Shown piece by piece: positions 1 through 64,000 of a stretch of DNA of 64,000 nt. The position numbers and the translations under genes were made by a program. Positions within the stretch are counted from its first letter, which is position 1. Every line of letters begins with the position of its first letter. The notes beneath the pieces were generated by a model that had not been told where the DNA came from, ran no database searches, and saw only the letters and a list, made by a program, of their open reading frames with translations. The DNA comes from Brachypterus glaber. Its lineage: Eukaryota > Arthropoda > Insecta > Coleoptera > Kateretidae. The stretch lies in NCBI GenBank assembly GCA_958510825.1, contig OY294046.1:45241794-45305793 (forward strand), read 5' to 3'.

Positions 1-922
1 ATGGCCCTTGTGTTGCAGTTGTGTTCATTATGATTAGTTATTAAGGCATTCTTATTTTAGTGCACGTATAACAGTAAATGTATATTTATATCTAACGTAA
101 GTAACAGTGTCTAATTATTTTTTCTAAAAAACAAAAAGGTGGATGTGGCCACGTGGCGTACTAAATTTCGTGGTTTACAGCAAAATGTATACAATTAACT
201 TAAAAACAACTTTCCTTACAGATTATTATGATGATATAACAGAGAAAAGTAAAACTGGAATTTCGAAAGTGTTATCACTCTATTTACTAAATTTTATCTG
301 AAAAAGTATTGGTCGTATGAAAAATATCATATATAACAAGTATAAAAATTGTAGTATTTCACAGCTCGAGTTACTAAAGCAAGTGTCTCCATACAGCTAC
401 AATTTTTAAAATGCTACTGCTTCTACACTTGTTATGTGATATACTAATTCAAGTCCATTACCCTCATTATTTCCCTGACCGTCAAGTGTTTCTGTCAGCA
501 TGAAAATGATCTGGTACTTCTGTGCACCGGGACCGAATATGGTGCCGCAACGGTTGGCCCGACAACAGGAAGGGCCTCAACGCCTCGCTAACCATTTCAA
601 ATCATCGGCTCAATGAAAAATGATCGCGATCCCTTAAATTTCAGCCCGTTAACGATCTCGCCACGCTAACACAATATAGGTGGAGTTTAATTAATTAAAT
701 CCGAGTCGTCTTTTTAACTTTATTCATATTTGTGTAGGTCCACGAGAAACAAGCCGAGGTGCCCAAAAATGGTTTGGACTTTTTGAAATTGTTATAGACT
801 TAAAGCACTTCAAAATTACTAGTATTGTTAGACAGTCTAATATAGTACAAAATACCTTAAACAAGGGCCCAGAATGACACTAAACGTAATAAAAAATAAA
901 TAAAAAATGCACGTGCTTCATA
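1..922. other. Intergenic stretch without recognisable gene
   Basis: No sizeable open frame or RNA gene is visible. Positions 520-670 are less AT-rich than their surroundings and look non-repetitive within the window. This could be old unique sequence, but no function can be assigned. Confidence 0.5.
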
Positions 923-924
923 TA

Positions 925-2533
925 CAGAGCGGTTCAAAGTCACTCCCCTCTTAACTTTTGAACAAACAATCTTTTTTTTATATATTTAACTTAACCTATC
1001 TTAAATTTAACTTAAACTTAAGGGGTGATTCTATATCATAAAATATAACAAAAAGTTTCTATACATCTATGTCTAAAAATGCGTCGTAAAGGAGCTAAGC
1101 AACTTTGAAAGTGGCTAAAAAAATCGGTTTTTATTTAATAACTCAGGAACCCTTTGAGATATAGCAACAAGATTTTAAACGTGAACTTATCTTAATTTTG
1201 TTTTTGTTTGTATATGGCCCTCTGGGCTGGAATAAAGGATTATTATTATTAATAAGGCCCATCTTCGTATGTTATTTTTATGTACTTATTATAAACAGGG
1301 GTGTGCGAAACGGAGAGGCCATTTTTAAAGGGCCATAGTAGCTTCATCAAACATCCAAACCACGAGATTTTTCTACCTACATGTATGACAACTTTTTTCT
1401 TAGTTTTTGATATAGAATAATCTTTAAATAAATTTTGATTTTCAACATTTAAATACTTCGTCGAACCGTGAAATTTCATCTTCAAATTAAATTTTCTCGA
1501 AAACGGTTAATCACACATTTAAAGGGGCTTACGACGCATTTTTAGACATGTTTATAGAAACTTTTTGTCATATTTTATGATGTAAATTTTTTTTAATGAA
1601 AAAGGCGTCGTGTGATAAATCATTTTAAAGCTTATAAAATTCTCTATTCTACAACACAGTTCTTTATTTTTCTTTCTATTTTTTGCTGGTTTAAAATGGG
1701 GTTGAGAATGGGAATTTTCGGCAAAATTAAAAAAAGAATTAAAAAAAGAATCAAAAATTTTTTGAAAATACTTTCAAACTAATTTTAAATAATATAAATA
1801 AAATTTTACAAAAAAAAATCTTAAAAAGTCTTATTTTTTAGCAACAAAAGTTGAAAAAAAAATGTTTAATTAAAAAATACATGGTCAAGTAGAGAATTTT
1901 ATTTGCTTTAAAATTATGTATCACCCACTTTCCATTAAAAAAAATCCTCCCCTATGCCCACTGACTAAATTTTAAAAGCTACCAATATTGAATATATGCC
2001 AACAGATAGTCTTATTTATGTGTTCCAAAGACCGCAAAAAAAATATTTTTTAGCCCTCTTAAAGGGCTTAAAAAATAAAAAATTCAAAATATTTAAAAAA
2101 CACATTCTGTAATATAACAAACACGTAAAGGGGTTTCACCCTTGGATTTGATGAAAATCCACCCCCACAAAGAGGGTTACTACTACCCTCCAAGCTCCAA
2201 AAAAAGTAGTAAACCATAAAGTATCTCGAGAAAAATCGAGTTAAAGGGATCCAGTCAGTTTGTTTAATAAAATGTGGGAAAGTTTGATATAAAATTCAAT
2301 TCAATTACCCCCAGTTAACCCTTTGTTTAAGGTTATGTTTAGCTTCTAGAACAATAAATCTTGGTTTTTGCATAAGTTCATGACCAGACAAAAATTTTGA
2401 GCACTTGTACTTTACATTGTATCAATTCCAATCGAAGTTACAGATTTTTGAAAAAGAGGCTAATTTTGCGGTCACTCTTTGAAGTCGGTATCACGCTCAA
2501 GTTAAGAGGAGGGGTGACTTTTGAACCGCACTG
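925..2533. mobile_element. TA-flanked inverted-repeat DNA element (Tc1/mariner-like ends)
   Basis: The ends are inverted copies: the left starts CAGAGCGGTTCAAAGTCAC and the right ends in the matching complement GTGACTTTTGAACCGCACTG. TA lies directly outside both ends (923-924 and 2534-2535). An inner inverted repeat (about 1028-1100 against 1525-1592, sharing AAAAATGCGTCGTAA) suggests a second element nested inside. The middle (about 1030-1590) has an inverted relative at 62210-62650 and a decayed relative near 4160-4330. No transposase frame is present, so it is non-autonomous. The TA target and CAG-type tip fit Tc1/mariner; that assignment is inferred. Confidence 0.6.
1197..1248 (+). mobile_element. 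Extremely 5'-truncated LINE 3' end with ATT-repeat tail
   Basis: The 52 bp insert ends GGAATAAAGGATTATTATT, matching the style of the 3' end of the LINE at 5.3-9.1 kb (AATAAAGATTATTATT). It is flanked by TTAAT on both sides (1192-1196 and 1249-1253). The related repeat copy at 62575-62584 lacks the insert and reads straight through, giving an empty site. This is a dead-on-arrival insertion. Confidence 0.7.
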
Positions 2534-2875
2534 TATGCCTACGCCTGAAAGAAAATAAGAAAAAAACGAAACGTGGGCGTATCAAATGTCATTTTAAAAT
2601 TTAATATGGACCATGTGATACTGAATTCATAACAAAAATCTATAGATTTCTTTGATTTTCTGTCAAATTCCTCTTGCTAGTCATGAGGTCAGTTTAAGTT
2701 TTAACGAATGGTCAAAGCAAACAACCAGTGGATATTGGTAGGAGGAGGTCTAAACTATTTCTAACCATCAACAGCAAAATTTCAGCAGATTATGGTTTTC
2801 GGAATATACTGTTAAAAGTATTTGGTTGATAGTTTTGAGACAATTTTGATCTATAATATATTTGACCAATTAATA

Positions 2876-3705
2876 CACTGAAAGAAATTACATTGTAAAG
2901 GTGTAAAAAAATACACTATAAATGTGTAAATTTTACACCTTTATATAAACGTACATCAACATTGATGTGAAACTACACACGTGAGGTGATTCTGACCTAG
3001 AGTGTGTATTTTTACATCCCTACCTTCTGCAACAATACACTCGGAGCTCAAGAAAGTGTATTTTTATAAACATACCTTTAGCAACAATACACCCGAAGTG
3101 TAAAAATCACACTTCTGATGTACAAGCCAGTCAATCGCTGGCGTTAAGCTAGTCACGTGACTCGAAAAGCCTCAGTCTGGTGGCTGTCGACCATTATAGT
3201 TGTTTACGTTTGTAAGAGCGTACGTATAATTTTGTGTGCTAGATTTTTCAAAGAAATAATTGGTAAGTGCTGATTAAAAGTAAATATTTAAAAAGTGTGA
3301 TTAATACAATATCCTTTAAACATACATATTATAATATTTTACTTATTTAGGCGGTAACACTGGCCTGCAAATTTTGAGTTGTTAAGACTTGTGTATGTTT
3401 TTTGTTTCTATTTTATATTGGTACTTTTTGTAGCGCTGATTACGAATATACGTTTTATTATTCTGTGGCGTAGTTTTTCCATAAAACACTATTCATAAAT
3501 AGAAAAATAACAAAATGGTTATTCTATTTTTTTTAATAAATTGAAGGGTTTTCGGTAAAAAGTATATTTACGGGTAAACTTTACACACTGGATGTAAAAA
3601 TATAATACACACCGCATTTATATTAACGCTTCGAGTGTAAATTTACATCAGCAGCAGCTGCAAGTAAATTACCCATGCACGTGGATGTGAAAATTTATCT
3701 CAGTG
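2876..3705. mobile_element. TA-flanked non-autonomous DNA element with GTGTAAA/TTTACAC subterminal repeats
   Basis: The left end CACTGAAAGAAATTACAT and the right end, read inverted CACTGAGATAAATTTTCACAT-like, form imperfect terminal inverted repeats bounded by TA on both sides (2874-2875, 3706-3707). Both subterminal zones are packed with GTGTA...TACAC motifs (2900-3120, 3570-3690), possible transposase-binding sites. The centre (3180-3480) has no coding frame. Confidence 0.6.
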
Positions 3706-3707
3706 TA

Positions 3708-5300
3708 GGTAAAATCAACAATATAATTATAATTTAAGTGGCCTTATGCCGACAAACATGTGGGTGCCTTTCCTCGCGGACGACCCCATTTGAATATGTA
3801 TATGGGTGGTTTATTTTTGAAGAGAGGTGCTTATTTCAAACAAATTATATACCTTGTTATTATCAAGTTACCTTGATAGCATGGGAATTTTAATTTGGGC
3901 GTAATCAAAAGACTATGTAATAACTCATTGTGTTGAGTTTTCGTGGCATGGGTCTTAAACAAACAAGGTCCACCGATCAATTGTTGGTTTTAATTTGAAC
4001 CTTAGGCTTTTACGTCCACATAAATTAGAAGAGTTCTTTATTTTCGGTTTTAGGCCATTGTGGATTTACATGCATCTGCCGTCGAGGGCGCCGCAATAAG
4101 TGATAGTAACGCAAGGTTGATAAATTAATACACCGTGTTTGCAGTCTTTTGGCGGAAAATAAAGGGGATGATTCTAAATCACAAATAACGAAAAGAGAGT
4201 TACGATCCTTTAAAATTGTACTAAAACTAAGGTTTTTAATTATTAACTTTGGTACCCTTTGAGCTAGAGTGACGAGGATTTTTATGTATACTATATTAAT
4301 AAAGGCAATTAGTTTATGTTAATTATTTTTTTAATCTATCCAGAGGCGTGCCTAGACGGACAAAAAGCCACAAACTTTTTTATGTGTATTTTTATGGATT
4401 TTTTGTCAAAAATATGGATTCCTTTAGTAAAAATACATAAAAAAAATTCTTATAGTATAACACTGTAGGAGCAACCGTTTGCCAAAAAAAGTGACTAAAT
4501 GACTAAAAAAAAAGAAAACAAAAAGTCCCACCATTTCGTGAAATATGCAACTTTTTTCTTCGGCTAAAAAGTTATTGACTAAAGAAAAATTGGTGAATAT
4601 GCAACTTTTGTATTTTTACCCTGAAATATGCAACTTTTTTCTTCGACAAAAAAGTTAAGTTCCCCATCTTTTCGTTAAATATACAACTTTTGTACCATAA
4701 AAGTTTAACAGAGGGGGCGTAGGTTACTACCCCCGGGCCCCGATTTTCTCCCCACGGTCCTGCGTAGAAGCCCATACATTAGGTAACCTTGTGTAAAGTA
4801 TGATGCGTTTATGCGTGATAGAAACGTAAGAGGGTGGACCAAGTATAGGCGTTGCGGGAGGGCGCTTTAAGCATGAGTCACTATCAGGTTTAAACGAATT
4901 AGCCTATAATACTTGGTGTAATATTATTTAATGACTAGAATATATAGTATACACATACATGTCGAACCTCCTCCTTTTAGAAGTTGACTAAAAATAGTGG
5001 ACTCTAGGGTTCCTGGATGATAGTGACATTACTTGGTGTTTCCTGTTCCATTTATTTTTCTATAATTTAGTTACATTTTACATTGTTTCCCAAATGACAA
5101 AAAATTGAATCAAATGAATTTCTTCTTTCTCCTTTTTTCCTGTTTTTCATGTTTCATTATCTGTTTCTTTGAATTTAAAGTGATTTATTACCGGTATAAA
5201 GATAAAACTTTTTTACATTTCATAGACAAAGTGAGTGTTTAATCTATCAAATTTAAAATTCGCTACAAATAGTGATTTTCTAACCTAAGGTGTTAATAAT
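3708..5300. repeat. Gene-free repeat-rich stretch
   Basis: Positions 4160-4330 are a diverged relative of the 1020-1180 repeat. Positions 4540-4700 hold three to four degenerate copies of an AATATGCAACTTTTTTCTTCG-like motif. No gene was recognised. Confidence 0.5.
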
Positions 5301-5366
5301 AGACATTTTTGTTTTTTGTGAACATTTGGTTTAATATCTGTAAACAACACGTCACGCATCAAAACA

Positions 5367-6149
5367 ATGAGTGGGGATCAAACTTGTCGTGTCTGCAGCG
5401 AAGCGATATTGGATCCGCAGTACCAAGTGAAGTGTGCGAACTGCCGTCGCCACACTCATGGATTGACGTGCGCCTCGCTAAACAAGACGATAATTAAAGC
5501 CTTGGTAGAAAATACATCTCTTAGCTGGACATGTCCTAGTTGCATTAACTATTCGGTAGTTGCAATTATGGATAAGTTAAATTCAATAACAACTACTTTA
5601 GAAACACACACTTTAAATATTAATAATATCAATAATGTATTAAATACACCTACAAGTAGGCCAAAAGCCAGCGCTACAGCCCCTCAACCGTTAGCTGAGC
5701 CGATGAGCGCTAATAGAAATCCTACATTACTTCAGCCTAGTAACACTGTACAGGGGAGAAGACGTCTCTCTGTTCCTAATAATTCGGGTGCTAATTCAAA
5801 CATAGGAAGTCATAGAAAAAGCAATTTAATTATAGGCAACAGAAGTGATAAATCGAATTTAATCTCCTCTGCAGAACGTCGCCAATGGCTCTATCTTGGC
5901 AGATTAAAACCTGGAACAACCAACGAGAACATTATATCCTATTTTAATGATGTACTTGATATTACTGATGTCAAATGCGAAACGCTTCTGTCCAATGATG
6001 ACATTTGTTCATTTAAGGTTGGTGTAAAGGAGTCTCTAATAGCAGGCCTTCTGGACCCGAGTTTGTGGGAGGAAGGCATTGCCGTGAAAGAGTTTATACC
6101 TCGTAGTAGGTCTTTTTGGCAAACGAGGACTCATCCCGGAGGAAATTAA
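5367..6149 (+). CDS. LINE ORF1 protein: PHD-type zinc finger plus C-terminal RNA-binding-like domain
   Basis: The 260-codon frame is uninterrupted. Residues about 7-60 have the spacing Cys-Cys-Cys-Cys-His-Cys-Cys-Cys (TCRVC, CANC, HTHGLTC, TCPSC), the C4HC3 pattern of a PHD finger. Such fingers are known in the first ORF of several insect jockey/CR1-group LINEs. Residues about 80-165 are rich in Asn, Ser, Thr and Pro and are probably disordered. From about residue 173 the segment QWLYLGRLKPGTTNENI resembles the first strand and helix of an RRM-like fold, as expected for a nucleic-acid chaperone that coats the element RNA. The ATG at 5367 follows CAAAACA, a good eukaryotic context. The frame ends 27 bases upstream of the first in-frame ATG that leads directly into the endonuclease of ORF2. 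Confidence 0.8.
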   Translation: MSGDQTCRVCSEAILDPQYQVKCANCRRHTHGLTCASLNKTIIKALVENTSLSWTCPSCINYSVVAIMDKLNSITTTLETHTLNINNINNVLNTPTSRPKASATAPQPLAEPMSANRNPTLLQPSNTVQGRRRLSVPNNSGANSNIGSHRKSNLIIGNRSDKSNLISSAERRQWLYLGRLKPGTTNENIISYFNDVLDITDVKCETLLSNDDICSFKVGVKESLIAGLLDPSLWEEGIAVKEFIPRSRSFWQTRTHPGGN

Positions 6150-8972
6150 ATAGTACGTCCATCTGTTCTAATAATATGCTTAAACTCAATGTATATTATC
6201 AAAATGTTCGCGGCCTTAATACCAAAGTAGATCAATTTTACTCTGCCGTTAGTGACTGCGAATACGATGTTATTGCCGTTACAGAATCTGGACTAAATAG
6301 CAATGTTCACAGTTCTGAACTTTTTCCTGAAACTTATACTGTATTTAGATGCGACCGTAATTATGCTGAAGTTGATGCCGATAAGGGAGGAGGAGCATGT
6401 TTAGCTGTAAATTCCAACTTTTTGGGTAACGTTATAATATCTGAACTGAACTTTTCGAGCATTACAAATATTATTAAATCTTTGGAAATTGTAGGTTGTA
6501 AAATGTGTTTTAATAATTTTAATTTAATAATTATTGTTTTGTACATACCGCCTTCTATTCCTGTTGCAGAATTTGAATTGTTTTTTGAACTACTTAGTCT
6601 AATTGAATTTCTTTATGATAAAAATGTTCTTTTTATTGGCGATTTTAACATTAGTCGTTACGTTAATCATGACTTAAATGATAGTAAATACTGTGCCTTT
6701 AACAACTTTATAAATTCTTTCGAACTTTCACAGTTTAACAGCATATTAAATTCAAAAGATCGTCTTCTGGACCTTACAGTGTCCAATTTGTCATGCGTAG
6801 TATCTAGAAGTGACCATCCTTTTGTCAATATTGACTTGTACCATCCACCTTTGGATATTTCTGTAAGCATGCATGTTTTAAAAAATAAAAAATTTAAATC
6901 TACAAATACAAGTAAAAATTATAATTTTCGCAAATGTGATTTTCGAAACTTATATGACAGTTTATCCAAAGTCGACTGGTCTGTTCTTCAAGATTTTAAT
7001 GAAATTAATCTTGCTTGTGATAAATTTTATAATATTTTAGATTCTAATTTTGATAAATTTGTTCCTGTCTATAAAAATAAATCACGGTCATTCCCTGTTT
7101 GGTACAGCAAGGAGCTGATAACCTTGCTAAAAAATAAAAATAAAGTTCATTCTAAGTTTAAAAAATATAAAAATATTTCTGATTTAAATACTTTTAAAGA
7201 ATTACGAAGCGAATCTATTTAAGGGATATTCAGAGTAATATCACATCTGATCCAAAATCTTTTTGGACTTATGTTGGTAATAAAAGGCGCTCAAGTAGAA
7301 TCCCTGGATCTGTTACACTTAATGATACCGAAATATCCGATCCTCAAGATATAGTCAATAGTTTTGCCGACTACTTTTCGAGTGTTTACACTGTCCCTAC
7401 ACCCGTTAATTTACCTGATAGTACAAATTGCTTTGATAATGTGGTTATTAATGAAATTACTGATAGCGATATTCTAGCTGCTATTAAAAAAATTAAAAAT
7501 TCTTCAACGGCTGGAATTGATAAAATTCCTAGTTTTCTAATAAAAGACTGTAAATATGTTTTTGTCGAACCTTTAAAATATATATTTAACCTAAGCTTAA
7601 AAACCAGAACATTTCCTACACTTTGGAAGACGTCCAGAGTCTGCCCGGTACATAAGAGTGGAGATAGGGCTAAAATTGAAAATTATAGGCCTATCTCCAT
7701 TATTTGTAACTTCGCAAAACTTTTCGAATCAATTTTATATATTCATATTTACAATCAAATTAAACTTAAACTTTCTCCGCACCAGCACGGATTTATAGAA
7801 AAACGAAGTACTGTGTCTAACTTGGTTGTTTTCAAACAATTTATATCACAGGCAATAAATGACAAAGAACAGACAGACGTCATAAGTACTGACTTTCAAA
7901 AGGCGTTTGATCAAATAGATCCATATATAATACTTGTAAAGCTTGAAGAATTTGGATTTCATAGAGCTCTAATTGCTCTCTTTTTTAGTTATCTTTTTGG
8001 TAGAAAACAAGTAGTTTTTTATAATGGATACTATTCATATTTCTTTTTTTCTACTTCTGGTGTTCCCCAGGGTTCTAATCTGGGACCTTTAATTTTCCTA
8101 ATTTTCATTAATAATCTGCCTTTATGCATAGACTGTGATCGGTTATTGTTTGCGGCGACTTCAAATTTTATTTAATAATTAAGTCTATTAACGATTGTAT
8201 TTTGCTGCAAAATCAAATTAACCTTTTATGGGACTGGTGCATTCGTAATAAATTAAATCTTAACATTAAAAAATGTAAATACATGTCATATTCAACTAAA
8301 CATAATATAATAGACTACCAGTATCATATAAACGGTACTCCGCTTGAGAGATGCTATGAGTTGAAAGATCTAGGGGTTGTATTTGATACGACTTTATCTT
8401 TTTCATGTCACATATCCCAAGTCTGTTCTTCTGCTTCTAAGATGTTGGGATTTATAATTCGAAATTCAAAATCTTTTAATAATGTATTATGCCTTAAGTC
8501 ATTATATTATGCATATGTGAGATCCAGACTAGAGTATGCCTCTCTTGTCTGGTATCCCACATATGTAGTTCATACTGATGCCTTGGAAGCAGTGAATAGA
8601 AGATTTGCAAAATTTCTTTATTTTAAACGTGAAGGAGTCTATCCTGCTCAAGGATACGACAATATTGAACTGTTAAACCGCTTTAATATGCTGTCACTTA
8701 AGACTAGACGAATAAATTTTTCCCTATGTTTTCTATATAAACTGCTTCACAATGGAATTGATTGCATGGACTTACTCAGGCAAATCAATTTCAGAGTGCC
8801 GCGTTTGGGTTCGAGACGTGAGGATACTTTTATTTGTAATTTTAGCAGGACTAACGTTATGGTTAGATCGCCAATAAATATAATATGTAATAACTTTAAT
8901 TCGTTAAACAGATCCATTGATATTAACGCGTGTTCTCTAAACTCACTTTTATACACTAACAACCTACAATAA
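6116..8972 (+). pseudogene. LINE ORF2 (endonuclease and reverse transcriptase), two frameshifts
   Basis: Three successive frames join into one polyprotein. Segment one (6116-7222; the useful start may be the ATG at 6176) is an APE-type endonuclease with YYQNVRGL, AVTESGL, GDFN and SDHP blocks. Segment two (7223-8154) holds the reverse transcriptase with STAGIDKIP, NYRPISI, QHGF, STDFQKAFDQ and SGVPQGSNLGPL blocks. Segment three (8155-8972) is the thumb/connection part, with LNIKKCKYM, KDLGVVFD and RSRLEYASLVW. The first shift lies near 7220. The second lies at about 8155, exactly in the catalytic FADD box: the bases read Phe-Ala and then lose one nucleotide, so both catalytic Asp codons are out of frame. 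Downstream blocks remain well preserved, so the lesion is young. No RNase H is present. Confidence 0.85.
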
Positions 8973-9079
8973 TAGGTTAAAATTGTGTATTTATGTATCC
9001 ATATATATTATTTATTTTGTATATTTTGTATATATGTATTTTTGCCCTAGAATTGGTGCAAACTGTTGGGCAAATAAAG

Positions 9080-9109
<30 letters not shown>
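9080..9109 (+). repeat. (ATT)n LINE tail
   Basis: About ten uninterrupted ATT units follow the AATAAAG that ends the LINE. They serve as both its 3' terminus and a microsatellite. Confidence 0.9.
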
Positions 9110-9112
<3 letters not shown>

Positions 9113-10150
9113 AACAATACCACCGTCCCACTTCAGACCCATTTTTATATTTCAGGCTCTTTAAATATGTTCCCGTATGGATAAAGAAAATAGGAGAAAG
9201 AATGCTCACGAATATGACATTCTAAGCTCGGCGTACTCATAGTAACCATTTACATTATTTAAACTTAAAAAAAAAAGGAATAAAAATAAAATAAACTTAT
9301 AAAAATTATCAATGCTAGAAACTGAATTTTTCACGCTATGAAAAAAAAGTAAATGTATTGTGCAATGAAACATAATACTTTAATATTGATCTAAGTAAAG
9401 TCAATAATATTACAAAATAATCTAACAAAAAAAATTGATCTGTACTGTACAATCTTTGTCATAAATGTTTTTTTTATATAATTTTAGCTTCGGGCAAAAA
9501 TTTTTGAGTAAGTGGACCACGCCATAAAAAATCATAATCAATTTTTAAAAATTTGGCCTTTTTTAGATTTCAAGCTTTCACGGCCACTAGGATATAAAGA
9601 ATTTTCACTTTCGGGTTTAAACCGTATTAATGGATTTTCACTTTCCGACTTTTCAGATTAATCCCTGAAGATGTCTCTAGCAGTAAGAGACGAAACGTCG
9701 GAAAGTGGAAATCCATCAACTCGAATGTGAAGATTCTTTATAAATATGGCCTTCTTTAAAAAAATTGAGCTTGCATGTTGCCTAGTATACGATTTTTAGG
9801 TCTGTACCTATTTTGTTAAGAAAGAAAGTGATGTTATTTTACAGTATAACCGCAATAATATTTCTTTTATAATAATGCGTAACGAAATCTTTGACGGTGT
9901 GTCAAATCTGTGTCTATCATCCAAATACTACAAAAGAAGCCGCTCTAGTTTTTCTTCTTCAGTATTAAGTTCGACTTTCACTTAATCTCAAATATTTTAT
10001 TGATGCTTTATCGTTTCATTCAAAAGATATATCTTTTTAAATCAATGAGCCCAGAAGTGGAACATTTTTAATATGCTTGATACTTTATTTTTTTTTATTT
10101 TATCTGTAAACGAAACTAAAATCTATTTAGATGTTTTATAACTATAAATT
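9110..10150. repeat. Gene-free region with an imperfect hairpin relic at about 9589-9747
   Basis: The segment 9589-9747 is a diverged copy of the long palindrome at 21887-22089, sharing TTTCACTTTCGGGTTT, CCCTGAAGATGTCTCTAG and GACGAAACGTCGGAAAGTG. Part of the left arm next to the centre is deleted. The rest is AT-rich with no gene recognised. Confidence 0.5.
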
Positions 10151-10179
10151 ATAATTATTATGCATCAGAAGAACCAGTG

Positions 10180-10620
10180 TAATACCAGTATAATACTGGT
10201 ATACTGCAGTAGGTTCGAGGAGAAAATTAATTTTTACAAGTACTACGATTTTTGTAGACAGGATAACTCCAGAACGAATTATCCGATCGACTCGAAATTT
10301 TCAGGAAAAATCAAGTTCTATGAATGGAAGATCCCTATTGTTTTTCAAAGTAATCCCCATAAAAACAAAAATTTTATGCGGGTTAAACTTTTTTAATAAA
10401 TAAAAAACTACCATTAAAACAAAAACAAAAATTGGATTTTTTTTTACTTTTTTTTTAAGTTTTTCAAAAAAAGAATTTAATTTTTTTTTAGTTCTTTCAA
10501 AAAAAAGATTTTTATTTTTTTTTATTTTTTTTTATATTGGAAAAATTGCAACATACCATTTACTGTGAATAATATATAATGGAATGCGTAGCATTACATA
10601 TCTTCACGGCTTGTTAATAT
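10180..10620 (+). mobile_element. Partial copy of the dispersed CACGGCTTGT-ending family
   Basis: It carries the shared blocks CGAATTATCCGATCGACTCG (about 10275), AAAATCAAGTTCTATGA, CCATTTACTGTGAATAATAT, a GGAATGCGTAGCATTAC hairpin and the terminus CTTCACGGCTTGT. The left end of the family is missing. It starts near a 21-base palindrome, ATACCAGTATAATACTGGTAT, at 10182-10202. A short hairpin about ten bases from a conserved 3' end recalls Helitron-like (DINE/HINE) elements; this is inferred. Confidence 0.5.
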
Positions 10621-10657
10621 TAATTCCACAAGGGAGGACACAAAGACATCTCTGCGG

Positions 10658-10685
10658 AGACATAACTCAGATCTGAGTTATGTCT
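10658..10685. repeat. Perfect 28 bp palindrome
   Basis: The half-site AGACATAACTCAGA is followed immediately by its exact complement. It could be a fused pair of terminal inverted repeats from a tiny MITE. No other sign of function. Confidence 0.7.
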
Positions 10686-10689
10686 GGTT

Positions 10690-12020
10690 AGTTCATATTT
10701 GTATTTATTTGTATTTATACAGGCACCTTCTTTTGAAGGTACTTTATACCTAACACTGTTTCATGTTACAATAATTTTAAATTAATGAAATAATTATAAA
10801 TCCATTTCACATTCTCGCAGGACATTTCTTCTTATTTTATTCAATTTTTTTTATTAAAATTCATCTTCTGCAGTATATGTGGTGCATAGTCAACTCTTGT
10901 ATATAATTAAAAATATATTCATAATTATTAACTAATATTTTACCAAAACATCGCTTGATTTTTTTGACAAAAATTTTGACATGACAAAGTCAATTATGCA
11001 AAATCTTTTTAATGGTTACTGGAGAAATTATATTTATTCTTATTAGAAAGTTTATGACAGAAATTTTTTCTTGATCTTTACGGATTCGGTGTAACTAACA
11101 TATTCCTGTTTCACCTGGGTTGGATTGATGGACTTTTTTTCAGTTGATTAAAATTCGCTCTATAAATCATAAAATTGCACGCAAAAACACGCACAATAAA
11201 CATCAGTGATTGACTGTAACTACCGTTTGGAACTTGGACGTTTCCCGTTGCCCCGGCCATCTCTGTACTACGATTTCCCATTTCCTTAAATCTTGTCATA
11301 GAGCTAACCTAGAATTATCGCATTACGCTCGTTAAATTGCGCTGTGGCGATTTGTACAATTACATTTTAATAATTTAATGAGCAGGTACTGCGGAGTTTA
11401 CAGGAAATTATGGTCAGGACTAAATGACAATGACTAGATAAACGATTGAGTTAGGACGATGTTTTAAGCTATGTTTATATTTTCATTGGATAAGTATATG
11501 TTTAAAGATAGTAAATAAACAAATATGGCCGAACATATTTATGAAGTCAACTTTGTAGATACAACCTTTTTTACTGTAATTTACCGTAATTAATTCTATT
11601 AAAAGTACAATCTTGTTACTATGTCTTTCGTCGCCATTATTTAAAATGATTTTTCTATTTTGCGACTCTTATAAGCTCACAATCACACGCATTTTGCGTG
11701 TTCTTATAGGCCCATAAGAGGTCTGTACTTTTTGTTCTTTTGGGTTGGCAACAGACCTGGCCTATCGCTTGACGTTTTCCGTGCAAATGTCAATGTCGCT
11801 TTAAAGTTGAATTTTCTACAAAATTTTGTGTTTAGGTTATTTTTACCATGTTAAAATTGTGGCTTGGTTAATTGCAGTAAAAAAGAGAAGATGACTATAA
11901 AATATATCAAAATATCATTTTTTCTTAGAATTTTAAACATGGTGTAAACTGTAATGCCAATTCAAAATAAAAATCCCTAAATCAGTCATCAATTTAAATG
12001 TAAGTTTTTTTAAATTTTAG
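10690..12020. other. AT-rich stretch without recognisable gene
   Basis: Nothing coding was recognised. A weak inverted pair around 11708-11760 (AGGCCCATAAGAGGTCTGT against ACAGACCTGGCCT) may be a decayed small hairpin. Confidence 0.4.
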
Positions 12021-12039
12021 AACAAAATAGAAAAAATTG

Positions 12040-12155
12040 TATAAAGCACTCGTTTTATAACATGTTTTTAGCGCACTAGTACTTTAGTAAACTCACCGCA
12101 AGCGGCTCGTTTTCTAAACCTTTACTCGTGCGCTAAAAACGTATGTTATGAAACT
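12040..12155. mobile_element. Small hairpin element
   Basis: ATAACATGTTTTTAGCGCAC at the left pairs with GTGCGCTAAAAACGTATGTTAT-like sequence at the right, around a less AT-rich loop of about 60 bp. The size and shape are typical of a MITE. No target duplication was resolved. Confidence 0.5.
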
Positions 12156-12234
12156 AGTACTTTAATATACTATAAGTTTATATTCCGTGGGGACAAACAA
12201 ATAGAAATTCAATAATCTGTGTCAAATATTGAGC

Positions 12235-12435
12235 ACTGAGAGCTTGTTACCGTAGTAAATACTAAACATTTTAGCTTATATGGAACCCCATGAAAGTTTA
12301 GTTAACATTCACTGGTTGTTACAGTTACCAAAACTATAATAACGTTAAGTATTACTGTAACAATGTTAACTGAACCTTCGTGGGGTCCATATAAACAAAC
12401 ACGTTTAGTATTTACTACGGCAACGAGGTCTCAGT
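12235..12435. mobile_element. Palindromic MITE with GAGC flanks
   Basis: The 201 bp palindrome has ends ACTGAGAGCTTGTTACCGTA and TACGGCAACGAGGTCTCAGT. GAGC lies immediately outside both ends (12231-12234, 12436-12439), a possible 4 bp target duplication. A second family member lies at 35081-35301, and a decayed end lies near 63186. Confidence 0.65.
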
Positions 12436-13137
12436 GAGCTGCTTTTTTGAGGGAAAACTAATCCAAAAGGTGAGATGCATTCTTAAATTTGAAACTGATG
12501 ACATTTGAACTCAAAAATACCAATTTATTAAGATAAAAAATAGTGTTTTTAGACTGATTACGGTGCTAACCTTAATCTCTCAGTTTGGGTGTAAATCTTC
12601 GAAATCACCCTAAAAGTCCTTGTATCATAAATAACTATTCTCTTTTTTATTTAGAACAGTATTTTTCTACGACTGCTTTAGAATGTAAGCAAATACACAC
12701 ACCTTTCAAACACAGAATGAATCCATTATAGCTCTAGATACGGTATGAATATTCCATATCAAGTGTTAGAATGAACACATGTAGTGCCATCTCTTGTTTA
12801 TAAAAGTAAAGAAAATTGTAGTAACATTAGCAAAAATATATATATTTTACCATGAAATATTGAATAATTTAATGCAATTTAAAGTTTTGAGTTAAAATTA
12901 GATAAAATTTATTAGCTTTTCTTAATATTTGACCAGTTTTTTATCAATTTAGTTCAAAAAATTAAAACTATTGTTAAATATTTAAACCTGATATATGTCA
13001 CAACAATCTGACATAACCTTTAATTTTTGCATTATAATTTGTAAATATGTGCTAAAATGGTGATTTCTCCCGTTAGATTAGACAGGGACAAAAGTTCTAC
13101 CCAAAAAAGATAGAAGACATACATACACTCCCACTTC

Positions 13138-13225
13138 CACCCAACCAAACAAATTCTGTATTTGTTCTTTGTTGAACAAATACAATATTTACTTGGCCGG
13201 GCGAAAAGTGTAACTATTATTTTTA
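13138..13225. repeat. Imperfect hairpin, relative of the next one
   Basis: CCAACCAAACAAATTCTGTA pairs imperfectly with ACAATATTTACTTGGCCGG around a short loop. The outer tip is AAAGTGTAAC. It is a diverged sister of the hairpin at 13317-13404. Confidence 0.6.
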
Positions 13226-13316
13226 TTAAAGAAATTACTGGCGCCATCTAAATTTTAGTAGAATTATCTTATTCTACAGATTCACATTAGCTATGTTCGT
13301 TCGTTCCGCTCAGTGC

Positions 13317-13404
13317 TACACTTTCCGGCCAACCAAATAAATACTGTATTTGTTGTATGAAAAACAAATACAGTATTTATTTGGTTGGCTGGAAAGTGTA
13401 GCAC
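13317..13404. repeat. Near-perfect hairpin with 40 bp arms
   Basis: The arm GCTACACTTTCCGGCCAACC, continuing AAATAAATACTGTATTTGTT, is followed after about 8 bases by an almost exact complement. Together with 13138-13225 it probably marks the two ends of a small element, or two adjacent MITEs, inside the copy-A-specific insertion. Confidence 0.7.
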
Positions 13405-13595
13405 AAATGAGATAGAGATAGACGGGTAGACGTCTTTTGTTTCATAATTCTAGTTGTAGAGAGCTCCATTAAATAAAAATCTTTTTTAAGTACTGATTTG
13501 ATAAAATTATTAAATAACATTAATTGCTTTATTTAAAATATGTGTTTTGTTGCATTTACAGCATTTGCAGTCGAAGAAAAAGTAGTCTACAACAC

Positions 13596-13666
13596 GTATG
13601 GAATAGTCATTCCGCGCTAGCCTACCGGCTCGTTAGGTCTCCCGCGAAATATTGTCTATTCCATAC
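13596..13666. mobile_element. Tiny MITE with GTATGGAATAG ends
   Basis: The 71 bp segment begins GTATGGAATAGTCATTCCGCG and ends GTCTATTCCATAC. A 98 bp homologue sits at the equivalent place in copy B (54173-54270). The insertion therefore predates the separation of the two long repeat copies. Confidence 0.6.
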
Positions 13667-13710
13667 TAGTTATAGAATATACTATTCTGTTTTTTGGAAG
13701 GGTCTGAGAA

Positions 13711-15002
13711 GTAAATTACCTTGTACCTGCAGGAAAGCCCAGAATTTGCAATTTGATTTGATGTTTTTGGGAAACCTTTTGTTAATGAAAAAAACATGTT
13801 TCGGCCGAATTATTCTCTATGGTCTGTTTCATCAAGCAAGATAGTAAATTAAAATTCTCACAGTGAATATTTTCAAAACAGATTCGAATATTGGATGTGC
13901 GAATATACTGCGTAGGTTATTTTATACACAAACATATACTATTCAAACCTCTTGTAAAAATATTTACTGTACGATTTTTAATTTACTATCTTGATAGAAA
14001 AAACAGAAACCATATAAGTTTTTTAAATGTATCGTGTGTATAAAGTTGAGACTTGGAAGTTACTTAGCTCAGAGTTTTTGAAGCAAGTATATACATTTGA
14101 GGTTAGACAATTATTACGAATCATACCTGTCTTTGCAGATCCTGCGACCTTGGCTTGAGAATATAAAATATGAGCTTAGTTAAAAAAAAACGTAGAAGAA
14201 GAAAAAAACGAGAAGAAAGAAGAGGAGGAAGAAAATGATTTTTACAATCCTGGCTAATTTTTAATGGACGATATCTTATACTTGCTAGTACCATAAATAA
14301 TTAGTAAATGTAAAACGAATTGATCCATTGATAATTACCCATATCTCGACAGGAAATAAGATAATTCCGATAATTCCATAGCACCAACGATCAATTAAAT
14401 TATTTAATTAATTTAATCAATTTGTAAGTATTGGTTCCTGCGTGGTCAATTATTTTCGAGTCAACACACGCATGGGTACTGGGTTCGGTGATACCGTGAC
14501 ATGCGGGGCGTACCTGTTAAGGCAATAAATTAGAGTGATAATGGCCAGGTAGGCAAACGCTAATTTCATAGCCATTGTTGATAATGAGATTATTTATTTG
14601 GAGTGTCACCAAATAAAAGTGTGACGTAGACTACAGCGCACAGTGGTTGACAAATATTTTTGCATATTATGCTTAACTATGCAAGACATACATGGAGTCT
14701 TGAAAAAGAGAGAAAAACAGAATGAAGCCGAGACACACGTTACCCTTAGTTTGCCCTTTTTTTCGTTGATCACTATCCGTTGGCCAAATTACTATCCTTT
14801 CTAGTCTTAAAGTCATTAAGAACCAAACATGGACTTTTAAAAGTCATACTAATTTGCGCAACGAATTTTTTACTCATCAACCCAAATTCTAGTTCTCTGT
14901 CTTAAAAAAATCTTAATTTGCGGACAGTGCATGGCTGTGTTATCATAAAATGACCGGAGAAAGTTTATTTAAACTGGTACACTGTAATATTTTTGTCTGC
15001 GA
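13711..15002. other. Gene-free stretch with a purine tract
   Basis: No gene was recognised. Positions 14180-14236 are an almost pure purine run (GAAGAAG/GAGGAGG-like). The rest is AT-rich. Confidence 0.4.
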
Positions 15003-15005
15003 TAA

Positions 15006-15311
15006 GGGGTCGTCCATAAAATACGACACATTTGTTTCGGTGATTTTATTTTTAATCGATCTTCCTCCTCGGTGAAACAACCAGTTTTTGGATGTCTTGA
15101 ATCCTCTCAACTTTGTCTGACTTTTCAAAAAGTCAGGAATGCAATCGAAATCTACTTCTTCGTTTTCCAACCATATTGCATCTTCAACATCTGAGTTGTA
15201 GTCATTTATTATACAGAGTAATTAATTCTGTAGCACGTTGCGCATCGATTCATTTTGAATGCGACGTCACACTCGACCCCTAAAGGTGTGACGTATTTTA
15301 TGGACGACCCC
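15006..15311. mobile_element. MITE with GGGGTCGTCCATAAAATACG ends and TAA target duplication
   Basis: Both ends read inward as GGGGTCGTCCATAAAATACG, nearly perfect over about 20 bp, and TAA flanks both sides (15003-15005, 15312-15314). A 3 bp TWA target and a GGG-type tip fit PIF/Harbinger; the assignment is inferred. No full transposase is present. Confidence 0.7.
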
Positions 15312-15314
15312 TAA

Positions 15315-16085
15315 GCGCTGGGTTGAGCTTCTTATTTTGTCTTGTTTTTCTGGATCTTGTGTATGGAAAATAACGTAGTTACTTAGCACCTAGATATCTG
15401 ATTACAGACGTGCGTAATACGGAAAAGTACTCTTTTCTAGTTTTTAAAGTGATTTCGATCCGAAAATGTACTTTTGAATAATGGAATAATTTGCACAAGG
15501 AATTCAACACTAAATCCTTCTTCTTCTTTGTGTCAGGAAAAGAAAACTTTATCTGCAGGCCTGTGTTATCAAAAATAACTTTGGTTAGAATCTGATAGTT
15601 TTTATATGTACTGACGTGCGTAGTACAGAATGGTTCTCGTTCGGCGGACTGATTTATGGACACCGCGAGCAAGAAAGAGTACGGTTTTTATTTGTTTGGG
15701 TGGTAACAATTGTTTAATTTACGAGCGTCTACCAAATTATTCTCAGAAACGTTATTTATTGCCCATATTCGGAACCACGAATTTGTTTATGACTGGGAAT
15801 GTACTAGAGGTAAATTATATACTTGTTCGACAGCAGAGAAAAAAAACTATTCGATCGAAAATGAAAATAATTAAATTTTTTCGAGTTGCTTCGAAACTTA
15901 TAAAAGGTCCATCAGTAAAAAGTGCTATAAAACTGTTCAGTTTAATGCCTTTTTACGAGGGAGCTTCAGTAAAATGCTGTATTTGCAGTATACATACAAT
16001 ACCATATGGAATTTTAAATCAGATTCTATAAAATACCGTAAAGTTTCCGTCTCTTCGGACTTCTCTTAGCTTCGCAGGTTTTAAG
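15315..16085. other. Stretch of unknown nature
   Basis: A motif GACGTGCGTARTAC occurs at about 15408 and again at about 15613 in direct orientation. Open frames of 97 and 133 codons cross here on opposite strands but show no recognisable family and overlap the repeat. No gene is claimed. Confidence 0.35.
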
Positions 16086-16089
16086 TGTT

Positions 16090-17060
16090 TCAACTCCATA
16101 TTTTGAAAGGGTATCCTTTTTGTTTCACCCTATTTTATTTTTTCCACTCCTCATTTTATTTTATCCATTTTGGTAACTCTTAAAGTTTCAATTTTGGTAA
16201 AAGTGTTTTTTAGCTACAAAATTGTTGCATGCAACTGAATGAAAAGTTATTTGCATCACACCATCTTGGATTGTTGCTAAACTTGTTAACTGTATGTTTA
16301 ATAATGTATTATGATGTTCTATATTTTGAAAGAGTTTCTTTATGCTTTATTTTTTTCACTCCACGTGTTATTTTATGCATTTTGGTGACTCTTAAAGTTT
16401 ACATTTTAGTAAAATAATTATTTCCACACAATAGACTGAAAAAAACGTTGGTATTTTTACAAAAAAGAATACTAACATTATTGCAGCGATTTTATATCGT
16501 TATGTTGTAAAATCAAAAGTTAGTTTAATAAAAACGCAATATTATTGTAGATTTACTAAATTTTGCGAAAATACTTGAACATTTTACAAAAAAATACAAA
16601 TGTTTTAGCTTTTCACAAAAAACATTTAAAATTACAAAGATGTGTTGTAATATTGTAAAAATGCGAAATAATTTCACAAATTATTATGAAATATCACAGT
16701 AAAACGTTGTAAAATTACAAAAAAAATATTTTTATGAATTTACAAGATTACAACACAGTTTAGTTAAATTAGAAAGTTGATATGTGATATTACTAACAAA
16801 ATCGATGGAATTAAATAACCAACGATATTGTTAGTAATTTCACAAAACAATTTTTAGAGTGTATATTGTTTATTAATAAACAACTGTAAACTGGAAGTAA
16901 ACAGACAAATATTTCTCTCTTGCAGTCTTCAGTCTTGATTAGTTGCTCATCACGCTATCTTGGATTGTTGCTCCCCTTTTTAACTGTTTATTTCGTAATT
17001 TATTATGATGTTTATAAGTTTCGTTTTATTTATTGAATATGTTTGGTATGATATCCGTTC
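16090..17060 (+). repeat. Three partial direct repeats interrupted by a TTACAAAA-rich insert
   Basis: CATATTTTGAAAG...GACTCTTAAAGTTT-like sequence at 16097-16202 recurs at 16318-16414. ATCTTGGATTGTTGCT at 16262 recurs at 16960. The central 16430-16870 segment is dense in TTACAAAA/TTTTGTAA motifs and may be a separate non-autonomous element. No gene. Confidence 0.5.
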
Positions 17061-17595
17061 TCGGCTTTATTTATGGAAAATGTAACAAATTTCATGAAAC
17101 TTTTACATACCTTTAACATTTCTTTATATGTCTAAAAATTCTAATTTATTTATATATTTATATTTAATTAATTATGGCAACTAATCTTCAGTTTACACAA
17201 GGATTCATAACCATGTATGGAAATTGTTTTCTACAATCTAGAGAATGTACAATTGTTTTATAAAACGACAATGAGCATTTAAATTATATGAAGAAACTAT
17301 AAAGTACTACCATTATTATTTAAAATACTTAGAAAGGTAGCAAAATGTTAAGAAACAAGTCTATTTGCATTTCAACTTGAATGAGATATTCCGGTAGAAT
17401 ATTAATTTAAAACTGTATTATTCATTTCATATAATTATTATAATTGAGGAGGTAAAGAACAGAATTCTATTCTTTAACTTTAAATTAAAAGAAAAAGTTA
17501 CTGTGCTCATCAAACGTTTTAAATAATAGAAAAGAGTTTTGCGGTTGCCAAATTTGGGCAATAAGAAATAAACTCAAAATGGGACTGTTCAACCG
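17061..17595. other. AT-rich stretch, nothing recognised
   Basis: No gene, RNA or repeat that I can support was seen here. Confidence 0.4.
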
Positions 17596-17603
17596 CACTT
17601 ACT

Positions 17604-18496
17604 GGGAGCCGGTCTTTACCTCGAAAGCAAATACCTCGAAAAAATACCTCGAAAAAATTTACCACGAAAGGACATTACCTCGAAAAGACCTTACCTCGAA
17701 AAAATTTACCTCGAAGGGACATTACCTCGAAAAGTCGTTACCTAAAAGTACATTACCTCGAAAGATTTTACCTCTAACGGATTTTACCTCGAAAAGGGAT
17801 TTTATTAATTTTTTAACTGTTTCTTTGCGATTATTGTGTTGTAGTTTTTTTGCTCATATTTTATCATTTATTGATTAAATTTTAATTTACGGGCATTTAT
17901 TAGCTTTTAGTTTTAGTAAATAATTCAAAATGAATCGATTAACCTATTTCGAGAGTTTGCGAAAGATAAATTAGCTGTGTATAAAAACTTTGTGTATTAT
18001 AAAGATCGTGTGTACAAAGACAGGTTTTTTTGGAAAGCAAAATATGGTGAAATTGCATGCAAAGGAATAACAATTATTGTAAATTATTTTTTTTATAAAA
18101 AAATGTTGCTGTAGATTTATTGACAGCTTTTTGATTATTTGTGATTTCAAATACTTTATTTTTGTATAATATATCAATATTATAGCTTTAAATAACGTTA
18201 AAAAATAATTATTGCTGTCAAATTTGGCTTCTTTTTCTAAAAAAAATTTTGTTTTAGTTTTTTTATAATTTTTAAAAAATTATGTATTTTAGAGGTAATT
18301 TTTTATGCGAAGTAATGCAGTTCGAGGTATTTTCTTTCGAGGTAATGTCCTTTCGAGGTAATTTTCGTGTGAGGTAATGGGCTTTCGAGGTAAAATTTTT
18401 CGAGGTAACGGTGTTCGAGGTAATTTTATTCGAGGTAAAAATTTTCGAGGTAATTGCTTGCGAGGTAAATTTTTTCGAGGTAAAGACCCCCTAACC
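17604..18496. mobile_element. Foldback element with tandem-repeat arms and 8 bp target duplication
   Basis: The left arm (17604-17800) is about eleven units of roughly 16 bases with core TTACCTCGAAAA. The right arm (18290-18496) is the inverted equivalent, with TTTTCGAGGTAA units. The outer tips are GGG..., then GGTCTTTACCTCGAAA on both sides. CACTTACT is repeated exactly outside each end (17596-17603, 18497-18504). The roughly 490 bp loop is AT-rich and non-coding. Long arms built of short tandem repeats are known for Foldback and MULE/Rehavkus-type elements, with 7-9 bp targets. The superfamily is inferred. Confidence 0.75.
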
Positions 18497-18504
18497 CACT
18501 TACT

Positions 18505-19935
18505 CAAGAAAATTTGCAGATAATTTTTAAGATTTTGAATATTTTGTTGTTATTTTTATGATAAAAAAGTAACCCCAAATGTAAATTTTAATGCACATTT
18601 GCGTAAATCACAAAAAAATATGCCCTTATGTAGTGTTTCCGGGGAAAACGAGTAATGGCAAGTTGTTATATTAGTAATTTACTATTAACATAAAAATTTA
18701 AGCAAAATCGTTGAAGCCTTGTTTAAGAAAATTAAATTTTTCAATTTTTGTTTGTACTTTAGTTTTGAATAATTTTAATATAGCCAATTTGGAGAATTTA
18801 ATGTATTTAAATTGGTAATAATGAAACTATAAAATTTTTTATTTTTTTCTTTTTTTTTAATTACAAATTCATTATAGTTACACACTTTTTAAGTTAAGTG
18901 TATTTTTATAGTTATTTTGAATAAAAATGGATGATTAGCATGTACTCCCGTGTATAGAAGTATCTCAAATGCTTTCATCCTACCAGCCGAGCACTTCCAC
19001 TTCAAGTGTTTGGGACTTACTTAAGAGTAACTTGGACTTGGCACAAAATTAAACACAGACCAAAATCACACACGAAACGACACAAAACATACATATTTTA
19101 TAAGAATTTACCTGTTAGATACAGAAACCAGACTTTTCAGAAATTTCAAATAATTTTCGTTTGTTTTTGATACAAACTTATGAACAAAAAAATCCCCAAA
19201 ACTTTTTTTTAATGAATAAAGAAAAACACTAAAACTATTTTATAATAAAGCGTTTATTATAACACGCAAACCAAAAGTACGAAAACACAATTAGATAAAA
19301 TATATTATAACGGCAGGCCTAACATGGAAATTTGCTCATAAATAACAAAGAATGTAGGGTGCAAAAACTAAGAAAATTAAAAAATTTGCTGATAGACAGA
19401 GCTGAAAGTGATAACTTGATGGTTAATAAAACTTGATGATTAATACAAATTGGTGGATTCAACCGCTGGCTCCAAGTGAGAGCAGTGTTAATAAAACTAA
19501 CATAGTTAGTCTCATCTCGCGGGTAAGTGGCCGGTGGAAGTTATTCGAAGACGGCCAACAGGTAGACACGGGCACATTGGGCCCTTAACCCGGCGCACAG
19601 AGGTCAAGATCGAACGGTAACAACGTATACACCAACTACATATGTGCCGGACTAACCAAAAAAACTTTAACTTTATTTAGGTTTCGGGTTGTGTTGGATG
19701 AGGTAAAATTGTACTAAAAAATGCTAAAGAGACAATGCGCATCATCAACCATCTTTTTAACTGTAATTGTTGTAATGACAGATTCATAAAATATTAATGG
19801 GGACCTCCATATGTTTTTTAATTGTACGTAAAGTTAATTGAAATAACTTAAGGAATAGAAAATCTTATTTGACTTTGTCTTTATGGGGTTTTGTGACGTC
19901 AGCAGTTTGCCGGAATAAAATAATACATGTGCCCT
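18505..19935. other. Gene-free stretch with a GC-richer island
   Basis: Positions 19500-19650 are clearly richer in GC than their surroundings and look like a fragment of a decayed element. No motif was recognised. Confidence 0.35.
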
Positions 19936-19939
19936 GTTA

Positions 19940-20085
19940 TGAAAAAAGCAACCAACCCACAAATTAAAAGAAAAACAAGATAATGTCGTATAGTGAACTA
20001 GATATGTCCAATGGACATTGTCCATACTAAATTTCTACACCCAACCCACCATATGTAAAATATTGTGGGTTGGTTGCTTTTTGCA
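19940..20085. mobile_element. Small MITE with GCAACCAACCCACAA ends
   Basis: TGAAAAAAGCAACCAACCCA at the left is matched by the inverted TGGGTTGGTTGCTTTTTGCA at the right, over about 24 bp. The inside is about 100 bp. No target duplication was resolved. Confidence 0.55.
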
Positions 20086-20089
20086 TAAG

Positions 20090-20995
20090 ATGGCTTAAAT
20101 ATAATTTAGCTATAGCATGACATCATATATGCTTAAAGTTATATTTTTGAATCTAAATATCTCGGCTTCCAGCACATCAAATTGTGAGTCACCGTTTAAA
20201 AGGCACCTCACAAAATTTAAAAGTCCCCATTGTTAACAACATGTTGTTTGTTTAATATTATCTGAAAAATATCGGGTAACTTAAAAGTATTGAGCGTACA
20301 TTCAGCTGAGGGTCGTTAAAAGCTTTACACGCCCTAGGGCGTATCCAGCTGAAAACAATATCCTAGGATATTGTATCGGAGGAGGGGCAGTGACCAAAAA
20401 TGTTATGTATTATTGCGGGCCGACTAAAGTAATAGCGGCCAAATTCTTTTTACAAAAGGAGACAAAATATGTTTAAATTATGCATAATTAGGTCCTGCTC
20501 TCTAGGATAGGCGCCTGCTAGAAAACGTCTGAGAAATTATTTATTAGGATATAGATGCAGCTTTTTAATTATACAGTATCTAAACCATGTTTGGCACAAG
20601 GAGTAGCAATATTATTTTTATTTTTATTTTTTGTTTAGAGAAAGATATCAACTTCATATGAAAGTAAAATAGCTATTTTCCTAACAAGTGCGGAAAGAGC
20701 CTCTTTTCCGCACTGGATTGCATTTGCCTGAAGGACTCGTAGAGGGGTTCAGGCAAGCAATTGAAACTATTAACAGTTAAGAAATTTGAACATTTTTATA
20801 ATATTATGAATAAATATAACAAGAATAACACTACGCAATTAATAAATTAGGTAATATTTATTTATTTCCACACGCCTATGCGTGAAGAAAGAGACATCTT
20901 TCCGCACGCTCCTAGGAAAAAGATATTTCGGAGATATTAAGCCGTATAGCACTTTTGGGTTCGTCGATGGTACGAAACTTCATGTAGAAAAAAAA
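20090..20995. other. Gene-free stretch with small palindromes
   Basis: CAATATCCTAGGATATTG (about 20358) is a perfect 18 bp palindrome. GTGCGGAAA...TTTCCGCAC near 20690-20716 is a small hairpin, with a third related TTTCCGCAC site near 20908. No gene. Confidence 0.4.
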
Positions 20996-21059
20996 TTTGT
21001 TTATTGATAATAACAGATAACAATTTATTATTCCATCAATCTATTTTCTAATCATCGTA

Positions 21060-21126
21060 CAGAGTGATATTGGTAGACTGACAGTTTCGGGCTGCTGGCC
21101 CTCTTCAGTACCAAGAGTCAACTCTG
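21060..21126 (-). ncRNA. Type I hammerhead ribozyme, copy 1
   Basis: Read on the minus strand, all core positions are canonical. Stem I has an outer part CAGAGT/ACTCTG, an internal loop and an inner part TTGGTA/TACCAA. Then come CTGAAGA (21102-21108), stem II GGGC/GCCC with loop CAGCA, GAA, and stem III ACT/AGT with a 3-base loop. Cleavage would follow C17, the complement of 21076, between 21076 and 21075. A very short stem III with a long two-part stem I is the known form of hammerheads in Penelope-like elements and retrozymes. Activity is inferred from sequence only. Confidence 0.9.
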
Positions 21127-21413
21127 CACGCTGATTAAGAAAACGTTTTTAGACTTTACTCGCGAAAGGAATATAGCCATTAGATTGATGTAGACTTGTG
21201 CGCCATCTATTTCTAGATGTAGACAACTACTCATACCTCTCCTTATCTGGAGACTTTGAATGGTAGCAAGTTGAAGACTTGTGTGTCTCAAGCACATAGT
21301 ACCACTAACGGGTGGTTAGACGTAAAATTAGTAAGGACAGAAATTTTTAATTTTAAACAAAATTATAAAAATATTAATTTATTATTCCATCAATCTATTT
21401 TCTAATCATCGTA

Positions 21414-21480
21414 CAGAGTGATATTGGTAGACTGACAGTTTCGGGCTGCTGGCCCTCTTCAGTACCAAGAGTCAACTCTG
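21414..21480 (-). ncRNA. Type I hammerhead ribozyme, copy 2
   Basis: It is identical in sequence to copy 1 and exactly 354 bases away, with CTGAAGA at 21456-21462 and the predicted cleavage site after the complement of 21430. A minus-strand transcript crossing both copies would release a 354-base RNA with ends suitable for circularisation; this last step is inferred from known retrozymes. Confidence 0.9.
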
Positions 21481-21886
21481 CACGCTGATTAAGAAAACGT
21501 TTTTAGACTTTACTCGCAAAAGGAATATAGCCATTAGATTGATGTAGACTTGTGCGCCATCTATTTCTAGATGTAGACAACTACTCATACCTCTCCTTAT
21601 CTGGAGACTTTGAATGGAATAATAAATTAATATTTTATTAATTTTGTTTAAAATTAAAAATTTCTGTCCTTAACAGATAACAACTTAAAATTGTTGTAAA
21701 TTATTAGTATTCTTTTAAGTTCACTATTTTTATTATTTAAGTCATTGTGGGATTCAATAGATTTCACTATTTCTTTGCTATACTAGACTCGCCTTTTTTC
21801 CAGGTGTGTAGCTCATCTCTCAAACTAGAGTCGTCTACACAAATAAATATTTTAGATTAGATTTTAAGCTTTCACGGCCATTAAGA

Positions 21887-22089
21887 TATAAAGAACTTTC
21901 ACTTTCGGGTTTAGACCGTGTTAATGGATTTTCACTTTCCGACGTTTCGTCTCTTACTACTAGAGACATCTTCAGGGATTAATCTGTTTCAGATTAATCC
22001 CTGAAGATGTCTCTAGTAGTAAGAGACGAAACGTCGGAAAGTGAAAATCCATTAACACGGTCTAAACCCGAAAGTGAAAGTTCTTTATA
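21887..22089. repeat. Perfect long palindrome with 100 bp arms
   Basis: Arms 21887-21986 and 21990-22089 are essentially exact complements around TTT. Each arm contains CCTGAAGATGTCTCTAGTAG (or its complement) followed by AAGAGACGAAACGTCGG. A diverged, partly deleted copy lies at 9589-9747. The order CTGAAGA, hairpin, GAAAC resembles a hammerhead core but has an extra T before the stem and no good stem I. Confidence 0.8.
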
Positions 22090-22116
22090 AATATTTTAGA
22101 TTTTATTTTAATTATA

Positions 22117-22327
22117 GGGAACGTTCAAGTATTACGTAACGCAAACTGTACCAAAATTCATACAATTCATACCTCGCTTCTCGCGTTATTCAAGATATTT
22201 CATATTTTGGCTACCCCCCTAATAGGCCAAAATATGATATCTCTATAATCTATAATAAAGCGAGAACCGGGGTATGAAGTGTATAAATTTTGGTACAATT
22301 TGCATTACGTAATACTTGAACGTTCCC
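22117..22327. mobile_element. MITE with GGGAACGTTCAAGTATTACG ends
   Basis: The terminal inverted repeats of about 45 bp are nearly perfect (GGGAACGTTCAAGTATTACG... and the complement). The centre has a further hairpin containing TGGCTACCCCCCTAATAGGCCA. The 211 bp length and TIR style fit a Harbinger-type MITE; this is inferred, and no clean target duplication was seen. Confidence 0.65.
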
Positions 22328-22754
22328 AATCAGTTTGTTCAGAAATTATTATAAAAAATTAGAATTAGGGTTTTTCTTCAATGGCAGGCAGATAACAACA
22401 CACACGTTCAATCAGCCGTGCCCACTCACAAGACAAAACTCACTTTTCGTTTGAGAACTGGGTATAGGAGTGTGTTTCGTAATAGAACCATTATGAGAGG
22501 AAAATAAATAATATCTAAAAAGTCTACACCCAAAATGTCTTCTTAAATAATGCCTTATAAAAAATGTAGTATATTTTAACAAAAATATAATAAGAAGAAA
22601 AAATAATAATTTTACTTTAAAAAAATAACTATTTAAGTCAAAAGGTGATAAATTAAAGCGCCCTTGGATCCATTGAGTTCCAGAAATAATTTAGAGAGTG
22701 TTTTTACTTTTTTTTAAAAACGTAAATGTATTGTTATTTTTTATTGTTCACTCT

Positions 22755-24221
22755 CACGGTTCACCTGGGCGATTTTAAATAAAAATTTCGTGGACCCCTA
22801 CATTTTTTGGACTAAAACATAACTGATGACATCAGAAATCAATTCCATTTGAAAGAAAATCGTAAAAGATACACTTTTTTAGACAGATAAAAAAAAGTTT
22901 TTTTGAGTAATAAGGTGTGTCAAAAAATCGCGATTTTCAAAATCAAAAACGCTCTCTGGCTTAAAGGTTGCTCCTTAGTAAAAAACTGTGGCCACTCAAA
23001 AATGAGGCAAATCGATAAATGTTTAGAGGTAGCTCAAAGCACTCAAACTTAAAAAAAAATCGGTACCTGTTTTTCGGATAAAAACTGATACCGATAAAAA
23101 TTGAGGAAATTTTGGAGGGTTTCTTTGGTAATATTTAGAAACAATACTAAATGTAAGAACTAAAACAATTATATCCCCCCCCTCTCCTTAAGCTAGAACA
23201 TGAAAAAATCGCCAATTACTTGAAGATTTCGCAAAAATTTACTTTTTGCAAGTTTTTAAAAGTGCATAAAAAATAGTTTTAAACAAAAAATCTGCAAAAT
23301 TATATATTAGTATATAAGCATATATACATGTTAACCTACATGACTATACAGAAAACATATTTTTTTTCCTCAAGTTGAGTAAAAAAAAATAATTTCGATT
23401 AGAAACGGGGTTTATTTTCTGTTTTTTGCCTAAAACTTTTTTCGGTGTACTTTTTTTTGATTTTTTGGTTGGAATACTTTTTTTATGTAAAAATACACAA
23501 AAAAGTTTCTGTGGTTTAACATCGCAGGTTTAACCGTTTTAAAGATAAATGCATTTAAAAGTAAATGTTTACGCATGAAGAACCATAAATAAAAAAATTA
23601 AAAAATATAAAGCAAAAAATAAATATTTCAGTAATGAGTGGTTATTTAACATCAAAAACAGAAAAAGTTTATATGCACCTTGGTCAAAAAATCATTCCTA
23701 AGGAAGTTATGTCCTTTTAAATATGCCCATTTTCAATAAATTTTCGCAAAATCTTCAAATAATTGGCGATTTTTTTATGTTCTTAAGGGAAGGGGAAATA
23801 TAATTTTTTTAGTTTTCTCACAATTAGTATTGTTTCTAAATATTACCAAAGAAACCCTCCAAAATTTCCTTAATTTGATATACAATCACTTTTTATCCGA
23901 AAAACAGGTACCGATATTTTTCAAAGTTTGAGTGCTTTGAGCTACCTCTAAACATTAATCGATTTGGCTCATTTTTGAGTAGCCACAGTTTTTTACTAAG
24001 GAGCAACTTTTGAGCCAGAGAGAGTTTTCAATTTCGCAAATCGGATTTTTTTGACACACCCTATTACTCAAAAAAAACGTTTTTTTATCATTCTAAAAAA
24101 GTGTATCTTTTACGATTTTCTTTCAAATGGAAATTGATTTCTTATGTCATCAGGTATGTTTTAGTCCAAAAAATGTAGGGGTCCACGAAATTTTTATTTA
24201 AAATCGCCCAGGTGAACCGTG
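22755..24221. mobile_element. Long foldback element with CACGG tips and CTCT target duplication
   Basis: Arms of about 520 bp (22755-23272 and 23712-24221) are inverted copies with modest divergence. The tips are CACGGTTCACCTGGGCGATT on both sides. CTCT lies immediately outside both ends (22751-22754, 24222-24225). The roughly 440 bp centre is AT-rich and non-coding. Tip and 4 bp target agree with the element at 56233-58003. A 4 bp target with a CAC tip recalls Chapaev-type transposons; this is inferred. Confidence 0.75.
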
Positions 24222-24264
24222 CTCTGTAGGAAATCTAAACTATTTTTTAGTACAACAGGCAAAC

Positions 24265-24918
24265 CAAGAACAAAACAAAAACTAGGCATGCCATTAAAAT
24301 TATTAAAAAAACGAAGCACAGGGTTTGGAAAGTTTGATTTTTCTTTATCATCAGTAACACCATATTAAACAGCAATTCTGGGAAAAAGTATTTTTGAGGG
24401 AGGAAAACAAACCTTTGAATTATGGGATATCATATCAAATTGAAAACTAATCTTTAAAATTATCCACACTTTGGGGGCGATAATTTCTTCTTGTGAAAAC
24501 AATATTTTATCGTTGCAGCAATATCCTCTCAATCAATTAGTAATTGGAACGGGTAAAACAAGAACAAAAAATAACTAGGCATGTCATTAAAATTATTAAA
24601 AAAACGAAGCACGAGGTTTGACAAGTTTGATATTTCTTTATCATCAGTAAAACCATATTAAACAGCAATTCTTTTAAAAAGAACTGCAGAACCAAAATTA
24701 TTAGGCTAATGTTATCTTATATATAATATATAAACTGTCAGAAATAGTAGTTATGTGGGTTAAAAACAAATATTTAAACCTCTAAAGAGTTATAGGATAT
24801 CAGATCAAATCAAAAACTAATCTTTGAAATTATCCACACTTTGGGGGCGATAATTTCTTCTTGGGAAAACAATATTTTATCGTTGCAGAAATATCCTCTC
24901 AATCAATTAGTAATTGGA
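24265..24918 (+). repeat. Imperfect tandem duplication
   Basis: Copy one (24265-24549) and copy two (24557-24918) share ACTAGGCATG, ATTATTAAAAAAACGAAGCA, ATCCACACTTTGGGGGCGAT and TCCTCTCAATCAATTAGTAA. Copy two has about 75 extra bases in the middle. No coding content. Confidence 0.8.
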
Positions 24919-25585
24919 ATTTTGGAACCCTATTGTCGTTTGAAAGCGCCATAATGTCACATCAATCACAATAAATAACAATGGACACACGGGCGTAACG
25001 CGTATATACGCGTATTCATTAGGACCACTCCATCCGACGGCGATTCTCGGGAACCACCGTTGAGGACACTGATGTAAAGGCAACTTCTCATTCACCGGTC
25101 TTCATCAAATGAAGCCGGCAGAATTACGTTTAGTAAAGTAATTTAGTTTTTAAGTGAGTGTTTGTTGCGACTATCACAGGACTTTCACATTTATATCAAA
25201 GACTATGTATCTAACAAAGATATTTCTAGAACAGAGTAAAGTTTATGACAATATTATATTATATTAATTTGACAACGATGACGTTGTGAAAAACATTTAG
25301 ATATTTTTATAGTTTTATGTTGGCAACAAGAAAATACAGAATATAGCTATAGTCTATCTTTAGGACGTTTCTAAAAGTGATACTCCAGGTTCTGTGAAAC
25401 CCGCACAACAACTATGTAATGACTCTCCTAAATTGGCCAAATGCTATAGCTACAACTGCTACACATCTCGTTTATAGAAAGCTGTTACAGCTAAGCTGGC
25501 TTTAATTTGACAACGATGACGTTGTGAAAGAGATTTTATAGCTACTTGTGCTACTTGGGATGGCAAAGGGAACGGCGTGTTTCAC
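24919..25585. other. Mixed stretch with a GC-richer island and a repeated near-palindrome
   Basis: Positions 24990-25120 are GC-richer. The motif AATTTGACAACGATGACGTTG occurs twice in direct orientation (about 25266 and 25505). No gene was recognised. Confidence 0.4.
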
Positions 25586-25590
25586 TTAAA

Positions 25591-25956
25591 CAGGCCACCT
25601 ACTAGGGAGCATGTTGCGCAACATGTTGGCGAACGGAGTTCTCGGCAACAAGTTGCCAAATGTGTGTGTTGGTTCGTCAACATGCTGCTATGTTGCAGGC
25701 TCCTAGGACGAGACCGAAAACCAATCTTTTACCCATACTCTTCTTTTCTTTCTCTTATTTTCTGTGGCTATTGTCAGGCCTATTGCAATTGCCACTTTTT
25801 CTTGCTTTGACAGCACTTTCATATTAACCCACTAGTTTAGGTTACGTTTTGTCAACTGAAGTTGCCCAAGATGTTTCCTGATGTGTGAGCTCGGCGGGTT
25901 TTGTTGACAAGCATGTTGAGAAGCATGTTGCCCAACATGCTCCCTAGTGTGGCCTG
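25591..25956. mobile_element. MITE with CAGGCCAC ends and CATGTTG subterminal repeats
   Basis: The ends are CAGGCCACCTACTAGGGAGC at the left and GCTCCCTAGTGTGGCCTG at the right. Inside both ends CATGTTG or CAACATG recurs several times, as in transposase-binding subterminal arrays. The centre is non-coding. The target duplication is unclear. Confidence 0.6.
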
Positions 25957-27140
25957 CTTTAGAAGTTGCAGCAGCAAGTTGCCGCTGAATAGAGTGACCC
26001 TAGAATTCATACCTTCAATCCTACGACGCCGATTGTCGGATTTTTTATAGTAATCCCTTTGTGTTTAATACGTGGTATCTTATTGGATTTATAGTTAATA
26101 ATTTACACTCTGCCGAGACGTACTGTCATATCGAATATTTATTGCCCAAGAATAAATTTCCTAAAGCTTAATCTTCTTGTCGCTTTGTTTAGACGTATTA
26201 GAAAAGGTGCCACTGTTCACCGAATACTTATGGGTTTACAACGAGTCGTATACGACTCTTACATAAGTTATTTTATAATAGTGGTAGCTTTAAGCGTGAC
26301 AGTTTCTTCCGCACACAGAGCCCACAGACGTACTATTTTTGGGTAAGAAATTCCTTGAGAAACTCTTAGGAGCATTAACTTGAGATTACATGTTTTCCAA
26401 TAGTAATTAGTACCAAACTGATAAAACCTAAATCTTATATTACAAGATATTAAAATATCACATTTTAATATGGTACCATTATACTTTGGTATTAAAGTAA
26501 AGATTGCAGAATATTTAAATCTTTGTGTTGAGAAAAAATTGTTCTAGTTTGGTTGTTACAAAACAGCACTGAGCTATGAAAAGGTGGATGCCATTACTGG
26601 TTGAGAACATTTTTTATCTTTTTTTTGGTTGTGAGTGTTCTAGAATTTGATCATAATCAAGAAAATTTGATATGAGGGCTTCTAAGAAGGTTGTACAATA
26701 TGGTTTTAAGTAATCTTGACAGTTTTGGATAAAAAACATAGTCCTGAATCTAGATTCTGCGTCCACTTTGTGTTCTGAAAACTGTTGGTCATAAATACTA
26801 AGAACGGGTCAAAGTATAGAATATTTCTAGCCTAATAAGAAAATTAAGCATTTCCAACTCGAGAGATAGTATTTGGCCAAATTAGCATATCGAGAGTTGG
26901 AAATGTCATTTACCTAAAAGGTTAGAACAGTTTTTAATTCACAATCAAAGTCAAAACACAATATATTACAAAAATATTTACATTAAAATAAATATGAGGT
27001 AAAATCTAAATCCAAAAGCTAGAGAGCTTTTTTCGGCCCTTAGTTAGAAAAAAATTAACTTTGCAACTTTTTATAATGCACAAAAAGGACATTTTACTCT
27101 ATGATTGTGAATAAAGTATTTTCACTCGTCGTAGTTAATA
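25957..27140. other. AT-rich stretch without recognisable gene
   Basis: The only structure noted is a small hairpin at 26848-26907, where CATTTCCAACTC faces GAGTTGGAAATG. Confidence 0.4.
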
Positions 27141-27146
27141 TAAAGG

Positions 27147-28008
27147 AAAGGCGCCTAATTTCAGATGGTTTCCTAATTTCGGATAGTAGTGTATTTAAGA
27201 TACTATCGGCAGAGCTAAACAAAAACCTACTTTTATGTAAAGCCAAACTTCAAACTAAATCCGCCCTGTAATATGATAACGGTAGAGCTTTTCCCCTTTA
27301 AATGGCAGCACAAATCGTTTAAATTGCAAATACCAGTTTTGTGCTCAGCTGCGTTAACGTGCTTCTTTATTTTATAAATAATCGTTATAAAAGTGTGTTT
27401 TTGTCTTGGGAAAGTTTGTTAAGTTGATCCACTAGTCATAATTAAGTAATTTGAAAACATAAACATTTTACAAATTTCTAATTGAAAAAGCAGAAAGTTG
27501 CATAATTTCTGATAGGTCATTTTTGTGTATTTGATTCCCAATTTCGGATATCCGAAAGGTAATTATTATTCAGGATAACCAACCATTAATTATTATTATT
27601 ATTATGATACAACAAACTAAGATACTAAGATATTCGAAATTGGGAATCTAAAATTATGGCTCATATAGTATTTCGTAAAAAATTGCTTAATGAATAAATT
27701 ACTTCTTAAATGTCAAGGAGTAACAAGAAACATAAGCAGTGGGTTCCAGATCTACTCTTGAAAAAAAATCGGTTATGTCCTAAATTAGGAACCGTTTTCC
27801 AAATGCACAAAAATGCGCTATTTTTTTTAACCGTATTTTTTGGAAAAAATTAACTGTAATAAAACTTTTTTTCATAGTAAATCATGGTTGGTTATAATAA
27901 GTGTTATGTTGTTATATAAAGAAAATATCAAAAATATAAAAAAAAAGTATTATGACTATTAAATATTGAATAAATTGTAAATGGTATCCGAAATTAGGCG
28001 ACCTTCCT
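27147..28008. mobile_element. TIR element with GGAAAGGCGCCTAATTTC ends
   Basis: Left GGAAAGGCGCCTAATTTCAG and right GAAATTAGGCGACCTTCC form terminal inverted repeats of about 25 bp. A further CCTAATTTCGGATA copy sits just inside the left end. The interior is AT-rich with an ATT microsatellite near 27590 and no transposase. The superfamily is unknown. Confidence 0.55.
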
Positions 28009-28685
28009 CTATTTTAGATTGTTTTGGCAAGTTTATTAAATATTATTTTCAATCCTGGATCAGCTGGAAAGTTTCCTTAAAACATACATATTTTAACAAA
28101 AGCTTCAAGGACAAACACTCTGAATGCGAAAAAATTAAGTCACTGAATCGAACGTAAATAATAATTTTCGACAAAAAATCGAAGAGAATGTAACTGAATA
28201 CCCAACTAAACAAGAGCGATATCTTTTTGGAAAAGCCCCTACAAGCAGAATCAATGTTTCGGGCACTCCATAAGTAAAGTTAAAACGGCCCAATTGAATC
28301 GAGGCACACTTGTCGAGATTTCCGTCCAACAGACAAACAAATTTATACGTGCCGTTTTGGAGAAACATGCAAGTAAGAAAAATCGCGACGCGGTAACGAG
28401 TTAAATTGAAAATTCGGCGAATCAATTGATTATCCCCCAAGACACCGCCTCCTTCCACACGGGACCACCATCGGCGATTCTTATTTCGTTTACGGGTACA
28501 ATGGGCGCCTCTTTTATATGGGAGTACACAGAAAAAAATTGCATATTTTATGTTTGTATTTTTGGTAGAGATAACGTCCTTTGTAAAATTTATGATTTAT
28601 TATGATAGGTACTTAATAACGTTTTCTTCGTCCGTTAAAAAGAATACCAAAACAAAATATGCAAGAATAAGTTTAATAGCTGCTC
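28009..28685. other. Less AT-rich, apparently single-copy stretch
   Basis: Positions 28130-28500 are more balanced in base composition than the surroundings and have no copy elsewhere in the window. A 107-codon minus-strand frame (28135-28458) has no family that I recognise. It could be host unique sequence, but coding status is unsupported. Confidence 0.35.
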
Positions 28686-28689
28686 TTTT

Positions 28690-29390
28690 TTTAGATTAAC
28701 TTTTGAACTAGTTGAGATATCAACTTCAAATTTAGAACTCTTAAATAAGACAACTTAAACTATCTTTTAGCATATATTTGATATTTTCAGCTCTTAAAAT
28801 GTGGGCAGGGGGGCATGGGAGGACATTTTTTTAAATGGAAAGGGGTGTCGTGTGATACATCATTTTAAAGCTTATAAAATTCTCTATTTAAACTAATATT
28901 TTTAAATTTTTTAAAAAAGGTTTTTAAGGTTTTTCAATTTTTTGTACTAAAACATTTGAATTTTTAAGTTTTTTTTTATAAATTTTTATTTATGTCAACT
29001 AAAATTAGTTTAAAAGTATAATCAACATTTTTTTATGATAAAATTAAGCATTTTTAAAAAATTATTTGTTTTTTTTTAGAGGAATTTTGACATTAATACC
29101 CATTTTCAACCCCATTTTAAAACCAATTTTTTTTTTAATTTAAAAATATGGAGTTAAATGGAGAATTTTATAAGCTTAAAAATGATGTATTACACGACCC
29201 CCTTTCCATTTAAAAAATGTGCCCCCATGCCCCCCTGCCCACATTTTAAGAGCTGAAAGTATTAAATATATGCTAAAAGATAGTTTAAGTAGTCTTATTT
29301 AAAAGTTCCAAATTTGAAGTCAATATCTCAACTGGTTCAAAAGTTAAGAGGGGGGGGGGTGACTTTTGGATCGCTCTGTATATTTATATT
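28690..29390. mobile_element. Palindromic repeat related to 925-2533
   Basis: Arms of about 200 bp (28693-28890 and 29158-29375) are inverted copies. The right end reads GTGACTTTTGGATCGCTCTG followed by TA, close to the tip of the element at 925-2533. The left tip is lost. A related right part also occurs at 61750-61910. Confidence 0.6.
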
Positions 29391-30041
29391 TGGATCCTTA
29401 AAACCCAGAAGAGACCTGAAGATCATAATCTAAAAAAATAACCGAGATTTAAACAAAAAACCTTTAGGTTCCTATGAAGGGTTGATGATTTGTTTGGTTA
29501 GGTTTAAAACCATTGTTGGTTGGTTTGGGTTATTGACAGGAAAAGCCAATCGGCTTACCACCAAAACACTAGAAAACCAAATAGACAAAGCAACAACCGC
29601 CGTTAACCGATCCAGTGATGATTAATACACTTTAGCTTTTTGAAAATTAATCAGATATCTGTTTTTTTTCTGTGTATACACTTGCACTGTTCATCCTACA
29701 CGCATAACAAAACAATCCACCCGGAATATTTCAATAATTAACAAATATACACGGTTAGACTTGTCCTCATTTGCATGCAACACACTCATACAAGTCGTAA
29801 TTCTCTCTCTAAACAACGATCCAGAATTCTTCGGACGTGAATTATGGACCACTCTTACCAATAAAATGTATTTCAACCAAAGTCTATTTGAAATCTGATA
29901 CATCAGAGTAATTTTCGGGAATAAATAGCACTTTTAAAGACATTACTTTCCAATTTCTTAGATGTTCCTACTAATAACATGAAACAACATGAAATCTAAG
30001 ACACCTACCTTATATGTTCCTACTAATAACATGAAATAACA
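29391..30041. other. Stretch with a short tandem duplication
   Basis: TGTTCCTACTAATAACATGAAA occurs at about 29963 and again at about 30016; the second copy was later split by the next element. A fragment at 29541-29630 resembles the minus strand of 58990-59060 (CCACCAAAACACTAGA shared). Confidence 0.45.
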
Positions 30042-30044
30042 TTA

Positions 30045-30957
30045 GGGGTGACCGGGGCTACTTGTCGCAAGGGTAAGTTGTCGAAGTGCTTATATCTTAA
30101 ATAGTAAAATATTTTTCTGCGCCAAACCAAGATTAACCGCTGCGTTACAATAGTGCCATTTATCATTTGTAAACTTAAATGCAATAAAATAAAAGAACAT
30201 CCAGGTAAACCAAAAAATGTAAAAATTAAAGAACCCAGTAATTTTTTTGTGGTAAATATTTTTTCTTATTGTTACTGATTTAAAGCATTAATATAAGAGA
30301 ATTTTATGTATAATAATAGTTTAAGATGTATATTATTTGTTGATATTGTCATTTAGGAGTGTTTATTCGTTAATTAGAAAGTACTTGATACATAACGTAA
30401 AATTGGCCACTGGGGCTAGTTGTCGCATTTGGTTTGGGGCTAGTTGTCGCATGATCTGGAAATATGTTCATGGTATAACATTTCCTTTTTGGCATTTTTT
30501 TATTCAAAACTGTCTAAAAAAGTGAAACTTTGTCGAATAGCAAATTCGTTTATTAAATTATATTAAATTAAAAAAAAAATCAAAAAAATATTATTTAATT
30601 ATAAAGTTGGAAATTTTGGCACAAAAGTAAAAAGTTAGATAACAATCAGCTTGTGGGGAGGCACATGTCTTATTAGTTATTTATAATTTTTATAAATGCC
30701 TTTATATTTCTTCAAAAAAATATACTGAAGTGCCTCGACAACGTGCCCCGTGATGGGGCACGTTGTCACAATTTTCAAGACTTCACAAAAAAAACATAAC
30801 TCTAATACCCTATAAATTTTTCCATGTTTTTTCTTTAAATAATGTTACTGAAACATGCAGCTAAAATTACCATTAGGTCAATTAAAAAAAAAAATACCAA
30901 AATATAGGAAAAAACTGATTTTGAATGAAAAGTGCGACAATTAGCCCCGGTCACCCC
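30045..30957. mobile_element. TA-flanked TIR element, short copy (GGGGTGACCGGGGCTA ends)
   Basis: The ends GGGGTGACCGGGGCTACTTG and ATTAGCCCCGGTCACCCC are inverted repeats with TA on each side (30043-30044, 30958-30959). Motifs GGGGCTAGTTGTCGCA occur several times inside (30413, 30437), possibly binding sites. No transposase is present. A second, interrupted copy lies at 46500-50598 in the same orientation. Confidence 0.7.
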
Positions 30958-31059
30958 TAAATTTAAGACACCTAGGTACTGCTGTTTGAAGCACAAATTA
31001 TTTTAGAAATTGTCAGAATTAAGAAAATAATAGCAGCGTAAACTCACCAATCACAGTCC

Positions 31060-31790
31060 ATTTATTATTATATTATTCACAGCGCCTGTGCTAAAATAAT
31101 ATTATACGGTAGTTTCGAATTTTTAAAAAAAATCAAAAATTATCCGAGACAAAAAATTCTTGGATATAAAAAAGTTTGGTTTGGTTTTGCATAAAAAATT
31201 GGACTTTTTTTTTCAAATGTCTGTCTGTCTGTCCCCCAGTCTGATGACGTTTTTGTGTGCACGATAACTCAAGAACGAATAATCCGATCGACTTGAAACT
31301 TTCAGGAAAAATCAAGTTTTATGAGGAAAAAGTCTTTATTATTTTTGAAAGCAATCCCTAGAAAAACAACAAAGTTATGGGAGGTTAAACTTAAAAAAAA
31401 AATCGAAAAAACTGAAAGAAAATTTCGATTAACGTAATTTTTTCTGGAAAAATTATTTTTATTATAATGCTCAATTCTAAAAATAAAAAATAAAAAAAAT
31501 AAAAATTTTGAAAATGTTTTTTTTTTTGTTTTTTTTTTTTGAAAACATTTTATTTTTTTTTTTAATTTTTCGTCTTTCACAAAAAGAATATTTAATCTAA
31601 AAAATTGAAATATTTTGAAAAGTGTTTTTTTAACTTTTTTTTTCAATAATTTTTCGTTTTTCAAAAATGTATTTTTTTGTTATTTTTTTTGAAAATTAAT
31701 TTTTTTTAAGTATTTGGGAAATGCAATATACCATTTACTGTGAATAATATATAATGCAATGCGTAGTATTACATATCTTCACGGCTTGTT
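31060..31790 (+). mobile_element. Most complete copy of the CACGGCTTGT-ending dispersed family
   Basis: It begins with a stem-loop region (TTATTCACAGCGCCTGTGCT... GGTAGTTTCGAA), then a GTCTGTCTGTCTGTC tract, GATAACTCAAGAACGAATAA, a long A/T-homopolymer zone, CCATTTACTGTGAATAATAT, a short hairpin and the terminus CTTCACGGCTTGT. Other members are at 10180-10620, 34785-35045, 44570-44870, 44873-45350 and 62822-62886. A 5' palindrome, a microsatellite-like interior and a 3' hairpin recall DINE/HINE Helitron derivatives; this is inferred. Confidence 0.55.
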
Positions 31791-31799
31791 TACTATTAT

Positions 31800-32340
31800 T
31801 TCACTAATGAAAGTAGAACAATTTTTTATTCACTTTGTTTTAACTTGTTTTAATTATTTCTCTAATTTTTTTTTGATGTAAATTATGGACCAATCTTACA
31901 AATAAAAAGGTTATCGAACAAATTCAATTTGGAACCTGAGTAAAGGGTAAAAAATGTAAGGATAAAAAGTAGGGATAAAACCTTTAAACATATTAGGTAC
32001 TTTTTGATGTGTTATATTTTCTACTAGATACATTCTTTTGAGCGTGAGTTATAGTGTACTCTTACTAATAAACCGTACCTACTTCGGCCAAATTGAATTA
32101 AAATCCGATACAAAAAGTCATTTTTGTTAATAATAAATGGTTTAAATTCAAATAAAAATACCTTTTAAAGCTATTCGTTTTCAATGTTTTATAATTTTCT
32201 ACGAATAACATTAAATTTAAATCTAAGACACTAACTGCCGTTTGCACCATACATTTTTGGTAATTCTCAGCATTAAGAAAAGAACAACAATTAATTAATT
32301 AATTAGTTACTGCTTCCTTTATTTACAGCAGTAGATTTTT
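31800..32340. repeat. Decayed relative of 29830-31030
   Basis: Shared blocks include GAATAACATTAAATTTAA, ATCTAAGACAC and TCTCAGCATTAAGAAAA. No gene. Confidence 0.4.
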
Positions 32341-34784
32341 GTTTTATTTTAATTTGGAAAATAAATACCCAAATGCCCAGTAAAAAAGCTTTCCCATTTG
32401 TCACCTCCGCGCGTAAAATGGATTTTTTATTACCAGCTTCACTTTAGCAACCTTAAAAATATACAAAATTTTCACGAAAACTACTCCCCGCCTCTTAGGG
32501 GGTGGATTTAGAATATTTTTATTATCAGATTCACTTTTAGCAACCTCAAAAACCCCAATAAACAAATTTTCACGAAAACTACCCCCCGCCCCTCAGGGAG
32601 TGGAGTTAGATTTTTTTATTATCAGATTCTCCTTCAGAAACCTTAAATACCCCATATATCAATTTTCACAAAAACTACCCCCGCCCCTCAGGGGGTGAAT
32701 TTAGATTTTTTTTATTATCAGTATCACTTTCAGCAACCTCAAAAACCCCAATATACCAGTTTTCACGAAAACTACCCCCCACCCCACAGGGGGTAAAATT
32801 AGAACAAAATTATTATCAGATTCATATTCGTCAACCCTAAAAACCCCTATATACCAATTTTGACGAAAATATTTAAAATATTTAAAAATATTTACCCCCT
32901 CGCCCCTGCGGGGGTGAAGTTAGAAAATTATTATTATTAGATTCAACTTCAGCAACCTTAAACACCCCTATATAGCAATTTTCAAATTTTTGTAAAAAAA
33001 TGTATTTTTTCCCATTTGTACCCCTTGCCGCACCCCAATGTTCACCAAAAACAATCCCGAGCGAGAACTTTTGGTAAAATACCTGTAACCCAAATTTTAA
33101 GTCTCTAGCTTAAATCGTTCTTAGGTTATCGTGCTTACAAGATTTTTCCGGACAGAACGATCGACCGACCGACCGATCTACCTACCGACAATTTTTTTTT
33201 TTGCTTTATATCGACATAAAACGTCATAAAACGCAAAAATAGGCAAACAAAAATTTTGAAAATTTTTGCACGAATACAATGCTTTCCGAAATTTTGAAAA
33301 TTTTCAAAATGGGAAAGAAAAAATATTTATTTTCTCATACTTATGTTAGGAAAATTTCTAATATTAAACGACAAATTTTTAGAAAGTCGGTTCCCTGACA
33401 CGATCTTAATTCAAAAATAAAACTACTTTCAATACATGTGGATCTATATATTAAATAAAATAAACTAAATTAGTAAATAACGGTTAAATTTAAAATTCTT
33501 TTAGTTCTACCTTGGATTAAATTCAAACTGAAATCTTAGACATTCCAAAAATATAATTTTGGTAAATAAATAGCTGTGTGTTTATTTCAGGATATAGACC
33601 GTGTCAAAAAAGTTCTAAAGTATTACTTACCTATTTTAAAAAGTTTCGTATTTTATTTCTAAAGCACCTTTAGGAAAAACATCCATTAGTAAGGGTGAAA
33701 AGTCAGAAAGTATTAGTTCTGTAAGATGCTCTAAACCCGAATAAATAGTATATTGTTTTACTAAGAGGAAAGGTGAAGCTTTTTTTTACTGGTCTGTAGA
33801 ATTTATGGACGACGCGAAGCGGAGTCCGGAAACTAAAGAAGAGTAAAGCACTTCTCCTCTGAGTGAAACTTACTATTTTTTTCTTTAATCATCCTATACA
33901 TATGTTTTAAATATTAATTTTTGAATTTAATTTATTCAGTAATAAAGTATGTTTTTTTTTATTAAAATAGGCCAATAAAACCCTTTCGAAATAAACTTAA
34001 ACCTTCCTTTAAGGAAATAATAAATAAATAAAAAATAGCTTATTTTAAATTTTTTTCGTAGGCTAAATCGAACACTTTTCGCGATTTCGATGGTAACTTG
34101 TCTAATGTAACATTTGCAATTTCGGAGAGATTTTTAGGTGTATAAACCATATATTCTTCTTCAATCATTTTTAATCAATTTCACCCGAGGTTTTTGCACA
34201 GAATCTCGAGTCAACCACCTGTTTACATAATAAACAAATAAGTTTGAAGTATGGTTGTCATCATATGTTTTGCTAACTAACTTTTTTTACGGCGTACAAC
34301 AATGAACTCATTTTTTTACTGTAAAAAAATAGATAACTAGTGTGTTCAGTTATAAAATATAAACATTTTAGTTCGCTTGAAGAAAAAGATACTTTTTATT
34401 CGATTGTATCTAAAAGTGCCACGTTTTGTAAAATAAACCTGTACGAAAAGTTTAATTTTTCGATCTAGGTCGCAAAAGTAAAATAGTCGACGCTGATTGG
34501 TTGATTGATATTATAACTGTTGACATTTGAATTCTAACCACTAATTTGTTATCAAAAATACAAATGTATTTATTAATATATTACAATAGAATCAAAAATA
34601 GTGTATGATACACGTACGAAAACTGTTTTTAGGGCAAATTTGGCATCCGAGCTCGAAGAGCGAGGTTGGCAATCTCAGTAATCGCTCTAAAAACAGTATT
34701 TTTCGTCCCTGTATAATAAACTACTATTTTTAATAACATATGTATTGCATTTTCCAATTGCATACTAAAAAATAATTTGAGTTC

Positions 34785-35045
34785 TGTTATTATACTATTC
34801 ACAGCGCCTGCGCTAGAATAGTATTATACGGTAGTTTCGAATTTTCAAAAAAATTTAAAATCGCCCTAGACATAAGTTCTAGGATATAAATGTATTATGA
34901 AAAAATAAGCAACTTTTTTTTGAAATGTCCGTCTGTCCTTCTAATATCATGTTTTCGTGTACACGATAACTCAAGAATGCGATCGACTCGAAATTTTTGG
35001 GAAAAATCAAGTTCTATGAGGGGAAGATCCCTATTGTTTTTGAAA
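34785..35045 (+). mobile_element. Partial copy of the CACGGCTTGT-ending family (5' part)
   Basis: It opens with ATACTATTCACAGCGCCTGC and GGTAGTTTCGAATTTT, and continues to AAGTTCTATGAGGGGAAGAT. The 3' part is missing. The opening forms a stem-loop (ATACTATTC against GAATAGTAT). Confidence 0.5.
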
Positions 35046-35080
35046 AACATTTGAAAATTGCTATATAGGGGTTTTTAAGC

Positions 35081-35301
35081 ACTATGAGCTCGTTACCGTA
35101 GTAAATACCAAGTAAATACTAAACGTTTTTGCTTACATGGAAACCCAGGAAAGTCTAGTTAACATTCACTGCTTGTCAAAATTACCAGAACTATAACAAC
35201 GTGAACTATTACTGTAACAACCAGTGAATGTTAAATGAACTTTCGTGGTATCCCCACGAAAGCAAAAAAGTTTAATATTAATACGATAACAAGCTCTCAG
35301 T
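35081..35301. mobile_element. Second member of the ACTGAGAGCTTGTTACCG MITE family
   Basis: Palindromic, with the same ends and centre (AGTTAACATTCACT, TATTACTGTAACAA) as 12235-12435 but more diverged. A small duplication of TAGTAAATACCAAGTAAATAC occurs near the left end. The flanks AAGC and GAGG do not match. Confidence 0.6.
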
Positions 35302-35768
35302 GAGGTTAACCTCAATTGCTGAAATTAAATCTAATAATAAAATTTTTCTAACTCCACCCCCTCGGGGGTGAGGGGATAAATATATTTTTGGTTTTTGGGG
35401 TCCACGAATCTGAATATGATAATAATTTTTTTCTATATTTACCCCCTAAGGGGCGAGGGGTAGTTCTCGTAAAAATTGGTATATTGGGGTTTTTGAGGTT
35501 GCTGAAAGTGAATTTATTAATAAATAAAACTCCACCCCCTGAGGGGCGGGGGGTAGTTTTCGTGAAAATTTGTATATTCTGGTTTTTAAGGTTGCTGAAA
35601 GTGAATTTGATAATAAAAAAACTCTAACTTCACCGCCTGAGGAGCGGGGGGTAGTTTTTGGGAAACTTGGTATATTGGGGGTTTTTAAATTTGCTGAAAG
35701 TGAATCTGCTAATAAAAATTCCATTTCACGAGCGGAGGTAAAAAATGGGAAAGCTCTTTTACTGGGCA

Positions 35769-36855
35769 GTGCATTATTTTTCTAGTGACGTGTCCATATA
35801 ATGTATATTCTCTAAAGAATTAATAAAAATTATCTATATTTACATAGTCCACATTTTAAGTTGGTATCTTAAGCAGTTTAAAATTTAAAGGGGGAGCGGA
35901 CTTTAGACACTCACTGTAGAATGACTCCTTCATAAGGGACTCGTTGCCAAATTAATATTGCAATTTATTGGTAAAATATTACGCAATTGCCCTTTCATTA
36001 TGTAATATATATTTTAAAAAAATTTGAAGGGTCTAAATCAAAAATGATGATACAGAAGAGGGTAAACACCCTATAATTAACCACCCCTAGTAATATTTTA
36101 TTAATATTTTCTTGCAATGTGTTACCAAAGCTAAAAAGTACTTTATTTACGAGTTTTGGTTAGATGGAAACATATTGCAAAATATATAAAAAAAATATTG
36201 TCGAAGGGCCCTCACCGAGGGTTGTTAATTATAGAGTATCTAACAGACAATATTTACCCTATAATGGCATCCTCGAACCCCTGTCCATAAAAACTTTAGC
36301 TTATTTTGATCTTAAGCATGATTTATGAATCATCGTTTTAAGAAAAAATGTTCAGACTCCTTATAATTTATTTACGTATTTATACATTTTATAGGGGCAT
36401 AGGTTTTCATTTTTAGGTTCACTTAAAAAAGAGATCAGGTTGGGGCAACCATAAAGATTGTTCTCGCCGAAAAAAATTCTGCCACATTATTAACTATGGA
36501 ACTATTATTGAGCACTGCGTTATTTTGCTTTATTTTAACAAAACATTTATAAATGCTTTTGTTTCCTCTTTAGGACTTTTCTTGTTCTTTGTACCATTTT
36601 CTTCTTGACTTTAAAAAATTATTTGCATTATTTTAATGCCAACGGTTTTATAACAATAAATGTAAACCTTGTGTTTTCATTCTTTCATAGGAAATTGAGT
36701 TAACTATGCCAACAATAAAACAAGAAACAAATGAACATCAACTCAAATAGATTTTGCGCGGGTCCTCGAAGTTTATTTATAATTTCTGAATACTTGGTTT
36801 AATATAAAAACAAAACGTTCTATATGATATACTAGGGCAGACATTATGTTTTTTT
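35769..36855. other. AT-rich stretch without recognisable gene
   Basis: A weak inverted relationship between about 36060 (GGTAAACACCCTATAATTAA) and 36225-36265 suggests a decayed hairpin element. Nothing coding. Confidence 0.35.
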
Positions 36856-37197
36856 TAATTTGGTCCCTAAAATTCATAAAATTATTCATAAATCATAAAA
36901 AATCGCTGGAAATTGTCTGTAATTTTTGTTTTTGAAAAATTTAAAGGTCTTAAAATAGTATTTTTTTCCTTTTGAGCACACATATTTCTACCATAAATTT
37001 TAGTAAAACGGTAAACAAACATTTTAAGTGAATCACATCGGACTGAATTTAATTTTATCTAATGCATTCTAATATTTATTTATAATATTAAAACTATTTA
37101 ATTAAAACAAAACGAGCTAAGGGCCAAATAAGAGCTCCTAAATAAGTCACTTTGAGAAGCCCTTGTTTGACTCTTAGCTCGTTTGTGTTTTAATTAA

Positions 37198-37213
37198 ATT
37201 ATTTTAATATTAT
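37198..37213. repeat. Target-site duplication, left
   Basis: ATTATTTTAATATTAT is repeated exactly at 41204-41219, immediately outside the Penelope-like element. The first six bases also match the inverted junction copy, so the true length is 10-16 bp. Confidence 0.8.
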
Positions 37214-37270
37214 TCAAAAAATAAAACATTCGTTTTGGGTTAATTTTGGCAAATTTTAATCGTCACTTTT

Positions 37271-37310
37271 CAGTACTTAACAGTTTCGGTCTATATTAGA
37301 CCTTTATCAA
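37271..37310 (-). ncRNA. Degenerate hammerhead-like motif in the pseudo-LTR
   Basis: On the minus strand TTGATAA is followed by a hairpin GGTCT-AATAT-AGACC, GAAAC, and a short ACT/AGT stem with a GTTA loop. The layout is that of a hammerhead, but the C3 and G8 positions are changed, one extra A precedes stem II and stem I is poor. It is probably vestigial. A second copy lies at 40315-40354. Confidence 0.45.
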
Positions 37311-37730
37311 AAGCTAAAAATTACAATGGGATAAGATATAACGCATAATTATAAAAATATTAAAAGTTTTTTAAAATGAACCTAACCTAAAAAACTTACC
37401 ATCTAAATTATGAGCATTATTTTTACAAATTCCGAACATACCATGGAACTAATTACTGGCTACTTATACAAACATTACATTACACAGTTACATAATTTGT
37501 TTGAACTGAATAGATCAAACTAATTAACATTTTCTTAAAATTACAAAGTGCAACCGTACAGGTCATGGCTGCCAAGAGATGTTCAAGGGTTGTTCCAATT
37601 AAAAATAAAGCCAACAATTTTACTAACAGAACAATACTGAAATGGTACAATTCCACAATATACTATGCATCATCATTATTAATAATAATAATAATAATAA
37701 TAATACTAATAAAAATAATACGGTACACCA

Positions 37731-40190
37731 TCATTGTTGTAAAGCATGTATGTTTCTGATTAAGTAGACATAAATGTTGCTGAGGTCATCAGTATCGGAC
37801 TTATAGTTTATAGAATCAGAGTGACTGATGATCTGCACCATTTCCATCAATTCCCTTCTCTTTTTATGTTGTATTCTATTTAAAATTTCGATATTATCTA
37901 TGTTAAAATCAAAATGGTGACCAGTCTCAAGGTGGTGATATGTCAAGGCTGTTTTATTGTCTTTGATGTGTTTACAAGTTGATTTATGGGTGCTAATACG
38001 AGCACCTAACGAGGTCATTGATTGTCCAATATAACAACCTTCACAATGAAAACATTTAATTTTATAAATGGTATCAGTCATGGCTCCTTTCTTTTCAATG
38101 TCTTTTAACTTACTAAAAAATATATTGCCAACAGTGTTTCTACTGTATGTTGCAAATGCAGCGTTTTGAGTTTTTAAGATATTAATGAGTTTATTTGTTA
38201 ATTTTGGTATTATAGCTAAACTACAATATTTCTTAGTTATGTTGGTAGGTATATTGGTACCTTGATCGGTTTTATTTTTAAATTTTTCTATTACCGAATT
38301 AACAAATTTTATTGGATAACTATTTTCTATGAACTTCTGTTTAATGTTATTTATATTTTTATGGTGAAAGGAATCATGACTAAGTTTTTTAATTCTAATT
38401 AGATCCTGTTTAATAAGGTTTATTTTTTGATGTGTAGGGTGCAGGGAGGCAAAATTAATTGTTCTGTTAGTATTTGTAGGCTTTTTATAGATATCTGTTA
38501 TTAACGTACCATTGTCATTCCTTATGACAAGTACATCAAGGAATGGCAATTTTTTGTCAATTTCATTTTCTAAGGTAAACGTTAACTTTTCATTGATTGA
38601 GTTAAAAGCAGCTAAAACATTATTGATTTCATCTTCAGGTAATATTGCAAAAATGTCATCGACATAAACCCAAAAGTATGGAATCAATTCTGGAAACATA
38701 CTTATCACAGTCTTAATTATATAGTTCATCACAAGATTTGCAAAAATGGGTGATGAAGGACACCCCATGGGGCTTCCATCAACCAATTTATAAAAAATGC
38801 CTAAACTCACGCAATAACCACTTTCACATATAAATTCAATCAGTGAAATAAACGTCTCCTTATCTATGTTACAGAATTGTTCAATTTTCGACCAAAAATC
38901 TAGTATACAATTAATTACTAGACCCTGGGGCAAATTTGTGAACAGGGACACCACATCGAACGATACCAATCTATGGCTAGGTAATATCACAATATCTTTA
39001 ATAATGTTTACAAATTCGTATGAGTTTTTAACAGTATAGTTAAATTCAGGTATTAAATTATTTAGTATTTTCGTTACAAATTTAGATAAATTATAGCTCG
39101 GGGAGTTTATGGAAGCTACTATGGGTCGTAAGGGAACATCCTCCTTGTGGACTTTGGGTAGTCCATAAATCTTAGGAGGTAAGCAATTATTATTGATTAA
39201 TATTTTAGCATATTGTTTGTCAATATGTTCTTTTTTAAGCAAAGTGTCAATTAATTCATTAGCCATAGATTGATATTGTCTTGTGGGGTCACTATTTAAT
39301 TTTTCAAAACAAGTACCATCATTTAATAGTGCATTCAATTTACGAAAATATTCTTCTCTTGACAGTATGACCGTTATGTTACCTTTATCAGCCTTGACTA
39401 CTAAAATATTTTTATGCATACTAAGGAATTTTTTAGTTATTTTTATCTCATACTGAAGTTTTTTATTCAAAAGGTCAGGATGGTGTTTCACATTATTAAC
39501 ATAATTTGTAATCGTGTTAGTACATTGTGCTCGTACCATATTCTTGTTGTCATAGTTTAGTCGTGTGATAGACATTTCTGTGTCACATAGCAGGTCTTTT
39601 AATGGAAGAGCAGGTGTGCTGTATGGTAAGACGAACTTGGGGCCTAATGACAGAATGTCTTGAACTTCAGTTGGTAATTCGACTTCAGTTGTGTTCACTA
39701 TCCATTCTTTTGAAGTTTGTGGTGTAACACTACATTGCTGTGTTCTTAGGGTATTTAGTTTTTTGTTGTGTGTTATCTTTAATTGTTTTCTAAAAGTTCT
39801 GCATATTCTTTGATGAAAATTAATACAGTTTTGTGTAATTATGGCTGGTAATATTTTATTTATTTTAAGAATAATGGCCCTTATTCCACTTTTTACTTGA
39901 TTTATTTGCCAGAAAGTGGTTTTAATTTCTATGGTTAAACATTTTTTCTGGAATGATGTTACTGCCTTGTCTATATTTGACTTATAAGGGCTATCCTCAA
40001 TAAGCATACTGTATACAGAATTAAAATTTCTTTTAATATGGTTAGGTATAATTGTTTCTCGTTTGCATGTGAGTAAAAATTTTTTTCTAGCAGTCAAGCT
40101 AATCAATTTCTTTCTTAATTTAATCCATTCTTTCAAACATACACAAGCTTCAGTTCCATGGTATGTTCTAATATCTTGGTAGAATCCCAT
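37731..40190 (-). CDS. Penelope-like reverse transcriptase with GIY-YIG endonuclease
   Basis: The intact 819-codon frame has the length and order typical of animal Penelope proteins. The N-terminal third is Lys-rich, with the conserved VVKADKGN block near residue 265. The reverse transcriptase follows: YGLPKVHK (about 345), LVSFDVVSLFTNLP (about 410), DGSPMGCPSSPIFANL (about 474), and YVDD with Tyr509 and the catalytic Asp511-Asp512. LPFLDVLV and the LHPTHQK region link to the C-terminal endonuclease: IYKIKC (Ile708-Tyr709), a CysXXCys pair, CYIGQS (Tyr720-Gly722), and Arg731 in GARISTHK. The HHLETGHHFDF block and a final Glu-rich helix follow. The enzyme nicks target DNA and primes reverse transcription there. 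No intron is visible. The ATG at 40190 lies 68 bp inside the right pseudo-LTR boundary. Every catalytic residue I can name is present. Confidence 0.93.
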   Translation of the reverse strand: MGFYQDIRTYHGTEACVCLKEWIKLRKKLISLTARKKFLLTCKRETIIPNHIKRNFNSVYSMLIEDSPYKSNIDKAVTSFQKKCLTIEIKTTFWQINQVKSGIRAIILKINKILPAIITQNCINFHQRICRTFRKQLKITHNKKLNTLRTQQCSVTPQTSKEWIVNTTEVELPTEVQDILSLGPKFVLPYSTPALPLKDLLCDTEMSITRLNYDNKNMVRAQCTNTITNYVNNVKHHPDLLNKKLQYEIKITKKFLSMHKNILVVKADKGNITVILSREEYFRKLNALLNDGTCFEKLNSDPTRQYQSMANELIDTLLKKEHIDKQYAKILINNNCLPPKIYGLPKVHKEDVPLRPIVASINSPSYNLSKFVTKILNNLIPEFNYTVKNSYEFVNIIKDIVILPSHRLVSFDVVSLFTNLPQGLVINCILDFWSKIEQFCNIDKETFISLIEFICESGYCVSLGIFYKLVDGSPMGCPSSPIFANLVMNYIIKTVISMFPELIPYFWVYVDDIFAILPEDEINNVLAAFNSINEKLTFTLENEIDKKLPFLDVLVIRNDNGTLITDIYKKPTNTNRTINFASLHPTHQKINLIKQDLIRIKKLSHDSFHHKNINNIKQKFIENSYPIKFVNSVIEKFKNKTDQGTNIPTNITKKYCSLAIIPKLTNKLINILKTQNAAFATYSRNTVGNIFFSKLKDIEKKGAMTDTIYKIKCFHCEGCYIGQSMTSLGARISTHKSTCKHIKDNKTALTYHHLETGHHFDFNIDNIEILNRIQHKKRRELMEMVQIISHSDSINYKSDTDDLSNIYVYLIRNIHALQQ

Positions 40191-40314
40191 GATGTAAATA
40201 GAGTTGTACCCAATTTAAATTCAATAATACTAACTATACGTTGCCAATGCAATTTATTCAAAAAATAAAACATTCGTTTTGGGTTAATTTTGGCAAATTT
40301 TAATCGTCACTTTT

Positions 40315-40354
40315 CAGTACTTAACAGTTTCGGTCTATATTAGACCTTTATCAA
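40315..40354 (-). ncRNA. Degenerate hammerhead-like motif, second pseudo-LTR
   Basis: Identical to 37271-37310 and exactly one unit (3044 bp) away, so it has the same core substitutions. It would mark the 5' side of a unit-length RNA if any residual cleavage existed. Confidence 0.45.
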
Positions 40355-40774
40355 AAGCTAAAAATTACAATGGGATAAGATATAACGCATAATTATAAAA
40401 ATATTAAAAGTTTTTTAAAATGAACCTAACCTAAAAAACTTACCATCTAAATTATGAGCATTATTTTTACAAATTCCGAACATACCATGGAACTAATTAC
40501 TGGCTACTTATACAAACATTACATTACACAGTTACATAATTTGTTTGAACTGAATAGATCAAACTAATTAACATTTTCTTAAAATTACAAAGTGCAACCG
40601 TACAGGTCATGGCTGCCAAGAGATGTTCAAGGGTTGTTCCAATTAAAAATAAAGCCAACAATTTTACTAACAGAACAATACTGAAATGGTACAATTCCAC
40701 AATATACTATGCATCATCATTATTAATAATAATAATAATAATAATAATACTAATAAAAATAATACGGTACACCA

Positions 40775-41125
40775 TCATTGTTGTAAAGCATGTATGTTTC
40801 TGATTAAGTAGACATAAATGTTGCTGAGGTCATCAGTATCGGACTTATAGTTTATAGAATCAGAGTGACTGATGATCTGCACCATTTCCATCAATTCCCT
40901 TCTCTTTTTATGTTGTATTCTATTTAAAATTTCGATATTATCTATGTTAAAATCAAAATGGTGACCAGTCTCAAGGTGGTGATATGTCAAGGCTGTTTTA
41001 TTGTCTTTGATGTGTTTACAAGTTGATTTATGGGTGCTAATACGAGCACCTAACGAGGTCATTGATTGTCCAATATAACAACCTTCACAATGAAAACATT
41101 TAATTTTATAAATGGTATCAGTCAT
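40775..41125 (-). pseudogene. Duplicated C-terminal GIY-YIG fragment of the Penelope gene
   Basis: The 116 codons are identical to residues 704-819 of the full protein and lie within the 5'-truncated second unit. They are a consequence of the partial head-to-tail dimer and not a separate gene. The frame opens with Met-Thr-Asp only because truncation happens to fall beside an internal Met. Confidence 0.9.
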
Positions 41126-41255
41126 CAGTCATCAGTCAAAAAAATTAACCCAAAACGAATGTTTTATTTTTTGAATAAATTGCATTGGCAACGTATAGTT
41201 AGTATTATTTTAATATTATGAATAAATATTAGAATGTATTAAATAAATAGTTATT

Positions 41256-41855
41256 TATATACCAAGGGACTAAACTCGCTGTTTTAGTCCCGCTGCATTA
41301 GTTTTTACTGAGCGAGCGTAGCGAGCGAGGGAAACAGAAATGCAAGGGACTAAAACAGCCAAGTTTAGTCCTGAGGTATATACACTATTTTTTGCAGGAC
41401 CAAACATAATTTAGCTAGGTAGATAAAATTAAAATTAAAAACCACGCGTCTAAAATCGGTTGTTTTATTTTCGTAATTTAATCAAGATGCCTGTAAATTG
41501 CGAAAAGTCAGTTTCATGGCTATCGCGATTTCAATTGTTTTTTAATATGGTTGACACAAACGTCAAAAAAATGAACGAATATGATAAATTTTAAGTTATG
41601 GACAAATTGTTATAACAATGTTATTTTTAAAGGTTTTCTTTGTTAAAATCAAATAAATTGGTTTGAATCGCTAATTTATTACAAAACACCACCAAACCTA
41701 ATTTTTGAACCAGCAAAGCACATATTAAGTATAATATTTTAATATTCTCAAGGTTGCCGTGATTTTTATTCCCTAGGGAGAAAAACGGCCAGTTTAGTCC
41801 CGAGAATGAAAGCGTAAAATTAAGTTTTAGTCTTGGTCATGCAAAAAATAAATTT
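41256..41855. mobile_element. Probable insertion in the right palindrome arm (GGGACTAAA hairpins)
   Basis: The block is absent from the other arm. AATAAAT is found at both edges. It contains several inverted GGGACTAAA/TTTAGTCCC pairs (41266-41292, 41343-41372, 41788), a GAGCGAGCGTAGCGAGCGAG segment near 41311, and TTTTTTGCAGGACC facing GGTCATGCAAAAAA. No coding frame. Confidence 0.5.
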
Positions 41856-42133
41856 AGTGCGATCTGATACATTTATAAAATGTTTGGTTACTGTTTGACT
41901 TTAATGTTGATATGGTAGAAGTTCGCAAATTTTGGTGTTAGGGGCAACTTTGGCGGATCTTCGGCACGGATTATATCTTTTGCAGAAATTTGGCACATAG
42001 TTTTTTATGCTCAAAAGGAAAAAAATAAGATTTCAAGCCCTTTAAATTTTTCACTTACAAAAATTACAGACAATTTTCAACGTTTTTTTACGATTGATGG
42101 GTATTTTACGAATTTTAGGGGCCCAATTGGGAC

Positions 42134-43575
42134 CCTTAGAGAAGTATGATCACTCTCATATTTTCAGAATGAAAAATTTAAGATAATATAAAATATAGGG
42201 TCCACCATAATAATACACAAAGTATATTAACCGTTGCACATAATTGTATTACAGTAATCATATTCCTAGACAGAAATTTTGCAAAACTTTGAAATCACTT
42301 AATGAATATTCACTTCAAATAATTATGAACAGAATCTAGCAATCTTGCTGGTATAATCATATAACCTACAATTTTCTGGGAGTGTTGATGGGCAATTATA
42401 CTTACAAATTGTCCTCCTCGCGATAAACAATAAAACGGGTGCATTCTATCAGAGCCCACTCGATCATTGTAATTCAAAACTGAAATAGATGATTATCTCT
42501 TTGCCTGCATGACATAATCTTTGTCTTTGAATATTTTTGTTTGTCCATTAGTAAAGGTACTTGCTAGTCGTTTAAAGTTTGACTTAAGTGAAAGGAAGAA
42601 GACCATATACCAAAGGCATTTTAAACTTGCAACAATGACTCCATCTATTAATTCACGTTAGAACTAACCCTTTAACGGGAAGAATAGAAGGGGCTTTTAA
42701 ATAGATTTTGTTTTATAATTTTTGTTGATAATATTTATCAATAAAACAATTTTTAATAATTTTTTTTTGAGTTTTTTTTATTCGTTTGGTTCTAATTTGG
42801 AGGTATGTATGTGTACCAGTGAGCGTTGTCGAGAAAGTAAAACAGTGAGTTTGCGCTGGTACATATATGTACATACCATATAATAATGATGATATAATAA
42901 TGATTAAAATAAAAAAAAAACTATGAAATTTTACTCTTAACCTCGATCATTGGTAAAAATTTTTACCACGTCATTTTAGAGTTTTTTTCACCACATAGCG
43001 CCACTGATACTATAGTATATTTAACTTCAAGATGAAGTAGAAGTAAATAAAGGAATCGCGCAAGCGGCATGCCGCGGCACCAACAATGTTGCGAATGTTG
43101 AGAGAGTAGGGATGTAGAAAATTAAACAGGTCAGTACGTAAGCACTTGCGATGAAGCGTACAATGCATTGCAATGGACCGTTATATAGAAATATTTTATT
43201 TTGAGTCCTATCCTGTCACTAAATCCGTATTCTACTGACGCATGTACCTCTAAGCGTTAAAGGGTTAAGGGTAGATATCTTTTTAAAATTAAAAAAAGTA
43301 GACCACTTTAAAATCCTTGCAATGATTTCTGCCCCATTTAGTTACTTTATTCACAATCGGTTCGTTTCATTTCTAAGCTTTGAAAAGTTGCTTTCAGAAA
43401 ATCCCGATCAAAACAAAAACATTTTTATCGATGTACGATGAACGATGTATCACTGACAAAAGTAGTTTATACCATAAACTATACTATAATATAAACTGTA
43501 TGGAAATATAAAAAAAAAACAGTAATAAAACTTTTTAGGATAGTTGACAAAACCACAAATTATATCAAGAAAATT
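42134..43575. other. Gene-free stretch with a hairpin at 42802-42880
   Basis: GGTATGTATGTGTACCAG faces CTGGTACATATATGTACATACC-like sequence around a loop of about 35 bp. No gene was recognised. Confidence 0.45.
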
Positions 43576-43580
43576 ATATT

Positions 43581-43706
43581 TGTGGCTTGGTTCTAAAAGG
43601 GCCAATGTCACTTTGTCAATAGCAGCGTTTTTAAAATTATACATTAGTTGACGTAAAAACGCTGATATTGACAAAGTGACATTGGCCCTTTTAGAACCAA
43701 GCCACA
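43581..43706. mobile_element. Near-perfect hairpin MITE with 53 bp arms
   Basis: The arm starting TGTGGCTTGGTTCTAAAAGG (43581-43633) is matched by its complement at 43654-43706 with very few differences, around a loop of about 20 bp. The high arm identity suggests a young insertion or maintained pairing. No open frame of its own. Confidence 0.7.
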
Positions 43707-44565
43707 TATATATAGAGAGTAATTCAGTAAAAACCCTTTGGCATTTTGCAAGAAGCTTGTTGTTGATGCATTTATCCGATTTTTTTTGTATTTAGTTATT
43801 TCTTCGACACTTTTGATGAAACAGTGTTTAACATTTTAGTAATCACAATTTTGTCAGACGTCTTTGACACTGAAATACTACAAATTTCGGATACATTCAA
43901 CAATTTGACAACAAAGCTTACTGCAAAATTTCTGCCAATTCACCGTCCCCCAAATATTATCCCTTTCACTATGTCTCTGGTTAAATTGGCAATATCAAAT
44001 TATGGCCCTCAAACGTACGGTACGCCACTGATTTATTTTTACATATATATAATTATTTATATCTTTGACGAACAATTGCCACACTGTACGTTAGTCAGCG
44101 TATAGAATTATTTAATATTTTAAACAAAATAATGAATAAATATTCGATAGCATCAACAGAGAATTATTATACTACTCGCAGCTTCACAGTAGAGAAGTCT
44201 TATACGTTTATTTTGGACCCATTAAAAAGCCCAAAATAAAAAGAAAATCCGTCTCAAATGCATTAATGAGCGAGAGTACTTTCTCTTTAAAAAATAAAAT
44301 TCATCGTTGATTAATATGAATAATAATATTTGTTATTGTTATTTGTTCATGGAAAAAAATATAATATTTTTTTTTCACGTTTTGGGTGTTTTTTAAAATT
44401 TTCTTATATTGTGAATAATAAAATTATGTCCAGAAACAATTTTCTATATTTTGGGGGACAGAAGGGGCCATAAAAAAAAACCTTAATAAAAAAAAACCTT
44501 AATAACATTTGTAATTTTTATTTACCTTTTAGGTGGTTTTTAATTTTTTTTTCTATCACAAAGCT
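43707..44565. other. Stretch without recognisable gene
   Basis: A 93-codon frame at 43824-44105 shows no recognisable family, and I do not call it a gene. The rest is AT-rich. Confidence 0.35.
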
Positions 44566-44569
44566 ATGG

Positions 44570-45350
44570 CCAAAACAAAAATTTAACCCCCCTTAACTCA
44601 CCCAAACTGCCAAACATCCATAGAAATTCTTAACTTCCGCACGAAAACTCAAGAAAAATCTGATCGACTTCAGATTTTTAGGAAAAATTAGTCTTTCTAG
44701 GGCACGAAAGTTATTTAAATTAAAAAGTATCATCCCAAAAATAAAAAAAGTTATGGGGGCTAAACCTTTAAAAAAATATCGAAAATGGAAAAAAAATTGG
44801 ATCAACATTTTTTTCGGGAGAATTACTTTTATTACGTCACTTAAAATAATAAAATTAGAAATATCTTAATAAAATAAAACAAGCCGTGAAGATATGTAAT
44901 GCTACGCATTCCATTACATATTTTTCAGTAAATAGTATATTGCATTTTCCCAAATACTTATAACAAAAATACAAATAACTAAAAAAAAATAATTAAAAAA
45001 AAAATTCGAAAATTTTTTTTTATTCTTTTTGCAAAAAATGAAAAATTAAGTTTTTATTATTTTAAAAGATTTAACCCCTCATAACTTTTTATTTTTTGGA
45101 GGATTACTTTGAAAAACAACAGGAATAGAACTTTTTTTTTTCCTGATAATTTGAAGTCGGTCGGATTATTCGTTGAGTTATCGTGTCTATAAAAAACCTG
45201 ACATCAGACAGACAGACGGACATTTTTAAACTTTATTATTTTTTCATGAAATACATTTGTATCCAAGATTTTTTTGTCTATGACGTTTTTTGGCGATTTT
45301 GGGAAATTCGAAACTACCGTATATTATTCTAGAGCAGGCGCTGTAAATAA
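44570..45350 (-). mobile_element. Two adjacent inverted-orientation copies of the CACGGCTTGT family
   Basis: A complete-looking copy (44873-45350) reads on the minus strand from GGCGCTGTAAATAATA-type 5' sequence to ACAAGCCGTGAAGATATGTA at its 3' end. A partial copy (44570-44870, with GATCGACTTCAGATTTTTAG) lies beyond it. A short isolated TTCACGGCTTGT at 45434 may be a third end. Confidence 0.5.
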
Positions 45351-45450
45351 TATAAGTTTAACTTAAAACTTCACTAAAAAAAGCTACCGATCACTGCGTT
45401 GAGTATACTTTAAAATGCAAAGCATTACATTACCTTCACGGCTTGTCATG

Positions 45451-46040
45451 ATATTGAAAAGACAATGGATCGGACGTTTCAACAAATTCCCGATTGGTGG
45501 CTTTGATAAGTCCGCATAATAAACGCCCTGTATATATAAATTGAATACTTAGCATTTTGTAATAGCTTTCGGCATTTTTATCAACAGATTTTTTAAAAAA
45601 GACATGTTCAAAATTCAAATTCCTTGATGAATACGAAATTAGAAAACATTAGATACACTCTGGGTGTCAAATATCGGTATTTTGGAAAAAACAAACGAAA
45701 CACCTCAATAAATTATATAAAAACATGGAATAAATACAAATTTCTTAATAAGGATTGGTTTGAATACAAATTTAAAAAAATATCAAAGACGCTTTTTGGA
45801 AGTGTCGGAATATTTAAATTAATAAAAAGGGTTTTCGTCGCAGATATTATCATAGGTAGTTAATATAAGAATATATAAATAAAACATACGGTTTTACCGC
45901 ACTTTGTCGTTCAACATCATGAAAATCTGGTATTCATGTGACAAATTATAATTATTGATGAAATATGCAAAACTTTTTGATATTATTTTATCCAATACAT
46001 ACATACGTACATACATATAGCTAATAAGACAATTACTATA
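45451..46040. other. AT-rich stretch, nothing recognised
   Basis: A TACATACGTACATACATA microsatellite-like run occurs near 45998. No gene is supported. Confidence 0.35.
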
Positions 46041-46044
46041 GTGG

Positions 46045-46353
46045 TGACATTTTAAGAATGCGAATGGTAGGAATTATCACTGACAAACATAAATCTATCT
46101 CTTTTATTACTACGGCGTATCACGAAGCGAGCGCTAAAAAGGAATTCAACAAGAATATCAGCGAACGGCGCGTCGTAACTTAAAATGTGTACAGTCAACA
46201 TCTTATAGGCGCCGTGTTTTGTCATTTCATTTATTTTTTCTGTGATTTACAAGTGATTTTATAAATATTAGTATGCCACTGATCGAATCCACACTCCAGC
46301 CGGTATAGGGTACTACTTGATACGGACCGCATTCGCATTCTTAAAATGACATG
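46045..46353. mobile_element. MITE with CATTTTAAGAATGCGAATG ends
   Basis: CATTTTAAGAATGCGAATG near the left end is matched by CATTCGCATTCTTAAAATG at the right, about 300 bp apart. The centre is less AT-rich and non-coding. The target duplication was not resolved. Confidence 0.6.
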
Positions 46354-48075
46354 ACCTTAGCTTTATTCGTTCCTATGCTGAGACTATAAAGACCAATTTA
46401 CAGTTTAGAGATTTTTTTTTTACAAAAAATCAAAATTTTCCAAAATGCATATTATTGCCTTTTTTACTTTTATATTTTAGAATTTTAAAATAAAAAGTAG
46501 GGGTGACCAGGGCTAGTTGTCGCAGGGTTAAGTTGTCGAAGTGCTTATATCTCAAAAAAGTAAAATAGTTTTTTGCACCAAACAGCGATTCACCTCTTGG
46601 TATAAAAGTATCAATTACCATTTGTAAACTTAAAAGCAATAAGTTAAAAGAGCAGCAAGATAATCCAAAAAATGTCAAAATTAAAGCGACCAGTATTTTT
46701 TTTGTGGTAAATATTTTTTCTTATTGTGAGTGATTTAAAATATTCAGATAAGAAAATTTTATGTATGTTAATAGTTTAGTGTATATTATCTGATGATATT
46801 GTCATTTAGGAGTGTGTATTCGTTAATTAGAAAGTACTTGATATATAACGTAAAACTGATCACTGGGGCTAGTTGTCGCATTTGGTTTGGGGCTAGTTGA
46901 TATGTAGATATGTTCATTTTTCGCATTTTTTTTATTCAAAACGGTGTTAAGAAGTAAAAGTTTGTAGGATAACGAATAAAATCGTTTAATAAATTAAATT
47001 AAATTAAAAAAAAATAGAAAAAATAATATTTAATCATAAAGTTGACAATTTTGGTACAAGAGTGAAAAGTTAAGATAACAATCGGCTTTTGGAAATGCAC
47101 ATGTCTTATTAGTTATTTATAATTTTTATAAATGCCTTTATATTTCTTCAAAAAAATATACTTTAAGTCATAAACAAATCATAACTCTAATACTCTATGA
47201 ATTTTTCCATGTTTTTTCTTTGAATAACACTGTCCCACAGAGAAAATATACTTTTTTTTCTGACGTATCTTATCTTAAAGCATTTTTTCTTCTGATTTCA
47301 AATCTGTTTTCAGATTTGGGCTACGACCGCACAGTTTTTATATACAGGGTGTTTTAGAAAAAAAAACACCTTTTTCCAAATGACTGTAGAATTTATTTTT
47401 ATGAATATTTTTTAATCAAATTCGGGTCACTTATAAAAAAAGGATGTGCTCCATTTTTTTTTACACTGAAAAAAAAATTTTTTTTTGCTGTCAAATTTTT
47501 AAAAGATCGATTTTTTTTACGTTACCCATATTAAAACATTCTCTATTTATCTGGCTTTATTTTGCTTTTTGAATTTTTAATGGGGAGCTTCTAGAAGTGG
47601 CGCTACATTAATTTTCAGTGCTTCGTGTCGGAAAGTTTAACACCAATATGCATGGTAGGAGCACTCTCGAGCGTGTCGGAACAGTATATATGCCTTAAAA
47701 CTAAATATGGACTTCTTTGGCGTATTTATTTGTGTTAGAAAAATTATTTGTAACAGGCATATAAAAATATTTAATACTTTATTTTAGGTAATTACATTTA
47801 ATTGTTGTTTGTTGGTGTTGTTCTTGTTTGTTTTTAACCTCGTACTGTTCTACTTAATTAAGCATCCCCTAAGTCCAGGACTTGTGTGGGCTAGTAGTAG
47901 AGGGAACCACCGGCTTTAATTGACTTTCGAACCTATATATCTAGTGAGTACGCCATCGCCAAATTTTAATTATTCATTAACTGAAAAAGGCAATCGGCGC
48001 CAGTGAGTTCGTTTATGTTAACTAGCCTAATCTTACAAACTTTATTTCAGGTAATTATTAATAATTATAATAACC

Positions 48076-48130
48076 GGGATTAGCGAAATTAAAATAAATG
48101 AATTATAATTCATTTATTTTAATCCCGGTA
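48076..48130. repeat. Palindrome inside the CACTA-like element
   Basis: TTAAAATAAATGAATTATAA and its complement meet at the centre, with CCGGGATTA and TAATCCCGG extending it outward. It precedes the decayed gene. Confidence 0.6.
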
Positions 48131-48208
48131 ATTTCGATATTTTTTTAACCCCACCATTAGTTAAATTAAAATATATAATGTTAACATAACTTGTATATTC
48201 ATTAGTTA

Positions 48209-49835
48209 ATGGCTTATGTTTGTGGGAGTTATGAAAGCTATAAACATTTAAGTCCAATTTCAGAATTAACAAAAAAGTCATACTTACGGGTATTTGGACG
48301 AAGAATTCTAAATTTGGAAAAGGACTGGACACCCAACAAGTGTTGTAATTCATGTTACATAAAAATGAATAACAACGCTATTCAGTTTTTAACTTCTGCA
48401 TTGTGGCATAAACCTTATAACCACCACGAAGGTCGCTATTTTTGTTTAACCCTTTCGTGGGCAGAAGGTTTTGTCGCATATTCGCTTATGTCATTTTAAT
48501 GACATTTTTAATATTTTTTGTAATTATTTTTTATTCTATAACTTTACATGCTTATACATTTTTTTTAGTTTAATATGCCTAATAACTATTATATTAATAA
48601 TTATAATTGATGAAATGCAATACAATACATTTTAACGAAGTTTCAATATTAGGTGTTGGTTAATTTGGAGCAAGATAGTGCTAATTAGCTGGGAATTATA
48701 CTTCCCACGGCCTACGAAAGGGTTAACCAAGATTGGCGTGACCAAATTGGAAAGGCAAAAGTAACGTTGTTTATCCTAATGTAAAATCTGTAACGTTGCC
48801 TAAATTAAAAGAAAATGTTAGTAACACAAATGTTTTGAAGCAAGATATTGAAATGGAAGAACAAGATATTGAAATAAACGAAAATGTAAATGAAGAATCT
48901 GAAGATATTAAAATGGGGGAGTATATGACTGACATCTCAAGATTTGCCATTTGACTATAATGAAATTCATTTGTTAGAGCAAGATGACCTGGATAATTTT
49001 TTGCGAGACTTGGGATTATGTAAAGAAAAATCTGAACTTTTGGGTTTGGACTTCAGTTCCTATTGCGTATTCTACAAATATCAAAGAATCATATGAAAAT
49101 ATGAAAATAGTTTTGGATGAAATTAAGTATGAAGAACACAAATGGCAGATTTGTGGGGATTTGAAAATGGTAGCAATTTTGTTTGCATGCAAGGTGGGTT
49201 TACTAAATATTCTTGTTTTTTGTGCTTATGGCATAGCCGAGCTGTAAAAAAGCACTACAAAATTAAAAAGTGGGAAAAAAGAAAAACGTTTGCACCAGGT
49301 TGTAATAATGTTATGAACTAGTTGACCCAAAAAAAAATTCTATTGCCCCCTCTACATATTAAAATGAGGCTAATGAAAAATTTCATAAAGGCATTGAAAG
49401 AGGAAGGAGGACCATTTTTCTACCTAAAAGAAAAGTTCCCGAAGCTGTCAGAAGCCAAAATTAAAGCGGGCGTATTTGTAGGATCACAAATCAGAAAAAT
49501 TGTTAAAGATAGGAATTTTGAGTCAAAACTTTCAGAATGAGAAGTTGGCCTGGCATTCATTTAAACTTGGGTTTTTGGGTAATAAAAGGAAAAAGAATTA
49601 TGTAGCTCGGATGTAGAATGTCCCTTAAAATACATTTTCTACATTCACATCTGGATTACTTTCCACCTAATCTCGGTCAGTGAGGAGCCAGGTGAAAGAT
49701 TTCACCAACAAATTGCGAATATGGAAAAGCGATATCAGGAAAAAGGAAATCCTGCTATGATGGGTGATTACTGTTGGTCCGTAGTAGAAGTTGATAGAAC
49801 TGCATACAAAAGAAAAAAAAAGGTAAGAAACATTT
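48209..49835 (+). pseudogene. Decayed transposon-encoded protein with N-terminal Cys-rich domain
   Basis: Conserved-looking pieces lie in order but in shifting frames. YVCGSYESYKHLSPISELTK and DWTPNKCCNSCYIKM (48215-48365) form a Cys-rich finger. An acidic linker follows (48835-48930), then SYENMKIVLDEIKYEEHKWQ with ICGDLKMVAIL (49090-49180). LLPPLHIKMRLMKNFIKAL to FVGSQIRKIVKDRNFESKLS (49340-49540) comes next, then EEPGERFHQQIANMEKRYQ and GNPAMMGDYCW (49684-49775). I recall this block order from a roughly 500-residue, multi-copy protein of unknown function in insects and cnidarians, assumed to be transposon-borne. Stops and frameshifts separate every block, so this copy is dead. Its place inside a CACT-ended element suggests the family association. 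Confidence 0.6.
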
Positions 49836-50598
49836 ACATTATTTTTAGGTTAAGATATATATTTGTTAACGCAAGCCATTATGGCTGGTAGATAAAATTA
49901 AGCTAAATACATTGTTTTTTTGTATAATCATTTATTTAATAAACGAATACTGTATATTTTATAGTTTAAACACCTACGACTAGCTACGTACTGCTCCAGC
50001 TCGCTGAATAGCGCTCATACCGGTGTTAAAGTTTCCGTCTTGACGCACTTAAAATTGATGTAGCGCCACTTCTGGAAGCTCCCTATTAAAAATTCAAAAA
50101 GCAAAATAAAGCCAGATAAATACAGAATGTTTTAATTGGGGTTACGAAAAAAAATCCATCTTTTGAAAATTTGACAGTAAAAAAAATATTTTTTTTCAGT
50201 GTAAAAAAAAATGGGGGTCGGTATTTAAAAAAATCTTACAAAGTCTAAAAGCACATCCTTTTTTTATAAGTGACCCGAATTTGATTAAAGAATATTCATA
50301 AAAATAAATTCTACAGTCATTTGGAAAAAGGTGTTTTTTTTTTCTAAAACACTTTGGAAATTAAAACTGTGTGGTCGTAGCCCAAATCTGAAAAAAGATT
50401 CAGAATCAGGAGAAAAAATGCTTTAAGATAGGTTATGTTAGAAAAAAAGTATGCTTCAAAAATTTCGTTTTGTGGGATAGTGTAATATTACTGAAACATG
50501 CAGCTTAAATTACCATTTGGTCAATTAAAAAGAAAAACAAAAATAAAGGAAAAAACTGACTTCGAATGAAAAGTGCCACAATTAGCCCCAGTCACCCC

Positions 50599-51205
50599 TG
50601 TACTTTTCTTGTTCACAATAAGCTTCAAAAAAATGATATAAGGTACCCAACATAATTTTATTAAATGTAAAAAATTTGTATATAAACCATAAATCACCAA
50701 TTAAGCCAGTTGTGAACAGTAATATTTTTTCTCCCTTTCACCAAATCACTCAGCTGACAGGTTTGTGGCGTAATTTTTTTTTTCTCATCGTCTGTGCACT
50801 TATTATGAAGTCATTATACATCATAATCAGCTTGTTAAATGTAATAACTGATGGCAAAATATTTTCGTCTTAATTAAAAATATGACCGCCCGTTTTTGTC
50901 CGCAATTAATTTTCAATATGCTGGACACGTTTCAAACGCCCAAACTCTACATAAACAAATACACTGTTGCCAGTTTTAATGCTACAAACGACGATCACTG
51001 AATGATGTTGAATACAAATGAAAATAAAAAAATTAAACAAGAAAAAAATTAAATAAATCCAGGCGTTTAAATTTAATTTAATTTAAAAAATATATAAAAA
51101 AGATTTACTCCCCATAATGCTTAAAAAAAAGTAAAAATAAGTAAAAGATCATCAAATGTGTACCACTTCCTCCACCATACAAAAATTATAAAAATTAAAA
51201 TACAT
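50599..51205. other. AT-rich stretch, nothing recognised
   Basis: No gene or repeat that I can support. Confidence 0.35.
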
Positions 51206-51207
51206 CT

Positions 51208-51223
51208 TTATACATCGATTTAC
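51208..51223. repeat. Target-site duplication of truncated LINE, left
   Basis: TTATACATCGATTTAC recurs exactly at 52135-52150 after the LINE tail, defining the insertion limits. Confidence 0.9.
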
Positions 51224-51230
51224 GATCTGT

Positions 51231-52036
51231 TACTATACGGATGGGTCAGGAGTTGGTGCCGGCATACATGGGCCGGGATGCCAACTATCGATACCAATGG
51301 GGAAAACTCCATACATTTTCCAGGCGGAAACATACGCCATAAAAATTTGTGCTCAAGAATGCCTGAATAAGGGCAAAAGAGGGCAAAAAATATGCATATT
51401 ATCGGATAGCCAAGCAGCTTTAAAGACACTAAACTTATGTACATTTGGGTCAAAGCTTGCCTGGGAATGCTATGAAACCCTCAAATAACTGGCAGAAACC
51501 AACAAGGTTTCCTTGATGTGGGTGCCAGGATACGAGGGTGTTGAGGGCAATGAGGCTGCGGACTCCCTCGCGAGAGAGGGAGCATGCGCTCAATTTATTG
51601 GCCCTGAACCTTTCTGTGGCTTTAACAAAAGCCATCAGGTAGAAGCAATTAAGAGATGGGAAACAAAAATCAAAACTCGATATTGGAAAGACCAAAATTT
51701 AAGACAGGCCAAAATATTCATAAAATATTAACCTAAACGAACAAGAAAATTACTCGATCTCAGCAAGGTGGACCTAGAGACCTATACAGGGCTGTTAACC
51801 GGACACTGCCCGTTAAGATATCATCTTAAAAAAATGGGAAAGTCTGAAATCGACATTTGCCGTCTATGCTCAGAAGCACCAGAAACGGCCGAACACATTA
51901 TGTGCTTCTGCAAAGCCACTGCTCCCAAAATATCTAGAACAGGTATACCCAAGACAAGCAGATATATCCCAAGTAGCCCCCAAAAAACTCTTAGGCTTCT
52001 TTAAAAGCCTAAAGTTTGATGTGGACTAAATTGCAA
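51231..52036 (+). pseudogene. C-terminal part of LINE ORF2: RNase H and zinc-knuckle tail
   Basis: The frame reads YTDGSGVGAGI (first catalytic Asp, codon 51240), IFQAETYAI (Glu), ILSDSQAALKTL (Asp), then WVPGYEGVEGNEAADSLARE (final Asp), the DEDD set of an RNase H. After this come GHCPLRYHLKKMG and ICRLCSEAPETAEHIMCFC, a Cys-Cys-His-Cys tail motif typical of these LINEs. Two in-frame stops (51486-51488, 51729-51731) and a frameshift near 51985 break it. The frame is otherwise continuous, so decay is moderate. The element was already truncated at insertion, so this never was a functional gene here. Confidence 0.85.
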
Positions 52037-52106
52037 AGGGGATTCACAATAGATCTCATTGGTCGCAGTGATTTGAAAGGCAGTACCATACCTCACAACC
52101 CCACTT

Positions 52107-52134
52107 ATATTGTATTGTATTGTATTGTATTGTA
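52107..52134 (+). repeat. (TATTG)n LINE tail
   Basis: Five to six TATTG units end the truncated LINE just before the right target duplication. Confidence 0.9.
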
Positions 52135-52150
52135 TTATACATCGATTTAC

Positions 52151-52785
52151 AAAAGTTTTTAAAGGATCTCGGATAACCCAGTATTTTACAACAATCTAAG
52201 TTAAATTTTCTTTAAAAAAAATCGGATAAATCAGTTTAGAGAATTAAGGGAATATGCAAACAAACATAAAAACAAAACGAAAAAAAAACCTCATGTGAGC
52301 ATAACCCTTCGTCTTTAGTCAAGGGTCAAAAAGTGTCTTGAAATGCATAAAAAAAGAACGAGTTTAAATTATATGCAATTTTAAGAAATTACCCTTTAAT
52401 TCTGAAAATAAGCTTGAAGCTAAAATTGGAAAGTACCGAGAAAATCACCAATATTTGCTTAATAAAAGAAATATTTTCTAGCCTTTCCTTTTTCTTTTTT
52501 TTTATCTTTTTGCTTTTATTTACTTCCATTAACGGCAACACTGCCAACGAAAATGGCTGCAATTAAAACTGAGAAGGAATTAGGTAAAAAATCTCGGTTT
52601 GGCAAAAAAGCATGACATCTTCGAAATCATAACTTGTTAGCGACTGACAAACCAATCAACTGCTAAAAAAAAACGAGCTATAAATAATATTAATTAGTAT
52701 ACTCAGAAGTTAATTTATGTTTATATATAAGGTGGTCGAAGTAGGTGGCTGTTTTTATAGCAATCTTTTATACATAAACATTAGA
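52151..52785. other. AT-rich stretch, nothing recognised
   Basis: No gene or structured repeat that I can support. Confidence 0.35.
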
Positions 52786-53669
52786 GTGTTAAACATTTTT
52801 AAAATATGCGCAATTCAATATATCGATAGCTTAGTTCTAAACTAGATTAATTTAATTACGCATCAAGTCACCAGAGCACGAGAGTACATGGCCGCCTTTT
52901 AAATTGACCTAGTTGCGAGGTAAAACCGTTTATGAATGAGGTATCGATATGAAGATATTGGTTCACCATTGGAAAGCAGAAGGACGATTCTTCTTCAAAT
53001 AAAAATAAAATATTTTTTTTTTATGATGTAATACAAAGCTGGTAAAAAATCACTTTATTGAAGTGATAAATATTTGTAAAAGCATTCACATACAAATAAG
53101 AAGTTCCAAATTAAAATTTGGCCACTTGAGAACAAACCACGAAATAATTTATTTGTTTAAAATCCTTTTAAATTATTCAAGAAAGTTAAAATATCGTAAA
53201 CTTTGTTTTATATTTTTAAAAAGACTTTTTAACACGGTGTTAAACATTTTTAAAATATGCGCAATTCAATATATCGATAGCTTAGTTCCAAACTAGATCA
53301 ATTTAATTACGCATCAAGTCACCAGAGCACGAGAGTACATGGCCGCTTTTTAAATTGACCTAGTTGCGAGGTAAAACCGTTTATGAATGAGGTATCGATA
53401 TGAAGATATTGGTTCACCACTGAAAAGTAGAAGGACGATTCTTCTTCAAATAAAAATAATATATATTTTTTTATTACGTAATACAAAGCTGGTAAAAAAA
53501 CACTTTATTGAAGTGATAAATATTTGTAAAAGCATACATATACAAATAAGAAGTTCCAAATTAAAATTTGGGCACTTAAGAACAAACCACGAAATAATTT
53601 ATTTCTTTAAAATCCTTTTAAATTATTCACGAAAGTAAAAATATCGTAAACTTTGTTTTATATTTTTAA
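52786..53669 (+). repeat. Tandem duplication, two units with 451 bp period
   Basis: 52786-53218 and 53237-53669 match closely (GTGTTAAACATTTTTAAAAT, ACCAGAGCACGAGAGTACAT, AGAAGGACGATTCTTCTTCA) with scattered substitutions and a few single-base indels. Open frames of about 80 codons repeat in both units but have no recognisable product. Confidence 0.85.
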
Positions 53670-54125
53670 AACGTTTTAAAGTACATTATAGAAAGTACAG
53701 CGTTTTAAATTTTTATTTTAGCTTCTAATATCTAGAAAAGACCACCATGATGCACGAGTTAAAACAAAAAGATTTTGGTATTCTAAACAACCCTCTTACA
53801 AAAAAAGGCAGCATAACCATTTTGTTAACTCGACCACTTTGTTCCATTATTTTCTTGAGCTATAACGCCCCAATGTCTATAACAGAAAAAATATTACAAA
53901 CCGCACCCCATTTTTTATATAATGGCTTTGATAGATATCCGTTTCAAAAAGGGAATTATAGGTATCATTTGGTTCATATTTTACCCAAATGAGATACTCA
54001 ATGGCCTCTTCCCTTATGTCTGAGTCCTTACAGGGGAGAAGGGTGCTAGGAAAACTAGTTGCAGACTCAAAAAACAACACTTTTTCGTCGCAAGTCAATA
54101 CTTTTATTTTAAAATATTTCATTTG
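53670..54125. other. Stretch of unknown nature
   Basis: A 145-codon minus-strand frame (53877-54314) crosses into copy B and a MITE (54173-54270). The part before the MITE has a protein-like composition but no family that I recognise, and it is not conserved in copy A. I do not call it a gene. Confidence 0.35.
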
Positions 54126-54172
54126 GCCTAGTTCTGTTGATCTTTGAAAAAGAATAGTATATTCTGTAACTA

Positions 54173-54270
54173 GTATGGAATAGACAATATTCCGCGCGAG
54201 CGGAAAGTTTGTCATACGAGCCGGTAGGCGAGTATGACGGTCCCGCGAACTCGGAATGACTATTCCATAC
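54173..54270. mobile_element. Tiny MITE with GTATGGAATAG ends, copy B
   Basis: The ends GTATGGAATAGACAATATTC and GAATGACTATTCCATAC enclose a less AT-rich middle. It occupies the same place as the 71 bp version in copy A. Confidence 0.6.
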
Positions 54271-54832
54271 GTGTTGTAGACTATACTTTTTCTTCTACTG
54301 CAAATATGAAACACTGTATGGCTTTAAACTGCGGACAAGGTTAAAAACAATGTTTTTTGTGACTCGACATTGTAAATGCAACAAAACACATATTTTTAAA
54401 TAAAGCAATTAATGTTATTTACAAATTTTATCAAATCAGTACTTAAAAAAGATTTTTATTTAATTTTAGCACATATTTACTAGGGTGCTTTTTTTTTTCG
54501 ACTATTTTTTTTTTTTCGGTCCCATCACGAAATTTTGTTGGAAGTACCCTAAAAAAAATTTCCTCAAAATTTTAGCCCTTAATATTAATATTAAGTAGTG
54601 GACCAAGGCATGTAAAGATTTCCCATTGAAAATACACGTAATCTTTGATTTTTTTTCTTTAAATTTCTATAGCTTAGCGGCATTTTATGGCATCACTTCG
54701 TCCATAGACAGGTATTTCTCAAAATTGAATGCTCTACAAAAGTGCTCATTGCTGCATAATCATAACTTGTACTGGTGAGGTAGTTTGGGCCACCAAACCC
54801 AATTTTTTCATAAAATTTACGTTTTTCTGTCC

Positions 54833-55404
54833 GGCAGACTAACATCTCTACTCTAAATTTCTCTACTCCCTAACATCCCTACTCCATAACATCCCTACTC
54901 CATAACATCCCTACTCCACAACAACTCTACTCCGTAATATCTCTACTCCATAACATCTCTACTCCGTAACAACTCTACTCCACACTATATGCACTTTATT
55001 AGCCACTTAATATAATAATACATGAGCAGTTCAAAGAACAAAGAATCTTCTTCTTCTAGATTATTTTATTTTTTTCCTAGAAAACGTTTATCTTTAAATG
55101 TAAATCTAGAACAATCATAAATGAATTATTCTAAAAGCAACAATGACCGCGTACTCTTAACATGCACTAATATGTAAGTAATTAATAAACTGAATTCATT
55201 TTTGACAGTGACTTAGCATGACAAATATTCTTTTGAGTTAAGAAAAGTGGCTAATCGAGTGTCTATAGTGTGAAGTAGAGTTGTTACGGAGTAGAGATGT
55301 TATGGAGTAGAGATGTTACGGAGTAGAGTTGTTGTGGAGTAGGGATGTTATGGAGTAGGGATGTTAGAGAGTAGAGAAATTTAGAGTAGAGATGTTAGTC
55401 TGCC
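54833..55404. mobile_element. Foldback element with 16 bp tandem arms and 9 bp target duplication
   Basis: The left arm (54833-54985) is GGCAGACTAACATC followed by about eight copies of a 16-base unit, CTACTCCATAACATCC-like. The right arm (55264-55404) is the inverted equivalent ending GATGTTAGTCTGCC. TTTCTGTCC is repeated exactly on both sides (54824-54832, 55405-55413). The loop (about 280 bp) is non-coding. A 9 bp target with tandem-built arms is the pattern of MULE/Rehavkus-type foldbacks; the superfamily is inferred. It interrupts the outer hairpin at 55414-55741. Confidence 0.8.
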
Positions 55405-55413
55405 TTTCTGTCC

Positions 55414-55741
55414 TTATCTCGTAATTGACAAGAGCTACAAAAAATATTCAAATGACAAACTTGTAGGAAATTTAATTTCCTACAAAAATGGTCCTTAGCA
55501 CTAAATCGCTAACATCAATATTTCTTGAGATATTAAATTCTAAAGTTTTTGTTATTTCAAATTATTATCGAGTATCACGTCAAATTATAAAAAATCGTTA
55601 TTTCATTATACATCACTATCTCAAGAAATATTGATGTTAGCGATTTAGTGCTAAGGACCATTTTTGTAGGAAATTAAATTTCCTACAAGTTTGTCACTTG
55701 AATATTTTTTGTAGCTTTTGTCAATTACGAGATAAGGACAG
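55414..55741. repeat. Hairpin with about 120 bp arms, host of the foldback insertion
   Basis: Arms 55414-55533 and 55608-55730 are nearly exact complements (TTATCTCGTAATTGACAAGA, GGAAATTTAATTTCCTAC, CACTAAATCGCTAACATCAA). The GGACAGAAA beyond the right arm matches the target duplication of the foldback, so the original left arm began just beyond that insertion. Confidence 0.8.
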
Positions 55742-55909
55742 AAAGGACAGATATTAGGTTTAAATATTTAAATAGATGGAGCAGTTTTAATTTTTTGAAC
55801 TAAATTGATAAAAAACTGGTCAAATATTAAGAAAAACTAATAAACTTTATGTAATTTTTACGCAAAACTTTAAATTGCATTAAATTATTCTGATTAGTCT
55901 ATTTCATGG

Positions 55910-55911
<2 letters not shown>

Positions 55912-55961
<50 letters not shown>
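55912..55961. repeat. (AT)n microsatellite, about 25 units
   Basis: An uninterrupted AT dinucleotide run. The equivalent site in copy A has only about five units (12836-12846). Confidence 0.95.
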
Positions 55962-55964
<3 letters not shown>

Positions 55965-56232
55965 TGCTAATTTTGCTACAGTTTTCTTTACTTTTATAAA
56001 CAAGAGATGGTACTACATGTGCTCATTCTAACACTTGATACGGAATATTCATACCGTATCTAGAGCTAGAATCGATTCATTCTGTGTTTGAAAAGTGCGT
56101 ATTTGCTTACATTCTAAAGCAGTCGTAGAAAAATGCTATTTCTATTTCCGGTATGGATAACTTAATTACCAGCTACCGGTACCAGAATTTTAAAAGAAAT
56201 TGGAAAATTAAAATTTGCACAGTAATATTAAG

Positions 56233-58003
56233 CACGGTGCGGTGGTGCGACGGTTTAAATCAACTTCAAATTACCCCATTTCTGTTTCTATACGACGATT
56301 TTATGAGACGTTAGTATGATTTTAACCAAAAATAAAAAAAATCTATCGAGCAAATTTTTTTTTATTAAGCAAAAACCCCGTATGTTGGACACTTACCTTG
56401 TATTTGACTATTCACTAAGTATTTACTCAAAATATTATTATTTTTTTTTGTTTTATTTTGTTCAATATACGTGAACTGCAAAATAATTTTCATAAAAAAA
56501 ATTATTAATAATAAAAAACCTCTTATAACGGATGATACAAGAAGTATTGCCTACGAATTATCTCCGTAACTATAAAAGATAACAGATAACTTTTTGAAAT
56601 TTACAGAGCTTGTATGAACCGTAAATGCCCCCATTTTATCATGGTCATTATAAAAAAATCATTTCCTGTCTTATCGGAAGTGATACCAACTTTTGATTTT
56701 TAAATGGAACCCTATATATTTGCTTACATTTATAGATGCGTATTTAAATTATCTTTTTATTAACATATCACAAGTCGATATTTGCATTAAAGATGGCGCC
56801 ACAGGATCCATAAACACAACATGGCGGTCCGATGACGTCCATATTGGAATATTTCTGAAACTTAACATTTTAAATCTTTTAATAGTAGGCTAAAAATTTA
56901 CTGTTTATCTGAAACTGATTTCCTTTTGTTTTTATGGATATGACGTTATTTTGAAGTTTTTTTTTCAAATCATCAACTTAAACGCCATTTTGTGCTAAAT
57001 TTTTTAAAGGAAACGACCTTTTTTTGATTTCCTAAATTAAAAACTCAGGTATACTCTACAAGAAAAAAGTACAAACACCCTAATAGGGTTGGAAATTGTT
57101 TGGGAAAATGGCCATATTCCGTTGGGAGCTTATTAAATCCCAAGGGAATATGGACATTTTCCCCGAAAAGTGCCAACGCTATTAGAGTATTTCTACGTTT
57201 TTCTTGAGTATAACTGAGTTTTTGATCTAGTGAAATTAATAATAGGTCGATTCATTTAAAAAATTAGCACAAAATGGCGTTAAAGTTGATGATTAAAAAA
57301 AATTAACATAACGCCATTTAAAAAAAAAAAACAAAAGACAATCAGTTTCAGATAAACAGTAAATTTTTAGCCTACTATTAAAAGATTTGAAATGAAAAGT
57401 TTCAGAAATATTCCAATATGGAAGTCATAGGACCGCCATGTTGTTTTTATGTAAAATGTCTCCTGTGGCGCCATATTTAACACAAATATTGAGAATGAAA
57501 ATAGAATTTAAATACGAATCTAAATATGTAAGCAAATGTAAAGGGTTCCATTTAAAAATCAAAGTTGGTATCACTTCCGCTTAGACTGGAAGTGATATTT
57601 TATAATGGCCATGCTAAAATGGGGGTATTTACGGTTCATACAAGTTCTGTAAATTTCAAAAAGTTATCTTTTATAGTTACGGAGATAATTCGTAGGCAAT
57701 ACTTCTTGTGTAACCCAGTATAAGGGGTTTTTTATTATAAATTTTATTTTTTTATGACGATTATTTTGCAGTTCACGTATATTAAACAAAACGAAACAAA
57801 AAAATAATAATAATTTGAGTAAATATTTAGTGCAAATCAAGGTAAGTGTCCAACATACGGGGTTTTTGTTTAATAAAAAAAATGTGTCCGATAGATTTTT
57901 TTTTATTTTTGGTTAAAATCATCCTAAAGTATCATAGAATCGACGTATAGAAACAAATGGGGTAATTTGAAGTTGATTTAAACTGACGCACCACCGCACC
58001 ATG
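56233..58003. mobile_element. 1.77 kb foldback element with CACGG tips and TAAG target duplication
   Basis: Two arms of about 860 bp fill nearly the whole element and meet near 57140. The outer tips are CACGGTGCGGTGGTGCGACG and the inverted CGCACCACCGCACCATG. TAAG is found exactly outside both ends (56229-56232, 58004-58007). Arms share AACCCCGTATGTTGGACAC-type and TTCGTAGGCAATACTTCTTG blocks, and are diverged by small substitutions and indels. No transposase is encoded. Tip and target match the element at 22755-24221. Confidence 0.8.
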
Positions 58004-58007
58004 TAAG

Positions 58008-58408
58008 ATGTTGCTTTAACTTTGGACTTTAACAACCAAATTTTGCCCACTATTACCGTTATTTTAAAATAATATTTTATTTTAAAACCTAATTTTGGGA
58101 TAAAACTTCAACATTAAGCTGTAATTACAGTTACTTAGTTAATTACAGTTTACTATTAATCGTAAACTTAAAGGGCAAATTTAAAGATTTAGTTCAATTT
58201 ACTATAAAACTGTAAAAAAATAGATTTAAATGATATTAATTTTGTAATTTAGTCTTAATCTAACTCTGAAATTTTACTCTATTTTTCAAAATGTAGTATT
58301 AATACGTGTTATTAATAGTTCTAAATACGGAATACATGTAACCAGATCCGTATTAACATGTAAACAGGTAGGATTTGGCGTGCTGAAAAAAAAAATAGAC
58401 TACCTATA
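58008..58408. other. AT-rich stretch, nothing recognised
   Basis: No gene. TTAATTACAGTTTACTATTA-type runs only. Confidence 0.35.
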
Positions 58409-58410
58409 TA

Positions 58411-58608
58411 CCGTGCGATTATAAAGTGCCGAACACTTTTTAATGCAAAACTGCCATTAACGATGAGTAAAATGCAAGAAAGCTGTGTGCGTTTTACTGG
58501 CCACCGAGCTGTTGTACGTATCAATCACATGGGCTTGTCGCGCACAACTTTAACAGAGTAAGAAGAGTATTTTCTTTTCAAACTGTTCAGCATTTTATAA
58601 TCGCACTG
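58411..58608. mobile_element. Tc1/mariner-like MITE
   Basis: The ends CCGTGCGATTATAAAGTGCC and GCATTTTATAATCGCACTG are inverted repeats of about 27 bp bounded by TA (58409-58410, 58609-58610). TA target and CAGTGCGAT tip are typical of Tc1/mariner. The 198 bp element is non-coding. Confidence 0.75.
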
Positions 58609-60460
58609 TACATATACAGTCCAAACTAATATGTTCATTCGTGCCTGCTTCATTAAAAAACGAATGAAATGTCTGAATTTTAAAAGTTTAGATTATTTGG
58701 TTTTCTAAAAATTGGTTAACACATATCCTCGTTCACACTCGTCTCTATCTCCCCTGCATATATTTGTCTTTATTACTTAAAGTTTTTTTAATGTTATAAA
58801 ATTAAATGACTTTTACCGTACACGTAGCATATGCAGTAGGCAGTTTAGATTTAATTGTATTCTCGGTTGGCGATAAATATATCAGGTCGCGTTATGATGT
58901 TCACATTTTAACGGACGTTTTTCCAGAATCTCGGGCTGTTACTATAAGCTCTTCGTTATCGTTGTTGAAAGAACGTTTATACGTTATACATGCTAGGGTC
59001 ACTCGATCGGTTGTTACTTTGTCTAGTGTTTTGGTGGTTAGTCGTTTGAGTTTCTGCAAGTTTTCGCCTACAAAGCCCAAACCTAACAACCTCTAAACAG
59101 GGATAACACCATGGAGGACGCTCGGGTTGGGAATCCACTGTCGAGCTAGGAAATAGTTGGAAAAATTAAGTGGCAGAGTTAAGAAATTGGTAGAGGTCAA
59201 GACCTTTTTTTTTATTTATTGGTCAGTAAAATTAGTTAGGAAAATTGGAGAAGTACAGTTGCGAAGTTGGTAGAAGCGAGGACCTTTTTTTTAGTTATCA
59301 ACATTTTCCACCGGGGGTATAGCTTTTTTTCAGAGATGACGGCCTTTTTTTTAGTAATAAAATTTTTCCGTCAGGCGTAAAGCATTTTTTCTGCAGGGTA
59401 AAAAGTTTGGCAAATTCCTAATACACGCAGAACAATAAAATTAGCATTTAATCCAAAAGTACCAGTTCCAAAAACCTTGAAAGCTCTTTTAAGATTTCTG
59501 TTATATTTTCGGAGTTTTGTAAATATTTTTGAGATTATCGGTATTTTTAAAAAAAACTTTTGATATTTTGTAGACAACATTTAAATATTTATTCGATTAC
59601 TGGCATTCCTAAAAGTTGGGTACTTTGTTTTGGAATGTGGCAGCCGTGCTGTGCACAGGTTAAATGCAAGGTAGAGTCTGACACACGGTAAGAAAGCTAC
59701 GACGAAAGGGGGATGTACGCGCAAAAACATAGAACACCGACAAAAAATGCTCCGATTAAAGCGAATTCAGTGTAAAGATGTGCGTATCTAGATTTTATAT
59801 TTAAGCTTATTTTTTTGCCGCATTTTTTCGGTAACTTTAGAACCGTGCATCAAACAATATAGCATCTGGTTATACCGGCTGATTATCAATCGAAGAGGTC
59901 AAACCAAGTTTTCGCATGTTTACTATTCTGACACTTTTTTTTTTGTAGAAATTAGACTCTGTTTTTTACCAAATTGGTCGTCGACTTACGGGCCTTAGTC
60001 ATCAGTTTTGTTTAAGCAGAAAAAAACTACCGGCAGTCGGCATTTTTTTTCTCCAGTGGGCAAATTTCACGTATATATTCCTCTCCCCACGATAAAAACC
60101 TCGGAACGTCCCTGACAGCAAATTATTTTAACACGTTAAGCGCCATTTGTATTGAAACCGATATAGGCAGCTTTTTCCAATCGGGCCGCATGTATCCTAT
60201 ATGATACAGTGACTTGCCTAAACTTTAAGCCAGTTTAAGCACGTTACTGTTTGAAATTGGACACTCTACTAAATGTAAAACAATAAATTTTGTTTTTATG
60301 CAACCGAATTTCTGCATGTTACGATAGAAATCTACAGGATTATGTACATGTATTTATTTAGATATGTGGCAAAAGTTACTTTTTTACCTATCGGACATCT
60401 TGTTTTTAGTTAGATACGATTTTTTATGCATAAATTAACTTAATCTCATGAGTAATATGC
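58609..60460. other. Gene-free stretch with fragments of older repeats
   Basis: On the minus strand, 58990-59060 reads KRLTTKTLDKVTTDRVT and resembles RLTTKTLENQIDKATTAV at 29545-29610 on the plus strand, a short shared coding-like relic of unknown origin. The 59200-59400 region has several TTTTTTTTAG runs in a loosely repeated pattern. No gene. Confidence 0.4.
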
Positions 60461-60461
60461 G

Positions 60462-61199
60462 GAGCCGTAACTAGGGCGTGGCGAAGGTGGCATTTCCCAC
60501 AGGCGCAACACTTATGAGGAGCTCCAAAAATAAGAAAATTGAAGAATTTAAATAATTTTACATGAAAGTAAGGAAAAAAAGTCGCCTGCGGCGTTTGATA
60601 TTTATTCTTTTTTTGTGAAATTTTAAAACATTTTTGAAATTAAAAGAGTCCACCAAATTTGTTAAATTTTTCCTCTGTAGTGCTAGGACTTTTTTTATTT
60701 AGGAGTGTAAAACTTTAGAGTGAAATTCGTAAAAAAATTCGCCTGCAAATTGACAAATTTTTAATTATGCTGTTTTAAAATTAAAACAGATATGAGTTAA
60801 ATATTATTTGTAAAAATTTTGCTAGAGCTTTTTAAGGTATTATTTTAATTTTAAAATTGTAACAATTTAGCTGGAAATTCATAAAAAAATTTCCCCGCGA
60901 CGCTAGAGCTTTCTTGTATAAAATGTTAAACAGTTTTAAAATTTTCCCCGGCGCTAAAGCATACATAAAGCTTTTATAACCTTAGCAAAAAACGTAACAA
61001 ATTTATATTTTAGCAAAATTCGTAAAAAAATGAACCTGCGGCGCTCACTTTTGGTCTGGAGGGACGCCACTTCGGCGTTAATGAGACGGCGTTTTTATTT
61101 TTGTTACTTTTTTCCTCGTTTACTTAGTCTAATAAAAAATCAGTTATTTTTATATTAGATAACCTGCCACAGGGGCAAACAGCTCTGGTTACGGATCTG
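60462..61199. mobile_element. Decayed TIR element with degenerate internal repeats
   Basis: GGAGCCGTAACTAGGGC at the left faces AGCTCTGGTTACGGATCT at the right. The interior has four to five degenerate repeats around AAATTCGTAAAAAAATTCGCC and CCTGCGGCG (about 60580, 60730, 60880, 61020). No coding frame is kept. Confidence 0.45.
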
Positions 61200-62820
61200 G
61201 TAAAATGTGTCTGTAAAGTAACATATAGCTTTTTATTAATATTTAATATGAGTTTACTAGGTGGCCCCAAAACGATAGAAGGTAAGTTATAGAAGGTTAT
61301 TAACAACTTTCCTATCAAAAAGCAGGAAATCTCAAAATTTCTAAACGATTCTGCCGTGACTCCCTGTATTTTAAATTTTAATTCAAATAACTAGGTAGGT
61401 GTGTACATGATTGTCATAGAAATTTGTAACGATTAAAAAACCATTTAGCGATGTTTATCCTTTTCTGGGTGGTACATCCGTTTTTTTTTTGTAACTTCCC
61501 ATACTTTTCGTACTAATTACTTTCAGTAGGTGGGTACTACATTTTCTAAAGCTAAAGTATACAATTTATTTGTAATGGAATATTTTTAAATACATGTACA
61601 TATAATTGTATAAATTAGTTAAAATTATTACTTATAATTATTAGTTAAAATGTAATTATCTACAACATCATCAAGTGATTTATTCACATTAGTCAAAAAA
61701 AAGTAATGGGGGGTTTGAATTTTAAAAAAGTTATAAAAGTAGAAGGAAAATTTCGATGGCATCCAAGTTGACCCCCTATAACCCCCTGCCCAGATTTTAA
61801 AAGCAAAATATGCAAAAAGCTAGTTTAAGTTCTTTTATTTATGAGTGAAGTCGATATCTCAACGTTCAAAAGTTAAGAAGACGGGTGATTTTTAGACCGC
61901 CAGAATTATATAAGTACTAGCCCAGTCAAATAACGAAAAAATCCTGTGTTAAATTGCAATAAATGTACACGGGCTGATATTTAAAAGGGTAGTACACTGG
62001 CTGATATTTTAAAGGGTAGTAGTGAATAGTAACAGAACACTTCTGTTAGTTTTTTACCGGGTGATTTGCGTAAGGTTCGACGAACGACGACGAAAAATTA
62101 AATACTAAAATGATGAAAACCATAATTTCAGTTATGCAGGGGAATACATCAAAAACTAAGAAAAAAACCTCATATACAGGTACTTGCAAAAATCAATCCT
62201 AATGAAGCTATGGTCTCCTAAAAATGCACAATTTTTAAAGGGCCATAGTAACTTTAAAAGCGACTTTTCGACCTACATGTATAGAAATTTTATACAAAAT
62301 AACCCTGCATGGTTGTAATTTTGGTTTTCAGAATTTTAGTATTTAATTTTTCGTGAAATTTCACCTTAAAATAATTTTTTCTCGAAAACGGTTAATCCTA
62401 CAGTATTAAAACACAAGACCTTTTTATGTATTTTGACCCGAGGAATCATGTTTCAATAATAAAATTACAAAAAAGTTACACCGAAAAAAGTTTGGGACAA
62501 AAAACTGATAAGGCCCCCCGTTTCGCATACCCCTGGTTAAAATAAGTACATAAAAATAACATAAGAAGATGGGTCTTATTAAGATTAGTTTACGTGCAAA
62601 ACCTCGTTGCTATATCTCAAAGGGTTCCTGAGATAATAAATAAAAACCTTCTTTAGGGCCCCAAAATTGGAGGGCTGTAGCTCCGTCAATAAGCATATTC
62701 GGACCCATGTCCATAGAAACTTATTTTCTTATTTTCATCCAAGGAATTGGCTCCCGAAGTTTCCAAACGTTGTTTCCGGACACCCTGTATAGAAGTATAT
62801 ATTATATAGGGAGAAAACAC
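61200..62820 (-). repeat. Decayed repeats including an inverted copy of the 1030-1590 repeat
   Basis: 62210-62650 matches the reverse complement of 1030-1590 (CGCATACCCCTGGTTAAAAT-type, AACATAAGAAGATGGG, CTCAAAGGGTTCCTGAG) and lacks the small LINE insert found there. 61750-61910 resembles the right arm at 29215-29370 (CCCCTGCCCAGATTTTAAAA-type). No gene. Confidence 0.6.
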
Positions 62821-62821
62821 A

Positions 62822-62886
62822 TTATACTATTCACTCTAAGGAGCATACAATCGAATGCGAAGAAATAGACATCTTCGGGGCTTGTT
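62822..62886 (+). mobile_element. Minimal copy of the CACGGCTTGT-ending family
   Basis: ATTATACTATTCAC, the 5' start seen at 34789, is followed within about 30 bp by GAATGCGAAGAAATAGACAT and CTTCGGGGCTTGTTG, the 3' hairpin and end. This is a nearly complete internal deletion that keeps both termini. Confidence 0.4.
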
Positions 62887-63240
62887 GTTGCGTCCCGCGC
62901 GCGCAGGCACTTTACATACATTAGACGTCGTAAATTTGAGCGGACTCGCATTTTCCACTCAAATAAAGTCCGATTATAACTTTCCAGGTTACATTTTATT
63001 CATTCAATTATCATAAATATGCCACTTTTCAAATAAAAGTTAATTTGTTTAAGTGAATTTTTCGCTAATGTGCAACGTGTCGTAAATTCCTTCGGCGACT
63101 CTACCAGGAGACCAAAAATAGTAAGACGCACCCATATTGTCACGCCAGGATTATTTGTTTTATTTTTTTATACATACTAAGAATATGTTACCGTATTAAA
63201 TACTGAACGATTGTGTATATAAAACCCCTTCAACTTTAGC
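62887..63240. other. Short stretch without gene
   Basis: GCGCGCGC near 62898 is a local GC run. 63186-63220 resembles the end of the 12235-12435 MITE family (TGTTACCGTATTAAATACTG). Confidence 0.4.
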
Positions 63241-63242
63241 TA

Positions 63243-63456
63243 CACAGAAAAAGAGAATTCCTTAAACCAAGGACACGTGTTTTTTGGATATCTTCAAGGC
63301 CATATTCTCTTGTTTTAGGGCATTTCTTTGAACCAAAGTCAGTGTGCATGAATGATAAGCGCGGATCTTCATTCAAAAACCCTTAAAACAAGAGAATATG
63401 GCTTTGAAGTATATTGAGACACTTGTCCTTGGTTCAAGGAATCCTTTTATTCTGTG
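63243..63456. mobile_element. TA-flanked MITE with CACAGAAAAAGAGAATTCC ends
   Basis: Terminal inverted repeats of about 75 bp (AACCAAGGACA, GGCCATATTCTCTTGTTTTA) cover most of the 214 bp element. TA flanks both sides (63241-63242, 63457-63458). The centre is a short non-coding loop with TGCATGAATGATAAGCG. Confidence 0.7.
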
Positions 63457-63458
63457 TA

Positions 63459-64000
63459 TTGATTACAAGTTTCTACAGTAACAGTAACCGAACAACATTA
63501 TGGGTTTTAATTAATCCAGTCGTCAGGTGAATAAAAGCGGCTTTACCTAAAAGTAATTCAGGATGTTATGATTTTCTGTTTATTAATAGGGTAGGGGAGA
63601 CTGTTGTACCTTGATCATAGTGTACCTTGGATCACCCCTCAGTTTCTTGACAGATGCTGCTAGCTACGTGACAAAACTGTACTAAGAGAATGTTTACCCA
63701 GTAGAGTTCAAGCAAGCGGGAGAGTGGTTGTCCACGTGCTATTGTTTTCGAGTAATGTAAATTTTTTCATATTATATATTATTAGAAAAATCTGAGCCTT
63801 AATTAGGTTTTTTTCATAAGGCAGTGGCGCCTTCACTATATTTTTAAAGATTTTCTTAATTTTTACCTTTATTTTAAGCAAAAAAAATTTAGTTTTTTAT
63901 TACGAGTATATATAATAACAAAACTTGATGTAAAGTTTTTTATTTTAGCAAAAAAAATGAATTTTATTGTTTTTGACTTTTTGACCTAAAACTCAAAAAC
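63459..64000. other. AT-rich end of window, nothing recognised
   Basis: No gene or structured repeat that I can support. Confidence 0.4.

Follow-up and report, generated by a model that had tools for sequence, protein, structure and literature searches.

The window analysed here, a 64,000-nucleotide stretch of Brachypterus glaber DNA, holds one copy of a 647-bp element on its minus strand at 21024-21670, exactly between two identical 13-mers (TAACAGATAACAA). Along the minus strand, an inverted arm (21670-21614) is followed by a repeat (21617-21378), a spacer (21377-21264), and a second repeat (21263-21024). The element is thus a partial tandem with pseudo-LTRs of 240 + 114 + 240 bp, in which the repeat spacing, or unit, is 354 bp. 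Its features are as follows.

21011..21023, no strand: target-site duplication copy 1, TAACAGATAACAA, identical to the 13-mer at 21671-21683
21024..21263, minus strand: 240-bp repeat at the 3' terminus, pseudo-LTR-like, carrying hammerhead copy 1; 239/240 identical to 21378-21617
21057..21129, minus strand: type I hammerhead 1 with distal stem I helix; core CUGAAGA at 21108-21102, C17 at 21076
21264..21377, minus strand: spacer, 114 bp, within the 354-bp unit; the "tail" is formed by its first 44 nt (21377-21334)
21378..21617, minus strand: 5' repeat (unit truncated), 240 bp, with hammerhead copy 2; one difference in 240
21411..21483, minus strand: type I hammerhead 2; C17 at 21430
21614..21670, plus strand: inverted 5' arm, 57 nt; reverse complement of the repeat/spacer junction 21334-21390
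21671..21683, no strand: target-site duplication copy 2, identical to copy 1 at 21011-21023

The original prediction had placed an element with two tandem hammerheads at 21024..21670, and both its boundaries, which coincide with the inner edges of the identical 13-mers, and the two core-bearing copies, 354 bp apart on the minus strand, were borne out. The flanking duplication had been given as 13 bp; since the 13-mer also shares 2 nt at either end with the element, the true duplication is 9-13 bp. A repeat search returned 247 nt for the 240-bp repeats because the alignment runs into this duplication. The element had also been said to encode no protein, in agreement with a longest stop-free stretch of 65 codons in six frames of 21024-21670 and no open reading frame of at least 110 aa. 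When the sense strand of the 354-nt unit was scanned for the consensus A and B boxes of RNA polymerase III promoters, neither was found, and the element does not have this mark of a SINE.

Several other repeats were observed in the window. Just ahead of the element, 20688-20907 contains hairpin-forming short repeats (GTGCGGAAAGAGCCTCTTTTCCGCAC, with a 77% copy 194 bp further along), and ~200 bp from the element on its other side lies a perfect palindrome (21887-22089) of two 100-nt arms, 100% complementary and 3 nt apart, which is either a foldback element of very recent origin or an artefact of the assembly. Short TTACCTCGAA-type repeat arrays in opposite orientations occur 0.5 kb apart at 17615-17796 and 18288-18484, and two arrays of a 93-98 bp tandem repeat, also in opposite orientation, lie ~2.6 kb apart at 32424-32869 and 35441-35718. 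At 54833-55404, an inverted-repeat element has arms in which a 16-bp unit (TAACATCTCTACTCCA) and its complement are tandemly arrayed; it resembles a DNA transposon with repeats of the subterminal kind, and another inverted pair (55403-55746) follows it directly.

Hammerhead ribozymes and the 354-nt unit

Each hammerhead copy, read on the minus strand, consists of CUGAAGA, a 4-bp stem II with a 5-nt loop, GAAA, a 3-bp stem III with a 3-nt loop, C17, and a 6-bp proximal stem I. Beyond the proximal stem, an internal loop leads into a 9-bp distal helix, which agrees with the two-part stem I originally proposed. A type I descriptor (CUGANGA, stem II, GAA, stem III, H17, stem I) matched just these two copies in the 64 kb and had no match in 60 simulated 128-kb sequences. 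With a compact-loop descriptor, whose limits were chosen after the match had been seen, 2 matches were obtained in 2.5 Gb of simulated second-order Markov sequence with the composition and trinucleotide make-up of the window (~0.0001 per 128 kb, the two copies being counted as one event because they are duplicated). A looser descriptor gave 518 matches in 2.0 Gb (~0.03 per 128 kb), 42 of which had a stem I of at least 6 and a stem II of at least 4. As judged from the letters, the core is that of an intact type I hammerhead, beyond what chance would supply. Three one-mismatch matches of a relaxed scan (31321, plus strand; 32691 and 32596, minus strand) were rejected as ribozymes by eye. The pattern had 0 matches in the viral_contigs and genome_contigs collections, which are not insect genomes, so this says little.

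Both copies had been called fully canonical, which is accurate for the core and slightly strong for the rest, given the short stem III, the Rfam scores, and the predicted fold. An Rfam search, proposed at the outset as a check, found no family at its gathering score anywhere in the window and no hammerhead model at E<=10 in a 901-base stretch; in an 81-base stretch, the top match was the RAGATH-1 hammerhead (RF03152), with the core correctly aligned; its 17.7 bits (E 0.38) fall short of the gathering score of 56.3, so the element is not a member by the Rfam standard. The predicted minimum-energy fold of the 81-mer contains a competing CUGA/UCAG pairing at -30.9 kcal/mol, compared with -21.7 kcal/mol for the ribozyme secondary structure; the nearest-neighbour fold thus favours the competing pairing by ~9 kcal/mol, in energies that leave out tertiary contacts. 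Likewise, in the predicted fold of the whole circle, ACUGA is paired with UCAGU across the hammerhead core. Apart from a central U-U, the stem III strand (ACUGUCAGU) can pair with a second copy of itself, with a duplex energy of -8.3 kcal/mol, and therefore the hammerhead could act as a dimer, as has been reported for amphibian retrozymes (PMC7229834).

The distance from cut to cut (C17 at 21076 to C17 at 21430) is exactly 354 nt, and therefore double cleavage would yield an RNA of exactly 354 nt, the length originally predicted. The unit has a GC content of 36%. As a circle, it has a predicted energy of -92.6 kcal/mol, compared with a mean of -66.5 kcal/mol for 100 shuffles (z -5.5). The circular RNA is thus predicted to be highly self-paired, and high self-pairing has been reported for retrozyme circles (PMC7229834).

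These results bear on the simplest alternative, namely, that the locus is an immobile local tandem duplication or a degraded satellite fragment with a fortuitous hammerhead-like fold. The single copy in 64 kb, the sub-threshold Rfam scores, and a minimum-energy fold other than that of the ribozyme would all be compatible with such an origin. However, it leaves unaccounted for the identical 13-mers exactly at both ends, one of them abutted by the inverted arm, the exact 354-nt cut-to-cut unit, and a ribozyme descriptor expected only ~0.0001 times per window. On the target duplication and the chance estimates, we reject this reading and consider it highly improbable.

Relation to known retrozymes

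Judged by its sequence features, the element fits best among the metazoan non-LTR retrozymes, which were described as a class in 2020 (Cervera & de la Pena 2020, PMC7229834). Like the described members of that class, it has a type I hammerhead with an intact core, a unit and predicted RNA of 354 nt (tandem units of ~150-450 bp and RNAs of ~170-400 nt in the class), a GC content of 36% (below 45-50%), and a target duplication of 9-13 bp (>4 bp), and it is non-autonomous and co-exists with a Penelope-like element. The original prediction had noted a resemblance to retrozymes and Penelope-associated hammerheads, which stands, and had proposed a distinct small mobile family, which is not supported, since the anatomy matches that of the published class (PMC7229834). 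What sets the element apart is an inverted 5' arm with a Penelope "tail", of which we found no mention in the accessible text of PMC7229834.

The element shares with plant LTR retrozymes two hammerheads in direct repeats that bound a releasable non-coding RNA (PMC7229834, PMC7761336). However, the plant elements are described as having type III ribozymes, RNAs of 600-800 nt, PBS/PPT, 4-bp duplications, and GC contents above 55% (PMC7229834, PMC7761336), whereas here the hammerhead is of type I, the unit is 354 nt, the duplication is 9-13 bp, and the GC content is 36%. In schistosomes, W-elements, some with active hammerheads, have been reported with TSDs and internal inverted repeats around predicted miRNA/snoRNA parts (PMC8490949). 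Penelope-like elements (PLEs) have been put forward as a strong mover candidate for metazoan retrozymes because the two co-occur, both have type I hammerheads, and both take a tandem form (Cervera & de la Pena 2020, PMC7229834); this candidacy is repeated in PMC7761336, and a beginner's guide likewise notes that metazoan retrozymes may rely on PLEs (PMC8969392).

Inverted 5' arm and insertion ends

Neither the inverted arm with its tail nor a Penelope-like element of the same architecture in the window had figured in the original prediction. The arm of the retrozyme aligns over 59 nt with 21332-21390 with 2 mismatches, 2 of the 59 nt being overlap with the flank. It comprises the last 13 nt of the repeat and 44 nt of spacer, the tail, which is absent from the 3' end of the element; once the end overlaps are considered, the tail is 42-46 nt long. 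At its junction with the direct part, 4 nt (CCAT) are common to both.

Measured from the ribozyme cut at 21076, the 3' end of the retrozyme (21024) is a further 52 nt on, and therefore copying did not start at a 3' end made by the ribozyme. Its direct part covers 1.7 units (594 nt). Taken together, the position of the 3' end and the 1.7-unit copy rule out as template a single linear monomer, released by self-cleavage and copied from its end.

The Penelope-like element of the window

A Penelope-like element lies ~16 kb from the retrozyme, on the same strand, with the following features.

37198-41219, same strand as the retrozyme: Penelope-like element
37198..37213, no strand: flanking 16-mer copy 1, ATAATATTAAAATAAT, identical to 41204-41219; 4 nt overlap the 3' end of the Penelope-like element
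37210..38081, minus strand: 3' pseudo-LTR, 872 bp, 100% identical to 40254-41125
37731..40214, minus strand: open reading frame, reverse transcriptase (RT) with YVDD and a C-terminal GIY-YIG-like motif; 827 aa between stops, 819 when counted from the first Met
40254..41125, minus strand: 5' pseudo-LTR (upstream unit, truncated), 872 bp
41141..41209, plus strand: inverted 5' arm, reverse complement of 40223-40291, 69 nt, 100%
41204..41219, no strand: flanking 16-mer copy 2; 6 nt overlap the inverted arm

The inverted arm consists of 38 nt of the repeat end and a tail of ~31 nt. Allowing for the 4 and 6 nt by which the flanking 16-mer overlaps the element, the duplication proper spans 6-16 bp and the tail 25-35 nt. 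The element is also enclosed by the two arms of a 149-nt inverted repeat (36860-37008 and 41978-42126, 75%), and therefore may have inserted into an older foldback element.

Against Pfam, the encoded protein matched RVT_1 at 1.5e-5, below the gathering score, and the GIY-YIG model had no match at E<=10 to this reading frame or to the partial C-terminal copy at 40775-41128. Among 6550 candidate proteins, 800 were related to it with E<=0.001, the best at 44% identity over 98%; of these 800, 120 were listed, and a GIY-YIG domain (PF01541) is present in 8 of the 120 (P0006, P0016, P0024, P0027, P0029, P0049, P0054, and P0084). An alignment with seven relatives, including P0006 and P0029, shows no variation in the RT motif VDD or at the C-terminal Y.G, R, and H positions. 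The named relatives of the two RT proteins of the window (120 listed for each) come mostly from insects and a spider, and also from a fish and a coral, at 28-50% identity. No confirmed relative of the Penelope-like protein was found in viral_contigs, which says little, as that collection is not of insect genomes. The protein is a candidate for the kind of enzyme that could mobilise the retrozyme.

The 3' region of the Penelope-like element holds an imperfect hammerhead-like segment. An intact hammerhead was sought in the element and rejected, as the relaxed scan found none and Rfam HH9 reached only 13 bits against 52 (E 1.7).

Shared insertion architecture

The retrozyme and the Penelope-like element have the same layout of partial tandem, inverted 5' arm, tail, and target duplication. 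This common arrangement can be read directly from the DNA, as can the ribozyme sequence and the unit, and on one retrozyme copy the architecture match is strong. Published work on Penelope describes internal initiation at two adjacent sites, with both target strands being extended, as well as a 30-40 bp genomic tail (Frangieh et al. 2024, PMC11167929), and bdelloid Penelope elements have been reported with inverted pLTRs, a 31-bp tail, short TSDs, and microhomology junctions (PMC3846280, 2013). GIY-YIG Penelope-like elements thus have in common with the retrozyme the pseudo-LTR partial tandem, an inverted piece of the 5' pLTR, a short 3' tail, a target duplication, and an AT-rich target (PMC11167929, PMC3846280). 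In the retrozyme, the arm and tail are 13 + 44 nt and in the Penelope-like element of the window 38 + 31 nt; the retrozyme differs in having no RT/endonuclease reading frame and a fuller hammerhead than the minimal Penelope type. By analogy with these systems, the sequence suggests that the retrozyme was inserted by Penelope-type machinery.

At the first presumed start site (site 1, the repeat end), AATAAATT occurs in both elements. An 8-mer was shared by chance in 589 of 27306 composition-matched random pairs (2.2%) and in 1230 of 200000 unmatched pairs (0.6%), and AATAAATT is found 35 times in the window on both strands; as a sequence resemblance, it is weak evidence that would add little. 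At the second start site (site 2, the tail end), no word longer than 4 nt is common to the two elements. Kinship between the two elements at the sequence level was considered and rejected, as the weak matches checked have 0-3 G+C in 20-43 nt. With no real homology to the Penelope-like element of this window, the actual partner of the retrozyme may be another family.

The same comparison bears on whether the locus is instead a "mini-Penelope", that is, a deletion derivative of an autonomous Penelope element and not part of an independent retrozyme lineage. Such a derivative would have the same pLTR/internal/pLTR layout with an inverted arm, and Penelope pLTRs can carry hammerheads (PMC7761336). 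However, any similarity of the retrozyme to the Penelope-like element of the window is confined to AT-rich runs, its hammerhead has a stem III and a distal stem I helix, unlike the minimal Penelope type, and its 354-bp unit is of retrozyme-like size, all of which make this derivation quite unlikely.

Insertion by a LINE, in which a multimeric RNA would be copied by target priming and twin priming would produce the 5' inversion and the duplication, also has to be weighed. LINE twin priming fits 5' inversions with microhomology and duplications of 9-13 bp such as those seen here. Under random priming on a 354-nt repeat, a second priming point at most ~45 nt downstream of site 1 would arise by chance with a frequency of ~45/354 (13%). 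The window also contains a LINE-type RT fragment (7198-8175, RVT_1 4.9e-20). This fragment is one of two scanned reading-frame pieces of a broken non-LTR retrotransposon at 5322-9109, which is followed by an (ATT)10 run and whose named relatives include beetles and a spider. However, the 3' end of the retrozyme has neither poly(A) nor an expanding simple-sequence tail, and it is internal, template-encoded, and removed from the ribozyme cut by the 52 nt noted above. In addition, the arm starts only a short way downstream of the 3' end, at a distance like that in the Penelope-like element (~31 nt) and near the published tail of 30-40 bp. Movement by a LINE therefore seems unlikely.

Bdelloid Penelope pLTRs have been described as moving unrelated DNA (PMC3846280). 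On balance, we lean towards the view that a Penelope-type enzyme inserted this retrozyme in trans, and that the locus keeps the scar without recognisable Penelope sequence. In the passages of the literature searched, no retrozyme was described as having a tail or an inverted arm, although an earlier description may exist; passages of PMC7936874 and PMC6431247 contributed nothing further here.

Proposed mechanism and implications

We consider it probable that the element is a metazoan non-LTR retrozyme whose transcript cuts itself into 354-nt monomers that can form circles, and that it was inserted by a Penelope-type RT/endonuclease. Transcription, cleavage, and circularisation of the retrozyme, as well as a Penelope enzyme as its mover, are what we infer from the features above. 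The retrozyme would be a non-coding RNA parasite, whose transcript would cut itself at the type I hammerheads into 354-nt monomers that could be ligated into circles. A Penelope-type RT/endonuclease would then use a circle or an uncut multimer as the template for insertion at an AT-rich site, as follows: (i) one target strand would prime cDNA at internal site 1 (the repeat end, 21024), with the copy running for 594 nt, or 1.7 units; (ii) the other target strand would prime ~44 nt further downstream, at site 2 (the tail end), and stop after ~57 nt; (iii) the two cDNAs would join head to head over 4 nt of homology; and (iv) repair of the staggered cut would leave the 9-13 bp duplication.

The kind of retrozyme described here was already known, and the link between Penelope and retrozymes had, as far as the accessible literature goes, been argued from co-occurrence and shared features. 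What this locus adds is the Penelope-type scar on a retrozyme together with a neighbour that bears the same scar. If the proposed mechanism is true, the template would be a circle or an uncut multimer and not a linear monomer, and the tail scar would be a general, searchable test that names the mover of animal retrozymes. A retrozyme scar that matches the Penelope scar of a neighbour would thus turn the question of the mover into a test for any retrozyme-bearing genome.
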